A stretch of 64,000 nucleotides of DNA from Pseudomonadota bacterium (GTDB lineage Bacteria > Pseudomonadota > Gammaproteobacteria > Steroidobacterales > Steroidobacteraceae): positions 1 to 64,000 of the forward strand of contig CANGJP010000004.1 in the NCBI GenBank assembly GCA_947454465.1. Reading direction: 5' to 3'. The notes beneath the pieces were generated by a model, which saw nothing but the letters and a program-made list of their open reading frames with translations, had not been told where the DNA came from and did not search any database. The stretch's first letter is position 1; each line of letters begins with the position of its first letter. Both the position numbers and the translations under genes were made by a program. Shown piece after piece: positions 1 to 64,000 of the stretch.

Positions 1-1035
1 GGCTGGCGCGGCATAAATCCCACGAGCTGTCGTCGCCGCCGACAACAACAACAAGAATGGCAATGACGAGGCAAGCGCAAACCGCCAAGGCGTGGCGTCA
101 GCGTCCTTAACCCTAACTGCTGTCCATGAACGCACCAATGCTGCGCCGACGAGGATGGTCCATGGAAACAGGTAGTAAGGCAATTCAAGCCAATATTTAC
201 CCAGCCAATTCGGATGACCCGAAGCGTAATCCAACGCGCCTGAAGCACCGATATCCGTAAAACGACCCGCCAGGTTATTCCAAAACAGCACCGCTATCGC
301 ATGCGGCCCCTCGGGCAAACTCAGCACCTGAATAAGCCACAGACCGATACCTACGATTTGCAGGACCAACCCTATCCATAACTGCCAACGCATTAACTCA
401 AGCCAGCGCCGCTCCCACAGCAACATGACAAACAAGGTCAATGCAGGAAACACCCACCCTATGGCGCTTTTGGCCATAAAAGCCATCATCGCGCCAACAT
501 GCATCAAGGTGTACCAAAGCAATTTGTCACGCCCCGAATGCGCAACATAACCACGATACAGTCCCAGCAACGATAAAGCACAGCCCGCGAGTAAAGACGC
601 ATCGGGTGCCAGCCAAATAGCAACTTGGTAAACCATACACATCGATCCAGCGATCAAGGTGGCGAGGGTTGCAGCTAACGCACCGGACATCGAATACACC
701 AATATCCAGAGGGATACAGATGTGACCACGGCATAAATCAAATTAGGAGTACGCGCGGCTGCCGGTGTATCACCAAAGACGTGCATGGCAGCAGCCGAGA
801 GCCAGTAACTCAACGGCGGTTTTTCCAAAAACAATTCATCTGCAAGGCGGGGCAGAGTTTTATCTGGCTGCACACTCATGCGCCACGCAATATCGGCTTC
901 ACGAGGCTCATCCGGAGTCCAGTAGCCGCGCCCATAAAGACCCGTCATCCACAAAGGCATCAGCGCAACCAACACGATCAGCATCCACTTGTAAGGAACC
1001 AACCCATCATGCGACATGCGCGTACCCTGTAGCAT
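1..1035 (-). CDS. ArnT/PMT-like glycosyltransferase, C-terminus beyond left edge (partial)
   Basis: Manual minus-strand translation gives an open frame from ATG at 1035: MLQGTRMSHDGLVPYKWMLIVLVALMPLWMTGLYGRGYWTPDEPREADIAWRM...LEKPPLSYWLSAAAMHVFGDTPAAARTPNL, ArnT/PMT-like with multiple TM segments. Absent from the ORF track, probably because it is truncated by the window edge. Confidence 0.85.
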   Translation of the reverse strand, partial: MLQGTRMSHDGLVPYKWMLIVLVALMPLWMTGLYGRGYWTPDEPREADIAWRMSVQPDKTLPRLADELFLEKPPLSYWLSAAAMHVFGDTPAAARTPNLIYAVVTSVSLWILVYSMSGALAATLATLIAGSMCMVYQVAIWLAPDASLLAGCALSLLGLYRGYVAHSGRDKLLWYTLMHVGAMMAFMAKSAIGWVFPALTLFVMLLWERRWLELMRWQLWIGLVLQIVGIGLWLIQVLSLPEGPHAIAVLFWNNLAGRFTDIGASGALDYASGHPNWLGKYWLELPYYLFPWTILVGAALVRSWTAVRVKDADATPWRFALASSLPFLLLLSAATTARGIYAAPA

Positions 1036-1512
1036 TAACGATACTCCACACCATAAAAAACAACTCTACCTGCACAAACATGGCTGAAATCATGTTGTCA
1101 GCATGACGGCTACCGACCTGATAAAAAAAACCAGCCCTCAAACTACTGTACTGAACTCAACTACGTCATGCCCATAAATTTGCTGCAGCAAAACCGCAAC
1201 ACAACAGATAGTGATGAAGCCCGAACGGACAGCACACCACGGTAACCCTTGAACCTGAATAGTCACCTGAACCGGCACAGGCACTCAGTACGAATCAAGC
1301 ACAATCAATCACTTGGGATCAAAGCACACCGACCTGGAGCTTGATTTAGTCTCAAATTATCTAGAAAAATGTTTATAATTAGCGGCTTAAAGTGATCTTC
1401 AAGATGATGTCTTGGTAAAGACGCTCCTATAGAGCGACCGCCATGTCGGCATCGCAAGAAATTCATACAGGTTCTGCTGCAAGCCGAGCCTCATCTAGGG
1501 TCATATTGATCG

Positions 1513-3201
1513 ATGTCAGCACCACCACTTCACTCTGCCGCCACACTTACCGAACGTCGGCTACGTCTCATTTTTACGTCTCTGGTGGTGTTGGTCAGCC
1601 TTGCATGGTTTGCTACCTTGGGAACGCGTCGCCTACTGGAACCTGACGAAGGTCGCTATGCGGAAATTTCACGCGAAATGGTCACCACCGGCGATTGGGT
1701 GACACCACGCCTGAATGGCATCAAGTATTTCGAAAAACCCGCCTTACAATACTGGGCCACAGCCGCGAGCTACCACGTTTTCGGCCTGAATGAATTCAGC
1801 GCCAGACTGTGGACAGGACTGACTGGATTTGCAGGCATCGTGTTTGCTGCCTTTGCGGGGCGACGACTGTTTAACTTACGCACCGGTTATGCCGCTGCCG
1901 CCATTCTTGGCAGTTGCCTGATGTACATCATCATTGGCCACATCAATACGCTCGACATGAGCCTAAGCTTCTTTCTTGAATGGGCTATTTTCAGCTTCCT
2001 GCTTGCACAAACTGCTCCTGCTAAATCGCCCAGTGAGCGGTACTGGATGTATGCCGCATGGATTGGTGCGGCCCTAGGATTTCTAAGCAAAGGATTAGTG
2101 GCACTGATTCTGCCGGCGCTTACTTTCTTGGCTTACACGGTGGTGACTCGTGAATACTCATCATGGAAGCGCCTGCACCCGATAGCGGGACTGAGCCTGT
2201 TTTTATTGATCACCGCGCCGTGGATTATTGTCGTGTCACTGCGTAACCCCGAATTTCCCTTCTTCTTTTTCGTTCACGAACACTTCGCACGCTTTCTGAC
2301 CACCGTGCACGAACGCGATGCGCCATGGTGGTATTTCTTACCATTACTGGCTGTGGGTGCAATGCCGTGGACATCCATAGGTTTCCCTGCCTTTCTCACC
2401 AGCTGGCGCGCCGATACACAACCAGGCATTCAAGTGCGACGCTTTTTATGGCTTTGGATCATGAGCGTGGTGGGATTCTTCAGTCTCTCTCACTCCAAAC
2501 TACCGCCCTACATTATTCCAGCATTCCCGGCACTGGCATTACTGATTGCTGAAACGTTACCCCGTATGCACACTCATCGCGTACGGCTTCATTTCTTGAT
2601 CATTGGGATCTGCGTCGGGGCACTGACCTTGATCATCGCGTTGTTACCTAATGATGTCGCTGGCCAACGTTCAGTTGATCTGGTCATGACGTTGCGCCCC
2701 CGACTGGCACTGAGTTTTTTGATCGTCACGATGAGTGCTTTACTCGCCGCAGGCCTCATTAAACGCTTGGGCCTGCATACGGCCGTTGCGATCTTAGGGT
2801 TAGGGGCAACGTCGGGATTAAGTCTACTGGTGTACAGCTCAGATGCCTTACGCAGCACTCGCTCTGAATACACACTGGCGCAACAACTCGCCCCCACACT
2901 GACAGATAACCACACACTGTATGCGGTGAATCAATATTCACAAACGCTGCCGTTTTATTTGGGTAGAACCTTCACGTTAGTGGGTTATCGCGGCGAATTG
3001 GACTTTGGTCTTACTCAAGAACCTGAATTGTGGCTGCAAGACACGGAAGCCTTTTTGCAGCACTGGAGCACTGACATTAATCCTGTGGCCATCATGGAAA
3101 TTTCCATGGCCGATCAACTTAAACAACGCAGCATTCCATTCCGGGTGCTAGCGACAGATAACGACTTGATCGCCATTGCTAAACCCTTGGAGCAACCATG
3201 A
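1513..3201 (+). CDS. arnT: ArnT-like 4-amino-4-deoxy-L-arabinose lipid A transferase
   Basis: 562 aa; LEPDEGRYAEISREMVTTGDWVTPRLNGIKYFEKPALQYW motif; head of arn operon. Confidence 0.88.
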   Translation: MSAPPLHSAATLTERRLRLIFTSLVVLVSLAWFATLGTRRLLEPDEGRYAEISREMVTTGDWVTPRLNGIKYFEKPALQYWATAASYHVFGLNEFSARLWTGLTGFAGIVFAAFAGRRLFNLRTGYAAAAILGSCLMYIIIGHINTLDMSLSFFLEWAIFSFLLAQTAPAKSPSERYWMYAAWIGAALGFLSKGLVALILPALTFLAYTVVTREYSSWKRLHPIAGLSLFLLITAPWIIVVSLRNPEFPFFFFVHEHFARFLTTVHERDAPWWYFLPLLAVGAMPWTSIGFPAFLTSWRADTQPGIQVRRFLWLWIMSVVGFFSLSHSKLPPYIIPAFPALALLIAETLPRMHTHRVRLHFLIIGICVGALTLIIALLPNDVAGQRSVDLVMTLRPRLALSFLIVTMSALLAAGLIKRLGLHTAVAILGLGATSGLSLLVYSSDALRSTRSEYTLAQQLAPTLTDNHTLYAVNQYSQTLPFYLGRTFTLVGYRGELDFGLTQEPELWLQDTEAFLQHWSTDINPVAIMEISMADQLKQRSIPFRVLATDNDLIAIAKPLEQP

Positions 3202-3569
3202 CGCCGATTGCCTTTGCCTTGGTACTCACAGGCGTACTACTGAATGCCTGCGCGCAACTGCTATTGAAAGCGGGAACCAATGCCATCGGTCATTTTGAAT
3301 TTTCAGGTCGAGCGATTTTTTCTGTTGCACCGAAACTATTATTCGAACCACACATCATGACCGGACTTGGCTGTTATGCCATTAGCGTGGTGGTCTGGAT
3401 TGGCGCGCTGTCACGCACGCCCGTGAGCATCGCCTACCCGATGCTATCCATTGGTTATATCGTCAATGCCGTGGCGGCTTGGTATTTATTTTCAGAAGCA
3501 CTGACACCAGCGCGAATCGTGGGCATCACGCTCATCATCATTGGCGTTGTGCTGATCTCCAGAACTTGA
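3198..3569 (+). CDS. EamA/SMR-type transporter, ArnE/ArnF-like flippase subunit
   Basis: 123 aa, four TM segments, SMR-like signature; overlaps arnT stop by 4 nt; arn operon context. Confidence 0.8.
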   Translation: MTPIAFALVLTGVLLNACAQLLLKAGTNAIGHFEFSGRAIFSVAPKLLFEPHIMTGLGCYAISVVVWIGALSRTPVSIAYPMLSIGYIVNAVAAWYLFSEALTPARIVGITLIIIGVVLISRT

Positions 3570-3576
3570 ATTCATC

Positions 3577-4722
3577 ATGAGCACACAAACCCGTATTCCA
3601 TTAACACGCCCCACCATTGACGAGGCCACCATTACCGGCGTGGTGGAGGTGTTGCGTTCGGGTTGGATCACCTCTGGCCCCAAGGTCAAAGAATTTGAAG
3701 CGCAATTATCGCAGCATTGCGCTGGACGTCCGGTAAGAGCGTTCAACTCTGGCACCTGCACCATGGAAATTGCATTACGCATCGCCGGCATTGGCCCCGG
3801 TGATGAAGTCATCACTACCCCACTATCGTGGGTATCCACCAGCAATGTGATTTTACAAGTGGGCGCCACACCCGTGTTTGTCGACATTGATCCTGTCACG
3901 CGCAATATCGACCTGTCCAAGATTGAAGCCGCCATTACGGCCGCCACGCGCGCCATCATCCCCGTGGATTTAGCTGGACTGCCCGTGGATCGTGACGCGT
4001 TATATGCCCTTGCTAACAAACATCAATTGCGCGTGATTGAAGATGCCGCACAGTCGTTCGGTAGCAACTGGAAAGGTAAGCCGATTGGTACCACCGGTGA
4101 TTTCGTGTCTTTCAGCTTTCATGCCAATAAAAACATCACCACCATTGAAGGTGGCTGTTTAGTCATGAATAGCGATGCAGAAACTCGCCTTGCTGAACAA
4201 TACCGTCTGCAAGGCGTGATGCGATCAGGCTATGACGGCATGGAAGTCGATGTGCCCGGCGGTAAATTTAATTTAACTGACGTTGCAGCACGGGTGGGTC
4301 TGGGGCAATTACCACATCTAGATGAATTCACTCGCACGCGTCGTGCACTGGCAAAACAGTATCTGCAATTACTGGCACCGCACACTGAGCTTGGCTTACA
4401 ACTGCCGGTAGCCGACTTGACTCACAGTAACTGGCATATGTTCCAAGTGGTGCTATCGGAAGCAAACCTGAAGGTTAAGCGATCGCAGGTGATGGCCGAT
4501 TTAGATGCAGTTGGCATTGGTAGTGGTGTGCACTACCCCCCCATCCATCTATTTGCGTTATATCGACGTTTAGGCTGGAAAGAAGGAGACTTACCTCATG
4601 CCGAATATGTTGGTCGAAATATTTTAACCCTGCCCCTCTACCCCACCATGACCATCACGGATGTCGAGCGCGTGACCAGCGCGCTGGTCAATATTCTGCA
4701 ATCAAACCAACGTGCCGCTTAA
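3577..4722 (+). CDS. arnB: UDP-4-amino-4-deoxy-L-arabinose-oxoglutarate aminotransferase (DegT/DnrJ/EryC1 family)
   Basis: IPLTRPTIDEATITGVVEVLRSGWITSGPKVKEFE; PLP lysine context FSFHANKNITTIEGG. Confidence 0.92.
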   Translation: MSTQTRIPLTRPTIDEATITGVVEVLRSGWITSGPKVKEFEAQLSQHCAGRPVRAFNSGTCTMEIALRIAGIGPGDEVITTPLSWVSTSNVILQVGATPVFVDIDPVTRNIDLSKIEAAITAATRAIIPVDLAGLPVDRDALYALANKHQLRVIEDAAQSFGSNWKGKPIGTTGDFVSFSFHANKNITTIEGGCLVMNSDAETRLAEQYRLQGVMRSGYDGMEVDVPGGKFNLTDVAARVGLGQLPHLDEFTRTRRALAKQYLQLLAPHTELGLQLPVADLTHSNWHMFQVVLSEANLKVKRSQVMADLDAVGIGSGVHYPPIHLFALYRRLGWKEGDLPHAEYVGRNILTLPLYPTMTITDVERVTSALVNILQSNQRAA

Positions 4723-4735
4723 GCAGAGCCTCACT

Positions 4736-5722
4736 ATGAATATCGATCTTTCTGTTGTCATACCCATCTATAACGAAGCGGCTGGACTGCACTCGCTATT
4801 TGCTCGGCTGTATCCAGCTCTGGACAAATTGTCTGCGGAATTATCGCTGCGCTATGAACTGATTTTGATTGATGATGGCAGCCGCGATGCATCACCCGCC
4901 ATGCTGCGTGAACAATTTAATCAAAGACCCGATGTGACTCGTGTAGTGTTGCTCGCCGTGAATGCCGGTCAACACATGGCCATCAAAGCCGGCTTTGAAG
5001 TCACTCGCGGTACCACGGTGGTCACGTTAGATGCAGACCTACAAAACCCACCCGAAGAAATTAGCAAGCTGTTAGTTAAAATGCGTGAGGGCTATGACTA
5101 TGTTGGCGGGTACCGTCGCGAACGTCAGGACTCTGCATTTCGCAAATACCCTTCACGATTACTGAATCGTATTCGTGAACGCACAACGCGCATCCGCATG
5201 CGCGACCAAGGCTGTATGTTACGCGCGTACAGCCGTCCGATTATTGATGCCATTAATCACTCGAATGAAGTGAACTTGTACATTCCAGCACTAGCTTTTA
5301 TCTATGCCCGCAAACCTACCGATGTTGAAGTCGCGCATGAAGAACGAGCGGCCGGCGAATCAAAATACCCGCTATCAAAACTCATTCGTTTGAACTTCGA
5401 CTTGATGACCGGTTTTTCACTCATGCCACTGCAAATGTTTTCAATGATTGGCATGGTCACCGCCATCATTTCAACCGCCGCCTTTATCTTTCTTGCTATT
5501 CGCCGCGTCATGCACGGCGCCGATGCAGACGGTGTGTTCACGCTATTTAGCTTTACCTTCATGTTATTAGGGGTGGCGTTATTTGGCATGGGCCTACTCG
5601 GTGAATACATTGGCCGCATCTATCAACAAGTGCAGTCGCGTCCGCGCTACTTGATTCAAGCCATACTAGAACAAACACCTTCTGACACCAACGACGTAAC
5701 AACAGGTCAACGCCCATCATGA
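4736..5722 (+). CDS. arnC: Undecaprenyl-phosphate 4-deoxy-4-formamido-L-arabinose transferase
   Basis: GT2 family: LSVVIPIYNEAAGL...DADLQNPPEEI; two C-terminal TM segments; likely start MNIDLSVV at 4736 inside ORF 4712-5722. Confidence 0.92.
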   Translation: MNIDLSVVIPIYNEAAGLHSLFARLYPALDKLSAELSLRYELILIDDGSRDASPAMLREQFNQRPDVTRVVLLAVNAGQHMAIKAGFEVTRGTTVVTLDADLQNPPEEISKLLVKMREGYDYVGGYRRERQDSAFRKYPSRLLNRIRERTTRIRMRDQGCMLRAYSRPIIDAINHSNEVNLYIPALAFIYARKPTDVEVAHEERAAGESKYPLSKLIRLNFDLMTGFSLMPLQMFSMIGMVTAIISTAAFIFLAIRRVMHGADADGVFTLFSFTFMLLGVALFGMGLLGEYIGRIYQQVQSRPRYLIQAILEQTPSDTNDVTTGQRPS

Positions 5723-6642
5723 CCACGGCTGTCGTCTTGGCTTATCACAACGTCGGGGTACGCTGCCTGTCTGTACTGCTTGCACACGGTATTGATGTAC
5801 AACTGGTATTGACGCATGAGGACGATCCTGCCGAACAGATTTGGTTCGACAGTGTCAGCAAATTAGCTGCCCGTAATCACTTAATGTTTGCCACACCTAA
5901 AAACCCTAATGAACCGCAATGGCTCGAACAAATTGCCAGCCTACAACCGGATTTTATTTTTTCATTCTATTATCGCCACATGCTGAGCCCTGAATTGCTG
6001 GCTTGTGCACGCAAGGGCGCATTCAATATGCACGGTTCACTGCTGCCAAAATACCGTGGTCGGGTGCCGGTTAATTGGGCGGTCATTCACGGTGAACGCC
6101 AGACCGGTGCCACACTGCATGAAATGGTTGCCAAACCCGATGCTGGCGCCATTGCCGGCCAACAGGCCGTGCCCATCTTGCCCGATGACACGGCATTTGA
6201 AGTATTTCAAAAAGTCACCGTGGCTGCGGAACTACTGCTGGACCGCACCCTACCTGGCATTGTTGACGGAACGCTACAACTGCAACGCCAAGATTTAACG
6301 CTAGGGTCCTATTTTGGGGGGCGGAAGCCCGAAGATGGACGCATCAACTGGCAACACAGCGCCCTGCAGATCCACAACCTGATTCGAGCCGTGGCCCCTC
6401 CTTATCCCGGAGCCTTCACAGAGTTTCAGGGCAAACGCCTGAGCATCCTACGCAGCCGCGTCCTGCGGGAGCACCGCAACTGCGCTGGCACTGCTTGCGT
6501 ATACTGGCAAGGGAATACTGCGCGCGCAGTACTTCGCGATGGCAGCATGCTGGAGCTGCTAGCTATTGAGCACCAGGGGCAGCCCCTGGATCAACAGAGT
6601 TGGCTTTCGCTCTTTGGCTCCGCCCCCATAAACCTCGGATGA
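5719..6642 (+). CDS. arnA: ArnA formyltransferase domain as stand-alone protein
   Basis: FNMHGSLLPKYRGRVPVNWAVIHGERQTGATLHEM formyltransferase signature; ends without dehydrogenase domain. Confidence 0.88.
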   Translation: MTTAVVLAYHNVGVRCLSVLLAHGIDVQLVLTHEDDPAEQIWFDSVSKLAARNHLMFATPKNPNEPQWLEQIASLQPDFIFSFYYRHMLSPELLACARKGAFNMHGSLLPKYRGRVPVNWAVIHGERQTGATLHEMVAKPDAGAIAGQQAVPILPDDTAFEVFQKVTVAAELLLDRTLPGIVDGTLQLQRQDLTLGSYFGGRKPEDGRINWQHSALQIHNLIRAVAPPYPGAFTEFQGKRLSILRSRVLREHRNCAGTACVYWQGNTARAVLRDGSMLELLAIEHQGQPLDQQSWLSLFGSAPINLG

Positions 6643-6702
6643 TCTCCTAAATTCACTGTTTAATTGCTATCCTTCACAGATTCGTCACTTCGGAACTTTC
6701 AA

Positions 6703-7746
6703 ATGAAAAAAGTACTCATCATCGGCGTTAACGGGTTCATCGGCCATCACCTCGCCAATCGCATCCTGCGTACCACCGACTGGGAAGTGTATGGCATGGA
6801 TATGAACTCTGACCGTATCGACCACTTACGTTCCGACAAACGCTTCCATTTCTTTGAAGGCGACATCACCATCAATCGCGAATGGATTGCCTACCACATC
6901 AAGAAGTGCGATGTAATTCTGCCGCTTGTGGCCATCGCCACGCCTGCCACCTACGTACAAGAACCACTACGCGTGTTCGAACTGGACTTTGAAGCTAACC
7001 TGCCGATTGTGCGTGCCGCCGTGCAGTACAAAAAACGCCTAATTTTCCCTTCCACTTCTGAAGTGTATGGCATGTGTGATGATGAAGCCTTCGATCCAGA
7101 AACCTCTAACACCGTGTACGGCCCCATCAACAAACCACGCTGGATTTATGCTTGCGCCAAGCAAATGATGGATCGCGTGATCCATGCTTACGGCCAGCAA
7201 CAAGGTTTTGATTTCACCCTGTTCCGCCCGTTCAACTGGATTGGCTCTGGCCTGGACTCCATCAACACTGCAAAAGAAGGCAGCTCACGCGTGTTGACCC
7301 AGTTCCTCGGACACATTGTGCGCGGCGAACCCATTAAGCTGGTCGACGGTGGTCAGCAAAAACGCTCATTCACGCATATCGAAGACGGTATCGATGCGCT
7401 CATGGCCATCATCGAAAACAAGAATGGCGTGGCGACCGGCAAGATCTACAACATTGGTAATCCAGCCAACAATTTCTCTATTCGTGAATTAGCGCAAAAT
7501 ATGCTGACGCTGGCGGCTAAATACCCCGAGTACGCCGAATCCGCAAAAAAAGTGCAGCTCATCGAAGTCCAAGCCAAGAGCTACTACGGTGAGGGGTATC
7601 AGGACGTCAAAAACCGCGTGCCTAAAATCGATAACACCTGCGCCGATTTAAACTGGAAACCACAAGTCAGCATGGATCAAGCCTTGGAACGTATTTTCGA
7701 GTCCTACCGCACGCACGTACGTGACGCACAGGACTTGTTAAATTAA
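6703..7746 (+). CDS. ArnA UDP-glucuronate decarboxylase (dehydrogenase) domain as stand-alone protein
   Basis: MKKVLIIGVNGFIGHHLANRI...FPSTSEVYGMCDDEAFDPETSN...WIYACAKQMMDRVIHAYG; SDR family, start at 6703 within ORF 6664-7746. Confidence 0.9.
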   Translation: MKKVLIIGVNGFIGHHLANRILRTTDWEVYGMDMNSDRIDHLRSDKRFHFFEGDITINREWIAYHIKKCDVILPLVAIATPATYVQEPLRVFELDFEANLPIVRAAVQYKKRLIFPSTSEVYGMCDDEAFDPETSNTVYGPINKPRWIYACAKQMMDRVIHAYGQQQGFDFTLFRPFNWIGSGLDSINTAKEGSSRVLTQFLGHIVRGEPIKLVDGGQQKRSFTHIEDGIDALMAIIENKNGVATGKIYNIGNPANNFSIRELAQNMLTLAAKYPEYAESAKKVQLIEVQAKSYYGEGYQDVKNRVPKIDNTCADLNWKPQVSMDQALERIFESYRTHVRDAQDLLN

Positions 7747-7797
7747 TCCCAGCCACTCCATCCTCTACAATCATGTGGAAGATGAAGTACCGCAGCC

Positions 7798-8703
7798 ATG
7801 CAACTTGCGCTGAAAATTGATGTCGATACCTACCGCGGCACGCTTGAAGGCGTGCCGCGTCTTTTACAGTTACTGGATAAACATCAAACCCGTGCCACCT
7901 TCTTGTTCTCTCTAGGTCCTGACCATACAGGTCGTGCCTTAAAACGGATTTTCAGACCCGGTTTTCTTAGCAAAGTCAGCCGCACCTCGGTCGTCAGCCA
8001 CTATGGTCTGCGAACCCTGATGTATGGCGTACTGCTACCTGGGCCAGATATTGGCAAACGCTGTAAATCTATACTTCAAAGCGTACGCGATCATGGTCAT
8101 GAAGTCGGTATTCATACGTGGGACCATATTCGCTGGCAGGATGGTGTTGAACACGCTAATGCCAGCTGGACAGCTAAAGAAATGCACCAAGCAGCAGAAC
8201 GATTTCATGACATTTTCGGCATGGCGGCCACGACACATGGTGCCGCCGGCTGGCAGATGAATGATCATGCATTCGAATTAACCGCCACCCTTGGCTTTGA
8301 ATACAGTTCAGACACTCGTGGTCATTCCCCCTTTCTACCTTACGTGAACGGCAACGTCATACCTTGCCCACAACTTCCCAGCACCTTACCCACACTGGAT
8401 GAATTACTCGGAGTCGGCAACATCAATCCCGACAATGTCGCCGATCATGTGTTACGGATGACCGCAACGTCCCCTACTCAGCCCCCGGTGTACACACTGC
8501 ATGCTGAAATGGAAGGCATGCAATTGTTACCCGTGTTTGATCACTTACTGAGTGGTTGGCACGCACAGGGCTACAGATTGGGCACGTCACGCGCGCTGTA
8601 CGAACAACTCGATTTGAAACAATTACCGGTTCACGCTGTTGTCAGGGGTACGGTACCCGGACGCTCAGGTACGCTCATGTTGCAAGGCCCTGCCGTTTAT
8701 TGA
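7798..8703 (+). CDS. arnD: 4-deoxy-4-formamido-L-arabinose-phosphoundecaprenol deformylase
   Basis: LKIDVDTYRGTLEGVPRLLQLLDKHQTRATFLFSLGPDHTGRALKRIFRPGF; polysaccharide deacetylase family. Confidence 0.92.
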   Translation: MQLALKIDVDTYRGTLEGVPRLLQLLDKHQTRATFLFSLGPDHTGRALKRIFRPGFLSKVSRTSVVSHYGLRTLMYGVLLPGPDIGKRCKSILQSVRDHGHEVGIHTWDHIRWQDGVEHANASWTAKEMHQAAERFHDIFGMAATTHGAAGWQMNDHAFELTATLGFEYSSDTRGHSPFLPYVNGNVIPCPQLPSTLPTLDELLGVGNINPDNVADHVLRMTATSPTQPPVYTLHAEMEGMQLLPVFDHLLSGWHAQGYRLGTSRALYEQLDLKQLPVHAVVRGTVPGRSGTLMLQGPAVY

Positions 8704-8782
8704 ATGTAGCGGCACGCAACTGTACTCATTACGTGGTTTATTGATCGATGAAATATCATGATGATCTCCATACAATACGCTG

Positions 8783-9217
8783 ATGGAAACTTTTGAACAC
8801 ATTGATCTGCGTGATGATCCACTGGCAGCGTGGTACCAGAAAGACGAAACCGTTCTCGTCATGTTTGCCAGTCAAGCCGGCATCATTATCAGTCGTGAAG
8901 GCCCGAACCACTACGGCATTGGCGATGCACTGATTACTGGCTCTACCGGTGATCAGTGGAGTGTAACTCGTGACCGCTTTGATACAAAGTACGTACCGAT
9001 TAGTACTCTCATAGCGGGTGAAAACGGACATTATAAAAACATCCCTATGCCAATATTGGCCAAACAAATACATACTGCATTTCAAATACGCCGTACTGCT
9101 GGTGGTGATCTAATCGCTGGTCAGAGGGGTGATTGGTTAATGCAGTATGCGGTTGGCGATTATGGAATCGTAGGTAACGCTAAATTCAGTACCGTTTATA
9201 AACCAATCAATAAATAA
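8783..9217 (+). CDS. PGDYG-type protein of unknown function
   Basis: 144 aa with DWLMQYAVGDYGIVGNAKFSTVYKPI. Confidence 0.6.
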   Translation: METFEHIDLRDDPLAAWYQKDETVLVMFASQAGIIISREGPNHYGIGDALITGSTGDQWSVTRDRFDTKYVPISTLIAGENGHYKNIPMPILAKQIHTAFQIRRTAGGDLIAGQRGDWLMQYAVGDYGIVGNAKFSTVYKPINK

Positions 9218-9236
9218 TTACCTTAAGTTCCCCTCT

Positions 9237-10013
9237 ATGTGGTTCATCACCATGGCTGCAAACTGCTATTCATACTCGAGCAATAAACCCTACACTTGTT
9301 TGGGAAAACGAACCCGGGCATTGATCACCATGTTGTTCAGTTGCCTGCTGAGCATAAACTACGTTGCTCAAGCTGCTGACGTTGAAAACTTACAAATCGG
9401 GATCATCGGATCTGGCAAAGTGGGTAGCGCACTTGGCAAAGCCTGGCTGAATACAGGCCACCAAGTAATGTTCTCCTCACAACATCTTGAGGATGATCAA
9501 CAACTGGCATCGACATTAGGCTCTCGTGCACACGCGGGCACACCCAGAGAGGCTGCCGCCTATGGCTCCGTACTCTTGATTGCGGTGCCCTATGCCGCGC
9601 TACCTACACTCGGTGTCGAACTGGGTGAATTAATCAACGATAAAATCATTATCGATGCGTCCAACCCCATCGTTTCACGCGATGGAGAAATGGCCATCGC
9701 GGCGCGTGAACAGGGCGTGGGGCTAGCATCGATAACTTTCCTACCGAAGGCACGCATCGTCCGTGCATTTAACGCCATTCCAGCAGCCAAAATGGCAGAA
9801 GCGGCAAGCAAGCACGAGCAGTATGCAATGCCAATTGCAGGTGATGAGCCACAGGCAATTCGCATCGTTTCAGAGTTAATACGTCAGGTGGGTTACGAAC
9901 CAGTTCTAGTAGGCAGCCTCGCCAAAATGGGTAAATACCTCATACCCGGTACGCCACTAGCTGGAGAAAAATCTGTCGATGAACTGCACAAGATCGCGTC
10001 GGAATTAAAGTGA
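9237..10013 (+). CDS. NADP oxidoreductase, coenzyme F420-dependent-like Rossmann protein with predicted signal peptide
   Basis: LQIGIIGSGKVGSALGKAWLNTGHQVMFSSQ; N-terminal KRTRALITMLFSCLLSINYVAQA signal-like stretch. Confidence 0.75.
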   Translation: MWFITMAANCYSYSSNKPYTCLGKRTRALITMLFSCLLSINYVAQAADVENLQIGIIGSGKVGSALGKAWLNTGHQVMFSSQHLEDDQQLASTLGSRAHAGTPREAAAYGSVLLIAVPYAALPTLGVELGELINDKIIIDASNPIVSRDGEMAIAAREQGVGLASITFLPKARIVRAFNAIPAAKMAEAASKHEQYAMPIAGDEPQAIRIVSELIRQVGYEPVLVGSLAKMGKYLIPGTPLAGEKSVDELHKIASELK

Positions 10014-10036
10014 ACAGCTATAAACATACACAGCAG

Positions 10037-10519
10037 CTAGTAAGGTCGATCTCGCAAGTGATACTTAAACAACAGTTTTGATAACACTATTTCACCCACA
10101 AAGAACCCCAGCACGACCAGCGCGATATCAATCCAGGATAAGGACAGGACAGAACGTACTGCCAGCAAAGGAAATAAGGCTTCAGGAATCTGATCCAAAC
10201 CAGTGGCACGACTACTCGACGCTCGACCTAGACGTCGTTTGATAAAACTGGAGGACAAATCGCCAGCCATCGCATAGACGGCTATGGAAAATCCTATGTT
10301 CAGTTCTAACCCTAAAAACAAGGCGCCCAATGATGTGACCAGTAAAGCAGCGACAACGCCGCGTACCGTTTTGGAGGCTCCAAAAATAGGCTGGCCATCA
10401 AAAAAAAGAACGCGACCATCTAGCGGATAACACCACCGTTCACGCAGGATATTTTTAGCCAGCAGAGGTGCAGCGTTGGCCAACGCCAAGAGCACCAGTA
10501 ATTTAACACCCAATGCCAT
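10037..10519 (-). CDS. CDP-archaeol synthase-like (CarS/DUF46) membrane protein
   Basis: LDGRVLFFDGQPIFGASKTVRGVVAALL...AGDLSSSFIKRRLGRASSSRATGLDQIPEALFPLL; CDP-alcohol synthase-like motifs. Confidence 0.75.
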   Translation of the reverse strand: MALGVKLLVLLALANAAPLLAKNILRERWCYPLDGRVLFFDGQPIFGASKTVRGVVAALLVTSLGALFLGLELNIGFSIAVYAMAGDLSSSFIKRRLGRASSSRATGLDQIPEALFPLLAVRSVLSLSWIDIALVVLGFFVGEIVLSKLLFKYHLRDRPY

Positions 10520-10630
10520 GAACCACCTGCCACTCCTTCAATGTGCATCTAATGCACTCTAAATCAGGGCAAGAGCATCAAAACAGGCGTAGTTTCCGTT
10601 AGGCAAGAGCATGATCAACTTATTTCGGAC

Positions 10631-10661
10631 AAAAAAAAGGCCGGGTCTTACTACACCGGCC
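10631..10661 (-). terminator. Rho-independent terminator of candidate sRNA
   Basis: Minus strand GGCCGG TGTAGTAAGAC CCGGCC TTTTTTTT. Confidence 0.85.
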
Positions 10662-10798
10662 AATCAGGGGGATTCGAGCACTAAATAGCAATCACACAGC
10701 CAAGATAAGGAATGACATTCACATCACTTCAACACTCACTTAGCATCAGACCCCGTCACCAAGAACACGCTTCTTATGTGACCTGAGTCGCAAACCGT
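10631..10798 (-). ncRNA. Candidate intergenic sRNA, unclassified
   Basis: Sigma70-like promoter TTGAGT-N17-TAGAAT on minus strand, a ~43-nt stem-loop (GTCAC/GTGAC and AAGAA/TTCTT arms), and terminal GGCCGG-N11-CCGGCC-T8; no ORF track entry. Confidence 0.55.
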
Positions 10799-10804
10799 GG
10801 AGGT

Positions 10805-10833
10805 ATTCTACAAACCTCAACCTTTCAACTCAA
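10805..10833 (-). promoter_or_regulatory. Predicted sigma70 promoter of candidate sRNA
   Basis: -35 TTGAGT (10828-10833), 17-nt spacer, -10 TAGAAT (10805-10810), read on minus strand. Confidence 0.6.
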
Positions 10834-10930
10834 GAAAAATATCGACCTGAAATCAAAATAGTTTTCGTAAGTCATTGAATTAAAACATTATGTTAATAAT
10901 AACAGCTTAGACAGTCATTGTGCAAGCACT

Positions 10931-11485
10931 TTATTGCTCAGGCAGCAAAATAATACAACTACCACTTAAACGATCATGCCAAGTCAACTTGTCTGGTTGT
11001 ATATACATCCGCAACAGACCCAATACACCCAGCACACACACACCATCACCAATGATGGTTAACCAGACTAACTGCCACCGCTCGGCCACATTAAGCGCAA
11101 CCGAAGCGCAAAACCACGGCAGCACTGCCAACACCCACCGCCTCAATGATTGCCCCCAGGTCAGCACTTCGCCCCCGAGCGACACCACTTTAATCCGCCA
11201 AGCACGCATGCCTATTGTCTGTCCATTGCGCACCCAAAAATATCCGTAAAACCCGAGCCATACTCCGAGCATGGTTGTCAGATAAAAAAAGTACATAGAC
11301 CAGCCCACTTCACTGGGCACCATGGCCTTCTTACCGAGCAGATTCAATATGGGTACAAAAACAAACAAGGTAGTCAGCGCCAACAGACCAAACACTACCA
11401 ACGCATCGGACAACATGGCACCAAGACGACGGAATAAGCTAGCGAATACCACCGCGTTGACTCTAGCCTTCTGAAATTCAATCAT
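10931..11485 (-). CDS. RDD family membrane protein
   Basis: FRRLGAMLSDALVVFGLLAL...GQTIGMRAWRIKVV...LTWHDRLSGSCIILL; start MIEFQKARV overlaps the lptG stop. Confidence 0.85.
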   Translation of the reverse strand: MIEFQKARVNAVVFASLFRRLGAMLSDALVVFGLLALTTLFVFVPILNLLGKKAMVPSEVGWSMYFFYLTTMLGVWLGFYGYFWVRNGQTIGMRAWRIKVVSLGGEVLTWGQSLRRWVLAVLPWFCASVALNVAERWQLVWLTIIGDGVCVLGVLGLLRMYIQPDKLTWHDRLSGSCIILLPEQ

Positions 11486-12552
11486 CAACGCACCCTTGCC
11501 AAAGCAATAGCCGTCACCACCGACAGAGCAACTGTTGGCCCCCATGCCACAATCAGCGGATCAAGCGCATAAATAGGACGCGCATTGCCAAGCAACTTAG
11601 CTAACAGAAAAAACACCGCCCCCACTGATATCCCGATCACGATACGAGCTCCCATCCCTGAAGTACGCATCGAACCAAAAGAAAAGGGCACCGCCAACAT
11701 CACAATCACAAGAATTGAACAGGTACGTGCCACGCGTATCCAGAAAGCCGTTCGATAATCATCTGACTTAAGATGATTTGCCTCCAAGTAGCTGGCGTAT
11801 TTTAACAATGCTCGGCCTGTCAACGAGCCGGGTTCCGCTCGTGCAGTACCCAAAAATTCGGCAGATAAATTAGTATGAAACTCGGCATTGGACTCATGAC
11901 GTACCACTACCTGATCAGCCACAAACTGAGTTTCCTCATAATTCTGCAAGTGCCAAGTTTGTGATTGATCAACAGCGGCGGCTACAGCCCGTCCGATACT
12001 TTGTAATTGATGTTGCTGATCAAAGCGTACGACATATAACCCACTCAAGCTATTGAAGTCCGTTTGCTTATGAACAGAAACAAAAACGTTACCGTCTCTA
12101 GCCCACAAGGTTTCATTACGCTCTGATTGACGCTGATTGGTTTGGGACAATGTTTTGTATTCAGCAGCAAACTGCTCTGCTGGTGGCGCTAAATAATCCC
12201 CCACCCACCAAGTGATCACGGTCAGCAACGTGCCAGCAACACCAACCCATCCTGCAAGACGAAACACAGAAACGCCTGAGGCGCGCATTACGACCAATTC
12301 ACTACTGCGCGCAAGATTACCCAGTGCCAACAAAGCGCCCATCAACGAAGCAATGGGCAACACTGTAAAAGCCTGTTGCGGCAAACGACACGCCACCACA
12401 ACTAGCGCATCAAAAACACCGTAGCGACCAATACCAAGCTCATTCATCTGGGTAAGAAACAGATATAACCCAGTTAAAACCAGCAACAATGCCATCACTA
12501 AGGCGGTATAGCCCAGAACTTCTTTAAAAACATACCGAGATAAGACCGACAT
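11485..12552 (-). CDS. lptG: LPS export ABC transporter permease LptG
   Basis: MSVLSRYVFKEVLGYTALVMALLLVLTGLYLFLTQMNELGIGRYG; adjacent to lptF; start trimmed from ORF end 12660. Confidence 0.92.
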   Translation of the reverse strand: MSVLSRYVFKEVLGYTALVMALLLVLTGLYLFLTQMNELGIGRYGVFDALVVVACRLPQQAFTVLPIASLMGALLALGNLARSSELVVMRASGVSVFRLAGWVGVAGTLLTVITWWVGDYLAPPAEQFAAEYKTLSQTNQRQSERNETLWARDGNVFVSVHKQTDFNSLSGLYVVRFDQQHQLQSIGRAVAAAVDQSQTWHLQNYEETQFVADQVVVRHESNAEFHTNLSAEFLGTARAEPGSLTGRALLKYASYLEANHLKSDDYRTAFWIRVARTCSILVIVMLAVPFSFGSMRTSGMGARIVIGISVGAVFFLLAKLLGNARPIYALDPLIVAWGPTVALSVVTAIALARVR

Positions 12553-13640
12553 CAGCGCTGCCTCATACGAAGACTCAACATGCCAGTGCGACCACTCAAC
12601 CACCACAATGCAGCAGCCAGTAACAGTACCGCAGCATGCACCCACCACATACCTAGCCAAGCCATGGATGGATTGATCACCATGGTATTACCGGCCACCA
12701 CAATCAATCCTGAGTAAATCAAATACAGCAAAATAAAATACCCCACCTTGGCATAACGTCCTTGCCTTGGCTTAAGACGAGATAGAGGTATTGCAAGCAA
12801 TGAAAGCACTAACACCATCAATGGACTTGATAAGCGTCGCTGCAGTTCTGCTCGCTCTAGAAGGTTTTCTGAATGCATTAAGGCAGACGTATCACGCATG
12901 TCCAAATCCGGCCCTATCGCCGCTACGTCAGGCAAACTGACCGGGATGCCACCTTCGGCAAAATCAATCATTCTAAATTCGCCTCGACCCGGCACCCCTC
13001 GGTACAACTGCCCTTCATAGAGCTGAAAGGTCTGACGCTGCTCACCGATACCCTGCTGAATGGCCCGTTTAGCCGTCCATATCTCCAACGCTTCGCCGAG
13101 GCTACGCTCAGCATATATATTATGCAGCACGCCTTCCTGATCGATACTTTCGGCATAAAACACAATGCCTGCATTACCACCAAAGGTAACGAACTGGCCC
13201 GGCTGTAGACTGGAAAACTGCGCCTGACGTAAGGCTGAGCTACGAAGCGCCAAGGCTCTTTGCCCAGATTGAGGTGCCAACTCAAGCGCCAACCAAACCA
13301 ACACCGCAGCAGCCAACAACGCCAACAACAGCACCGGCTTGAGCACCCGAGTGTTCGCCAAACCACAGGCCTGCATTGCAGTTAACTCACTTTCATGCCA
13401 CAGCCTACCCAAGGCCAGCATGATGCCCATGAACAACCCGACTGGAATCAACACCACAATCTGCTGTACTGCAGTTAGGCCAAGCAATGTAAGCACCACC
13501 TTGCTACTGAATCCCCCTTGAACCGCATGGGAGAGAACCATTGCCAAGGCGTTAGACAACATAATGAGCAGCAACACAAAGGTCACCCCCAGCCAATTCT
13601 GTAATACCTCACGTAAAATGTAGCGCTCTAATATTCGCAT
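12552..13640 (-). CDS. lptF: LPS export ABC transporter permease LptF
   Basis: MRILERYILREVLQNWLGVTFVLLLIMLSNALAMVLSHAVQG. Confidence 0.92.
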   Translation of the reverse strand: MRILERYILREVLQNWLGVTFVLLLIMLSNALAMVLSHAVQGGFSSKVVLTLLGLTAVQQIVVLIPVGLFMGIMLALGRLWHESELTAMQACGLANTRVLKPVLLLALLAAAVLVWLALELAPQSGQRALALRSSALRQAQFSSLQPGQFVTFGGNAGIVFYAESIDQEGVLHNIYAERSLGEALEIWTAKRAIQQGIGEQRQTFQLYEGQLYRGVPGRGEFRMIDFAEGGIPVSLPDVAAIGPDLDMRDTSALMHSENLLERAELQRRLSSPLMVLVLSLLAIPLSRLKPRQGRYAKVGYFILLYLIYSGLIVVAGNTMVINPSMAWLGMWWVHAAVLLLAAALWWLSGRTGMLSLRMRQR

Positions 13641-13786
13641 CTACGCGTCTAAATCCCATTGAATCAACCCAAAGAACCCGTCAGCACAATAGTCGAAAAG
13701 ATGGGCTACACTGCCGACTTTGATTTAACCACAGCACAATTTAATGCCCCCAGTTTAGCGACGCTTTCACCAAGGTAAACAAAATT

Positions 13787-15271
13787 ATGGAATTGCATGC
13801 TATTGCAACCACTACCCGCCATCGTACCGATTGCGCCATTGTCGGCGTGTATGAAAAAGGCTTATTGAGCGCTGCCGCCGCTGATTTGGACCAGCAACTT
13901 GGCAAACCGTTATCTCGCCTCATTAAAGAAGGTGATGTATCTGGCAAATTAGGCGAAACCCTACTTGTAACCGTACCAAAGGGTAACGCAGCTCGGATTC
14001 TGATAGTAGGCATGGGCGCTAAAGATAAATTTGGACGCAAACAATATCGTAAAGCCCTGCTTGCCGCGTTGAATGCCGTCAAGAAGACCGGCAGTACCAA
14101 TGCCACCTGCTATCTATCACAAGAAACCGTAGCCGCCACCAGCGCCTACTACCTGGGCCGCACCAGTGCTGAAGTTGCAGCGCACAGTACCTACCGCATT
14201 CCTGATCTTAAAACAGCGAAAAAACCAGCACCATCGCCACTAAAAACCCTCAACATCGCCATATTGGGCAGTCAAGAACGGATACAAGCTGAAAAAGGAT
14301 TGCGCCATGGAACAGGCATCAGCAGCGGCATGGCGCTGACCCGTGACCTGGGTAACCTACCGGCCAATATTTGTACTCCAACTTACCTTGCCAAAACTGC
14401 GCAGGAACTGGCACGAGTGCATCGCAGCTCACTTACCGTACGGGTGATGGATCAAGCGGCAATACGCAAACTCAAAATGGGTTCTTTCTTGTCGGTAACT
14501 GCCGGGTCAGACCAGCCCCCACGCCTGATCGTGCTGGAATATAAGGGAGGCAACAGCAAAGCCGCCCCCGTTGCATTGGTGGGCAAAGGCATTACCTTTG
14601 ACACTGGCGGCATTTCCATCAAGCCTGCGGCCGCTATGGATGAAATGAAATACGACATGTGCGGGGCCGCAACAGTACTGGGCGTCTTCAAAGCGGTAGC
14701 AAACCTGAAATTACCGATCAATCTAGTGGGCATCATTGCCACTTGTGAAAACATGCCAAGCGGCAGCGCCACCAAACCAGGTGACGTCGTCAAAAGCATG
14801 TCCGGCCAGACCATTGAAATACTCAACACCGATGCTGAAGGTAGATTAGTGTTGTGCGATGCACTGACCTACGTACGTCGTTACTCCCCCAAAGCAGTGA
14901 TTGATATCGCCACACTCACCGGAGCCTGTGTCGTAGCTTTAGGCAATCAATATTCAGGGCTATTTAGTAATGATGAAGACCTCAGCTCAGCCCTTGTTCA
15001 AGCTGGTAAACGTGCTGAAGACGGCGCTTGGCCTATGCCGGTGGATGAAGAGTATGCAGACCAGCTAAGGAGCAATTTCGCTGACATGGCTAATGTCGGA
15101 GGCCGTGAGGCCGGCGCCATCACCGCTGCCTGCTTCCTCGCTAAATTTGTAGAAGGAATGAAATGGGCACATCTGGATATTGCTGGCACCGCTTGGATAT
15201 CCGGTGCCAATAAAGGCGGCACAGGTCGACCCGTACCCTTGCTCATGGACTTCCTCATTAACCACAAGTGA
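13787..15271 (+). CDS. pepA: Leucyl aminopeptidase
   Basis: M17 signatures VGKGITFDTGGISIKPAAAMDEMKYDMCGA and NTDAEGRLVLCDALTY. Confidence 0.96.
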   Translation: MELHAIATTTRHRTDCAIVGVYEKGLLSAAAADLDQQLGKPLSRLIKEGDVSGKLGETLLVTVPKGNAARILIVGMGAKDKFGRKQYRKALLAALNAVKKTGSTNATCYLSQETVAATSAYYLGRTSAEVAAHSTYRIPDLKTAKKPAPSPLKTLNIAILGSQERIQAEKGLRHGTGISSGMALTRDLGNLPANICTPTYLAKTAQELARVHRSSLTVRVMDQAAIRKLKMGSFLSVTAGSDQPPRLIVLEYKGGNSKAAPVALVGKGITFDTGGISIKPAAAMDEMKYDMCGAATVLGVFKAVANLKLPINLVGIIATCENMPSGSATKPGDVVKSMSGQTIEILNTDAEGRLVLCDALTYVRRYSPKAVIDIATLTGACVVALGNQYSGLFSNDEDLSSALVQAGKRAEDGAWPMPVDEEYADQLRSNFADMANVGGREAGAITAACFLAKFVEGMKWAHLDIAGTAWISGANKGGTGRPVPLLMDFLINHK

Positions 15272-15274
15272 CAC

Positions 15275-15709
15275 ATGATACGGGTTGAATTTCATATTTT
15301 AAGCAGCACAGGCGACGACGCTCGCATGCGTCACGCCTGTCAGTTGATAGAGCAATCGTATCAACTCAAAAAAACTGTCTATCTACGTGTTGAATCCAGT
15401 CATGCCGCAAAAACAATAGATGAATTACTGTGGACATTTCGCGACCACGCATTCATCCCGCATGAAATCATGACCGCTCACTCCCCTTCTCATCCGCGAA
15501 TCATGGTCCTGATTGGCGAAGGTGATCAGCCTCCCGCAGAATTTAGGTCCACGGTAATTAACCTAGGGCATGACATCCCCACACACCAGGATGGCATCAC
15601 ACGGCTAATTGAAATTGTCGGTGCTGACCCCGTACAAAAACAACAGGCACGAGAACGCTACAAATTTTATCGAGACCAAGGCTTTCAGCTTGAGACGGTC
15701 AACCACTGA
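15275..15709 (+). CDS. holC: DNA polymerase III chi subunit
   Basis: IDELLWTFRDHAFIPHE; immediately downstream of pepA. Confidence 0.9.
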   Translation: MIRVEFHILSSTGDDARMRHACQLIEQSYQLKKTVYLRVESSHAAKTIDELLWTFRDHAFIPHEIMTAHSPSHPRIMVLIGEGDQPPAEFRSTVINLGHDIPTHQDGITRLIEIVGADPVQKQQARERYKFYRDQGFQLETVNH

Positions 15710-15847
15710 TTGCTTACTCTACCCTTCATCACCTTAATAGTTGTGACTTCACTCCTTCCCAGATATCCGTCTAATCAGGAATTGTGCGTATAGACTTGCC
15801 TCTACGTCACCGGCGAGCATCGTGCCACTGAGATTTCCGGTATTACT

Positions 15848-16258
15848 ATGCGTTACCCCTTATTGCTCACATTCATGCTGTGTCTAGTGTCTCGGACAGG
15901 CTTTACTGCTGACTACAGCACATATTCTGGCGCCGAACTGTTCAAGCGCTTCTGTGCAGCGTGCCATGGAACTGAAGCCAAAGGCGATGGCCCAGTCGCC
16001 AGCTCACTAAGCACGCCCGTGCCCGACTTGAGTCTATTAAGCCAACGTAATCAGGGGCAATTTCCAACTGCCAGAATTATTCAGATCATTGATGGAAGAA
16101 CCATCATCAACCCTCATGGCAACCGACTCATGCCCGTGTGGGGAGATGAGTTTTTACGTTCTGAAGCTGGGGATCCGGTTGCTGAGCGAGAAACGGCCGA
16201 TATGATCCAAAAAATTGTGGAATTTTTACGCAGCATCCAGAACACGACCCGTAAGTAA
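15848..16258 (+). CDS. Class I c-type cytochrome, exported
   Basis: Signal peptide and CAACH haem motif (FKRFCAACHGTEAKGDGP), MPVWG distal ligand. Confidence 0.88.
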   Translation: MRYPLLLTFMLCLVSRTGFTADYSTYSGAELFKRFCAACHGTEAKGDGPVASSLSTPVPDLSLLSQRNQGQFPTARIIQIIDGRTIINPHGNRLMPVWGDEFLRSEAGDPVAERETADMIQKIVEFLRSIQNTTRK

Positions 16259-16307
16259 ACGCGCCATGCCTGATTGATCTATAACGGGTCACTATGCAGT
16301 CAGAAGT

Positions 16308-16895
16308 CTATTTAGAAACAGCCGTCGGAAACTTATTAAATATGGCTTGCACGACTTCATTAATTCGTTGCTGTGCTTGCTGACCGGTTAAGTAGCTTAG
16401 ATCTTGTTCAACCGTAGCGTGCCAAATCGGTTTACGAGTCAGCGCATCATAAATATCAATAGTAATTCTTCCTTCTCGATAACCATACCGTCCATCATTC
16501 GATAAGTAGAGCGAACTTGCCACTCCAGGGCTCCAAGCGCCAACCCCAAAACCGACACCAACAGGAAAACGATCATCACGCTGCAGCACTTGACGTGTCC
16601 CTATCGAGAGCTTGATATACGCGTCTGCTGAAGTACCACCAACCGCCAACTCTAGATGATGTGCAGCCAATTGTTGGTCTACTGCTTCACGTAGGCGTAG
16701 TGTATTCAGTGGATTATCAAACGCATGATCGCCTGAGTTATCCAAAGGCGGTCCCTGCTCCCAAACATAGCTGTGATAGTGCTCCAGATTGATCCTTTCA
16801 TCATAATCGGTACGCACCTGTGGAGTACTGCAGGCAGTAAGGGCCAGACCATACAAGCCTGAAACCACGCCGATCATAAAATGCTTGATGCTCAT
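16308..16895 (-). CDS. DUF4136-type lipoprotein
   Basis: Lipobox LTAC; VRTDYDERINLEHYHSYVWEQ...KPIWHATVEQDL. Confidence 0.75.
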   Translation of the reverse strand: MSIKHFMIGVVSGLYGLALTACSTPQVRTDYDERINLEHYHSYVWEQGPPLDNSGDHAFDNPLNTLRLREAVDQQLAAHHLELAVGGTSADAYIKLSIGTRQVLQRDDRFPVGVGFGVGAWSPGVASSLYLSNDGRYGYREGRITIDIYDALTRKPIWHATVEQDLSYLTGQQAQQRINEVVQAIFNKFPTAVSK

Positions 16896-16993
16896 GACCT
16901 ACATCCTCAAGGCATTCATTACTAAAAGCCTAAAGTGTAAATTAAAAGGTCTTTAAAGACTTATGGGGATAGCAGGCTATCTTGCAGACTGAA

Positions 16994-17032
16994 TCAAAAA
17001 CAATAGGTGACGCTAGCGAGTAACGCCACCTA
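16994..17032 (-). terminator. Probable terminator of the DEAD-box helicase gene
   Basis: Minus strand GGTGGCG TTACTCGCTAG CGTCACC (one G-U) followed by TATTGTTTTTG. Confidence 0.65.
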
Positions 17033-17045
17033 GAGCAAAACGATG

Positions 17046-19136
17046 TCATTTACGACCGCGAGGTGCCCCTTTGCTGAATATCTTCTTAGCGCCAGCGCGA
17101 GGGCCTGCACTACGCTCACGAGGCGAACCACGGTCTGAAATACCTAGCGTACGTCGTGGCCGCTCATCCGCGCGATCAAACCGATTAGCCTTACTCCGAT
17201 CGGGTATCGAGCTTTTGGCCGGATAACGACTGTTTTCAGTACGAACTTCTGGAGCACCTGGGCGCTTCAAAGTAATCCGTAACTCTTGACCGGCAACCCA
17301 TACTTTCTTTAAGTGTTGCAGAATTTCCCGCGGCATGCCCTCAGGCAAATCCACTAAGCTATAGGTGTCAAAAATTTCGATACGACCGATGTGCTTGGCA
17401 TCAATACCAGCCTCATTAGCAATCGCACCGACAATATTACCCGGCTTAACCTGATGCTCAGTTCCTACCGCAACGCGATAGGTTTCCATGCCAACTTCTT
17501 TAGCCGCTTCACGCACAGGAGCAAAGTCACGGGACTCACGTGGCGCATCCCGATCTACTGAGCGTGGTTTGCGTGGAGACGAAACATCACTCTGTTCATT
17601 GAAGGTTTTGATTCTGGATTCGCGTTTAGGACGCTCAGACAGTTCGGCATCAGCCACAGGCGTGAACTGACGTGATGGCCGAGCGCGTTCACTCTCCTCA
17701 CGCACAAAAGGTTTGGGTTCATTGATCGCAGGTTCGAAACTAGCTTGATGACGCGGCTTAGTTTCACGCATAGGAGCACGTTCAGATGGACGTTCGCGCG
17801 GGCCCGTACGTAACAACAAAGGCGTTTTACCTTGCGCCATTTTAGCCAGTGCAGCAGCAATTTCCACCGCTGGGATATTATGTTCCTGCTCGAACTGCTC
17901 CACCACTTCGCGGAACAGCTCTAACTCACCACCCTCAAGCGCTGCGGTAATACGTGATTTAAATTTCACGATGCGTTGATCATTCACTGCTTCTACAGTC
18001 GGCATTTCCATGTGTTCAATGGGCTGACGGGTAGCACGCTCAATGGCAGCAAGCAGCCGCCGCTCACGCGGAGAAACAAATAAGATAGCCTCACCGCTGC
18101 GTCCAGCACGGCCGGTACGCCCAATACGATGTACATACGATTCAATATCAAGCGGAATGTCAAAGTTAACCACGTGACTAATACGTTCCACATTCAAGCC
18201 ACGCGCCGCCACATCTGTAGCCACGAGAATATCCAGCTGTCCGTCACGCAAACGCTGCACAGTACGTTCACGCTGCTGCTGAGGCACATCACCATTCAAT
18301 GGAGCCACCGCATATCCACGCGCTTCAAGCTTAGCCGCCAACTCCTCGGTGCTCACCTTGGTACGCGCAAAAATAATCATGCCGTCAAAAGTTTCCACCT
18401 CAAGCATGCGGGTCAATGCATCCAGCTTATGGAGACCACTGACCATCCAATAACGTTGCCGGATATTGGCAGCAGTGGTGGTCTTGCTACGAATCAAGAT
18501 TTCCGCAGGATCATTCAGATAAGTCTGGGCAATACGTTTAATTTGTGACGGCATGGTGGCAGAGAACAACGCCACCTGACGTTGCTTAGGCATCTGCTGC
18601 AAAATCCATTCAACATCTTCCAGAAACCCCATGTTCAACATTTCATCGGCTTCATCCAGCACGACCATACTTAATTCACCGAGGTTCAACGTACCTTTCT
18701 TTAAGTGATCCATCACACGACCGGGCGTACCGACCACAACATGGGCACCGCGACGCAGGGCAGTGAGCTGTGGCTGATAGCTCTGACCACCATAAATAGG
18801 TAATACATGAAACCCAGGCATGCGTACGGCATAACGCTGGAATGCTTCGGCCACTTGAATCGCCAACTCTCGTGTGGGCGCCAACACCAAGGCCTGTACC
18901 GCGCGCTTCTGAACGTCAATCCGCGACAGGATAGGCAAAGCGAAGGCCGCCGTCTTCCCGGTACCGGTCTGAGCCTGCCCCAGCAAATCACGTCCTGTTA
19001 GTAGGGTCGGTATGGTCTGAGCCTGAATCGGGGATGGGTTTTCGTAACCCACCTCGGCAAGGGTCTGCAGAAGCTGATCAGGCAGATTCAGATCACTAAA
19101 CGAAATGGCAGCGGTGGTAGGTTCTTGGTCAGACAT
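17046..19136 (-). CDS. deaD: DeaD/CsdA-type DEAD-box RNA helicase
   Basis: AQTGTGKTAAFALPIL, DEADEML, HRIGRTGRAGR, C-terminal DbpA-like RNA-binding domain (YRVAVGTEHQVKPGNIVGAIANEAGID) and basic tail. Confidence 0.9.
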   Translation of the reverse strand: MSDQEPTTAAISFSDLNLPDQLLQTLAEVGYENPSPIQAQTIPTLLTGRDLLGQAQTGTGKTAAFALPILSRIDVQKRAVQALVLAPTRELAIQVAEAFQRYAVRMPGFHVLPIYGGQSYQPQLTALRRGAHVVVGTPGRVMDHLKKGTLNLGELSMVVLDEADEMLNMGFLEDVEWILQQMPKQRQVALFSATMPSQIKRIAQTYLNDPAEILIRSKTTTAANIRQRYWMVSGLHKLDALTRMLEVETFDGMIIFARTKVSTEELAAKLEARGYAVAPLNGDVPQQQRERTVQRLRDGQLDILVATDVAARGLNVERISHVVNFDIPLDIESYVHRIGRTGRAGRSGEAILFVSPRERRLLAAIERATRQPIEHMEMPTVEAVNDQRIVKFKSRITAALEGGELELFREVVEQFEQEHNIPAVEIAAALAKMAQGKTPLLLRTGPRERPSERAPMRETKPRHQASFEPAINEPKPFVREESERARPSRQFTPVADAELSERPKRESRIKTFNEQSDVSSPRKPRSVDRDAPRESRDFAPVREAAKEVGMETYRVAVGTEHQVKPGNIVGAIANEAGIDAKHIGRIEIFDTYSLVDLPEGMPREILQHLKKVWVAGQELRITLKRPGAPEVRTENSRYPAKSSIPDRSKANRFDRADERPRRTLGISDRGSPRERSAGPRAGAKKIFSKGAPRGRK

Positions 19137-19296
19137 AAGGCCTCTGAACCCTCCCAGATGGAGGATCGGAAAAAGGGGGCGACTTCTACGCTGTTAGACC
19201 GAAAAAGTCACGAACTAATGCATTTCAACAGGCTAACAAGCCATACGGTCATCCGCCATCAGGACATTCTCAGCATAACAACCTTTGCCCCACCCA

Positions 19297-22200
19297 TTAA
19301 CCCAATTCGACGGCATCCGCATCGAAGCCGAGATTGGGCTGCAGCCAGCGCAGGGCTTGCTGCAAGGTGATGGCTTTACGACGCGCATAATCCTGCACTT
19401 GATCCAAGTCCACCTGACCCACTGCAAAATACTTGGAATCAGGATGTGAGAAGTACCAACCGCTCACCGCGGCCGTAGGCAACATCGCGAAAGATTCGGT
19501 GATCGTCATGCCGGTATTTTGCTGTACATCGAGCAAGCGCCACAGCGTTGCCTTTTCAGTATGATCAGGACAGGCTGGATAGCCTGGCGCAGGACGGATG
19601 CCACTATAATCCTCGCGAATCAACTCCTCATTGCTCTTACGCTCATCAGGGACATAGCCCCATATTTCGCGACGTACGCGCTCATGTAGACGCTCAGCCA
19701 AGGCCTCAGCTAAACGATCAGCAATGGCCTTAAGCATGATGCTGGAGTAATCGTCATGAACGGCTTCAAAACGTCGCACATGGTCTTCAATACCAAATCC
19801 TGCGGCCACAGCAAATGAACCGATATAGTCACGCACACCACTCGCTTTAGGGGCAACATAATCCGCCAGACAATTATGCGCCTGACCTTCTGGTTTATCC
19901 CGTTGCTGACGCAAGAAATGCAAGGTCGCTAAGACCTGTGTACGTGAATCATCCGTGTAGATTTCCACGTCATCACCCACACTATTAGCAGGGAACATAC
20001 CCACCACTGCACGGGCGTGAAGCCAATTTTCACGCAACACTTTGGTCAACATGGTTTGTGCGTCTTTGTATAGGTTACTAGCCTGCTCGCCGACCACTGG
20101 ATCGGTGAGAATGGCTGGGAACGTTCCTGCAAATTGCCATGCATTAAAAAACGGCATCCAGTCGATGTAATGAATTAAATCCTGTAAGGGATAATTTTCG
20201 AACACCTTGATCCCCAGATGGCGCGGTACCGGCGGTGTATAGACAGTCCAATCAATCTTGAAATGATTAGCGCGCGCCTGAGCAATCGTGAATTGCGGCG
20301 CCTTAAGTTTACGGCCCTGATGTTGCTCACGACGGCGTGCGTGTTCTTCTTTAACTGTGGCGTGAAACCCAGCTTTCACACTCGGAGTAATGAGATTACG
20401 GCACACACTCACTGAGCGCGATGCATCCTTTACATAGACCACGCTGCCCGCGTATCCCGGATCAATCTTGATGGAAGTATGCGCCGGGGAAGTGGTCGCC
20501 CCACCAATCAATAGCGGCTGCGTGAAACCTTGACGCTGCATTTCTTTAGCCACATGCACCATTTCATCTAAGGATGGCGTAATCAAACCCGACAACCCAA
20601 TGATATCGGCATTCACTTTTTTGGCAGCTTCTAAAATCTTTTCACAAGACACCATCACGCCCAGATCAATCACTTCAAAGTTATTGCACTGCAGCACCAC
20701 ACCGACGATATTCTTGCCGATGTCATGAACATCGCCCTTGACAGTCGCCAGAACAATTTTGGCATCTGCTTGACGTTTAGCCCCAGCACCCAGTGCAGCC
20801 TCAATAAAGGGAATGAGATGTGCAACCGCCTTCTTCATGACGCGCGCCGATTTGACCACCTGAGGTAAGAACATTTTGCCCGCACCGAACAAGTCACCCA
20901 CGACATTCATACCATCCATCAACGGACCTTCGATTACAGACAAAGGCTTATCTGCCTCAAGACGGGCTGCTTCGGTATCTTCAATCACATACTGGTCTAT
21001 ACCCTTAACCAAGGCGTGCTCCAGGCGCTTAGTCACAGGCCACTGACGCCACGCCAAATCCTCAGCCTTCTTAGTCGCAGCCTCACCTTTAAATTGGCCC
21101 GCGATCTCAAGCAAGCGCTCAGTGGCATCGTCACGACGATTCAGAATGACATCTTCGACACGCTCTTTTAAGTCAACAGGAATATCTTCATAAATTGCCA
21201 ACTGTCCTGCATTAACAATCCCCATGCTCAAGCCATTCTTGATGGCGTGATACAAAAATACCGAGTGCATCGCTTCACGAACGGGCTCATTGCCTCGAAA
21301 CGAAAACGATACGTTGCTAATACCGCCACTGATACCCGCATACGGACAGGCGCGCCGAATCTGCGCACAGGACTCAATAAAATCTAAGGCATAACGATTA
21401 TGCTCTTCTATACCTGTCGCCACCGCAAATACATTGGGATCAAAAATAATATCTTCAGGCGGAAACCCAGCCTGTTCCGTCAGTAATTTGTAAGAACGTT
21501 GACAGATTGAGACTTTTCGCGCCACGGTATCTGCTTGACCCTGCTCATCGAAAGCCATAACCACAACGGCAGCACCATAGAGCTTTATTTTACGTGCATA
21601 CTCAAGAAACGGCGCTTCGCCCTCTTTCAAACTAATTGAATTAACAATACCTTTACCTTGAATACATTTCAGACCCGCTTCGATCACTTCCCATTTAGAT
21701 GAATCGATCATCACGGGCACACGCGCAATATCCGGCTCAGCAGCAGTCAAATTTAAAAATCTGACCATCGCGCTTTTGGAATCGAGCATGCCCTCATCCA
21801 TATTTACATCAATGATCTGTGCACCACTGGCCACTTGCTGCTTAGCAATATCCAAGGCTGTGCTGTAATCATCAGCTTCAATCAGCTTACGAAACTTAGC
21901 TGAACCCGTAACATTAGTGCGCTCGCCAACATTCACAAACAAACTGTCTGCAGCAATATTGAATGGCTCCAGACCACTCAATCTGCACTTAACGTCAACC
22001 TTAGGGATTTTTCGTGGCGCAATACTGGCAACGGTATCGTGCATGTGATGGATGTGATCTGGAGTCGTACCGCAACATCCACCGACAATATTGACAAAAC
22101 CCGCTTCAGCGAACTCACGGATAAAGCTCGCTGTTTCACAGGCATGCTCATCGTATTCACCAAAGGCATTGGGCAAGCCTGCATTCGGATAGGCACAAAT

Positions 22201-23007
22201 ATAAGTTTCAGCAATCTTCGACAGCTCTTCGATATACGGCCGCAACTGCTTTGCACCGAGCGCACAGTTAAACCCAATAGTGATGGGTTTAGCATGTCGC
22301 ACTGAATTCCAAAACGCTTCAGCGGTCTGCCCAGAAAGTGTTCGCCCCGATGCGTCAGTGATCGTGCCGGAAACCATGATGGGCAGATCCAATTTGAGTT
22401 CATCCAGAACACTGCGTACCGCGAATAACGCAGCCTTGGCATTAAGCGTATCGAAAATAGTCTCGACCAAGAGAATATCAGCACCGCCTTCGATCAACCC
22501 ACGGGTCGCCTGACTGTACGCCTCTACCAATTGATCGAAATTCACGGCGCGATAGCCGGGATCATTCACGTCAGGCGATAACGATGCCGTACGATTAGTC
22601 GGCCCCAAAGCACCGGCAACCAAACGCACGCGACCTGAAGTGCTTTCAAACTGATCGGCCGCTTCACGGGCTAATCTCGCTGCTGCCACATTCATCTCAA
22701 ATGCCAGCGACTCCATGTGGTAATCAGCCTGCGCAATACAATTGGCACCAAAACTATTGGTTTCCAGAATATCCGCACCGGCTTCAAGGTACTGACGGTG
22801 AATCTCGCTGACGATATCAGGCCGACTGAGAACCAACACATCATTATTGCCCTTCAAATCATGCGACCACGCCTTAAAACGTTCGCCACGATAGCCACTT
22901 TCATCGAGTTTATAACGCTGCACCATCGTGCCAAATGCACCATCCAGCGTCAGAATTCGTTGCTCGAGCAGTCGCTTAAATTCAACAATACGTTCGTTAC
23001 GGTTCAT
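19297..23007 (-). CDS. metH: Cobalamin-dependent methionine synthase
   Basis: 1236 aa; [11 protein letters not shown] zinc site, [18 protein letters not shown]12 motif, C-terminal AdoMet activation domain. Confidence 0.97.
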
Positions 23008-23112
23008 AGTTCACTATTACAGTTACAGGTCAGGGATAATCCTGACTTAATTGATCGCATTAGGCCTTCACGATCGTCGAATGGCTCAATATCGCCGCTC
23101 AACATTTATCAA

Positions 23113-24006
23113 TCAAGGGCGGATACCTAAGGCATGGCAAATTGCATAGGTGAGCTCCGATCGATTTAAAGTATAAAAATGAAACTCATTGATGCCATGC
23201 TGCTGTAGCTTCTGTACTTGCTCAATGGCGAACGCAAATGAAATCATCTGACGGGTAGATGCATCATCATCAAGCCCCGCAAAGCGGGCTGCCAATGAAG
23301 ACGGCACAGATGCCCCACAACGTTGAGCAAAACGCTGCATTTGCGGGAAACGAGTGATGGGCAAAATACCAGGCACGATGCTGGCCGTAATGCCCGCAGC
23401 CACACAGCGATCACGAAAACGTAAATACGTGTCCGTATCGAAGAAAAACTGCGTGATCGCACGCGTGGCACCGGCATCAATCTTTGCCTTGAGGTAATCC
23501 AAATCAAACTGCTCATTGGGAGCTTCAGGATGCATCTCAGGATATGCAGCGACAGACAACTCAAAGTCGCCTACCTTCTTCAAGCCTGCAACCAAATCGA
23601 CTGCATAAGCAAAACCATCGGCACGTGGGGTAAACCGGGTACCTGGGGCGGGATCACCGCGCAACGCCACCAAATGACGAATACCTTGCTGCCAGTAATT
23701 TGCAGCGATATCGAGGACTTCATCACGCGAGGCATTAACACACGTCAAATGTGGTACGGGCGTTAATGCTGTCTCTTTGAGAATACGTGTGACCACATTG
23801 TGTGTACGTTCGCGTGTTGATCCATCAGCACCATAAGTCACGGAGACAAATCGTGGCTTGAGCGGCGCGAGTCGTTGGATCGACTCCCACAACGTAGCTT
23901 CCATTTTCTCATCATTGGGTGGAAAAAATTCAAATGACACCTGTACGGGTGCAGTGATTTTGCCCAAGTGATCGATAATACGATCTTTAATCGCTTGTTC
24001 TGACAT
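23113..24006 (-). CDS. metF: Methylenetetrahydrofolate reductase
   Basis: VSFEFFPPNDEKMEATLWESIQRLAPLKPRFVSVTYGADGSTRERT; likely start MSEQAIKDRI at 24006. Confidence 0.95.
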   Translation of the reverse strand: MSEQAIKDRIIDHLGKITAPVQVSFEFFPPNDEKMEATLWESIQRLAPLKPRFVSVTYGADGSTRERTHNVVTRILKETALTPVPHLTCVNASRDEVLDIAANYWQQGIRHLVALRGDPAPGTRFTPRADGFAYAVDLVAGLKKVGDFELSVAAYPEMHPEAPNEQFDLDYLKAKIDAGATRAITQFFFDTDTYLRFRDRCVAAGITASIVPGILPITRFPQMQRFAQRCGASVPSSLAARFAGLDDDASTRQMISFAFAIEQVQKLQQHGINEFHFYTLNRSELTYAICHALGIRP

Positions 24007-24035
24007 GTGTGATTCCAAATTAAAACCAAACGCCT

Positions 24036-24959
24036 TTACTGGCGAGTAGCCACGCCTAACAACTTGGCCTTTTGACCCGAACGTAGTGCTTTCACTTGAT
24101 CGCACTGCACGCCCGCCCGCTCTAGCCAGCGCCGCATCAATACCTGAGGGTTCTCAGCCGCCATCTCGGCCAATTTTGCTTTATCTTCAACGATGATGAT
24201 GCGCCCACCTTGTCGCAATACTCGCACCGCTTCCTTTAAGGCTTGCCCCGGTTTGTCGGAAGTGGACAGTACATGATCAAAGCTCACCGCATCAAAACTA
24301 GAAGAATTAAATGGCAAATCGTACATGTCGCCTCGCTTAAATACGCATTGATTGAGCCCTGCACCATGCACTCTAGCGCGTGCTAAACGCAGTGCTTGAG
24401 TGGAAATATCCAACCCTACCGCATGCCTTGCTCGCGCAGCCAAAACACTTAACATACTGCCACTACCGGTACCCACATCCAGTAAATCCCCAAGCGAATG
24501 GCTACTGGCCTTATCAAATAAGGCCCTTATGAACGCGTTCACCAGCCGAACATCGCTATATGTTGACTCAGCAGAACGCCTCACCAGTGCCCACTGTGCA
24601 CTCACACTACGCACACGCTGATCGCGCACCTGTACAAGCTGCTGCTGATCCCTTTGCAGAATAGCGTCCGTAACATCAATTCGCGCTAGCACCAACGACA
24701 CCAGTTGAGCCGTCTGTGTATCACTGGTCAAACGGTAATAAATGCGCTGCTCCTCGCGAAAACGCTCTAGGGCAGCCACATCACTCAATAGTTTTAAATG
24801 TCTCGAAATTCGCGGCTGACTCTGACCCAATACTTCAGCCATCTCACCTACTGTCAGCTCACCGTGACTGAGTAACGCCAACAATCGACAGCGCGTCGGT
24901 TCAGCTAGCGCGCGCAACACATCGATGGCGGAATCAAATTGAAGTGGATGAGCAGTCAT
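24036..24959 (-). CDS. ArsR-family HTH regulator fused to SAM-dependent methyltransferase domain
   Basis: N-terminal wHTH (VLRALAEPTRCRLLALLSHGELTVGEMAEVLGQSQPRISRHLKLL), C-terminal class I MTase motif LLDVGTGSGSMLSVLAARARHAVGLDIS. Confidence 0.9.
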   Translation of the reverse strand: MTAHPLQFDSAIDVLRALAEPTRCRLLALLSHGELTVGEMAEVLGQSQPRISRHLKLLSDVAALERFREEQRIYYRLTSDTQTAQLVSLVLARIDVTDAILQRDQQQLVQVRDQRVRSVSAQWALVRRSAESTYSDVRLVNAFIRALFDKASSHSLGDLLDVGTGSGSMLSVLAARARHAVGLDISTQALRLARARVHGAGLNQCVFKRGDMYDLPFNSSSFDAVSFDHVLSTSDKPGQALKEAVRVLRQGGRIIIVEDKAKLAEMAAENPQVLMRRWLERAGVQCDQVKALRSGQKAKLLGVATRQ

Positions 24960-24971
24960 TTATCCCTTTCA

Positions 24972-24995
24972 TTATATAACAATTTCTTTATATAA
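24972..24995. promoter_or_regulatory. Twin TTATATAA palindromes, candidate ArsR-type operator
   Basis: TTATATAA-N8-TTATATAA, 13-36 bp upstream of the ArsR-methyltransferase start. Confidence 0.5.
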
Positions 24996-25191
24996 GGACA
25001 AATTCTTTGCCAGATTTAAGATACCGTGGCGCAACCTCAACACACCACACACTGACAACCCCTGAATGACAACCTAGCTGAAACAACCACCGCCACCCGC
25101 TATTTCACCACCCACTAATTAAGGTAGTCTAACGTCTACTTGCAGGACTCTATCTGCTGATAGGCTTGCAACTCGCTCATGACCCTAGCAC

Positions 25192-26436
25192 TTGGACTTT
25201 CCCATGGCCCTTGATCAAAACGCTCTAAACAGTCTACGTATCGAACGCAATGCCCCTCACTCAAACACACCCCACTCACGCGGGACCGCCATCAAACTCA
25301 TCGTCGTCGCCGTGATCTTATTGGTAGCTGCCGGATTGTGGCGATCGAGCCACCCACTCATCGAAGTGGAAGTGACCTCCGCCACCAGCACTCGCAACAT
25401 GGGCACCAACGCCGTACTTGATGCATCAGGCTATGTGGTCGCGCGCAGACAAGCCACGGTATCCGCCAAAGTCACTGGGAAAGTCTCTGAAGTATTAATC
25501 GAAGAAGGCATGCGTGTTAAAGCCGGCCAAATACTGGCCACACTCGATACCAGCACCACGGATCGACAAGTGGAGCTATCCAAGCAACAAGCACTGGCCG
25601 CCAAAGCAGCATTAAGCCAGAGCAAGGTTCGACTAGAAGAAGCACAGCGCGCAGCCCACCGTGGTGAACAGTTACGCACCGAACACCTCATTAGTGAAGC
25701 AGAATTCGATGGCTTGCAATCGACCGTTGCAGCACTGCAGGCTCAGCTACAAGCCTTACAATCACAATTCGACGTTGCACAAGCCAATGTAGAACTGCAG
25801 CAACAGAACATCAGCGATCTCACTGTACGAGCACCGTTTACAGGCGTAGTGATTTCTAAAGATGCCCAACCCGGCGAAATGATTTCGCCTATTTCTGCAG
25901 GAGGCGGCTTTACACGCACTGGCATCGCGACCATTGTTGACATGGATTCACGCGAAGTAGAGGTCGATGTCAATGAATCCTTTATCAACCGCATAACCGA
26001 CGAACAAAAAACCGAAGCCACGCTGGATGCTTATCCTGAATGGACCATACCTAGTCATGTCATTAGCATCGTACCGACTGCAGACCGTCAAAAGGCCACT
26101 GTCAAAGTCCGCATCGGTTTTGATCAGCTAGATCCACGCATCTTGCCCGATATGGGTGTAAAAGTACGGTTCTTAGACCACACTGAAATCACGACCAACC
26201 CAGCCCACCAGGCCGTAGAACTTCCCAGCAATTGCGTTATCCGCACAACTGGTAACAACTACGTCTGGCGCGTAACCAACAACACCTTGGAAAAAGTAGC
26301 CGTCAGTACTGGCAGTGAGCACAGTAACCGCATCGAGATTCTCAGCGGTATTCAAACTGGTGATAGCGTGGTGATACAACCCAGTGAAACCCTGATAGAT
26401 GGCGCCAAAGTCAAAGTTAAAATCCCGTCGCCGTGA
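25192..26436 (+). CDS. Periplasmic adaptor (HlyD/RND-type membrane fusion protein)
   Basis: TM anchor; YVVARRQATVSAKVTGKVSEVLIEEGMRVKAGQILATLD lipoyl domain; APFTGVVISKDAQPGEMISP. Confidence 0.9.
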   Translation: MDFPMALDQNALNSLRIERNAPHSNTPHSRGTAIKLIVVAVILLVAAGLWRSSHPLIEVEVTSATSTRNMGTNAVLDASGYVVARRQATVSAKVTGKVSEVLIEEGMRVKAGQILATLDTSTTDRQVELSKQQALAAKAALSQSKVRLEEAQRAAHRGEQLRTEHLISEAEFDGLQSTVAALQAQLQALQSQFDVAQANVELQQQNISDLTVRAPFTGVVISKDAQPGEMISPISAGGGFTRTGIATIVDMDSREVEVDVNESFINRITDEQKTEATLDAYPEWTIPSHVISIVPTADRQKATVKVRIGFDQLDPRILPDMGVKVRFLDHTEITTNPAHQAVELPSNCVIRTTGNNYVWRVTNNTLEKVAVSTGSEHSNRIEILSGIQTGDSVVIQPSETLIDGAKVKVKIPSP

Positions 26437-26505
26437 TCCCAACAGTACGGAACCTGCTAGTTGGTCACTTAACCGCATCACAGCTTATTTATCTGGAATC
26501 CATTA

Positions 26506-27189
26506 ATGAACACATTGGTTCGAATTAAAGACCTGACAAAACACTTTCAACGCGGCACGGAAAGGGTACAGGTATTACAGCGACTTGATCTAGAGATCCC
26601 TGAGGGTGATTTTCTAGCCTTGATGGGCCCCTCTGGCTCTGGAAAATCCACACTGCTTAATCTGATGGGCGGTCTAGATCGCCCCACCTCGGGCACTATC
26701 GAAGTTGCAGGATACGACATCAGCCAACTCGATGATGCCTCGCTAGGTAGATGGCGTGCAGACAACGTTGGTTTTGTATTTCAGATGTACAACCTACTTC
26801 CAGCACTGACGGCACAACGTAATGTGGAATTACCTTTACTACTGACCAAGTTGTCAGCCACCGAACGTAAGAAACGCGCAGCAGCAGCCTTGCAGTTGGT
26901 GGGACTTAACGATCGCGCCCAACATAAACCTCGTGAACTTTCGGGCGGGCAAGAACAACGCGTAGGTATTGCCCGTGCCATCGTTTCAGACCCCATGTTG
27001 TTGTTATGCGATGAACCCACCGGTGATCTCGATCGCAAGGCGGGTGATGAAATTCTTGATTTATTACAAGCCTTGAATGAGCAGCAAGGCAAAACCATTA
27101 TCATGGTGACACATGACCCGCGCGCTGCAGAACGCGCCAAACGCATACTGCATCTGGATAAAGGCCAACTGGTCAAGGAAACCCTCTAA
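26506..27189 (+). CDS. ABC transporter ATP-binding protein (LolD/MacB type)
   Basis: [49 protein letters not shown]. Confidence 0.93.
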   Translation: MNTLVRIKDLTKHFQRGTERVQVLQRLDLEIPEGDFLALMGPSGSGKSTLLNLMGGLDRPTSGTIEVAGYDISQLDDASLGRWRADNVGFVFQMYNLLPALTAQRNVELPLLLTKLSATERKKRAAAALQLVGLNDRAQHKPRELSGGQEQRVGIARAIVSDPMLLLCDEPTGDLDRKAGDEILDLLQALNEQQGKTIIMVTHDPRAAERAKRILHLDKGQLVKETL

Positions 27190-28334
27190 TGTGGTCAGTA
27201 CTCTGGGCCAATCTCGGCAGAAAACGCTCGCGGATGATCTTGACATTGTCCTCCATTATCGTGGCCTTCATCCTATTCACCCTAGTCGAAGCCTTACAGT
27301 ATGCCCTTATTGGCGGCGTAGATCTGGCCGGCCAGGATCGCTTGATGAGCATGCACAAAGTGTCATTCACACAACCACTACCACGCAGTTACTTAGAACG
27401 AGTACGCGCAGTTGAAGGCGTGCGCTCGGCCATTTCACTAAACTGGTTTGGTGGCTATTTCAAAGATGAACGCACCCAAGTATTTAGCTACCCCGTACTA
27501 GGAGAGACAGCACTGCAAGATGTGTATCCAGAAATCGTCGTCAACCCCGAGCACCTGAGCACGTGGATGCAAGAACGTACCGGCGCATTAGTGGGTCGCG
27601 CCATGGCCGACACCATGGGCTGGAAAGTCAACGATATCGTACCCATTCGTTCTGCAATCTATTTCAAAAAAGACGGTAGTAACACTTGGGACATGAAAAT
27701 AGTAGGCATCTTCGATAATGCGAACGGTGATACCAATGGCCTATATTTCCATTATGACTATTTCAATGAGGGATTAGCCAACCAAGACTATATAGGCTGG
27801 ATTGGCCTACGGCTAAAAGATAAAAACCAAGGTGCACAAGTTGCAGCACATATCGACACGATGTTTGCCAACTCATCAGCCGAAACAAAAACCAGCACCG
27901 AGAAAGCCTTCGTACAAAGCTTCGCCAATCAATTTGGTAATGTCAGCGCTATCGTGACCGTAATCGTCGTGGCTGTATTTTTTACAATGCTGCTTGTTAC
28001 TGCCAACAGTATGGCGCAATCCGTACGCGAACGAACCAGTGAAATAGGCATAATGAAAACCCTAGGTTTTACCAGCACTCAAGTCACTGCCTTAATTCTA
28101 GCAGAAGCCTTATTGATTACTTTTATTGGCGGCCTAATCGGATTATTACTGGGTACGCTGGCAGTGAAAGGTATCGCTGAAGCCGTTAAACAATTTCTTC
28201 CACTGATGACGGTACCTCACCATGCGTACTTTCTTGGCATTACCTGCATGGCATTACTCGGCATAGTGTCCGGTGTAGTGCCCTGCTGGCAAGCCTGGCA
28301 ATTGAAGATTACTGATGCGTTACGACGCGGTTGA
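27189..28334 (+). CDS. ABC transporter permease (FtsX-like)
   Basis: NLGRKRSRMILTLSSIIVAFILFTLVEAL...VRERTSEIGIMKTLGFTSTQV. Confidence 0.9.
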   Translation: MWSVLWANLGRKRSRMILTLSSIIVAFILFTLVEALQYALIGGVDLAGQDRLMSMHKVSFTQPLPRSYLERVRAVEGVRSAISLNWFGGYFKDERTQVFSYPVLGETALQDVYPEIVVNPEHLSTWMQERTGALVGRAMADTMGWKVNDIVPIRSAIYFKKDGSNTWDMKIVGIFDNANGDTNGLYFHYDYFNEGLANQDYIGWIGLRLKDKNQGAQVAAHIDTMFANSSAETKTSTEKAFVQSFANQFGNVSAIVTVIVVAVFFTMLLVTANSMAQSVRERTSEIGIMKTLGFTSTQVTALILAEALLITFIGGLIGLLLGTLAVKGIAEAVKQFLPLMTVPHHAYFLGITCMALLGIVSGVVPCWQAWQLKITDALRRG

Positions 28335-28374
28335 ATCCTTTAATTCACACGCTACAACAATCCGCTAAATAATC

Positions 28375-29574
28375 TTGCTCATCATGCTTAATGACCTATC
28401 ACAAATTACGACAATCACTGTATCCAACCTGCGCAGCATCACCGAACGCAAGGCTGCCTCGATTGTGGCTATTGTGGGGCTGGCAGGCGTGGTGGCCATT
28501 CTGGTTGGCGTACTATCGATGCGAGAAGGCTTTCGCGCTACTCTCGATCAAGCCGGCGCAAAAGACGTGGCTATCGTTTTACGTAGTGGCTCGGCGGCTG
28601 AACTGTCCAGCGGATTAAGCTTAGAGCAAACGCGCATCATCAGTAGTGCCAATTCCGTGGTCAAACAAAACGGAATGTCGGTCGCCTCACCAGAACTGTA
28701 TGTGATCATTGATGTACCGATGCGCAGTACCGGTACTGAAGCCAATGTCCCACTACGTGGCATCAGTACCCAGGCCACCCAGGTACGCAGTCAATTCAAA
28801 CTGATACAGGGGCGCATGTTCACACCGGGACGCTTTGAAGTCATTGTAGGTCGCGGCGCAGCCTCGCAATTTGCTGGACTTGATGTCGGCAAGACCGTTC
28901 GCTGGGGCACCACCGATTGGGATGTCGTCGGTCTCTTCGACGATGGCGGAAGCGTGTCGGAATCTGAAATATGGACCGATGCCACCGTACTGCAAGGTGC
29001 ATATCGTCGCGGGCCCACTTTTCAGTCGGTACGCGCAAAACTCATCTCGGCTGACGCCATTCGCCAATTTAAAGATGAACTCAGCGTCGACCCACGACTC
29101 AATGTACGCGTACTCAGCGAATACGATTACTTTTCAGAGCAATCCAAAAGTTTATCAACACTGATCAATGCGGTGGGCTATACCGTTGCCTTCTTAATGG
29201 GTCTAGGCGCGATCTTTGGTGCCTTAAATACCATGTACTCTGCGGTATCAGCACGCACTCGCGAAATCGCCACTCTACGCGCCATCGGCTTTGGTGCCTG
29301 GCCGGTGGTCAGCTCCGTGGTAGCTGAATCAATGTTACTGGGTTTATTCGGCGGTGCCATAGGCTGTCTGATTGCCTATTTAGGCTTCAACGGTATCCGT
29401 GCATCAACCTTAAACTTTGCCAGCTTCAGCCAAATTACCTTCGCTTTTGCGGTCACGCCCGCACTGCTGCTGAAAGGACTGTTATACGCTTTGGCCTTAT
29501 CGTTTATCGGCGGCATCATGCCCGGTATACGCGCAGCAAAATTACCGATCACTTCCGGCTTGCGCGAACTTTAA
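28375..29574 (+). CDS. ABC transporter permease (FtsX-like)
   Basis: NLRSITERKAASIVAIVGLAGVVAILVGVLSM...ARTREIATLRAIGFGAWPVV. Confidence 0.9.
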   Translation: MLIMLNDLSQITTITVSNLRSITERKAASIVAIVGLAGVVAILVGVLSMREGFRATLDQAGAKDVAIVLRSGSAAELSSGLSLEQTRIISSANSVVKQNGMSVASPELYVIIDVPMRSTGTEANVPLRGISTQATQVRSQFKLIQGRMFTPGRFEVIVGRGAASQFAGLDVGKTVRWGTTDWDVVGLFDDGGSVSESEIWTDATVLQGAYRRGPTFQSVRAKLISADAIRQFKDELSVDPRLNVRVLSEYDYFSEQSKSLSTLINAVGYTVAFLMGLGAIFGALNTMYSAVSARTREIATLRAIGFGAWPVVSSVVAESMLLGLFGGAIGCLIAYLGFNGIRASTLNFASFSQITFAFAVTPALLLKGLLYALALSFIGGIMPGIRAAKLPITSGLREL

Positions 29575-29593
29575 GTAACTTTTTTGCATCTTG

Positions 29594-30217
29594 CTAGAAA
29601 CGCGTATGAACTCCGATAGTGATGCCATCAGGGAGTACCGAAACCAGCCAAGGTGACTGCCGCGAATGCGCTAGCAGACTTACCCCCGTTCCAAGTGCGA
29701 ACCCTGCCAGCACATCCGTTTGCCAATGACCCCGCACTTTCATGCGCGCAACGGCATCGTAAAACGGCAACAATTCCAGTGCATACACCGCCGGATAATC
29801 ATGTCGATACTCTAAAATGAATGGCGTCACCATGGCAGTCATCACTGTCACTTCACCACTCGGGAAGCTTTGGTGACCGCTGTTGGCAAACCATTCATTC
29901 GGACTTTCACTATCAATGGGACGCTTTCGACTAAATACCCGCTTCAAAATTTGCGACGAAACGGTACCTGCAAGTGTGGCATCCATGGAATACCAGAAGG
30001 TTTTTCCCAGCCTGGTGTCATGCCCAAGCCACAGGGCACCGGCCACATCGACAGCCAAGAGTCCGTTAATGACATTCAGCTGAACCTGCCGATCCCAGAT
30101 GCCACTGTTGTCATAGTCGAGACGATGATCGATACCCAGTGGACCGTCCGCCGCACAAAGTGAGCTAGATAGGAACAGACCCAAAACCATCGTGCTGAAG
30201 TAGCAGAAAAAACGCAT
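29594..30217 (-). CDS. PAP2 superfamily phosphatase, exported
   Basis: SGHQSFPSGEVTVMTAM and RMKVRGHWQTDVLAGFALG motifs; signal peptide. Confidence 0.85.
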   Translation of the reverse strand: MRFFCYFSTMVLGLFLSSSLCAADGPLGIDHRLDYDNSGIWDRQVQLNVINGLLAVDVAGALWLGHDTRLGKTFWYSMDATLAGTVSSQILKRVFSRKRPIDSESPNEWFANSGHQSFPSGEVTVMTAMVTPFILEYRHDYPAVYALELLPFYDAVARMKVRGHWQTDVLAGFALGTGVSLLAHSRQSPWLVSVLPDGITIGVHTRF

Positions 30218-30288
30218 GAACGTTCCAATATCGAATTCGCATCATCGGCCATTAAAAACGATGCGATGGTGCGCTCTTATATGAATAA

Positions 30289-30365
30289 TGGCGCGCCCGG
30301 AGAGACTCGAACTCCCGACCCCTTGGTTCGAAGCCAAGTGCTCTATCCAACTGAGCTACGGGCGC
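30289..30365 (-). tRNA. tRNA-Arg (anticodon TCG), CCA encoded
   Basis: GCGCCCGTAGCTCAGTTGGATAGAGCACTTGGCTTCGAACCAAGGGGTCGGGAGTTCGAGTCTCTCCGGGCGCGCCA on minus strand; anticodon loop CTTCGAA. Confidence 0.96.
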
Positions 30366-30505
30366 TTTATAGATAAGGCAGTTTAACAGCGTCAATCACG
30401 GTCGGCACTACATTGTTGGCGACGATCATCCAAGAAGCAGAGACTGTCAGCATTCGGCCCGCTCAAGGGTTTATGATGGCGGCTCTGGTGACTACAGGTT
30501 TCTAG

Positions 30506-31831
30506 ATGTCATTTACCTCGCTTGGTTTAAATTCTGCCCTTCTACATGCCGTTGCTGAACAAGGCTATGCTGCACCCACAGCCATTCAACGTGCGGCCAT
30601 CCCCGCTATTTTGCAGGGTCGTGATGTGCACGCCGCCGCCCATACGGGTTCGGGTAAAACTGCTGCGTTTGCTCTACCCATCCTGCAATACCTCTCCGTA
30701 GCCACACCCTCTGCTCGCTCACCTCTTGCCCTTGTACTGGTACCCACTCGAGAACTGGCCGCACAAGTCGGTGATGTTTTTAGAGTATTTGCCCGATCGA
30801 TGGCGCACCCAATAAAGATCGTGATTGCCTCGGGTGGCGTGTCCATCAATCCACAAATGCTCGCCATGCGCGGTAGCATCCATATTGTCATTGCCACCCC
30901 AGGCCGCCTACTGGATTTAGTTGATCATAATGCCCTGCAGCTATCTGCGATTAAAACGCTCGTCTTGGATGAAGCCGACCGGATGCTGGACTTAGGCTTT
31001 GCAGACGAACTCAACCGTATCTTGGGGTTACTACCAGAAAAAAGACAAAGCCTGCTATTTTCCGCTACTTTTCCTGATGCGATTAAATCGCTCACCGCAC
31101 AATTACTGCATGATCCAATTGTGATTCGACCCGAACAACACAGTGAATCACGTCCCGCCATTACTCAACGCGCCATCCATATCGATAAAGACAAACGAAC
31201 TCCATTGCTAAGACATTTATTGCAATCAGAAGGCTGGCCAAGAACGCTGGTTTTTGTTGCAACAAAATACGCTACTGAGCATGTGGCAGATAAATTGCGA
31301 CGCAACCACATTAACGCTGCAGCCCTGCATGGTGAACTCAGCCAAGGTGCGCGCACCCAAGCACTGTCCGCCTTCAAGGCCGGCGAACTGCAAGTACTGG
31401 TTGCAACCGATTTAGCCGGCCGAGGCATTGATATTGAGCACCTACCTGCTGTAGTCAATTACGACCTACCGCGCTCCACCGATGATTACGTGCATCGCAT
31501 TGGCCGTACTGCTCGCGCTGGAGCCAGCGGCATAGTCGTCAATTTCATCAGCGCCGACTGTGAACCGCATTTCCGGTTAATTGAGAAACGGCAGCAGCTT
31601 CGCATCACGCGCGAACAGCTCGCAGGCTTTGAACCAAACAGCGTCGTTCCAATGCCGATAGATCGCCACGGAGGCATCAAAGGCAAACGAAAAAGCAAAA
31701 AAGACAAACTGCGCGAAGCCCTTGCCGTAGCAGACCAGTCCGTACCTCTACCCGACCGTCCATCCGCAGCGCCTGCATCAAGCTTTATCTGGCCGACCAA
31801 GCCAACGCGTAATGACGATACATCAAAGTAA
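30506..31831 (+). CDS. RhlE-type DEAD-box RNA helicase
   Basis: AAHTGSGKTAAFALPIL, VLDEADRMLDLGFADEL, HRIGRTARAG; short basic C-tail. Confidence 0.88.
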   Translation: MSFTSLGLNSALLHAVAEQGYAAPTAIQRAAIPAILQGRDVHAAAHTGSGKTAAFALPILQYLSVATPSARSPLALVLVPTRELAAQVGDVFRVFARSMAHPIKIVIASGGVSINPQMLAMRGSIHIVIATPGRLLDLVDHNALQLSAIKTLVLDEADRMLDLGFADELNRILGLLPEKRQSLLFSATFPDAIKSLTAQLLHDPIVIRPEQHSESRPAITQRAIHIDKDKRTPLLRHLLQSEGWPRTLVFVATKYATEHVADKLRRNHINAAALHGELSQGARTQALSAFKAGELQVLVATDLAGRGIDIEHLPAVVNYDLPRSTDDYVHRIGRTARAGASGIVVNFISADCEPHFRLIEKRQQLRITREQLAGFEPNSVVPMPIDRHGGIKGKRKSKKDKLREALAVADQSVPLPDRPSAAPASSFIWPTKPTRNDDTSK

Positions 31832-31855
31832 GTTCAATCTTTAAGCCCTCAGACC

Positions 31856-32695
31856 ATGACTCATGTGAGCCTAAAACACCTTGATGAACTGTGGATTCAC
31901 ACCGGCACCGCCTGCAATCTTGAATGTCCGTTTTGCCTTGAAGGCTCGCGCCCTGGCGATACGCGACTCGAACGCATCAAGCTGAATGAAATCAAACCGT
32001 ATTTAGATGAAGCCGCGGCACTGGGCGTAAAGCGGTTCTGTTTCACTGGCGGTGAACCCTTAATCGTTAAGGACATCGTCAAAATTCTGGAATATGCCCT
32101 GAACTTGAAGCCTTGCCTCATTCTCAGCAATGGCACCGCACCCTTATTGAAGCGACTCCACCAATTACAGTTACTAAAACAACAAAGGCATTCATTATCG
32201 TTCCGTATCAGCATCGATTATCCGGATCAGCATCGACATGATGTAGCACGTGGTTGGGGAAACTTTCAACGAGCCATGGATGCCCTACAATTGCTCCATG
32301 AACAAGGATTTGCAATCTCGATTGCGCGACAAATGTTGCCGGATGAAAACCCCAGCATAGTCCATGATCGTTATGTACAGCTACTTCAAAAAGCAAGATT
32401 ACCGGTAAATACACAAATTATTGCGCTACCCGAACTTGGAAAACTAGGCACAAAATCGAATCTTTCTGCACCACTTCAAGCCATGGACAGCACAACATCA
32501 CTCATGTGCATGCATAGTCGGATGATTGTGAAAAGCGGGGGACAATTGAGCGTTTACGCCTGTGCATTCACGGACGATGATACGCGGTTTGATTTCGGCC
32601 CCTCACTAACGAGAGCCACACAACAATCGGCATGTCTACAACATCAACGATGCCAGCAATGCACGCGCCACAAAGCCAGTTATAGCGAGAGTTAA
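31856..32695 (+). CDS. Radical SAM protein with SPASM-like C-terminal cysteines, substrate unknown
   Basis: CNLECPFC (CX3CX2C), FTGGEPL; C-terminal CX17CX23CX5CX2C. Confidence 0.85.
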   Translation: MTHVSLKHLDELWIHTGTACNLECPFCLEGSRPGDTRLERIKLNEIKPYLDEAAALGVKRFCFTGGEPLIVKDIVKILEYALNLKPCLILSNGTAPLLKRLHQLQLLKQQRHSLSFRISIDYPDQHRHDVARGWGNFQRAMDALQLLHEQGFAISIARQMLPDENPSIVHDRYVQLLQKARLPVNTQIIALPELGKLGTKSNLSAPLQAMDSTTSLMCMHSRMIVKSGGQLSVYACAFTDDDTRFDFGPSLTRATQQSACLQHQRCQQCTRHKASYSES

Positions 32696-32707
32696 TGCGA
32701 TCGTAAT

Positions 32708-32736
32708 CGACCTTCCTTCGAATAGTAGGAAGGTCG
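32708..32736. terminator. Convergent-gene hairpin, probable bidirectional terminator
   Basis: CGACCTTCCT-N9-AGGAAGGTCG, perfect 10-bp stem between convergent genes; weak T-tract. Confidence 0.6.
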
Positions 32737-32747
32737 AAAGAACAAGA

Positions 32748-33974
32748 TTAGCTGTAACGCAATGCTTCGATTGGATCGAGCTTAGAAGCTCGATAGGCTG
32801 GATATAAACCGAACGCCACCCCCACGAAAGCAGCAAACCCGACTGAAATGATCATAGTATTGGTAGACAAAGAAGTATTCACACTAAAGAAGTGCTGCAA
32901 CACATACGCGCCTCCAACACCGAACAAAAGACCCAACAGCCCGCCCATGATACATATCAATACAGACTCAGCCAAAAACTGTAGCAAGATGTCGCTGCCA
33001 CGCGCACCCACCGCAATGCGCAAACCAATCTCCTTGGTACGCTCAGTCACGGCCACCAACATCATATTCATGATGCCAATACCCCCCACCAGCAAACTAA
33101 TGCCTGCAATGGCGCCAAGCAACAGGGTGAATGTATCGGTGGACTGAGAAACCAGACTGATCATTTCAGCTTGATTACGAACCGTGAAATCATCTTCCGC
33201 ACTGTCAGCGAGACGATGAGCTGTACGCAATTGAAGCGTGAGTTGCTCTTGAAGTGGCGTCATGCTTTCCTTGTCTACAGCCTTGATCCAGATTGCACTA
33301 ACGTACTGATTACCCGACAGACGAGCTTGTGCGGTGGTATAAGGAACCAGCACAAGATCATCGTTATCCCCACCAAAACCCGACCCTGATTCTTTGAGCG
33401 TACCAATCACGGTAAAAGGGATACGCCCAATACGGATTTGCTGTCCTACAGGGTCTTCACCAGCAAATAATTCTGTAATGACCGTCTGCCCTACTACGGC
33501 TACCGTTGCACGGTTCTGTTGCTCAGCCTCACTGAACATGACACCGGTATCAATTTCACGATTACGGACATTAAGATAATCAACGCTCACGCCATTCACA
33601 CTGCTGGAATAATTTGAAGCGCCCCAGATCAACTGGCCAGTAGCATTAACGATAGGGGTCAGCCCAGACGATGAAGTCAAAGTTTTGCGCAAGAAGTCCA
33701 CATCCGTAATAGACAGCGTGCTGCGCGAACCGGAAGACGAACCACGACCAGAACTCACACCACCAGTACGGGTTGAATTCGAACTCACAATCAACAGGTT
33801 ACTGCCCATGGCAGAGATGCGTGCTACCACGGTGTCTTGAGCTCCCTGACCTACGGCTGTCATTGCGATAACTGAACCCACACCAATCACGATACCCAGT
33901 AACGTTAATAGGGTTCTCAGCCAATTTAGACGAATGCTCTGAATCGCCGTCTTGAGCAATAGCCAATAGGTCAT
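32748..33974 (-). CDS. macB: MacB-type ABC transporter permease
   Basis: IRLNWLRTLLTLLGIVIGVGSVIAMTAVGQGAQ...VTERTKEIGLRIAVGARGSDILLQFLAESV. Confidence 0.9.
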   Translation of the reverse strand: MTYWLLLKTAIQSIRLNWLRTLLTLLGIVIGVGSVIAMTAVGQGAQDTVVARISAMGSNLLIVSSNSTRTGGVSSGRGSSSGSRSTLSITDVDFLRKTLTSSSGLTPIVNATGQLIWGASNYSSSVNGVSVDYLNVRNREIDTGVMFSEAEQQNRATVAVVGQTVITELFAGEDPVGQQIRIGRIPFTVIGTLKESGSGFGGDNDDLVLVPYTTAQARLSGNQYVSAIWIKAVDKESMTPLQEQLTLQLRTAHRLADSAEDDFTVRNQAEMISLVSQSTDTFTLLLGAIAGISLLVGGIGIMNMMLVAVTERTKEIGLRIAVGARGSDILLQFLAESVLICIMGGLLGLLFGVGGAYVLQHFFSVNTSLSTNTMIISVGFAAFVGVAFGLYPAYRASKLDPIEALRYS

Positions 33975-34708
33975 GCCGCCACTCCCGGATGTTCTATTTT
34001 TGTATCACCAATAACCAAGCCATCACGGACTTCAATTTTACGATTGGTGTTGGCAGCAATATTCGGATCGTGGGTAATGATCATCACCGTAGTACCCTGA
34101 CGATTGAGTTCTTTAAACAAATTAAGAATGTCACGGGCAGTATTACTATCGAGATTACCTGTCGGTTCATCCGCCATCAGCAGTGAGGGTTTGTTCACCA
34201 AAGCACGGGCAATGGCCACACGCTGCTGCTGCCCACCAGACATCTGGGTAGGTCGATTATTTAATTTATCTCCAAGTCCCGTGCGCTCCAATGCCGCCAC
34301 AGCTGCCGCACGCATATCGGGATGTTTTCTAAGGTGATCGTAGCCAAGCGGCAACATCACATTTTCTAGTGCGGTTAACCGCGGCAGCAAATGGAAGCTC
34401 TGAAAAATAAAACCCAGAACCTGATTACGGACCGCTGCCAAATCATCTGAATTCATTTTATTGATATGGTGACCTGCCAACCAGTAATCACCGCCAGTAG
34501 GTCGATCAAGGCAACCCAGAATATTCAATAACGTGGATTTACCAGAACCAGACTGGCCAATGATAGACACCAACTCACCTTCATGGATGTCGATATCAAC
34601 ACCGCGCAAGGCCCAAAAGTCCTCACCCAAGTGATACATCTTGGTCAGACCACGTACACGAAGCAGGGGCATCCCTGCTTCGGCCGCTTCTTTAAAAGCA
34701 TTAGACAT
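33971..34708 (-). CDS. MacB-type ABC transporter ATP-binding protein (separate ORF)
   Basis: [53 protein letters not shown]. Confidence 0.93.
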
Positions 34709-34723
34709 GTGCGCCCCTATGAC

Positions 34724-36490
34724 TTATCTGCCACCACCGCCACCCATGCCACTGAAACCGCCCCCACCACTGCCACCACCAAACCCACCGGAGGTACCAA
34801 ATCCCTGTAATGCATTACGACTGCTCGACGAAGTGGAAGAACTTGAACTGTTAGGATTGATCACTCGAGTGACAATCTCATCACCTTCTTTCAAGGCGTC
34901 TGCATTAAGCGGCTCAACAGCTGAACTGGTGAGGTCACTGGCTAACACACGAACAGGTACGCGATAAGCCTTACCCTCTGCATTGACCATCCATACAGCT
35001 GTACGGATAGTGCGAGCACCGCCAGAATGACTACTACTCTGACCCATGTCCTTGGATCCAGACATACCACCGCCCATGGCACCGGTGGAAGAACCACCCT
35101 CACTGGACGCAACTAGCGAACCACCCGCCTCACCGGACTGAGCTCTATCACGACCGGACATGCCGCCACCGGCACCTGATGACGATGTCCCAGCATCACT
35201 GGCCATGCTTCTGTCACGACCGGACATACCACCTACGGAACCATCAGAAGAACCGCCACCATCTGCACCAGAACGCATACCGCCACCAGTATGTTCGCCA
35301 TTTTGGCCTCGTTCCCTTTGACCAGACATACCACTTCCAGAGGAGCCTGAAGAAGCCGCGCCATCTTCCCTAGCCAACATACCACCGGCACTATGACTGC
35401 TCTGTACTTTTTCAGTAGACATACCGATGGCAGCAACACTGACGCTTGAGGATGAACCAACCGTCACTGATGAGGCTTGCTTCCCATCTGCAACCTGTGC
35501 CGACTGACTGGACTCTGCTTGTGCCTTAAGCGGACCCACATCAGTGGCAACACGCATGTCCGTGGGAATGTTAATGCGCAACGCGCTATTGGGAATAAGC
35601 AAAACATCTTCAAGACTGGATTGAATAAAATTAATCGTGGCGGTCATCCCCGGAAACAACAGTAACTCAGGATTTTCAGCATCCAACACCACGGTATAAG
35701 TGACCACATTCTGGGTTGTCGTGGACTTCAGTCGAACCTGACGTACTGACGCATTAAAGGTTTTGTCTGGAATACCGGACACAGTAAATCGTGCCTTCAT
35801 GCCTTCCTTGATAAGAGGAATCTGTGTTTCATCGACGCTAGCGAGAATCTTCATGGTATGTAGGTCAGAAGAGACGACAAACATAGTCGGCGCCTGCATG
35901 CTGGACTGTACCGTATTACCAGGATCGACATTGCGATTAGAAATAATGCCATCCATCGGGGCACGAATTTCTGCATACTGTAGTTGTACGTTTTGCTTGT
36001 TGAAATCGGTGGTGGCCGCGTCAAGCTGCGCCTTAGAGGTACTGACAGCCACTTGCAAGGTACGTAAGTCCTTATCAGAAAGGTAACCCTTCGCATGTAA
36101 GGGCTTGCCATCTTCCAACTGTTGAACCGCTTCTTTATATGCCGTTTGACGTTGAGCCAATGTTGCTCGTGATGAATCCACTTGAGCTTGCAGAGTTTGC
36201 GGATCGATGACAGCCATCAAATCGCCTTTCTTCACGTAATCATTAAAATCAACCAACACTTTGGTCACGATCCCTGAGACCTGCGCCCCCACAGTCACGT
36301 CTTGCAAAGCAGACAATTGGCCGGTTGAGGCGATGGTTTCAACCAAATTACCCCGTTTCACCGCCGTTTTATCCAGCGTTATAACATCCGTTTTCTTAGC
36401 CTGTTTAGACCAGTAGTACACACCACCAGCGGCAACTAGGGCGACCAGAATCCATACACCGTAACGGCGAGGGCGAGAAATTGCGTTCAT
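34724..36490 (-). CDS. macA: MacA-type periplasmic adaptor with large Gly/Ser-rich repeat insertion
   Basis: 588 aa; QDVTVGAQVSGIVTKVLVDFNDYVKKGDLMAVIDPQTL; repeats GGMSGRDRS/GGGMSGRDRA/GGGMSGSKD inside the C-terminal half; Gly-rich tail. Confidence 0.88.
   Translation of the reverse strand: MNAISRPRRYGVWILVALVAAGGVYYWSKQAKKTDVITLDKTAVKRGNLVETIASTGQLSALQDVTVGAQVSGIVTKVLVDFNDYVKKGDLMAVIDPQTLQAQVDSSRATLAQRQTAYKEAVQQLEDGKPLHAKGYLSDKDLRTLQVAVSTSKAQLDAATTDFNKQNVQLQYAEIRAPMDGIISNRNVDPGNTVQSSMQAPTMFVVSSDLHTMKILASVDETQIPLIKEGMKARFTVSGIPDKTFNASVRQVRLKSTTTQNVVTYTVVLDAENPELLLFPGMTATINFIQSSLEDVLLIPNSALRINIPTDMRVATDVGPLKAQAESSQSAQVADGKQASSVTVGSSSSVSVAAIGMSTEKVQSSHSAGGMLAREDGAASSGSSGSGMSGQRERGQNGEHTGGGMRSGADGGGSSDGSVGGMSGRDRSMASDAGTSSSGAGGGMSGRDRAQSGEAGGSLVASSEGGSSTGAMGGGMSGSKDMGQSSSHSGGARTIRTAVWMVNAEGKAYRVPVRVLASDLTSSAVEPLNADALKEGDEIVTRVINPNSSSSSTSSSSRNALQGFGTSGGFGGGSGGGGFSGMGGGGGR
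35018..35518 (-). repeat. Low-complexity Gly/Ser/Met repeat region within macA
   Basis: Codons ~325-491 with four imperfect (G)GGMSGxxR units. Confidence 0.75.
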
Positions 36491-36687
36491 GGGCTATTCG
36501 CTATGAATGAAGAATCAGTAAGTATAGGGCTTTCGTGAATCCGAATGATCGCAAAATGGGCTGACCAGTAATCGTAATTAGTGCAAAGTTGCGTTAAGCG
36601 GGCACGAATAATCCGCATTATGCGAAGAAAACTCATATGAAATAGAAGTGACACGCCACCACTACACTTACAAGCACCTGCAGATCG

Positions 36688-37641
36688 TCAGTGGCGACTT
36701 GGAGTCGTGACACCAGCAGACACAGCGACGAACAACTGAGCAACGTCTACTGCATCAAAGACATAAGCTCGATTACAGAAATCACATAGCACTTCGATTT
36801 GCCCCTGCTCAGCCAAAACACTCTTGGCTTCATCGTACCCTAGGGACTGCAACATGCCACTAACTCGATCCCGCGAACAACGGCATTTAAAGTACACAGG
36901 GACCGAATCAAACAAACGCAAATCGTCCTCATGGAACAAACGACGTAAAATATCTAGATCGGTGAGCTGCCTTAATTCATCTGGTTTTAGCGTATCGGCT
37001 ATTAATTGCACCCGCTGCCAGTCATCATCCCATTGCTGGGACTGTGAAAACTGAATTAACTCCGCATCACGATGCGGCTGCACTTCCGACTTAGGCGCAG
37101 GCAACCGCTGCAACAACATCCCCGCAATACCCTGCTCATCGGCATGCAACCACAAACGGGTAGGCAATTGTTCAGATTGCTCAAAATAAGCTTCCAAACA
37201 CCCAGCCAACCGACGACCCGACATGGGTACCACGCCCTGATAGCGCTGCTGCAAATCTTCGCTTTCCAACGTAACCGTGAGGTTTCCATCACCTGCTAAC
37301 TCTTGAATCGTGACCTCACCTTGAGGCAATTCCGCAGCGCGATAGCGAGCCAATCCACGGACTCCCAAACCTGCTGTACATTGAGCAAGCAGCAAATGCA
37401 TTGGACCCTCGCCTTTCATCTGCAGCGTTAATTGCCCATCAAATTTAACCGTAGCCGCCAGTAAGACCGCGGAGACTACCGCTTCACCCAAGATTTTTTG
37501 AATAACAGGCGGATAGTCACGATGCTCCTGCAAAGCCAACCAAGAGGCATCCATATGAATGAGCAACCCACGGATCGGGAGTTGCTCAAAATCAAAACGA
37601 TGCAAACAATCAGAGTCGTGCGAATCGGTCATCAGCATCAA
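36688..37641 (-). CDS. hslO: Redox-regulated chaperone Hsp33
   Basis: C-terminal CRCSRDR...[13 protein letters not shown] zinc-cysteine motifs. Confidence 0.94.
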
Positions 37642-39113
37642 CCTGCCAACTTTTTCTTGAGCAAATCATTCACTTGGTTGGGGTTTGCCTTACCCGCCGT
37701 GATCTTCATGACCTGTCCAACGAAGAACGCAAATAGCTTATCTTTGCCCGAACGGTAGTCGGCCAGTTGTTTCGAGTTAGCAGCCATGATCTCATCAATC
37801 ACTTTCTCGATTGCACTCACATCGGTGATTTGCTTCAAGCCCTTAGCATCAATGATGTCATCAGCACCCTTGCCTTCAGACCACATCGCCTCGAATACTT
37901 CTTTAGCCAGCTTCCCTGAAACCGTGGCGTCATTAATGCGCGAGAGCAATAAGGCCAAGGCCTCTGCACTGACCCTACTTTCAGTAATATCGAGTCCATC
38001 ACGATTCAAAGCACCCAACACCTCGCCCATTACCCAATTAGCAGCAAGTTTGGCGTTTTGCTTAGCATCACCCTTAACCTCATTGATAACTTTTTCATAA
38101 AATTCAGCCACCTCACGTGAGCCGGTCAGTACGCCGGCATCATAGGCAGGCAGATCGAAGTCACGCACTAACCGCTGCGCCTTCTCATCAGGCAACTCCG
38201 GTAAGGTCGCGCGGATACCATCTATAAATAAATCATCCAGCACCACGGGCAACAAATCCGGATCAGGAAAGTAACGATAATCGTTAGCCTCTTCTTTGGA
38301 ACGTAGTGCACGCGTCTCACCCCTGTCCGGATCGAACAGACGGGTCTGCTGCTGCACCGTTCCACCGCTTTCAATCAACTCAATCTGACGAGCCACTTCG
38401 TAGTTGATTGCTTTTTCAATAAAACGGAAGGAATTAAGGTTCTTGATCTCGCAACGAGTACCGAACTTTTCAGCCCCCACTCTGCGAACAGAAACATTGG
38501 CATCACAACGGAACGAACCTTCCTGCATATTGCCATCACAAATGTCCAGATAACGAACCAAAGTGTGTATTTTCTTCATATAGGCCACCGCCTCCTTGGC
38601 AGACCGCATGTCTGGCTCAGAGACAATTTCGATCAGTGGCGTGCCGGCACGATTCAGATCAATACCAGTAAAGCCATGAAAATCTTCATGGAGCGATTTT
38701 CCAGCATCTTCTTCTAGATGCGCACGGGTAATGCGAATGGTCTTAGAACTACCATCCTCCAGCAGAATATCCATCTTACCGTGCTCGACAATCGGTAATT
38801 CATACTGACTGATTTGGTAACCCTTGGGTAAATCCGGATAGAAATAATTCTTACGTGCAAAAACCGATCGTGTTGCCACGGTAGCGCCCACCGCCAAACC
38901 AAACTTCACGGCCATTTTCACTGCCTGCTGATTGAGCACCGGCAATACACCCGGATAGCCTAGATCAACCAAGTTCGCTTGAGTGTTCGGCGGAGCACCG
39001 AACGCTGTTGACGACCCTGAAAAGATCTTTGTACGGGTCGCCAACTGCGCGTGAATTTCTAAACCAATTACTGTTTCCCAACTCATAGCATCACTCTGCA
39101 TAGTGGTGTTCAC
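37638..39113 (-). CDS. gatB: Asp-tRNA(Asn)/Glu-tRNA(Gln) amidotransferase subunit B
   Basis: [34 protein letters not shown]. Confidence 0.97.
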
Positions 39114-40573
39114 GCGTAACGTTCCGGCATGCGCTTATGCCAGTCCGTGACCTGTTGATAGCCATGCGCAACATTTAATAACTTAGCTTCGGCAAAATGG
39201 CCAGCAATAATCTGCAGACCTACTGGCAAACCAGCTAAGAAACCACAGGGAATCGACATTGCGGGTAATCCGGCAAGATTAGCACCAATGGTATAAATAT
39301 CATTCAGGTACATCGTCACTGGATCATCCACCTTGGCACCAATATCGAATGCGGTAGTTGGCGATGTAGGACACATCAGCACATCCACTTTCTGAAACGC
39401 CGCAGCGAACTCTTCAGTGATTAAACGACGGATTTTCTGTGCGCGTAGGTAATAAGCATCGTAATAGCCGGCTGACAGCACATAGGTGCCAGTCATGATG
39501 CGACGCTTAACTTCACTACCAAAGCCCTCACCCCGCGAACGAGTATAGAGATCCATCAAATCACGCGGACTCTCACAACGATAACCGAAACGCACACCGT
39601 CAAAACGCGACAAATTTGAGGAACATTCAGCAGGCGCCACCACATAGTAAGTGGGCACTGATAGCGGCAAATTAGGCAAACTGACTTCCACCAACTGCGC
39701 ACCCAGCTGCTCATAGACCGTAAGCGCTTCCTTTACGGGCTTGATATTTTCTTCACTCAAACCTTGCTCGAAAAACTCTTTAACAAGACCGATCTTTAAG
39801 CCCTTTAATGATTGATTTAACGTCGCCGCATAATCTGGAACCGGCATATCCACACTGGTGGAATCTCGTTCATCAAATCCGGCCATGGATTGCAACAATA
39901 GTGCAGCATCTTCAGCGCTCAACCCCATCACTCCACCTTGATCCAGGCTTGAGGCAAAGGCGATCATTCCGTAACGCGATACACGCCCATAAGTAGGCTT
40001 AATACCCGTTAATGACGTTAATGCTGCTGGTTGACGGATTGAGCCACCGGTATCCGTTCCCGTAGCAACCGGAGCAATACGTGCTGCTACCGCAGCAGCA
40101 GACCCACCAGAGGACCCACCAGGCACCTTGGCTAAATCCCATGGATTTTTAACCGCACCATAGAAAGAGGTTTCATTAGAAGACCCCATGGCAAACTCAT
40201 CCATGTTGGTTTTACCTAGCATCACCATGCCCTCCTGTTTCAAACGACCTACCACGGTAGCGTCATAGGGGGAGATGAAATTGGAGAGCATCTTGGACGC
40301 ACAGGTCGTTAGCACACCATCGGTACAAAAAATATCCTTATGCGCCAGCGGCAAGCCGGTCAGTCTTGACGCAGTGCCAGTTGCAATACGCATATCCGCA
40401 TCGGCAGCCTGAGCCAAAGCTAATTCTGGAGTCACGGTAATGAATGCATTCAGCTCCGCATCGAATTTTTCGATACGAGACAGAAAGTGACGAGTTAATT
40501 CAACACTGGAAAATGCTCTAGACTTTAACCCTGCCGCCAGTTCGGCCAGAGTGAGAGTATGCAGTTCAGCCAT
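39110..40573 (-). CDS. gatA: Asp-tRNA(Asn)/Glu-tRNA(Gln) amidotransferase subunit A
   Basis: Amidase signature [32 protein letters not shown]. Confidence 0.97.
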
Positions 40574-40863
40574 TATTCAATCACCTTCGGCACTAGGTAC
40601 AGCCCATCAGAAACTTTGGCCGCATTACGCTGGAACTTTTCATGTTCATCCGTGGCCGTCACTTGGTCCTCACGTAGACGCTGAACCATACCCGTCAGTG
40701 GATGTGACATCGGTTCGATGGCCGCGACGTTAGCAACATTTAATTGCTCAACTAGATGCAAAATTTTCGACAGACTGCCGGCATACGCGGCCGACTCATC
40801 CTCGGTAATTGCCAAGCGCGCCAAGTGGGCAATGGCTGCAATATTTTCGCGGGTCAAACTCAT
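40573..40863 (-). CDS. gatC: Asp-tRNA(Asn)/Glu-tRNA(Gln) amidotransferase subunit C
   Basis: [23 protein letters not shown]; adjacent to gatA. Confidence 0.94.
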
Positions 40864-41120
40864 CGTTTTGGACTCATGTTTCGTTCGGTGGAATCATGGC
40901 CGCCAAGGCCATATCACGAATTGACCATGATACACGCCGACCGATTCACTGTCGCATCTAGAGAACATACTTTTTCCCACAATGAGTCGACAACTACAGG
41001 GTACTCATTGATCCATCATGGGGATAACAGGGCTCCATCAGAAATCAGCTTTTCTATTCTCTGAAAAAACCCAACAATAAGCATGACAACAGCATTGAAA
41101 TAGCACAGGTAAAGCCATAG

Positions 41121-42209
<1,089 letters not shown>

Positions 42210-42231
42210 CCATCCAACTGTGATTTGGCCA

Positions 42232-42277
42232 GTGGGGACGGGGCCGAGTCTGCAGGTTGCGCGTAACCCGTTCCCAC
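42232..42277 (+). other. Strong intergenic hairpin between mreB and mreC
   Basis: GTGGGGACGGG...CCCGTTCCCAC, 11-bp stem with one G-U, 24-nt loop; no T-tract. Confidence 0.65.
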
Positions 42278-42300
42278 CCAACTTTGATTGAAAGGCACGC

Positions 42301-43317
42301 GTGGCACGTTTCGGCTCCGATACCCGCCCGATTATTGGACGTGGCCCATCACTGGTCGCACGGTTCCTACTACTCGCCGCGCTCAGTATCGGCCTGATGG
42401 TTGGTGATCACCGCAATCACTACCTGACCACGCTGCACAACCTATTATCAACCAGCATTTATCCCGTTCACTGGTTGGTGGATGCGCCCTTTAGCGCGAC
42501 TCACTGGGTCCTTGATAACTTGACTGACCGCGAACAACTGCGCCGCGACAATGCTCGTTTAACTACCCAAGTGCGTGACTTGCAAGTCAGTGTTCAAACC
42601 CTGGCCGCGGTCACGGCTGAAAACCAGCGACTTCGGGAACTCGGCGAAGCCACTGAGGAAATCACCAAGAAGCGGTTAATAACCCAGATTATGAATGTCG
42701 ATTTGGATCCATTGCGACACCGCGTTCTACTCAACAAGGGCCAAACGGATGGGGTATTTAAAGGCCAACCCATTCTCGATGCACACGGCGTATTCGGCCA
42801 GATTACTCAGGTCGGAAGGTACACTTCTGAAGCTATTCTAATTTCAGACCCAGAACATGGCATTCCTGTACGCGTGAATCGCAGTGGTCTGCGCACCATC
42901 GCCGCTGGCACCGGTAACCTCAACCAACTGAATCTGCCTTTTCTAACTGGCGAAGCAGACATCAAAGTAGGTGACTTATTAATTTCTTCAGGATTGGGTG
43001 GGGTATTCCCCGCCGGTTATCCCGTGGGTATCGTGACTAAAATGGAACGCAATCCCTCTGAAACGTTTGCCACCGTAGAAGCCAAACCCCTGGCCAAGCT
43101 CGATAGCGATTATGAAGTCATGCTGATCTGGTACCAACCACCAGCGATTGAACCTGCCATCACGCCACCATCGGCACCGAGCTCATCAGCTACAACTGAC
43201 TCAACAGCATTAAAGAGCGACTCAACCGCTAATGCAAAAACCCCTGCAGCAAGCAAAAACAACAAAACCAAAAATAATGCTTCAAGCAGCAGCACTAAAT
43301 CAAATCACAGCCGATGA
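42301..43317 (+). CDS. mreC: Rod shape-determining protein MreC (GTG start)
   Basis: Coiled coil NLTDREQLRRDNARLTTQVRDL; VLLNKGQTDGVFKGQPILDAHGVFGQI. Confidence 0.94.
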   Translation: MARFGSDTRPIIGRGPSLVARFLLLAALSIGLMVGDHRNHYLTTLHNLLSTSIYPVHWLVDAPFSATHWVLDNLTDREQLRRDNARLTTQVRDLQVSVQTLAAVTAENQRLRELGEATEEITKKRLITQIMNVDLDPLRHRVLLNKGQTDGVFKGQPILDAHGVFGQITQVGRYTSEAILISDPEHGIPVRVNRSGLRTIAAGTGNLNQLNLPFLTGEADIKVGDLLISSGLGGVFPAGYPVGIVTKMERNPSETFATVEAKPLAKLDSDYEVMLIWYQPPAIEPAITPPSAPSSSATTDSTALKSDSTANAKTPAASKNNKTKNNASSSSTKSNHSR

Positions 43318-43339
43318 CATTTTTAATATTGATAGCATC

Positions 43340-43816
43340 ATGAGTAGCCGTAGTGGTTTCATGCATATCTTACTCAGTACAGCGATCGCGCTGCTACTAA
43401 CCATTGTGCCCATGCCGCATATGCTCAATATGGGACGACCAGATTGGCTGCTATTAATTGTCATTTACTGGTCACTCAATGCTGCCATGGTAACCGGGTT
43501 AACCTACGCATGGTGCTGCGGATTACTTCTTGATGCTCTAGTCGGAACACTCATTGGTCAACATGCACTGGCGTTTGTTCTTATCGCCACGCTTGCACAA
43601 CATTTTCAATTTCGTATCCGAGTATTTCCTGTGCTACACCAAGCAATCATCGTGCTATTACTGATTGTGGTCTACAAATTCATGCTTTTTTGGATTGATG
43701 GGATTGTTGGCACGGCATTCTCATCATGGTTACGCTGGGTTCCAGCCATGATCGGCGCGTTATTTTGGCCAGTGATCGTCGCAGTACTCGATACCAGCAC
43801 CCGCAACATTCGCTAG
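43340..43816 (+). CDS. mreD: Rod shape-determining protein MreD
   Basis: MPHMLNMGRPDWLLLIVIYWSLN; position between mreC and mrdA; start at 43340. Confidence 0.9.
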   Translation: MSSRSGFMHILLSTAIALLLTIVPMPHMLNMGRPDWLLLIVIYWSLNAAMVTGLTYAWCCGLLLDALVGTLIGQHALAFVLIATLAQHFQFRIRVFPVLHQAIIVLLLIVVYKFMLFWIDGIVGTAFSSWLRWVPAMIGALFWPVIVAVLDTSTRNIR

Positions 43817-43820
43817 TCCT

Positions 43821-45776
43821 GTGTTAAGCCACAAAAAACGCATCAAAGACCACCATAGTGAACAGCGCATGTTCACTCAACGTGCATTGGTTGCCGCTGG
43901 CATCATCTCAGTAGGTATCTTCGCATTAATCGTCAGATTAATTTGGTTACAAGTTGTTCGTTACGACTACTTTGCAGAACAGGCTCAAGGTAATCGAGTA
44001 CGTATCGAACCGTTACCACCAGGACGCGGCTTAATACTTGACCGCAATGGCGTACCATTAGCATTAAACGCACCCTCCTATCAGTTGGAAATCATTCGCG
44101 AACAGGTCACGGATCTGGACACAACGCTTGCGGGACTGGCAGCACTGAATTTGCTTGATCGTGACAACATCGCCACATTGAAGCGTGACATCCTACATCG
44201 ACGCAGCTTTGAAGGAGTGCCAGTGAAACTGTCACTCAATGAAGAAGAGTTGGCGCGCTTTGCCGTACGGCAACAAGACTTCCCCGGTGTGGAAATTAGG
44301 CCCCGTTTATCTCGCAAGTATCCACTGGGTGCAAGCGGAGTGCATGCCCTGGGGTATGTCGGCATCATCAGTGAAGCTGATCAAAAAAACCTCGATGGCA
44401 ACGAATACGCTGGCACCACGCTAGTGGGTAAAGCTGGCGTTGAGAAAAGCTATGAACTGGAGTTGCATGGTAAAACCGGCTATCAGCAATTGCTTGTTAA
44501 TGCTCAAGGGCGGCGCGTCGAAACTTTGGGCGGCAAAAAATATCAACTGGAACGCAAAGAACCGACTGCAGGCAATGACTTATTTCTTACCATTGATGAA
44601 CGACTACAAAGTGCTGCTGAGGAAATGCTGCATGGCGAACGAGCTGCAGTCGTGGCTATCGATCCAAACAATGGCGACATTCTTGCGCTTGTCAGCACGC
44701 CCGGATTTGACCCCAACTTATTTGGCAGGGGGCTATCCCGCGCCCAATATCTCAGTCTTTACGAAAACCCTGAACAACCCATGTACGATCGTGCCTTGAA
44801 AGGGGTGTATCCATCAGGGTCGACTATCAAACCATTTATGGCAATGGCTGGCCTTTACTACAACGTCATCGCCCCTGAAGATTCCAAATTTTGCTCTGGC
44901 TCTTTCCATTTACCAGGCGTGAATCGCCCGTGGCTTGACTGGGAAAAAAAAGGACATGGCAGCGTCAATATGGTTAAAGCCATCAAAACATCATGCGATG
45001 TTTATTTTTATGGTTTGGCCAATACTCTGGGTATAGACCGCATTCACGATTACTTAGCTAGCTATAACTTTGGCTTGCCCACCGGTATTGATATCGAGGG
45101 TGAAAAAAAGGCAACCCTCCCTTCTACCACATGGCGTCGCCAAGCCTTCAAAGACAAAGCCATGCAAACCTGGTATCCCGGGGATACCATCAACGTTGGC
45201 ATCGGTCAGGGCTTCCTTACCGTAACCCCCTTACAGCTGGCACATGCTACTGCTGCCATCGCCATGCACGGTAAAAGGTTTCAACCTCGCTTAGTGCATG
45301 CTATTCGCGATTCCGTAACCACTCAAAAACGTGAAATCGCTCCAGTGGCACTGGACGACGCCAAGAGTAACGACCCCAGTAATTGGCAAGTTGTGATCAA
45401 CGGTATGGAAGAAGTGGTCAAACCTGGCGGCACAGCAGTGGTGGCATTTTCGGGCGTACCTTATACCGTAGCTGCAAAAACCGGAACGGCTCAGGCATTC
45501 AGCCTGGCTAAAGGACAAAAATACAATGCAGCGCAACTGAGTAAACGCATGCAAGATCATGCATTATTTATTGCGTTTGCACCTGTGGAGCAACCAAAAA
45601 TCGCAATTGCCGTGGTCGTAGAAAATGGCGGCCATGGCGGTTCAACTGCTGCACCGATTGCTCGACGTTTATTTGATTTCATGCTTTTGCCTCCGGAGCA
45701 ACTCGCCCAACAAGAAGCCAAACGCGCCGCCAAACTCGAAAAAGAACCATCTACTTCCGCTGCGAGTGATGAATAA
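43821..45776 (+). CDS. mrdA: Penicillin-binding protein 2 (GTG start)
   Basis: YPSGSTIKPFMAMAGL (SxxK), AKTGTAQ (KTG), PBP dimerisation domain. Confidence 0.95.
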   Translation: MLSHKKRIKDHHSEQRMFTQRALVAAGIISVGIFALIVRLIWLQVVRYDYFAEQAQGNRVRIEPLPPGRGLILDRNGVPLALNAPSYQLEIIREQVTDLDTTLAGLAALNLLDRDNIATLKRDILHRRSFEGVPVKLSLNEEELARFAVRQQDFPGVEIRPRLSRKYPLGASGVHALGYVGIISEADQKNLDGNEYAGTTLVGKAGVEKSYELELHGKTGYQQLLVNAQGRRVETLGGKKYQLERKEPTAGNDLFLTIDERLQSAAEEMLHGERAAVVAIDPNNGDILALVSTPGFDPNLFGRGLSRAQYLSLYENPEQPMYDRALKGVYPSGSTIKPFMAMAGLYYNVIAPEDSKFCSGSFHLPGVNRPWLDWEKKGHGSVNMVKAIKTSCDVYFYGLANTLGIDRIHDYLASYNFGLPTGIDIEGEKKATLPSTTWRRQAFKDKAMQTWYPGDTINVGIGQGFLTVTPLQLAHATAAIAMHGKRFQPRLVHAIRDSVTTQKREIAPVALDDAKSNDPSNWQVVINGMEEVVKPGGTAVVAFSGVPYTVAAKTGTAQAFSLAKGQKYNAAQLSKRMQDHALFIAFAPVEQPKIAIAVVVENGGHGGSTAAPIARRLFDFMLLPPEQLAQQEAKRAAKLEKEPSTSAASDE

Positions 45777-45778
45777 CC

Positions 45779-46909
45779 ATGGAACTAGAGACGTCTCAAA
45801 CACAACGTACTTTAAGCTGGACAGCTAGGGCACTATCCGCCCTGCAACTGGACGGCCCACTGTTGACTGGTATTGGTCTAATCGCTGCCGTGAGCCTCGT
45901 GGTACTGTATAGCGCATCTAGTGCAAACTGGTCAGTAGTAGGTAGTCAAGCAATCAAGTTCGCACTGGCATTGGTAGTAATGATCATTATTGCTCAATTA
46001 CCGACTCGGCTATTGATGCTAACGGCACCCTGGCTGTACGGTGTAGGTCTATCACTATTACTGGCTGTCATGATTAAAGGTGAAATTACCCTCGGTGCGC
46101 AACGCTGGTTGAATCTTGGATTTGTTCGCTTTCAGCCCTCTGAAATCATGAAGATTGCAGTGCCATTGTTATGTGCATGGTATGTACACGACCGACCCTT
46201 ACCTCCCTCGTTCCTTAATATCTTTGTGATAGCACTCATTATTTTAATACCCGTTGGTATCATCGCCGAACAACCTGACTTAGGCACCGCCTTGCTCGTC
46301 GGCGCCGCAGGCGCGATGGCACTACTGTTATCAGGTTTACAAAAACGCTATATATTCGGCTTATTTTCAGCCTTGATACCGACAACTTGGATCGCATGGA
46401 CGTACTTACTGCATGATTACCAGCGCCGACGTGTTCTTACTTTTATCGACCCTAGTAACGATCCACTGGGCTCGGGTTATCACATCATTCAATCGCAAAT
46501 CGCAATTGGTTCTGGTGGCATTTTTGGCAAAGGTTACCTCAATGGCAGTCAAGCCCAACTGGCCTACTTACCCGAACGTTCCACTGATTTTATTTTCGCC
46601 GTGATCGGTGAAGAATGGGGCCTAATCGGACTGATTACCGTATTATTTTTATACTTATTTGTCATCAGCCGCTGCCTATATCTGGCAACTAGTGCACAAG
46701 ACACTTTCGCACGCATTATTGCAGGCAGCTTAGGACTTACTTTTGCTGTATACGTATTCGTCAATACCGGCATGGTCACCGGCCTATTACCCGTAGTCGG
46801 CGTACCCTTGCCATTAATCAGTTTCGGCGGCACATCAATGGTCACACTTATGGCCGGCTTCGGTATCCTTATGTCAGTAAGTGGCAAAAGACGCCTTGTA
46901 GGCCACTAA
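45779..46909 (+). CDS. rodA: Rod shape-determining protein RodA
   Basis: SEDS family: FQPSEIMKIAVPL, GVPLPLISFGGTSMVTLMAGFGILMSV. Confidence 0.96.
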   Translation: MELETSQTQRTLSWTARALSALQLDGPLLTGIGLIAAVSLVVLYSASSANWSVVGSQAIKFALALVVMIIIAQLPTRLLMLTAPWLYGVGLSLLLAVMIKGEITLGAQRWLNLGFVRFQPSEIMKIAVPLLCAWYVHDRPLPPSFLNIFVIALIILIPVGIIAEQPDLGTALLVGAAGAMALLLSGLQKRYIFGLFSALIPTTWIAWTYLLHDYQRRRVLTFIDPSNDPLGSGYHIIQSQIAIGSGGIFGKGYLNGSQAQLAYLPERSTDFIFAVIGEEWGLIGLITVLFLYLFVISRCLYLATSAQDTFARIIAGSLGLTFAVYVFVNTGMVTGLLPVVGVPLPLISFGGTSMVTLMAGFGILMSVSGKRRLVGH

Positions 46910-46972
46910 ATAACTAAATAAATGAACGCAGCACCTTTAGTGCCATAACCCGAACAATCCGGAATCAACTTC

Positions 46973-47971
46973 ATGACCTCGCTTCACGCATTACGCTACT
47001 CCACTATTTTCAGTCTATTAACATTAACCTGCTGCACAGCTCACGCGATCGACATTGAACGCCCAGAGGTTAAAACTTTCATCGACAAGTTGGTTACCAA
47101 ATATCAATTTGGTCGAACCGAAGTACAACAAACATTACAAGCCGCTGAAAGCAATCCCAGCATTCTTGCTGCGATCAGCAAACCTGCTGAAAAAACCATC
47201 CCCTGGCATGAATACAGAGCTCGATTTCTAATAGAAAAGCGCATTAGCCAGGGTCAAGCTTTCCGCAAAGAACATGAAGCGATGATCAATAAGCTGACAG
47301 CAGCAGGCGCACCCGTTGCCGAAATATTAGGCATTCTCGGCGTCGAAACGTCTTATGGGCAAAACACTGGACGTTACCGAGTGCTAGATGCATTAGCCAC
47401 ACTGGGGTTTGACTACCCAGCACGCAGTGATTTTTTTCTTTACGAACTAGAAGAGTACTTTTTACTTGGGCGAGAATTAAAACTCGACATTAAACAGCCT
47501 CTGGGCTCTTATGCAGGGGCCATGGGCTCACCCCAATTCATGCCACACAGCTATCGGCAATTCGCTGTAGATGGTGACACAGATGGTCATATCGACTTAT
47601 GGAATAGTTGGGACGATATTCTAGCCAGCGTCGCCAACTACCTCCATCAACATGGCTGGCGGGCAGGCGAACCCGTGCTCGCTCATGCACAACTCAGCTC
47701 TTCTGATACCTCCGAATTCACGATTGGAGATGTCACATTGAATGAAACCGTCGCCTCCTTAAAAGCTAAAGGAGTCAAGTTTGTCACCAACTTACCAGAT
47801 ACCGCACCCGCGGTACTGATCGCCCTAGAAGGAAAAGATGGACCTGAGTATCGAGTAGGTTTCAATAATTTTTATGTCATCACTCGCTACAACCGCAGCC
47901 CACTCTATGCCAATGCCGTCTATGATCTTGGCCAGATCATTACGGCAAATGACACAAACATCTCACCATAA
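46973..47971 (+). CDS. mltB: Lytic murein transglycosylase B
   Basis: ILGVETSYGQNTGRYRVLDALATL; YAGAMGSPQFMPHSYRQFAVDGDTDG. Confidence 0.92.
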   Translation: MTSLHALRYSTIFSLLTLTCCTAHAIDIERPEVKTFIDKLVTKYQFGRTEVQQTLQAAESNPSILAAISKPAEKTIPWHEYRARFLIEKRISQGQAFRKEHEAMINKLTAAGAPVAEILGILGVETSYGQNTGRYRVLDALATLGFDYPARSDFFLYELEEYFLLGRELKLDIKQPLGSYAGAMGSPQFMPHSYRQFAVDGDTDGHIDLWNSWDDILASVANYLHQHGWRAGEPVLAHAQLSSSDTSEFTIGDVTLNETVASLKAKGVKFVTNLPDTAPAVLIALEGKDGPEYRVGFNNFYVITRYNRSPLYANAVYDLGQIITANDTNISP

Positions 47972-47973
47972 GC

Positions 47974-48792
47974 ATGCTTATACAACAACCGTCTTATCCT
48001 AGTTATCTACTGATTGGTATCGGGCTAATTTTTTCTGCCTGCCAAAATCCGCCTCCGAACACGCCCCCACCCAAACCGACAGTAACGACCCCAGTCAGCA
48101 GTACCAAGCCTACCGAGCTATTATCACTGCCCGATGCGACACCCCGTGCCGAGCCATTATCTAAACGGGGTAATCCCGCTTTTTACGAAGTCCAAGGTGA
48201 ACGCTACTTCGTCAAGTCCAGCGCAGTCGGCTACGTCGAACGAGGCGTAGCATCATGGTATGGACCAGGATTTCATCAGGAGTTTACCTCGAATGGCGAA
48301 CCCTATGACATGTACGGCCTCACTGCCGCTCATAAAACCTTACCGCTGCCCTGCTATGTGCAAGTCACCAATTTAAGCAATGGCAAGCAAGTCACCCTAC
48401 GCGTCAATGATCGCGGCCCCTTTAAGACGGGACGTATCATCGATCTTTCATACACAGCCGCCGCCAAACTCGACATGCTGCGCGACGGTACGGCACTGGT
48501 TGAAGTCCGCGCCCTCACGCCAGGCGAGGCCAACACTTCCTTGCCCAACAATGCCATCAAACCTATCTACGTACAGGCCGGTGCGTTTAACAGTGCAAGC
48601 AATGCGGACAGGCTAGTCGGTGAACTGCGAAATAAAGGCTTTAGCCAAGCCGGGGTATACAGCGAAATGCTGAATGGACAAAGCCTATTTCGGGTCCGCA
48701 TTGGCCCAATCAATACGGTAAATCATTTTGACCAAATCGTCAGTCAGCTAAAAGCACTAGGCATTGCTGATGCACGACTAGCAAGTGATTAG
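47974..48792 (+). CDS. rlpA: Septal ring lytic transglycosylase RlpA family, SPOR domain
   Basis: RGVASWYGPGFHQEFTSNGEPYDMYGLTAAHKTLPLPCYVQVTNL; SPOR IYVQAGAFNSASNADRL; lipobox FSAC. Confidence 0.94.
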   Translation: MLIQQPSYPSYLLIGIGLIFSACQNPPPNTPPPKPTVTTPVSSTKPTELLSLPDATPRAEPLSKRGNPAFYEVQGERYFVKSSAVGYVERGVASWYGPGFHQEFTSNGEPYDMYGLTAAHKTLPLPCYVQVTNLSNGKQVTLRVNDRGPFKTGRIIDLSYTAAAKLDMLRDGTALVEVRALTPGEANTSLPNNAIKPIYVQAGAFNSASNADRLVGELRNKGFSQAGVYSEMLNGQSLFRVRIGPINTVNHFDQIVSQLKALGIADARLASD

Positions 48793-48844
48793 CTTCACAA
48801 CATGCGGTGATGCACTGGTAAACTATGCCTAATAAAGTTGAGCC

Positions 48845-48875
48845 GCAGCATCCTCACGATGCTGCGTATTTTTTT
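48845..48875 (+). terminator. Intrinsic terminator/attenuator in the dacA leader
   Basis: GCAGCATC CTCAC GATGCTGC then GTATTTTTTT; ends 11 nt before the dacA ATG. Confidence 0.8.
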
Positions 48876-48886
48876 GGAGTTGTAAT

Positions 48887-50170
48887 ATGAAGACTATTCG
48901 AATCGTCTTTCTACTGAGTTGTATGCTGCTAACACTGCTGGGCTGTAAAAAGTCTGATCTGGGCACTGACTCAGCGACGAGCAGCTCAACCAGTAGCTCT
49001 ATCAACAGCTCCCCCCTTGAAAGCTTCTCAAAATCAGATACCCCTCCAGCCAGTTCGACCGCCTTACCTGCGATCACACCCGGCATGCCGATTCCACCTC
49101 CGCCCACACTAGAAGCAAAAAGCTACGTTCTGATGGACTTTGCTAGTGGCAAAATCTTGGCTGAAAACAACAGTGATGCCAAACATGAACCGGCCAGCCT
49201 AACTAAATTAATGACTAGCTATATTGCATTTGATGCACTGCGTATCGGTAAGCTGAAACTGACCGACATGGTCACTGTCAGTGAACATGCTTGGCGTGAA
49301 GGCGGTGCTGGCACTGATGGCTCCACCAGCTTCATTCCACTGAATAGCCAAGTCCCCGTGGAAACACTCTTACTGGGTATGATCGTACAATCAGGCAATG
49401 ACGCCAGTATTGCATTAGCAGAACATATCGCTGGCAATGAAGACACATTTGCGCAACTCATGCGCACCTATGCTCAAAAGCTGGGCATGACCAACACCAG
49501 TTTTGGCAACGCCACGGGTCTGCCTTCACCGCTTGATTACACCACAGCACACGATATGGCGTTATTGGCTCAGGCATTGATTCGTGACTTTCCAGAGTAC
49601 TACCACTATTTCTCGGTAAAAGAATTTACCTTCAATAACACCACACAACATAACCGTAATGGCTTACTGACCCGTGATCCAACCGTAGATGGTTTAAAAA
49701 CCGGTCACACGGACGGTGCCGGTTATTGCCTAGTCACTTCAGCGAAACGCAATGGTATGCGCTTAGTGAGCGTCGTGCTGGGTATGGCTTCAATGAAAGC
49801 ACGCGAGGAAGGAACCTCTGCTTTATTAAACTATGGCTTCAGTTTCTATGAAACTAAATCCATGTATACAGCCGGACAACATTTAAAGGCCATCAAGGTA
49901 CGTAAAGGACAAGTAGATGAAATACAAATTGGCCCCAATAAAGAGGTGCAAGCCACGGTACCCCGAGGTCGCGGTGACGCTGTCCAAGCGAGCATCGAAT
50001 TACCATCAGTATTAATAGCACCGCTCAAACGCGAGACTGCCATCGGAAAATTAAAGCTCTCACTTGATGGTAAAGAGATTGGTAACTATCCACTGTATCC
50101 ACTGGAAGATGTTGCTGAAGCAGGCTTGATGGGCCGATTAATTGATAGCGTTAAACTGTGGTTTGAGTAA
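48887..50170 (+). CDS. dacA: D-alanyl-D-alanine carboxypeptidase (PBP5/6 type) with lipoprotein-like signal
   Basis: PASLTKLM (SxxK), SGNDASIAL, DGLKTGHTDGAGYC; N-terminal LLSCMLLTLLGCKKSD. Confidence 0.93.
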   Translation: MKTIRIVFLLSCMLLTLLGCKKSDLGTDSATSSSTSSSINSSPLESFSKSDTPPASSTALPAITPGMPIPPPPTLEAKSYVLMDFASGKILAENNSDAKHEPASLTKLMTSYIAFDALRIGKLKLTDMVTVSEHAWREGGAGTDGSTSFIPLNSQVPVETLLLGMIVQSGNDASIALAEHIAGNEDTFAQLMRTYAQKLGMTNTSFGNATGLPSPLDYTTAHDMALLAQALIRDFPEYYHYFSVKEFTFNNTTQHNRNGLLTRDPTVDGLKTGHTDGAGYCLVTSAKRNGMRLVSVVLGMASMKAREEGTSALLNYGFSFYETKSMYTAGQHLKAIKVRKGQVDEIQIGPNKEVQATVPRGRGDAVQASIELPSVLIAPLKRETAIGKLKLSLDGKEIGNYPLYPLEDVAEAGLMGRLIDSVKLWFE

Positions 50171-50180
50171 AACAGCTTCT

Positions 50181-50444
50181 ATGCGCGCTGATACCCTGTT
50201 AGTTTTTCCCTGTGACTTTCCCTTGAAAGTCATGGGGCGTAACAACGATGACTTTCGTAGCATCGTCATTGGCATCATCAAAAAGCACGCAGGTGATATA
50301 GACTTAAACAGAATTGAAGAACGACCAAGCCGAGATGGAACCTATCTAGGGATCACCATCACAGTAACTGCCAGCAGTAAGGCACAACTGGATGCTATCT
50401 ATATGGAACTCACCGCGTGTGAGCGAGTACTGGTGTCGCTGTAA
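50181..50444 (+). CDS. ybeD: YbeD/DUF493 family protein
   Basis: FPCDFPLKVMGRNNDDFRSIVIGIIKKH; between dacA and lipB. Confidence 0.85.
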   Translation: MRADTLLVFPCDFPLKVMGRNNDDFRSIVIGIIKKHAGDIDLNRIEERPSRDGTYLGITITVTASSKAQLDAIYMELTACERVLVSL

Positions 50445-51102
50445 GATCCCATTCAGGTTCGGTTGATAATCCAAACGCCTCAAGTAATCGATACGCCAGT
50501 GCATGAGCCACTGCCGACACTGAACTCATGACACCCAGTGTTTTTAAATCCACGACTTGCAACCCCTGATATCCACAGGGATTGATGCGCTGAAAGGGCT
50601 GCAAATCCATAGCAACATTAAATGCCAAACCGTGATAAGCGCAGCCTCGACGTATACGCAACCCAACACTGGCCAGTTTACTTCCGGCCACATAGACACC
50701 GGGTGCACTACGATCTGCCTCAGCGTGGACCCCCCAATCAGCCACAGTATTGATAACCGTTGCCTCAAGGGCCATCACCAACTCACGAACACTGCGTTGA
50801 TGTCTCCTCAAATCCAGTAATGTATACACCACAAGCTGACCGGGACCGTGATAGGTGACTTGTCCACCACGATCAATCTGAACAACAGGAATATCGCCCG
50901 CAGCCAAAATATGCTCGGGTTTACCATTCATCCCTAATGTGAATACAGGCTTGTGTTCAAGACACCAAATTTGATCCCGAGTACGTTCATCACGTTCATC
51001 GGTGAATCGCTGCATTGCACGCCACGTCGACTCGTAGTCAACCGATCCAAGATACTTGAATAGAGGTGCGGTGATAGAAGGATCAGGCATGACACAAATC
51101 AA
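50410..51102 (-). CDS. lipB: Lipoyl(octanoyl) transferase
   Basis: RGGQVTYHGPGQLVVYTLLDLRR; adjacent lipA. Confidence 0.95.
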   Translation of the reverse strand: MICVMPDPSITAPLFKYLGSVDYESTWRAMQRFTDERDERTRDQIWCLEHKPVFTLGMNGKPEHILAAGDIPVVQIDRGGQVTYHGPGQLVVYTLLDLRRHQRSVRELVMALEATVINTVADWGVHAEADRSAPGVYVAGSKLASVGLRIRRGCAYHGLAFNVAMDLQPFQRINPCGYQGLQVVDLKTLGVMSSVSAVAHALAYRLLEAFGLSTEPEWDLTATPVLAHTR

Positions 51103-51109
51103 TACACAA

Positions 51110-52135
51110 TCAACCGGTCAATCCTGCATTATTTCGTTCGAGTGCTCGCTCAGCGCGATAGCTTGAGCGGACCATCGGACCCGAGACGCATTCGAGAAAC
51201 CCTCTAGCCAACGCCCACTCACGATACTGAGCGAATTCCTCAGGCGTAACCCAACGCTGAATTTCTAAATGATTTGGCGTAGGCCGTAAATACTGACCTA
51301 GGGTTAGAATATCGACATTGGCAGCACGCAAGTCGTCCATGGTCTGAACGATTTCCGCTTCCGTCTCGCCCAACCCCAACATCAAACTACTCTTGGTGAG
51401 CACCGCCGGCCGATGCTGCTTGGCATGGGCCAGCACCGTCATGGTTTGCTCATAACTTGCACGTGGATCCCGTACGGGATGCGTCAGCCGCTTTACTGTT
51501 TCCACATTTTGAGCAAACACCTCAAGCCCGCTATCCACCACTGTTTCCACATCAACCAACACACCCTGGAAATCCGGGGTCAATGCCTCAACGGCCGTGT
51601 CGGGATTAATTTGTTTAATTTCACGGACACAGGCGGCAAAGTGTGCCGCACCGCCATCGGGCAAATCATCACGATTTACCGACGTCAACACCACATACTT
51701 CAACTTCATTAGCTTCACGGTATGGGCACTGTTTGCAGGTTCTTCAGCATCTAACCAGCCCCTAGGATTACCAGTGTCCACAGCACAAAACCGGCAAGTT
51801 CGGGTACACACGGCGCCCATCAACATGAGCGTGGCAGTACCGGCATTCCAGCACTCACCAATATTTGGACACTTAGCTTCTTCACATACGGTTGCAAGCC
51901 GGTGTTCATGCACCACATCTCGTACTGAGTTGTAGCCCGTTCCAGTAGGCATTGCGGCGCGTAACCAACGTGGCTTTTGTCCGGGTACAAATCCGCCAGC
52001 TGCTGAATTGGCCTTGATACCATCCTTAATGGCTGAGAACCCTTGCGGGGTCTGATATTTCTCGCCGCTTTTTAAAGTTGGCGTCCGGGGAGTTCCCCCT
52101 TGAGAAACAATCTCGATACCTTTGAAACTGCTCAC
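51110..52135 (-). CDS. lipA: Lipoyl synthase
   Basis: [13 protein letters not shown] and [15 protein letters not shown]. Confidence 0.97.
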
Positions 52136-52206
52136 ATCGACTCACGCTAGCTATTGCTGAGGGTGCGTATGGTAGCGACCCTCTTCGCCTATGTCATTCA
52201 ATGCAC

Positions 52207-52246
52207 CAAAAAGAAAATGCCTGACAGGCAAAGCCCATCAGGCATT
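52207..52246 (-). terminator. Terminator downstream of the TPR gene
   Basis: Minus strand AATGCCTGA...TCAGGCATT (9-bp stem) followed by TTCTTTTT. Confidence 0.8.
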
Positions 52247-52269
52247 GACGCTCTTTTGCTTAGATCAGA

Positions 52270-53637
52270 CTACTTACTGCCAGCATGCAAAGCCCAAAGT
52301 TCAGCAATGCGCCCAAATTCCGATGAATCTGGGACCTGCCGGAAGGCAGCACGGGCTTTATCAGGGTGATTACTATTTAACTGGGCAATCCCTAATGCAA
52401 TTCGGGCGGTATCGGGATTCTTGAAGTTACCTTTTTTTATACCCCTCTCCAAGGCCTCGACCGCCTGAGGGTATTGACCATAACCCATATAGGACTCACC
52501 CAAGGTGACATCTTCTTGGCCAGTCGGAGCAGAACGAGCTTTTACTTCAAGCGCAGTCATGCTGGCCTTATGAGCTTCAACTTCTTTAACCACCGATGCC
52601 TTCAATCGGTCTTCACGATCCTTGCCTGGGCCCGAACCAATTACACCGCTGGCATAACCCTTTTCCAGTACACGCAAGGCCTCAGCAGGAAATCCAAAGT
52701 TTCGAGCAAGCTGCGCCAACTCAATGAAATCATTAGAGGTTTTCATGACACCAACAGACAAAATCAAACGATCAAGCTGAAAACGAGCTTGGTCCGACAT
52801 ACGTTCCTGTTTCAGGCCAGATAACAACAAAGATTGCCAATAGGTGGGATTGGGGTAATAGCGAACCAGCTTTTCGAGCACATCAACCGTGACCGCATCA
52901 AGTCGCTTTGGCTCATTTCTATGATCGTCATCGTGATGGTCCGACCCCATGCCTGGCGGCGCTGGAGCCATGCCCTGGGCCGGACGACCAGCATCCATGC
53001 CCTGCGATTGGCGGTCATCACTTAATTTATAGGCAATGCTATACATTAACTTCAGCCACTCTTCCTTAGGACGACCACCGGCTCGCTCAGTGGTCTTCAC
53101 CAGTTCGGTCAGCGTATCCATCGACTGCTTAAACTGCCCAGCCTGAAACTGTGCTTGAGCCAGCAGGGCAGTCATTTCGGTATCACCAGGATGCGCCTTT
53201 AACCATCGCCCACCATATTCCGTTACCTTTCCATTATTTTTAACTTGCATGTATAGGGTGGCAATCAACTTGGTGTACTGATCCTTTTGTGCATCTGACA
53301 GATGATTGCTATCTAATAATTTTTCATAAATAGCGGCAGCTTCGCCATATTTTTTTTGGCCTTGATAAGCCGCAGCAAAGAGCTGATTGATCATAAATTG
53401 ATCGTAAGCTGTCTTGTCTCCAATAGCATCAGCCTCACGCAACTTAGACAGCGCCTGATCCCACTGCTTAGCTTGCAGCGCACGTTGCGCATCCGTCATT
53501 GATTTACCTATTTTGGCACTCACCTTACCTTCATCGGCTGCATACACAGAAGCCACAGGCAACGTTGCACCACCGAGCACGATAGTCAGACTCAGCGCAG
53601 CCAAAAACCCACGAAAATTTTTCATGATGGTGATCAC
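52270..53637 (-). CDS. Exported TPR-repeat protein with His/Asp-rich loop
   Basis: Signal peptide; TPR-like helices; SDHHDDDH insertion; last gene of the tonB-exbBDD cluster. Confidence 0.8.
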   Translation of the reverse strand: MITIMKNFRGFLAALSLTIVLGGATLPVASVYAADEGKVSAKIGKSMTDAQRALQAKQWDQALSKLREADAIGDKTAYDQFMINQLFAAAYQGQKKYGEAAAIYEKLLDSNHLSDAQKDQYTKLIATLYMQVKNNGKVTEYGGRWLKAHPGDTEMTALLAQAQFQAGQFKQSMDTLTELVKTTERAGGRPKEEWLKLMYSIAYKLSDDRQSQGMDAGRPAQGMAPAPPGMGSDHHDDDHRNEPKRLDAVTVDVLEKLVRYYPNPTYWQSLLLSGLKQERMSDQARFQLDRLILSVGVMKTSNDFIELAQLARNFGFPAEALRVLEKGYASGVIGSGPGKDREDRLKASVVKEVEAHKASMTALEVKARSAPTGQEDVTLGESYMGYGQYPQAVEALERGIKKGNFKNPDTARIALGIAQLNSNHPDKARAAFRQVPDSSEFGRIAELWALHAGSK

Positions 53638-53726
53638 TCAATCAAAAAAACAGATCAGGCCTGCTGGAAAAAATCAGAACATTCCCAACATAACAGTCCA
53701 AAAATAAACTTTGGACTGGCAAGGTA

Positions 53727-54146
53727 TTACATGTACTGCTCCATTCCAACCACGCCCAGTTTATCCATGCGACCTCGTTGCGCGGCAGCCAGAACCTTAG
53801 CAACGGCATCATACTTAGACCATTTATCGGGACGAATATGCAACTCAGGCTGAGGATCTTTGCGATGCTCAACCTCAAACATGGCCTCAATTTCTTCAAG
53901 TGTCTTCTGCTGACCATTCCAGTAATACGTACCATCGAAATCAATCACCAAATTAATGACTTCAGGTGGCTTTGTAATTACAGAGGTCGGTTTATTTTGC
54001 GGCATGTCCAGCTTAGTAGCATGCTTAGTAGGCGGAATCGTGATAATGAACATCACTAATAACACGAGCATCACGTCAATTAACGGCGTGGTGTTCACAT
54101 CCATCATGGGTTCATCGCTACCCGAAGAGCCGACGCTCATGCCCAT
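53727..54146 (-). CDS. exbD: ExbD/TolR biopolymer transport protein (second copy)
   Basis: MMDVNTTPLIDVMLVLLVMFIIT. Confidence 0.9.
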   Translation of the reverse strand: MGMSVGSSGSDEPMMDVNTTPLIDVMLVLLVMFIITIPPTKHATKLDMPQNKPTSVITKPPEVINLVIDFDGTYYWNGQQKTLEEIEAMFEVEHRKDPQPELHIRPDKWSKYDAVAKVLAAAQRGRMDKLGVVGMEQYM

Positions 54147-54208
54147 TTAGTTACTCTCTCAATATAAGATTTGATGGTATTTGACAGCAGGATAGTTACT
54201 TAAAGTGA

Positions 54209-54643
54209 TCAAGAACCGGCATTCGGTGCATCTATAGGTTGTGACATAAAGCCTACCCGAGCGATACCACTACGTTGGCACATAACCATCACTTTACCAA
54301 TAAACTCAAAACGCGCTTCCTGATCACCCTGAATATGTACTTCGGGTTGAGGAACCTTGACTGCTTCGAGCTTCATCCTTTCCAACAACTCATCTTGAGT
54401 CATAGGTTTTACATTCCAGTAAATCTGACCATCTTTATCGACTGAAATAATGATGTCATCTGGCTTGGCAATGGACGGCTCATTGACCACATCCGGGAGT
54501 TCCAACTTAACGGACTGAGTAATAACCGGAATGGTAATCAAGAAAATAATCAGCAATACCAGCATCACGTCCACCAAAGGGGTGGTATTGATGTTGGACA
54601 TCACCTCTTCTTCACCGCTACCGCCGCCTACATTCATACCCAT
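54209..54643 (-). CDS. exbD: ExbD/TolR biopolymer transport protein (first copy)
   Basis: MSNINTTPLVDVMLVLLIIFLITIP. Confidence 0.9.
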   Translation of the reverse strand: MGMNVGGGSGEEEVMSNINTTPLVDVMLVLLIIFLITIPVITQSVKLELPDVVNEPSIAKPDDIIISVDKDGQIYWNVKPMTQDELLERMKLEAVKVPQPEVHIQGDQEARFEFIGKVMVMCQRSGIARVGFMSQPIDAPNAGS

Positions 54644-54677
54644 CTAGCTTTCTCCCGGCTGCTCATTAACCGGCTAA

Positions 54678-55367
54678 TTACTTCTGCACCCGAATACCAC
54701 TGACCAACATGGCATGCAGATCGGCGGTGAAATATCGCACTTGCTCCATCAACTTCTTGTTGTTACCGAGCAAAACGTTGTAGCCCATTACCGCAGGAAC
54801 CGCCACAGCCAGACCGATTGCCGTCATGATCAATGCTTCACCGACGGGGCCTGCCACCTTACTAATACTGGCGTCACCGGAAGTACCGATGGTAGTCAAG
54901 GCATTCAAGATACCCCATACGGTACCGAACAGCCCCACGAAAGGAGCAGTCGAACCTACCGTGGCAAGGAATGACAAACCCTTAGCCAGACTTGAATTGA
55001 TCTGCTCTTGTGAGCGTTGCAGCGACATTGTGACCCATTCATGTTTTGGGATTTGATCTGTCAGGGCGCCATCATGATGTTCAGCTGCCCGCAAGCCATT
55101 TTCAACGATCATCTTATAAGCATGATCCTTACCCTTGAGGCTGCTAGCACCTTCACTGACGGAACCTGCGGCCCAGAAATTCTTTTGAACTTCTTTCTGC
55201 TGATTTGCCAGCTTGCGCTGATCCATCCACTTCGTGAACATAATGAACCAAGAGATAGCAGACATCAGCATCAATATAGAAAAGACGCCCATGGTCACCG
55301 GGCCACCGGTCTTAAGCATGGCCATCAGGCCATAAGGATTTGCAACTTCGACTTGATTAGGTTCCAT
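54678..55367 (-). CDS. exbB: ExbB/TolQ/MotA proton channel protein
   Basis: LSFLATVGSTAPFVGLFGTVWGILNAL...VAGPVGEALIMTAIGLAVAVPAVMGYN. Confidence 0.93.
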   Translation of the reverse strand: MEPNQVEVANPYGLMAMLKTGGPVTMGVFSILMLMSAISWFIMFTKWMDQRKLANQQKEVQKNFWAAGSVSEGASSLKGKDHAYKMIVENGLRAAEHHDGALTDQIPKHEWVTMSLQRSQEQINSSLAKGLSFLATVGSTAPFVGLFGTVWGILNALTTIGTSGDASISKVAGPVGEALIMTAIGLAVAVPAVMGYNVLLGNNKKLMEQVRYFTADLHAMLVSGIRVQK

Positions 55368-55443
55368 GGAACATCTACCCCTACGAAATAAAAGAAATTG
55401 AAATTAAACAACCCATTCGGAATCAATCACAATTCAAACTGAA

Positions 55444-56112
55444 TCAACGCTTGGTTAGCTTGAATGTAACCTTAAACATATGCGACATGACCACCGGTTT
55501 TCCTTCTTCAGTACCCGGGACAAACCGGATACCTTGATTGGCATATTTCAATGCCGCCTCATCCAGCAGCGGGAAGCCACTTGAGGAATCAATAGTCGCA
55601 TTAGCGCACTTACCATCAATACCCACGGTACATTTGATAACTATCGACCCTTCTTCTTTATTTGTCTTTGATTGACTCGGATAGTAATCATCTGTGGATC
55701 TAGACAATCTAGGATTCACGGCAGGACGAGTTCCAGCTATAGCTGGAGCTGCAGGCGGTGGCGGCGCCATGACCGGCGGCGTTACCGCGGGAGGTGTTTC
55801 CCTGACTTCGGCGGTAATGGCATTCACCGGAGGCGGCAACTGAACCTGAACTTCCACAGGCGGAATATAAGGTGGCGGCGGCGTGGCATCTAAGGGAGGC
55901 GGAGGTGGGGGCGGAGGCGGTTCCTCAGGTGGCGTTTCCTCTTCGATAATCTTGGTCTCCACCGGTGGGGCAACCATCTCAATGATAGACCTAGACAAAC
56001 CACTCTCAACCACCCACAGACCAATCGCGTGAACCGCGATCACTATCGCTAGGATCGTGCCACGCTTGGATTGAGATTCTGCTGATGCCGTTAAGGCCAT
56101 GCGGGTCCCCAC
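55444..56112 (-). CDS. tonB: TonB energy transducer
   Basis: N-terminal TM, long Pro-rich region, C-terminal TonB domain (SFELDEAALKYAN-like: GFPLLDEAALKYANQGIRFVPG). Confidence 0.92.
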   Translation of the reverse strand: MGTRMALTASAESQSKRGTILAIVIAVHAIGLWVVESGLSRSIIEMVAPPVETKIIEEETPPEEPPPPPPPPPLDATPPPPYIPPVEVQVQLPPPVNAITAEVRETPPAVTPPVMAPPPPAAPAIAGTRPAVNPRLSRSTDDYYPSQSKTNKEEGSIVIKCTVGIDGKCANATIDSSSGFPLLDEAALKYANQGIRFVPGTEEGKPVVMSHMFKVTFKLTKR

Positions 56113-56174
56113 CTGAATCGTTGTTCCGGGCAGTAGCCCCGTACAAAGTTATAAACTAATCGGTCGAGCTCTGA

Positions 56175-56196
56175 ATTAATGACTCAAATCAATAAT
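56175..56196. promoter_or_regulatory. AT-rich inverted repeat upstream of tonB
   Basis: ATTAATGA-ctcaaa-TCAATAAT (7/8 symmetrical), 63-84 bp upstream of tonB ATG. Confidence 0.35.
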
Positions 56197-56612
56197 CAGA
56201 ACCATTGTAGCCACTAAACATGCACCAAATAGGGTCTTACTCAATGGCATGTCAGGACAATTTAATTAACCGCTGTAAGTTATCCATAAAATTCACAACT
56301 GGCAAGATAAACCTTAACTTCATGGTTACAGTGTTAACAATTCTTATGCACCTACCAAAGATGAAATAGGTCACATCCACTACTAAAACAATTGTGGATC
56401 AACACTCCTTACAAAAGACAAGAGGCCCACGTTGCAAAAATACAATAATTCAACTTCCCCCTCCTCAGATCTGTCTCAGCCCCTCGAAAGTGGAGTTTGG
56501 CTAAGATTTATCGATTTTCCAAAATAGCCCATGATTGTTATGCACTCCACCATTAGACTTGACTGGGTTTTAAAAAACCTATCCTTCGAATCGTCAACCG
56601 TTTGACAAACCC

Positions 56613-57254
56613 GTGATGAATACCGCTACTTCCAACCTCCGACGAGCCTACTGGCTAAAGACTCTACATGAGTGGCATTGGATCACCTCCGCATTGGCAT
56701 TAGTTGGTATGCTGTTTTTCAGCGTCACGGGTATAACTTTGAACAACGTGGCCCTGTTTGAAGCACCACCTGTGGTCACAAACCGGCAAGCTCAACTACC
56801 GGATCAATTACTTAGCCAATTATCCGCGCTCAGTGAACAAGGTATGGAAGAGGAGTCAGTTGCCCTGCCTCCTGGGTTCTCGACCTGGAGTCGAACCATC
56901 TTGGGAGTGGAGACGCGTGAAGCGACACAGGAATGGTCCGATCGAGACCTCAACCTCTCCATGCAACGCCCCGGGGGGGATGCGTGGATGAGCGTCAACT
57001 TAAGCGACGGCAAAGTTAAACTCCAAGACACTGATAATGGCGCAATCGCTTATTTCAACGATCTACATAAAGGACATTACACCAGCAGATGGTGGACTTG
57101 GTTCATTGATGCCATGGGTATCAGTTGCCTGATTTTTGCGCTGACCGGATTTTTTATTTTGTTTCTTCACGCCAAAAACCGTCCTGCCACCTGGCCACTC
57201 ATTGGGCTCGGCTTACTCATTCCGATTCTGCTTATCCTTTTATCCATTCATTAA
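56613..57254 (+). CDS. PepSY-associated TM helix protein
   Basis: WLKTLHEWHWITSALALVGMLFFSVTGITLNN...DLHKGHYTSRWWTWFIDAMGISCLIFALTGFFILF. Confidence 0.85.
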   Translation: MMNTATSNLRRAYWLKTLHEWHWITSALALVGMLFFSVTGITLNNVALFEAPPVVTNRQAQLPDQLLSQLSALSEQGMEEESVALPPGFSTWSRTILGVETREATQEWSDRDLNLSMQRPGGDAWMSVNLSDGKVKLQDTDNGAIAYFNDLHKGHYTSRWWTWFIDAMGISCLIFALTGFFILFLHAKNRPATWPLIGLGLLIPILLILLSIH

Positions 57255-57276
57255 AATCTCAAATCAGGGAACCATC

Positions 57277-57861
57277 ATGAAAAAACGCTACTCACTTCCG
57301 CTGAGCGTCACGTTAGGTACTGTTGCCGCACTACCAACAAACGCAGCGGAACTCGGCTTAAAGCTACAACTTCCCGAAATCACCACCGGACAATATGTGC
57401 GTCCGTATGTCGCGATTTGGCTTGAGAAAGCGGATGGCACCTTTGTACAAACCTTGGCCTTATGGCATGAAATCAAAGACAAGCGCGGCAATCCAGTCAC
57501 CAATGATAAATACCTCAAGATCATGCGTAACTGGTGGGGTAAAAGCGGGGCAACTGCCGACACGAAGTTTGACAGTGTCAGCAGTGCAACCCGCCCCGCC
57601 GGAGAACATGAACTGACCTTCACCCCAGGCAAAGCGCCACTGGCAAACCTAGCGCCCGGAAAATATCAAGTAATGGTAGAAGTCGCGCGTGAAGTAAAAG
57701 TACCTAAAGTAACGGACCCTTCGGCACCAAGACCTAAGAAAGTGGATGCAGTAGAAGCATCGACTGCGCTAAGTTTTGATTGGCCAGCCAAACAAGTCAC
57801 CACCACAGAAACACGGGGCAAGATTGAATTTGGCAATATATCGCTGACCGTCAAACCTTAA
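57277..57861 (+). CDS. DUF2271 family exported protein with candidate flavinylation motif
   Basis: Signal peptide MKKRYSLPLSVTLGTVAALPTNA; WWGKSGATADTKFDSVSSATRPAGEH; start at 57277. Confidence 0.82.
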   Translation: MKKRYSLPLSVTLGTVAALPTNAAELGLKLQLPEITTGQYVRPYVAIWLEKADGTFVQTLALWHEIKDKRGNPVTNDKYLKIMRNWWGKSGATADTKFDSVSSATRPAGEHELTFTPGKAPLANLAPGKYQVMVEVAREVKVPKVTDPSAPRPKKVDAVEASTALSFDWPAKQVTTTETRGKIEFGNISLTVKP

Positions 57862-57905
57862 CTTTGCAAAGTTCACGTCAGTGTTTTCACTCTTAAACTG
57901 TAAAC

Positions 57906-57930
57906 ACGGCGCTAGTATTAATAGCGCCGT
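57906..57930 (+). other. Perfect hairpin between DUF2271 gene and apbE
   Basis: ACGGCGCTA-N7-TAGCGCCGT, 9-bp perfect stem, no long T-tract. Confidence 0.7.
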
Positions 57931-57945
57931 TATCCTTGATTAAGT

Positions 57946-57968
57946 CGCCGCATACTCGATATGCGGCG
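57946..57968 (+). other. Perfect hairpin enclosing the apbE start codon
   Basis: CGCCGCATA-ctcga-TATGCGGCG, 9-bp perfect stem; ATG (57961-57963) lies in the 3' arm. Confidence 0.75.
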
Positions 57969-58983
57969 TGTACTTATTCCTCACCTTGTCTCGGATCAAG
58001 CGCCTGCAGTCAATCACGCCGTTCACCACCTGCAAGGCTTGACTATGGGTACCACTTGGTCAGTCCATCTGGTTACCAATCCTGATCGACATTTAACGGC
58101 GATTCATACAGGTATCCAGCAACAACTAGACCAGGTCGTTGCACAAATGAGCACTTGGGAGAACGACTCTAATTTATGCCGATTCAATCAAGCTGAAGCA
58201 GGCACCTGGCACACGCTACCAGCAGAATTTTTTTATGTTTTGCAGTATGCCTTGGATGTCGCCAAGGAAAGCGATGGTGCGTATGACCCCACCAGTGGAC
58301 CGCTAGTAAATACTTGGGGCTTTGGACCTACTTCAACATGCACGCAGCGACCCGATGAATCGACGCTTAAGGCGGCACTTGCACGCGTCAATTGGCAACG
58401 ACTAACCCTAGACACAGAAACCAAACGTGCACTTCAACCTGGTGATATCTACCTTGATCTGTCAGCCATTGCCAAAGGATTTGCCGTTGATCAGGTGGCG
58501 CGTTATTTATCTCAACAAGGTATTGCCAGTTATCTCGTGGAGGTAGGTGGAGAACTGTATGGCGCAGGGATCAAACCGGATGCTCTTCCTTGGTGGGTCG
58601 TCCTTGAGCAACCTCTCGCATTGAAAACTAATACCACTCCACTAACCGAGACCGTGATAGCCCTGCATGGATTGGCCGTCGCCACATCAGGGGACTATCG
58701 ACGTTTCTTCACAGTAGATAATGACAACACGTCAACTCATTACAGTCACACCATTGATCCACGTAACGGCGAACCCATACGACATGGCCTTGCCGCAGTC
58801 ACCGTGATCCATCGTGACTGCATTACCGCTGACGCCGTATCCACAGCATTAAATGTGCTAGGCGCTGAACAGGGAATGGCATTCGCGACTGCACGCTCAA
58901 TCCCCGCTTTGTTCATCACACGTACACCCGATGGATTCATCGAACAGATGACCCCTGAATTTATAGCACTGATGCAATTTTAA
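57961..58983 (+). CDS. apbE: ApbE family FAD:protein FMN transferase
   Basis: MGTTWSVHLV, LDLSAIAKGFAVDQVARYL, VEVGGELYGAG, TSGDYRRFF, SHTIDPRNGEPI. Confidence 0.93.
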   Translation: MRRVLIPHLVSDQAPAVNHAVHHLQGLTMGTTWSVHLVTNPDRHLTAIHTGIQQQLDQVVAQMSTWENDSNLCRFNQAEAGTWHTLPAEFFYVLQYALDVAKESDGAYDPTSGPLVNTWGFGPTSTCTQRPDESTLKAALARVNWQRLTLDTETKRALQPGDIYLDLSAIAKGFAVDQVARYLSQQGIASYLVEVGGELYGAGIKPDALPWWVVLEQPLALKTNTTPLTETVIALHGLAVATSGDYRRFFTVDNDNTSTHYSHTIDPRNGEPIRHGLAAVTVIHRDCITADAVSTALNVLGAEQGMAFATARSIPALFITRTPDGFIEQMTPEFIALMQF

Positions 58984-58988
58984 TTACA

Positions 58989-60371
58989 TTGATCATGATT
59001 CTCGACATTAACAATCATCGACATCTCATCGCAGGTTTATGCGTCATTTTGTATTTAATACTGTGCAGTTGGGTTGCTTATCGAGAAAGAAGCAGACGGC
59101 GGCAAGCAGCAAAAGCGGCGGCGGCGTTCAATCAGACACAGGAAGGCCCCCCTCCATGGCTGGTTGCCTACGCCAGCCAAACAGGAAATGCTGAACAAAT
59201 CGCATGGCAAACTGCAAATGCCTTGCATGCTGGAGGCATACCGACACAGATACGCTCTCTAGCACAATTACAAGCAAGCGACCTGCAGCATACCCAACGT
59301 GCACTGTTCATTGTCAGCACCTACGGAGAAGGCGATCCACCTGACAATGCTACTACGTTTGCTCGTAAGGTCATGGAACATAGCCTGCCACTGAAACAAT
59401 TACACTATTCGGTACTGGCGCTAGGCGACCGTGAATACACCAACTTTTGTGGCTTTGGCCGCACACTCGACTCCTGGCTACATGCACAGGGTGCCCAGTG
59501 CCTCTTCCCACGTATCGATGTCAGTAATAGCGACAGTGCCGCACTGGAAAAATGGCGTCACCAATTAACCCAACTTGCAGGTACAGGTACAACAATCGAT
59601 TGGCAATCACCCTCCTTTGAAACTTGGTTGCTCGTGGCGCGACGCCACATGAATCCCGGCAGTGCCGGCCATCCTGTCTTCCACATCGAACTACAGCCTC
59701 AGGGCGAGCAGGCCTTACCCTCGTGGCAAGCTGGAGACTTGGTACAAATACTTGCCCCGACTGACCGAGAACGAGCACGTGAGTACTCTATTGCCTCGAT
59801 TCCAAGCGATGGGCGGGTTCACCTTCTTGTACGGCAGGAACGGCATCGCGATGGCAGCTTAGGCGTCGCTTCCGGATGGCTGACTGATCAAGCACCTTTA
59901 AATGCAGCCATTGAACTTAAAATACGTGCGCACAATAATTTTCGCCTTGAAACCAATGCTGATCGCCCAATGATTCTCATTGGCAATGGCACCGGCTTAG
60001 CCGGCCTACGCGCTCATTTAAAAGCCCGTATTGCACAAGGACTCCGTCAGAACTGGCTCATTTTTGGTGAACGCAATGCCGCAACTGATGCCTTTTATCA
60101 AGGTGAATTAGAGTCATGGCGAACCCAGCATCAGTTACGCATTGATTGGGTATTTTCCCGTGATCAACCAACGCGACGCTATGTTCAGGATCAGCTACGC
60201 AACTCAGCTGAAACCGTACGCGAATGGATCAGTAACGGTGCGGCGATCTATGTCTGTGGCAGCCTTGAAGGCATGGCAGGTGGAGTGCACAGCGCCTTAA
60301 CCGAGATACTTGGTAACCATGGTTTGGAACAACTGATCGAGACAGGACGCTATCGTCGAGATGTCTATTAA
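58989..60371 (+). CDS. Membrane-anchored diflavin reductase (flavodoxin plus FNR-like domains, CysJ-like)
   Basis: N-terminal [18 protein letters not shown] (flavodoxin), REYSIASIP and [17 protein letters not shown] (FAD/NADPH). Confidence 0.88.
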
Positions 60372-61045
60372 ACATCACTGTTCAATTGACAATCTAGAGC
60401 ACTGAGACGCTCTGGAGTACCAATGTCATACCATTGCCCCTGAAAAAGTTCACCCGTCACTTGTCCAGTTTGCGCTGCTGAGAACAGAAGGGGCGCCAAC
60501 TTGAATGCACTTGCCTGACGCCCTGTGAACAAAGCAGGATGATAAAAACCAATTCCGGAAAACGTATACCGTTTTCCCTGTTGCGCAACGCGACCGTCAA
60601 TCAAGCCAAAATCACCATTAGGATTGTGGGCTGGATTACTGACTAGCACCAAATGAGCCAGCGTACCTTCACGCCATTGATCCGGTAATCGAGGGGCATG
60701 TAGACACCAATCGGTCCACACGTCGCCATTTACGACCAAAAAGGGCTCCTCACCCAACAACGGCAGGGCTCGAAAGATCCCTCCTCCAGTTTCCAGTGCG
60801 GGCCAACCTTCGTGGCTGTATTGGATTCGCACACCCCAACGACCACCGTCTCCAACATAAATAGGGATTTGCTCACCCAACCACGCCGTATTGATGACAA
60901 TGTCACGAAAACCCGCCCGAGCTAGACTTTCCAAATGATAGTCAAGCAATGCCTTACCTCCTACCTTAAGGAGGGGCTTGGGATGCACATCGGTCAGTGG
61001 CTTCATGCGTTCGCCACGGCCAGCAGCAAGAATCATGGCACGCAT
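60368..61045 (-). CDS. murU: N-acetylmuramate alpha-1-phosphate uridylyltransferase
   Basis: [38 protein letters not shown]; beside AmgK-like kinase. Confidence 0.9.
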
Positions 61046-61070
61046 TAATAGTTACTCCCAGAAGCGGAAA

Positions 61071-62081
61071 TCAAAACGTATATCCCACGCTGGGCACCCT
61101 TCCTTCAAGCTGGTCTAACAATTTAATCAGTGGCCGCAACTCATCATAACGTTCACCCACCTGACGCACATACTGGATAAAACGAGGTGTATCAGCCAAG
61201 TACTTAGGCTTGCCATCACGGTAATTAATTCGAGCAAAAATACCCAATACTTTTAGGTGTCGCTGCAAACCCATCCACTCAACATCACGATAAAACTGAC
61301 CGAAATCTTCTGGAACGGGCAACCCCGCTTGCCGCGCACGTTGCCAATAACGTACCACCCAATCAATGACTCGCGATTCAGACCAACTAATGAAAGCATC
61401 CCTAAACAACGATGCAACATCGTAACTAATCGGTCCGTAAACAGCATCCTGGAAATCCAAGACGCCGGGATTGGGCGTACTAATCATCAAATTGCGCGGC
61501 ATGTAATCACGGTGCACAAACACACTGGCCTGTGCCAGATTATTTTTGATGATGAGCGCAACCATTTTCTCCAAACTGTCTTTTTGCGCCTCGGTTAATT
61601 CAACCTGCAGATGCTTGGCAATGTACCAATCCGGGAACAAACTCACTTCACGCCTTAACAGTGCCTCATCGTACTCAGGTAAGACACCGGCCTGACTGAC
61701 CAACTGCCATTTGATCAGCGCATCAATCGCACTGGCATACAACTCATCGGCGTTTTGTTCAGTCAATACATCAAGAAAGGTTTGTGTACCCAGGTCGGTC
61801 AACAGCAAATAACCGTTATCAATATCCTGCGCCACGACCTGCGGTACATGCACCCCCGCATCCTGCAGCAAACCCGCCACCTTCACAAATGGACGGACAT
61901 CCTCTTTGTCCGGCGGCGCGTCCATTGCAATGTAGGTTTTATTCCCTTGATGAATTCTAAAATAGCGACGGAAACTAGCATCCGCTGAGGCTGGGGCGAT
62001 GTGCAAGTCATGGGTTGTCAATACTTGCTCAGCCCACTGACCTAGGGCTTCTAATCGATCATCACACAACGGTAGATTCAT
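61071..62081 (-). CDS. amgK: AmgK-type anomeric MurNAc/GlcNAc kinase (aminoglycoside phosphotransferase family)
   Basis: ASFRRYFRIHQGNKTYIAMDAPPDKEDVRPFVKVAGLL; FVHRDYMPRNLMIS; DFQDAVYGPISYDVASLFRD. Confidence 0.9.
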   Translation of the reverse strand: MNLPLCDDRLEALGQWAEQVLTTHDLHIAPASADASFRRYFRIHQGNKTYIAMDAPPDKEDVRPFVKVAGLLQDAGVHVPQVVAQDIDNGYLLLTDLGTQTFLDVLTEQNADELYASAIDALIKWQLVSQAGVLPEYDEALLRREVSLFPDWYIAKHLQVELTEAQKDSLEKMVALIIKNNLAQASVFVHRDYMPRNLMISTPNPGVLDFQDAVYGPISYDVASLFRDAFISWSESRVIDWVVRYWQRARQAGLPVPEDFGQFYRDVEWMGLQRHLKVLGIFARINYRDGKPKYLADTPRFIQYVRQVGERYDELRPLIKLLDQLEGRVPSVGYTF

Positions 62082-62198
62082 GGTTTTAGAGGTACTTTTG
62101 AGGGACGGTTAACTTGTACAAGCGATATATACTCAGTCGTGATTATAATCAGGACTTCATCGCGTCGTACTTGAGTCTGTCAGGCCCCACCAAACCCC

Positions 62199-64000
62199 AT
62201 GCATTATCGGTTTTTCAACCTGACTCTCGTACTGACGATCCTGTCGGCACTGACCCTCCCCGAACTGACGCAGGCACAATCGCTGACCTGCTCACTGGTA
62301 GAGGGCAGCCATACAACCCAACGTCCAACTAAGCCCACCCCAACCAATCTTGCGGATTTACCCATCAATTTGCTGGCCGGGGGTGCCGAAGTCAGTCAAG
62401 ACGGCTGGAATTCTCTAACAGGAAAGGTAGAAATCAGCCAAGGTGATCGCACCATCAGTACCGATGCATTGCGCTTCAATGCGCTAACTGGAGAGATGGT
62501 TGCTAGCGGCTCATTCAGCCTAGAAGATTCAACCCTGTTTTTATCAGGCAGAGATGCTCGTTTGAGCCGTATTGGAGGTGCTCAAGTAAACCAAGCTGGG
62601 TTCCTGCTCAAAAGCAATGGAGGTCGAGGAGTATCCCAATCTATCCAGCTTGCACCCAACGGCAACCTTTCCTTGACTGACGTCAATTACACGACTTGTC
62701 CCGCAGGCGAACCCAGTTGGGAGCTTAAGCTCTCCGAATTAGATATTAATCAAGCCTCCCGCACCGGCACTGGGCGTAATGTACGACTGGAGTTCAAGGG
62801 CGTACCGATTTTCTATACACCGTGGATTTCTTTCCCAGTAGGAAACGAACGCAAGAGTGGCTTTTTGTTCCCCAGCATTGGCGGCTCTTCAAGAAGTGGT
62901 AATGCCATCTCTATACCTTGGTATTGGGATATTGCACCCAACTACGACGACACCATCACCCCCTCCTTCATCACTAATCGTGGCGTCAAGCTTGATAATG
63001 AATTCCGCTATCTGGGCGATTCACGCCGTGCCACACTGGTCACCGGTTACTTACCCTATGACAACGACCTCAATAGATGGCGTGGCACGGCCAGTCTACG
63101 TTATATCCATGATCTGAATGATTCTATGCGAGTAGACGTAACAGCCAATTCGGTGAGCGATCATGCTTGGTTCGAAGATTTTGGCACCAGCAGCGCTATC
63201 ACCAGTCAAGTCTATCTACAAAGCTCAATCACGCTGTCGGCTCAATCAGCACACTGGCATGGCGAACTCCAATTACTCAACCTACAAACTCTTGATAATG
63301 ATATTGCATTAGGTGATCGCCCCTTCACGCAATTACCTCGACTGACTCTCAATGGGAGTGAACCCCTACCATGGGGCATGAACTTTAAACTCGACAGTGA
63401 ACTGACTTACTTCACCAGGGGTATCGTTGATGCCGTCACTCAAACTAAAAGCATTACGGGCACTCGACTCCACCTAAATCCGCTTGTGAGCCTACCTCTG
63501 AATAAGCCTGGGATGTTTCTAACACCTAGCTTCGGCTGGCATTACACCGGATATCAGTTAAATCACACAGCCGACAACATGCCTGCCAACCCGTCACTAT
63601 CTGGCACAATCTACAGTCTCGACACCGGATTGATCTTTGAACGTTCTAGCAGTCAGTCACGACGTCTGCAAACACTGGAACCACGACTACTGTATGTCTA
63701 TGTCCCCTATCATGACCAACGAACACTGCCTACCGCGATCGATACTGGGATACCAGACCTGAATCTGGTTCAGCTGTTTAGAGCCAATCGGTTCATCGGC
63801 CCTGACCGGCTTGGGGATACCAATCAACTCAGCGCCGGTTTTACCAGTCGTTTGCTTAATACTGGGGATGGCAGCCAGTACCTATCAGGCACGTTGGGAC
63901 AATCATTTTATTTTAGTACTCCTTGCGTTACCTCACTAAGCCAAACCCATTGTGATAGCAGCAGCGCAACCACTCATGCTTCAGATCTTATTGGAGAATT
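62199..64000 (+). CDS. lptD: LPS assembly outer membrane protein LptD (C-terminus beyond right edge, partial)
   Basis: Manual translation from ATG 62199: MHYRFFNLTLVLTILSALTLPELTQAQ...GKVEISQGDRTISTDALRFNALTGEMVASG...RNVRLEFKGVPIFYTPWISFPVGNERKSGFLFPSIG; open to window end, so absent from ORF track. Confidence 0.93.
   Translation, partial: MHYRFFNLTLVLTILSALTLPELTQAQSLTCSLVEGSHTTQRPTKPTPTNLADLPINLLAGGAEVSQDGWNSLTGKVEISQGDRTISTDALRFNALTGEMVASGSFSLEDSTLFLSGRDARLSRIGGAQVNQAGFLLKSNGGRGVSQSIQLAPNGNLSLTDVNYTTCPAGEPSWELKLSELDINQASRTGTGRNVRLEFKGVPIFYTPWISFPVGNERKSGFLFPSIGGSSRSGNAISIPWYWDIAPNYDDTITPSFITNRGVKLDNEFRYLGDSRRATLVTGYLPYDNDLNRWRGTASLRYIHDLNDSMRVDVTANSVSDHAWFEDFGTSSAITSQVYLQSSITLSAQSAHWHGELQLLNLQTLDNDIALGDRPFTQLPRLTLNGSEPLPWGMNFKLDSELTYFTRGIVDAVTQTKSITGTRLHLNPLVSLPLNKPGMFLTPSFGWHYTGYQLNHTADNMPANPSLSGTIYSLDTGLIFERSSSQSRRLQTLEPRLLYVYVPYHDQRTLPTAIDTGIPDLNLVQLFRANRFIGPDRLGDTNQLSAGFTSRLLNTGDGSQYLSGTLGQSFYFSTPCVTSLSQTHCDSSSATTHASDLIGE

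Follow-up and report, generated by a model that had tools for sequence, protein, structure and literature searches.

Does the stretch between an RDD-family protein gene and a CarS-like gene in a Steroidobacteraceae genome carry a small RNA gene of its own, and, if so, what might the RNA do? The window, the whole 64,000-nucleotide stretch that was analysed, comes from contig 4 of a genome of 2.14 Mb. The original prediction placed an unannotated small RNA gene here, with its own promoter, an extended stem-loop and a terminator. The features of the locus, in window coordinates, are listed below.

10828..10833, minus strand: -35 element TTGAGT, from sequence reading and a promoter scan, with counterparts in the congeners
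10805..10810, minus strand: -10 element TAGAAT, with a 17-nt spacer to the -35 element and counterparts in the congeners
10631..10797, minus strand: predicted small RNA transcript of ~167 nt, its putative start ~7 nt past the -10 element
10749..10789, minus strand: 5' hairpin GACUC..GUCAC..AAGAA-loop-UUCUU..GUGAC..GGGUC, seen in folds, in this genome only
10662..10677, minus strand: invariant C-rich seed UCGAAUCCCCCUGAUU, mostly unpaired, from conservation and pairing probability
10631..10661, minus strand: Rho-independent terminator GGCCGG-N11-CCGGCC-T8, from sequence reading, with its pairs kept in homologues
10931..11545, minus strand: upstream neighbour, RDD-family protein gene (Pfam PF06271), after lptF/lptG-like genes
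10037..10519, minus strand: downstream neighbour, CarS-like gene (Pfam PF01864)

Anatomy of the locus

The predicted promoter TTGAGT-TGAAAGGTTGAGGTTTG-TAGAAT was present on the minus strand, with TTGAGT at 10833-10828 and TAGAAT at 10810-10805. The terminator was also where it had been placed, with GGCCGG at 10661-10656, an 11-nt loop, CCGGCC at 10644-10639 and T8 at 10638-10631; it was missing from a simple terminator scan because the loop exceeds 8 nt. No ORF of at least 60 aa was found inside 10631-10833, which confirmed the predicted lack of a credible reading frame, and the element had one sequence copy in the window's own genome. The extended stem-loop could be located at 10789-10749, but conservation was lacking even among the congeners, and the hairpin is not the part that matters.

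Taken alone, these features are not above chance. The 2.5-kb region had four promoter-like sites, compared to 2.6 ± 1.7 in shuffles, and the folding energy of the transcript was -47.4 kcal/mol (z = -0.74), with 49 of 200 shuffles folding equally well. It is conservation that lifts the element well above chance.

The downstream gene at 10037-10519 (minus strand) belongs to the CDP-archaeol synthase family (PF01864) and lies in a bacterial genome beside lptFG-RDD. The congener G002 has no CarS-like gene between the small RNA and an oxidoreductase gene.

Conservation of the 3' module and of the predicted promoter

The last ~50 nt (UCGAAUCCCCCUGAUUGGCCGG...CCGGCC-T8) were nearly identical across the genus (four of four genomes). 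The module was also found, slightly varied and mostly in a single copy per genome, in a second genus (Steroidobacter/Povalibacter-like). A search of relatives recovered the 3' end in all three congeners, over roughly 54-59 nt in two and a shorter length in G001, as well as in a single genome from another genus of the family; the match over ~54 nt was 98% and 93% for two congeners and 87% for another genus. The 18-mer TCGAATCCCCCTGATTGG, with at most one mismatch, occurred in the four genus genomes and in seven second-genus genomes, and in none other of 217 family genomes. The pattern CCCCCTGA-N14-44-T7 had matches in 22 of 154 family genomes, as compared to two genomes for the reversed control, and this pattern brought in a third genus (g19). 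In a search with a covariance model built on the 3' module (A1, R1), every second-genus genome that appeared reached at least 36 bits; model matches under ~29 bits from the family's other genera were discarded as mostly seedless terminators. In public genomes, an exact 22-mer was found in seven records, three of them under Steroidobacteraceae, Steroidobacter or Povalibacter uvarum, while an exact-pattern scan of viral contigs gave no match. Further modules consisting of CCCCCUGAUUG and a terminator were seen in the third genus at L122 (G185) and L305-L308 (genus g19), two of them in G185.

Within the module, UCCCCCUG, which lies outside the terminator stem, did not vary among 22 aligned sequences, which come from several families. 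The six pairs of the terminator were kept in 12 of 12 homologues, one of which had changed on both sides; a single two-sided change in 12 sequences is little covariation. Between the promoter and the seed the homologues hardly aligned and every RNA had its own stems. The extended 5' hairpin, absent from congeners and relatives, was rejected as a functional element. Judged from the alignments and predicted folds, the conserved core is the single-stranded C-rich seed at 10677-10662 together with the terminator, not the long hairpin. The computed probability that CCCCCUG is unpaired was 0.53 in the window RNA and 0.46-0.95 across all homologues, and its accessibility relative to the other 7-mers of the same RNA fell at percentile 0.62-0.97. 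The conserved, accessible C-rich seed that characterizes trans-acting small RNAs of this type was thus found here.

A -35/N17/-10 pair was present upstream of the module in all four genus genomes and in 12 second-genus genomes. The genus promoters were TTGAGT/TAGAAT in the window, TTGTGC/TATATT in G001, TTGAAT/TAGAAT in G002 and TTGTTC/TATATT in G003, each with a 17-nt spacer, and most second-genus members had TTGTG[CT]-N17-TAT[AC]TT, extended as TAT[AC]TTTGGCA. We infer transcription from these recurring promoter-like sequences, with predicted transcripts of 90-167 nt in the four genus genomes and 90-197 nt over the homologues. For the homologue in Povalibacter uvarum DSM 26723 (L011, seed at 7590+), the putative 5' end is ~36 nt from the beginning of a TTGTGC box and the predicted RNA is ~180 nt long.

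The surroundings of the module varied. In G002 and G003 it follows the RDD gene, syntenic with the window, and in G030, in Povalibacter and in a Steroidobacter-like MAG it lies away from RDD. A conserved gene of unknown family (L013:1267-2022, also L004, L005, L006 and L007) runs convergently towards the module in G001, G003 and the second genus; its protein (MTPADRRI...ADAVRLLKWGKPWHELAELI...) has no Pfam match. Since the contexts differ among genomes, the small RNA is not tied to any single upstream gene. Module conservation, the varied contexts and the recurring promoter-like pairs together support the original prediction of a small RNA gene between the RDD and CarS-like genes.

Known small RNAs and the probable origin of the predicted transcript

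A scan of the whole window with Rfam 15 at gathering threshold returned only a tRNA-Arg, and 6S, SRP (4.5S), tmRNA, RNase P and Spot 42 were not among the matches, as comparison by eye had suggested; no family reached threshold for the element. With loose E-values no family membership emerged and the nearest models were SorX and MmgR. The paper searches that were made turned up no report of a small RNA from this group of bacteria. The element 10631-10833 is very probably a small RNA gene missing from Rfam.

SorX of Rhodobacter sphaeroides (RF02784) resembles the window RNA in having a C-rich single strand (CCUCCCUG/CCCCCUG) directly before a GGCCGG-CCGGCC-U terminator. Whole-length matches to the SorX model scored 32.7 (in G203), 32.6 (in a module beside lipA), 24.4 and 23.3 bits for homologues, and the window scored 16.7 bits, so that neither the window nor the best homologue reached the gathering threshold of 46.6 bits. 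SorX is produced by processing from a 3' UTR (PMC9438474), that of an OmpR-type regulator gene, whereas the window RNA appears to own a promoter, its upstream gene is of the RDD family and the context in relatives differs. The seed letters also differ (CUCCCUGUUGGA versus UCCCCCUGAUU), and SorX is alphaproteobacterial. MmgR/suhB of Sinorhizobium meliloti (RF00519, alpha-r8) is, like the window element, a stand-alone gene with a C-rich core before the terminator, but the window scored 16.8 bits against a threshold of 41. Because membership in both families fails on score, the RNA was filed as a new family with a known way of working. The Xanthomonas RNA sX13 acts through C-rich loops to repress mRNAs that carry G-rich sites close to their starts (PMC3771888), and C-runs acting on G-rich sites around translation starts are what we propose for the window RNA. 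In sX13, however, the C-runs occupy three hairpin loops rather than one linear seed beside the terminator, and the Rfam scans gave no sequence match to any Xanthomonas RNA family.

The best reading, supported by the comparative evidence, is that of an independent small RNA gene. Alternatively, the RNA could be a tail of the lptFG-RDD mRNA that is released by an RNase, lacks its own promoter and acts through the same seed. No terminator was detected between the RDD end at 10931 and the module, and SorX arises in this way (PMC9438474). Look-alike modules also lie in 3' UTRs elsewhere: in other families they follow a ~65-aa gene that stands upstream of lipA, and in G208 one follows alanine dehydrogenase. 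Nevertheless, exact 17-nt-spacer promoter-like pairs occur in all congeners and in relatives without RDD, in several of which the next upstream gene is divergent, and we regard a 3'-UTR origin as unlikely. That the module is simply the terminator of the RDD operon, without any regulator, would be a plausible job for it, and the predicted RNA does not outdo shuffles in folding; this is very unlikely given that UCCCCCUG, beyond the stem, is invariant in the 22 aligned sequences and is kept in carriers that have no RDD gene upstream. A small-protein gene on the transcript is scarcely credible: ATG codons exist, but the frames are only a few codons long and are not conserved, as the congeners do not align over the 5' region.

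More specifically, a stand-alone RNA might be an MmgR counterpart under PhaR control, with a role in tuning carbon storage. PhaR recognizes such palindromes in alphaproteobacteria: in S. meliloti it binds YGCRNYGCR-type sites, mmgR included (PMC12542648), and AniA/PhaR represses mmgR, in whose promoter a dyad sits between the -35 and -10 elements (PMC8401924). A YGCRNNGCR-like dyad overlaps the -35 element and spacer in G001 and the second genus, as read from the alignment; five promoters had the exact YGCRNYGCR and the remaining dyads were one or two letters off. The dyad was absent, however, from the promoters of the window, G002 and G003, and suhB/MmgR, although among the sub-threshold Rfam matches, was far below its threshold. 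This version is improbable. The strict pattern TTGTGCTGC-N3-5-CAGCA was rejected as a regulon-wide operator, yielding the small RNA promoter and two intragenic coding matches in 16 genomes; the pattern is too strict, so the PhaR regulon cannot be judged from it.

Two kinds of similar module were seen elsewhere. In other families of the order (L044, L048, L051, L053, L055, L056 and L058-L061), UUCCCCCUG(U)AUUG is followed by a stem and T8. This module lies in the 3' UTR of the ~65-aa gene, whose product ends in NWSRLH/NWSRVH-like letters and has no Pfam or NCBIfam match, and it adjoins lipA where lipA was seen; it could be a relative of the window RNA that derives from a 3' UTR, or a case of convergence. 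In G208 (contig 20, L025:1482-1543), a second copy of the seed and terminator comes right after the alanine dehydrogenase gene.

Proposed action and candidate targets

Our preferred reading, to which we assign a probability of roughly 0.6, is that a sigma-70 promoter drives a stand-alone RNA of ~167 nt that would act in trans. The 5' two thirds would be free to evolve as species-specific stems, and the business end would be the invariant, mostly unpaired seed immediately 5' of the terminator. We infer pairing, repression and targets. CCCCCUG could pair with CAGGGG-type Shine-Dalgarno sites, and the longer seed CCCCCUGAUU complements G-rich Shine-Dalgarno sequences led by (AAU)CA, for example AAUCAGGGG or CAGGGGG. 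Such pairing would block translation initiation. Exported proteins would be the likely targets at the mRNA level. In the Steroidobacter-like genus these would be TonB-dependent receptors, and in the window's own genome the best candidate is a secreted cupin mRNA (G000 contig 21, minus strand, start at ~19771).

The target counts used start codons picked by rule, not annotation. In G208 and G209, CAGGG occurred near the start of 14 of 60 TonB receptors and 4 of 264 other genes (p = 2e-8, uncorrected, with several patterns tried), and CAGGGGG near 6 of 60 and 0 of 264, respectively; AAGG and TAGG were not enriched at the same receptor starts (60 vs 264 starts). Receptor starts had CAGG in 27 of 59 cases in two carrier genomes and in 10 of 48 in three non-carriers (p = 0.008, uncorrected), and the ratio of CAGG to WAGG (AAGG/TAGG) was 27:8 for carriers, as compared to 10:17 for non-carriers (p = 0.002, uncorrected). 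Genes other than receptors showed no significant shift between CAGG and WAGG when carriers and non-carriers were compared. The receptors of the three genomes that lack the RNA also favour G-runs, with A or T more often the leading letter. The carrier-specific receptor signal, which comes from two carriers and three non-carriers, is moderate. TonB plug domains number 79 in G208 and 99 in G209, as compared to 6-8 in the genomes of the window's genus.

Within the window's own genus, a targeting of TonB receptors was not supported: none of 15 receptor starts had CAGGG. The target scan of the window's genome covered 464 kb, about 22% of the total, and the top site in this sample was CCAAUCAGGGG, 6 nt before the ATG of the secreted cupin gene, with 11 contiguous pairs and a predicted energy of -21.8 kcal/mol. 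The real seed had 10 strong sites in the same sample and flank-permuted seeds 23.7 ± 7, a shortage that may reflect avoidance or mere composition.

Several other candidates were set aside. TCAGGGGGA before ATG was rejected as a carrier-specific signal (37 in carriers, 29 in non-carriers), and simple pattern counts did not separate carriers from non-carriers. Genes with signal peptides were weak as a target class, and a duplex-permutation test on secreted-protein genes was not specific because it was positive in non-carriers too. When the 13-mer complement was searched in the genus with two mismatches, only the small RNA itself matched perfectly and no convincing start-site target appeared. Overall, the sequence support for targets masked at the Shine-Dalgarno site is moderate.

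A broader, rather doubtful reading would make this a Steroidobacteraceae small RNA family, in part with a PhaR-type dyad in the promoter, that represses many TonB receptors through a shared CAGGGG Shine-Dalgarno, with a portable seed module that also occurs in unrelated 3' UTRs. The locus appears to add a small RNA that stands outside every Rfam family. If the receptor link holds, it would provide one handle on the very large sets of TonB receptors in Steroidobacter-like bacteria, and the small RNA would offer a clear test case of whether the start sites of a class of genes co-evolve with a small RNA seed.
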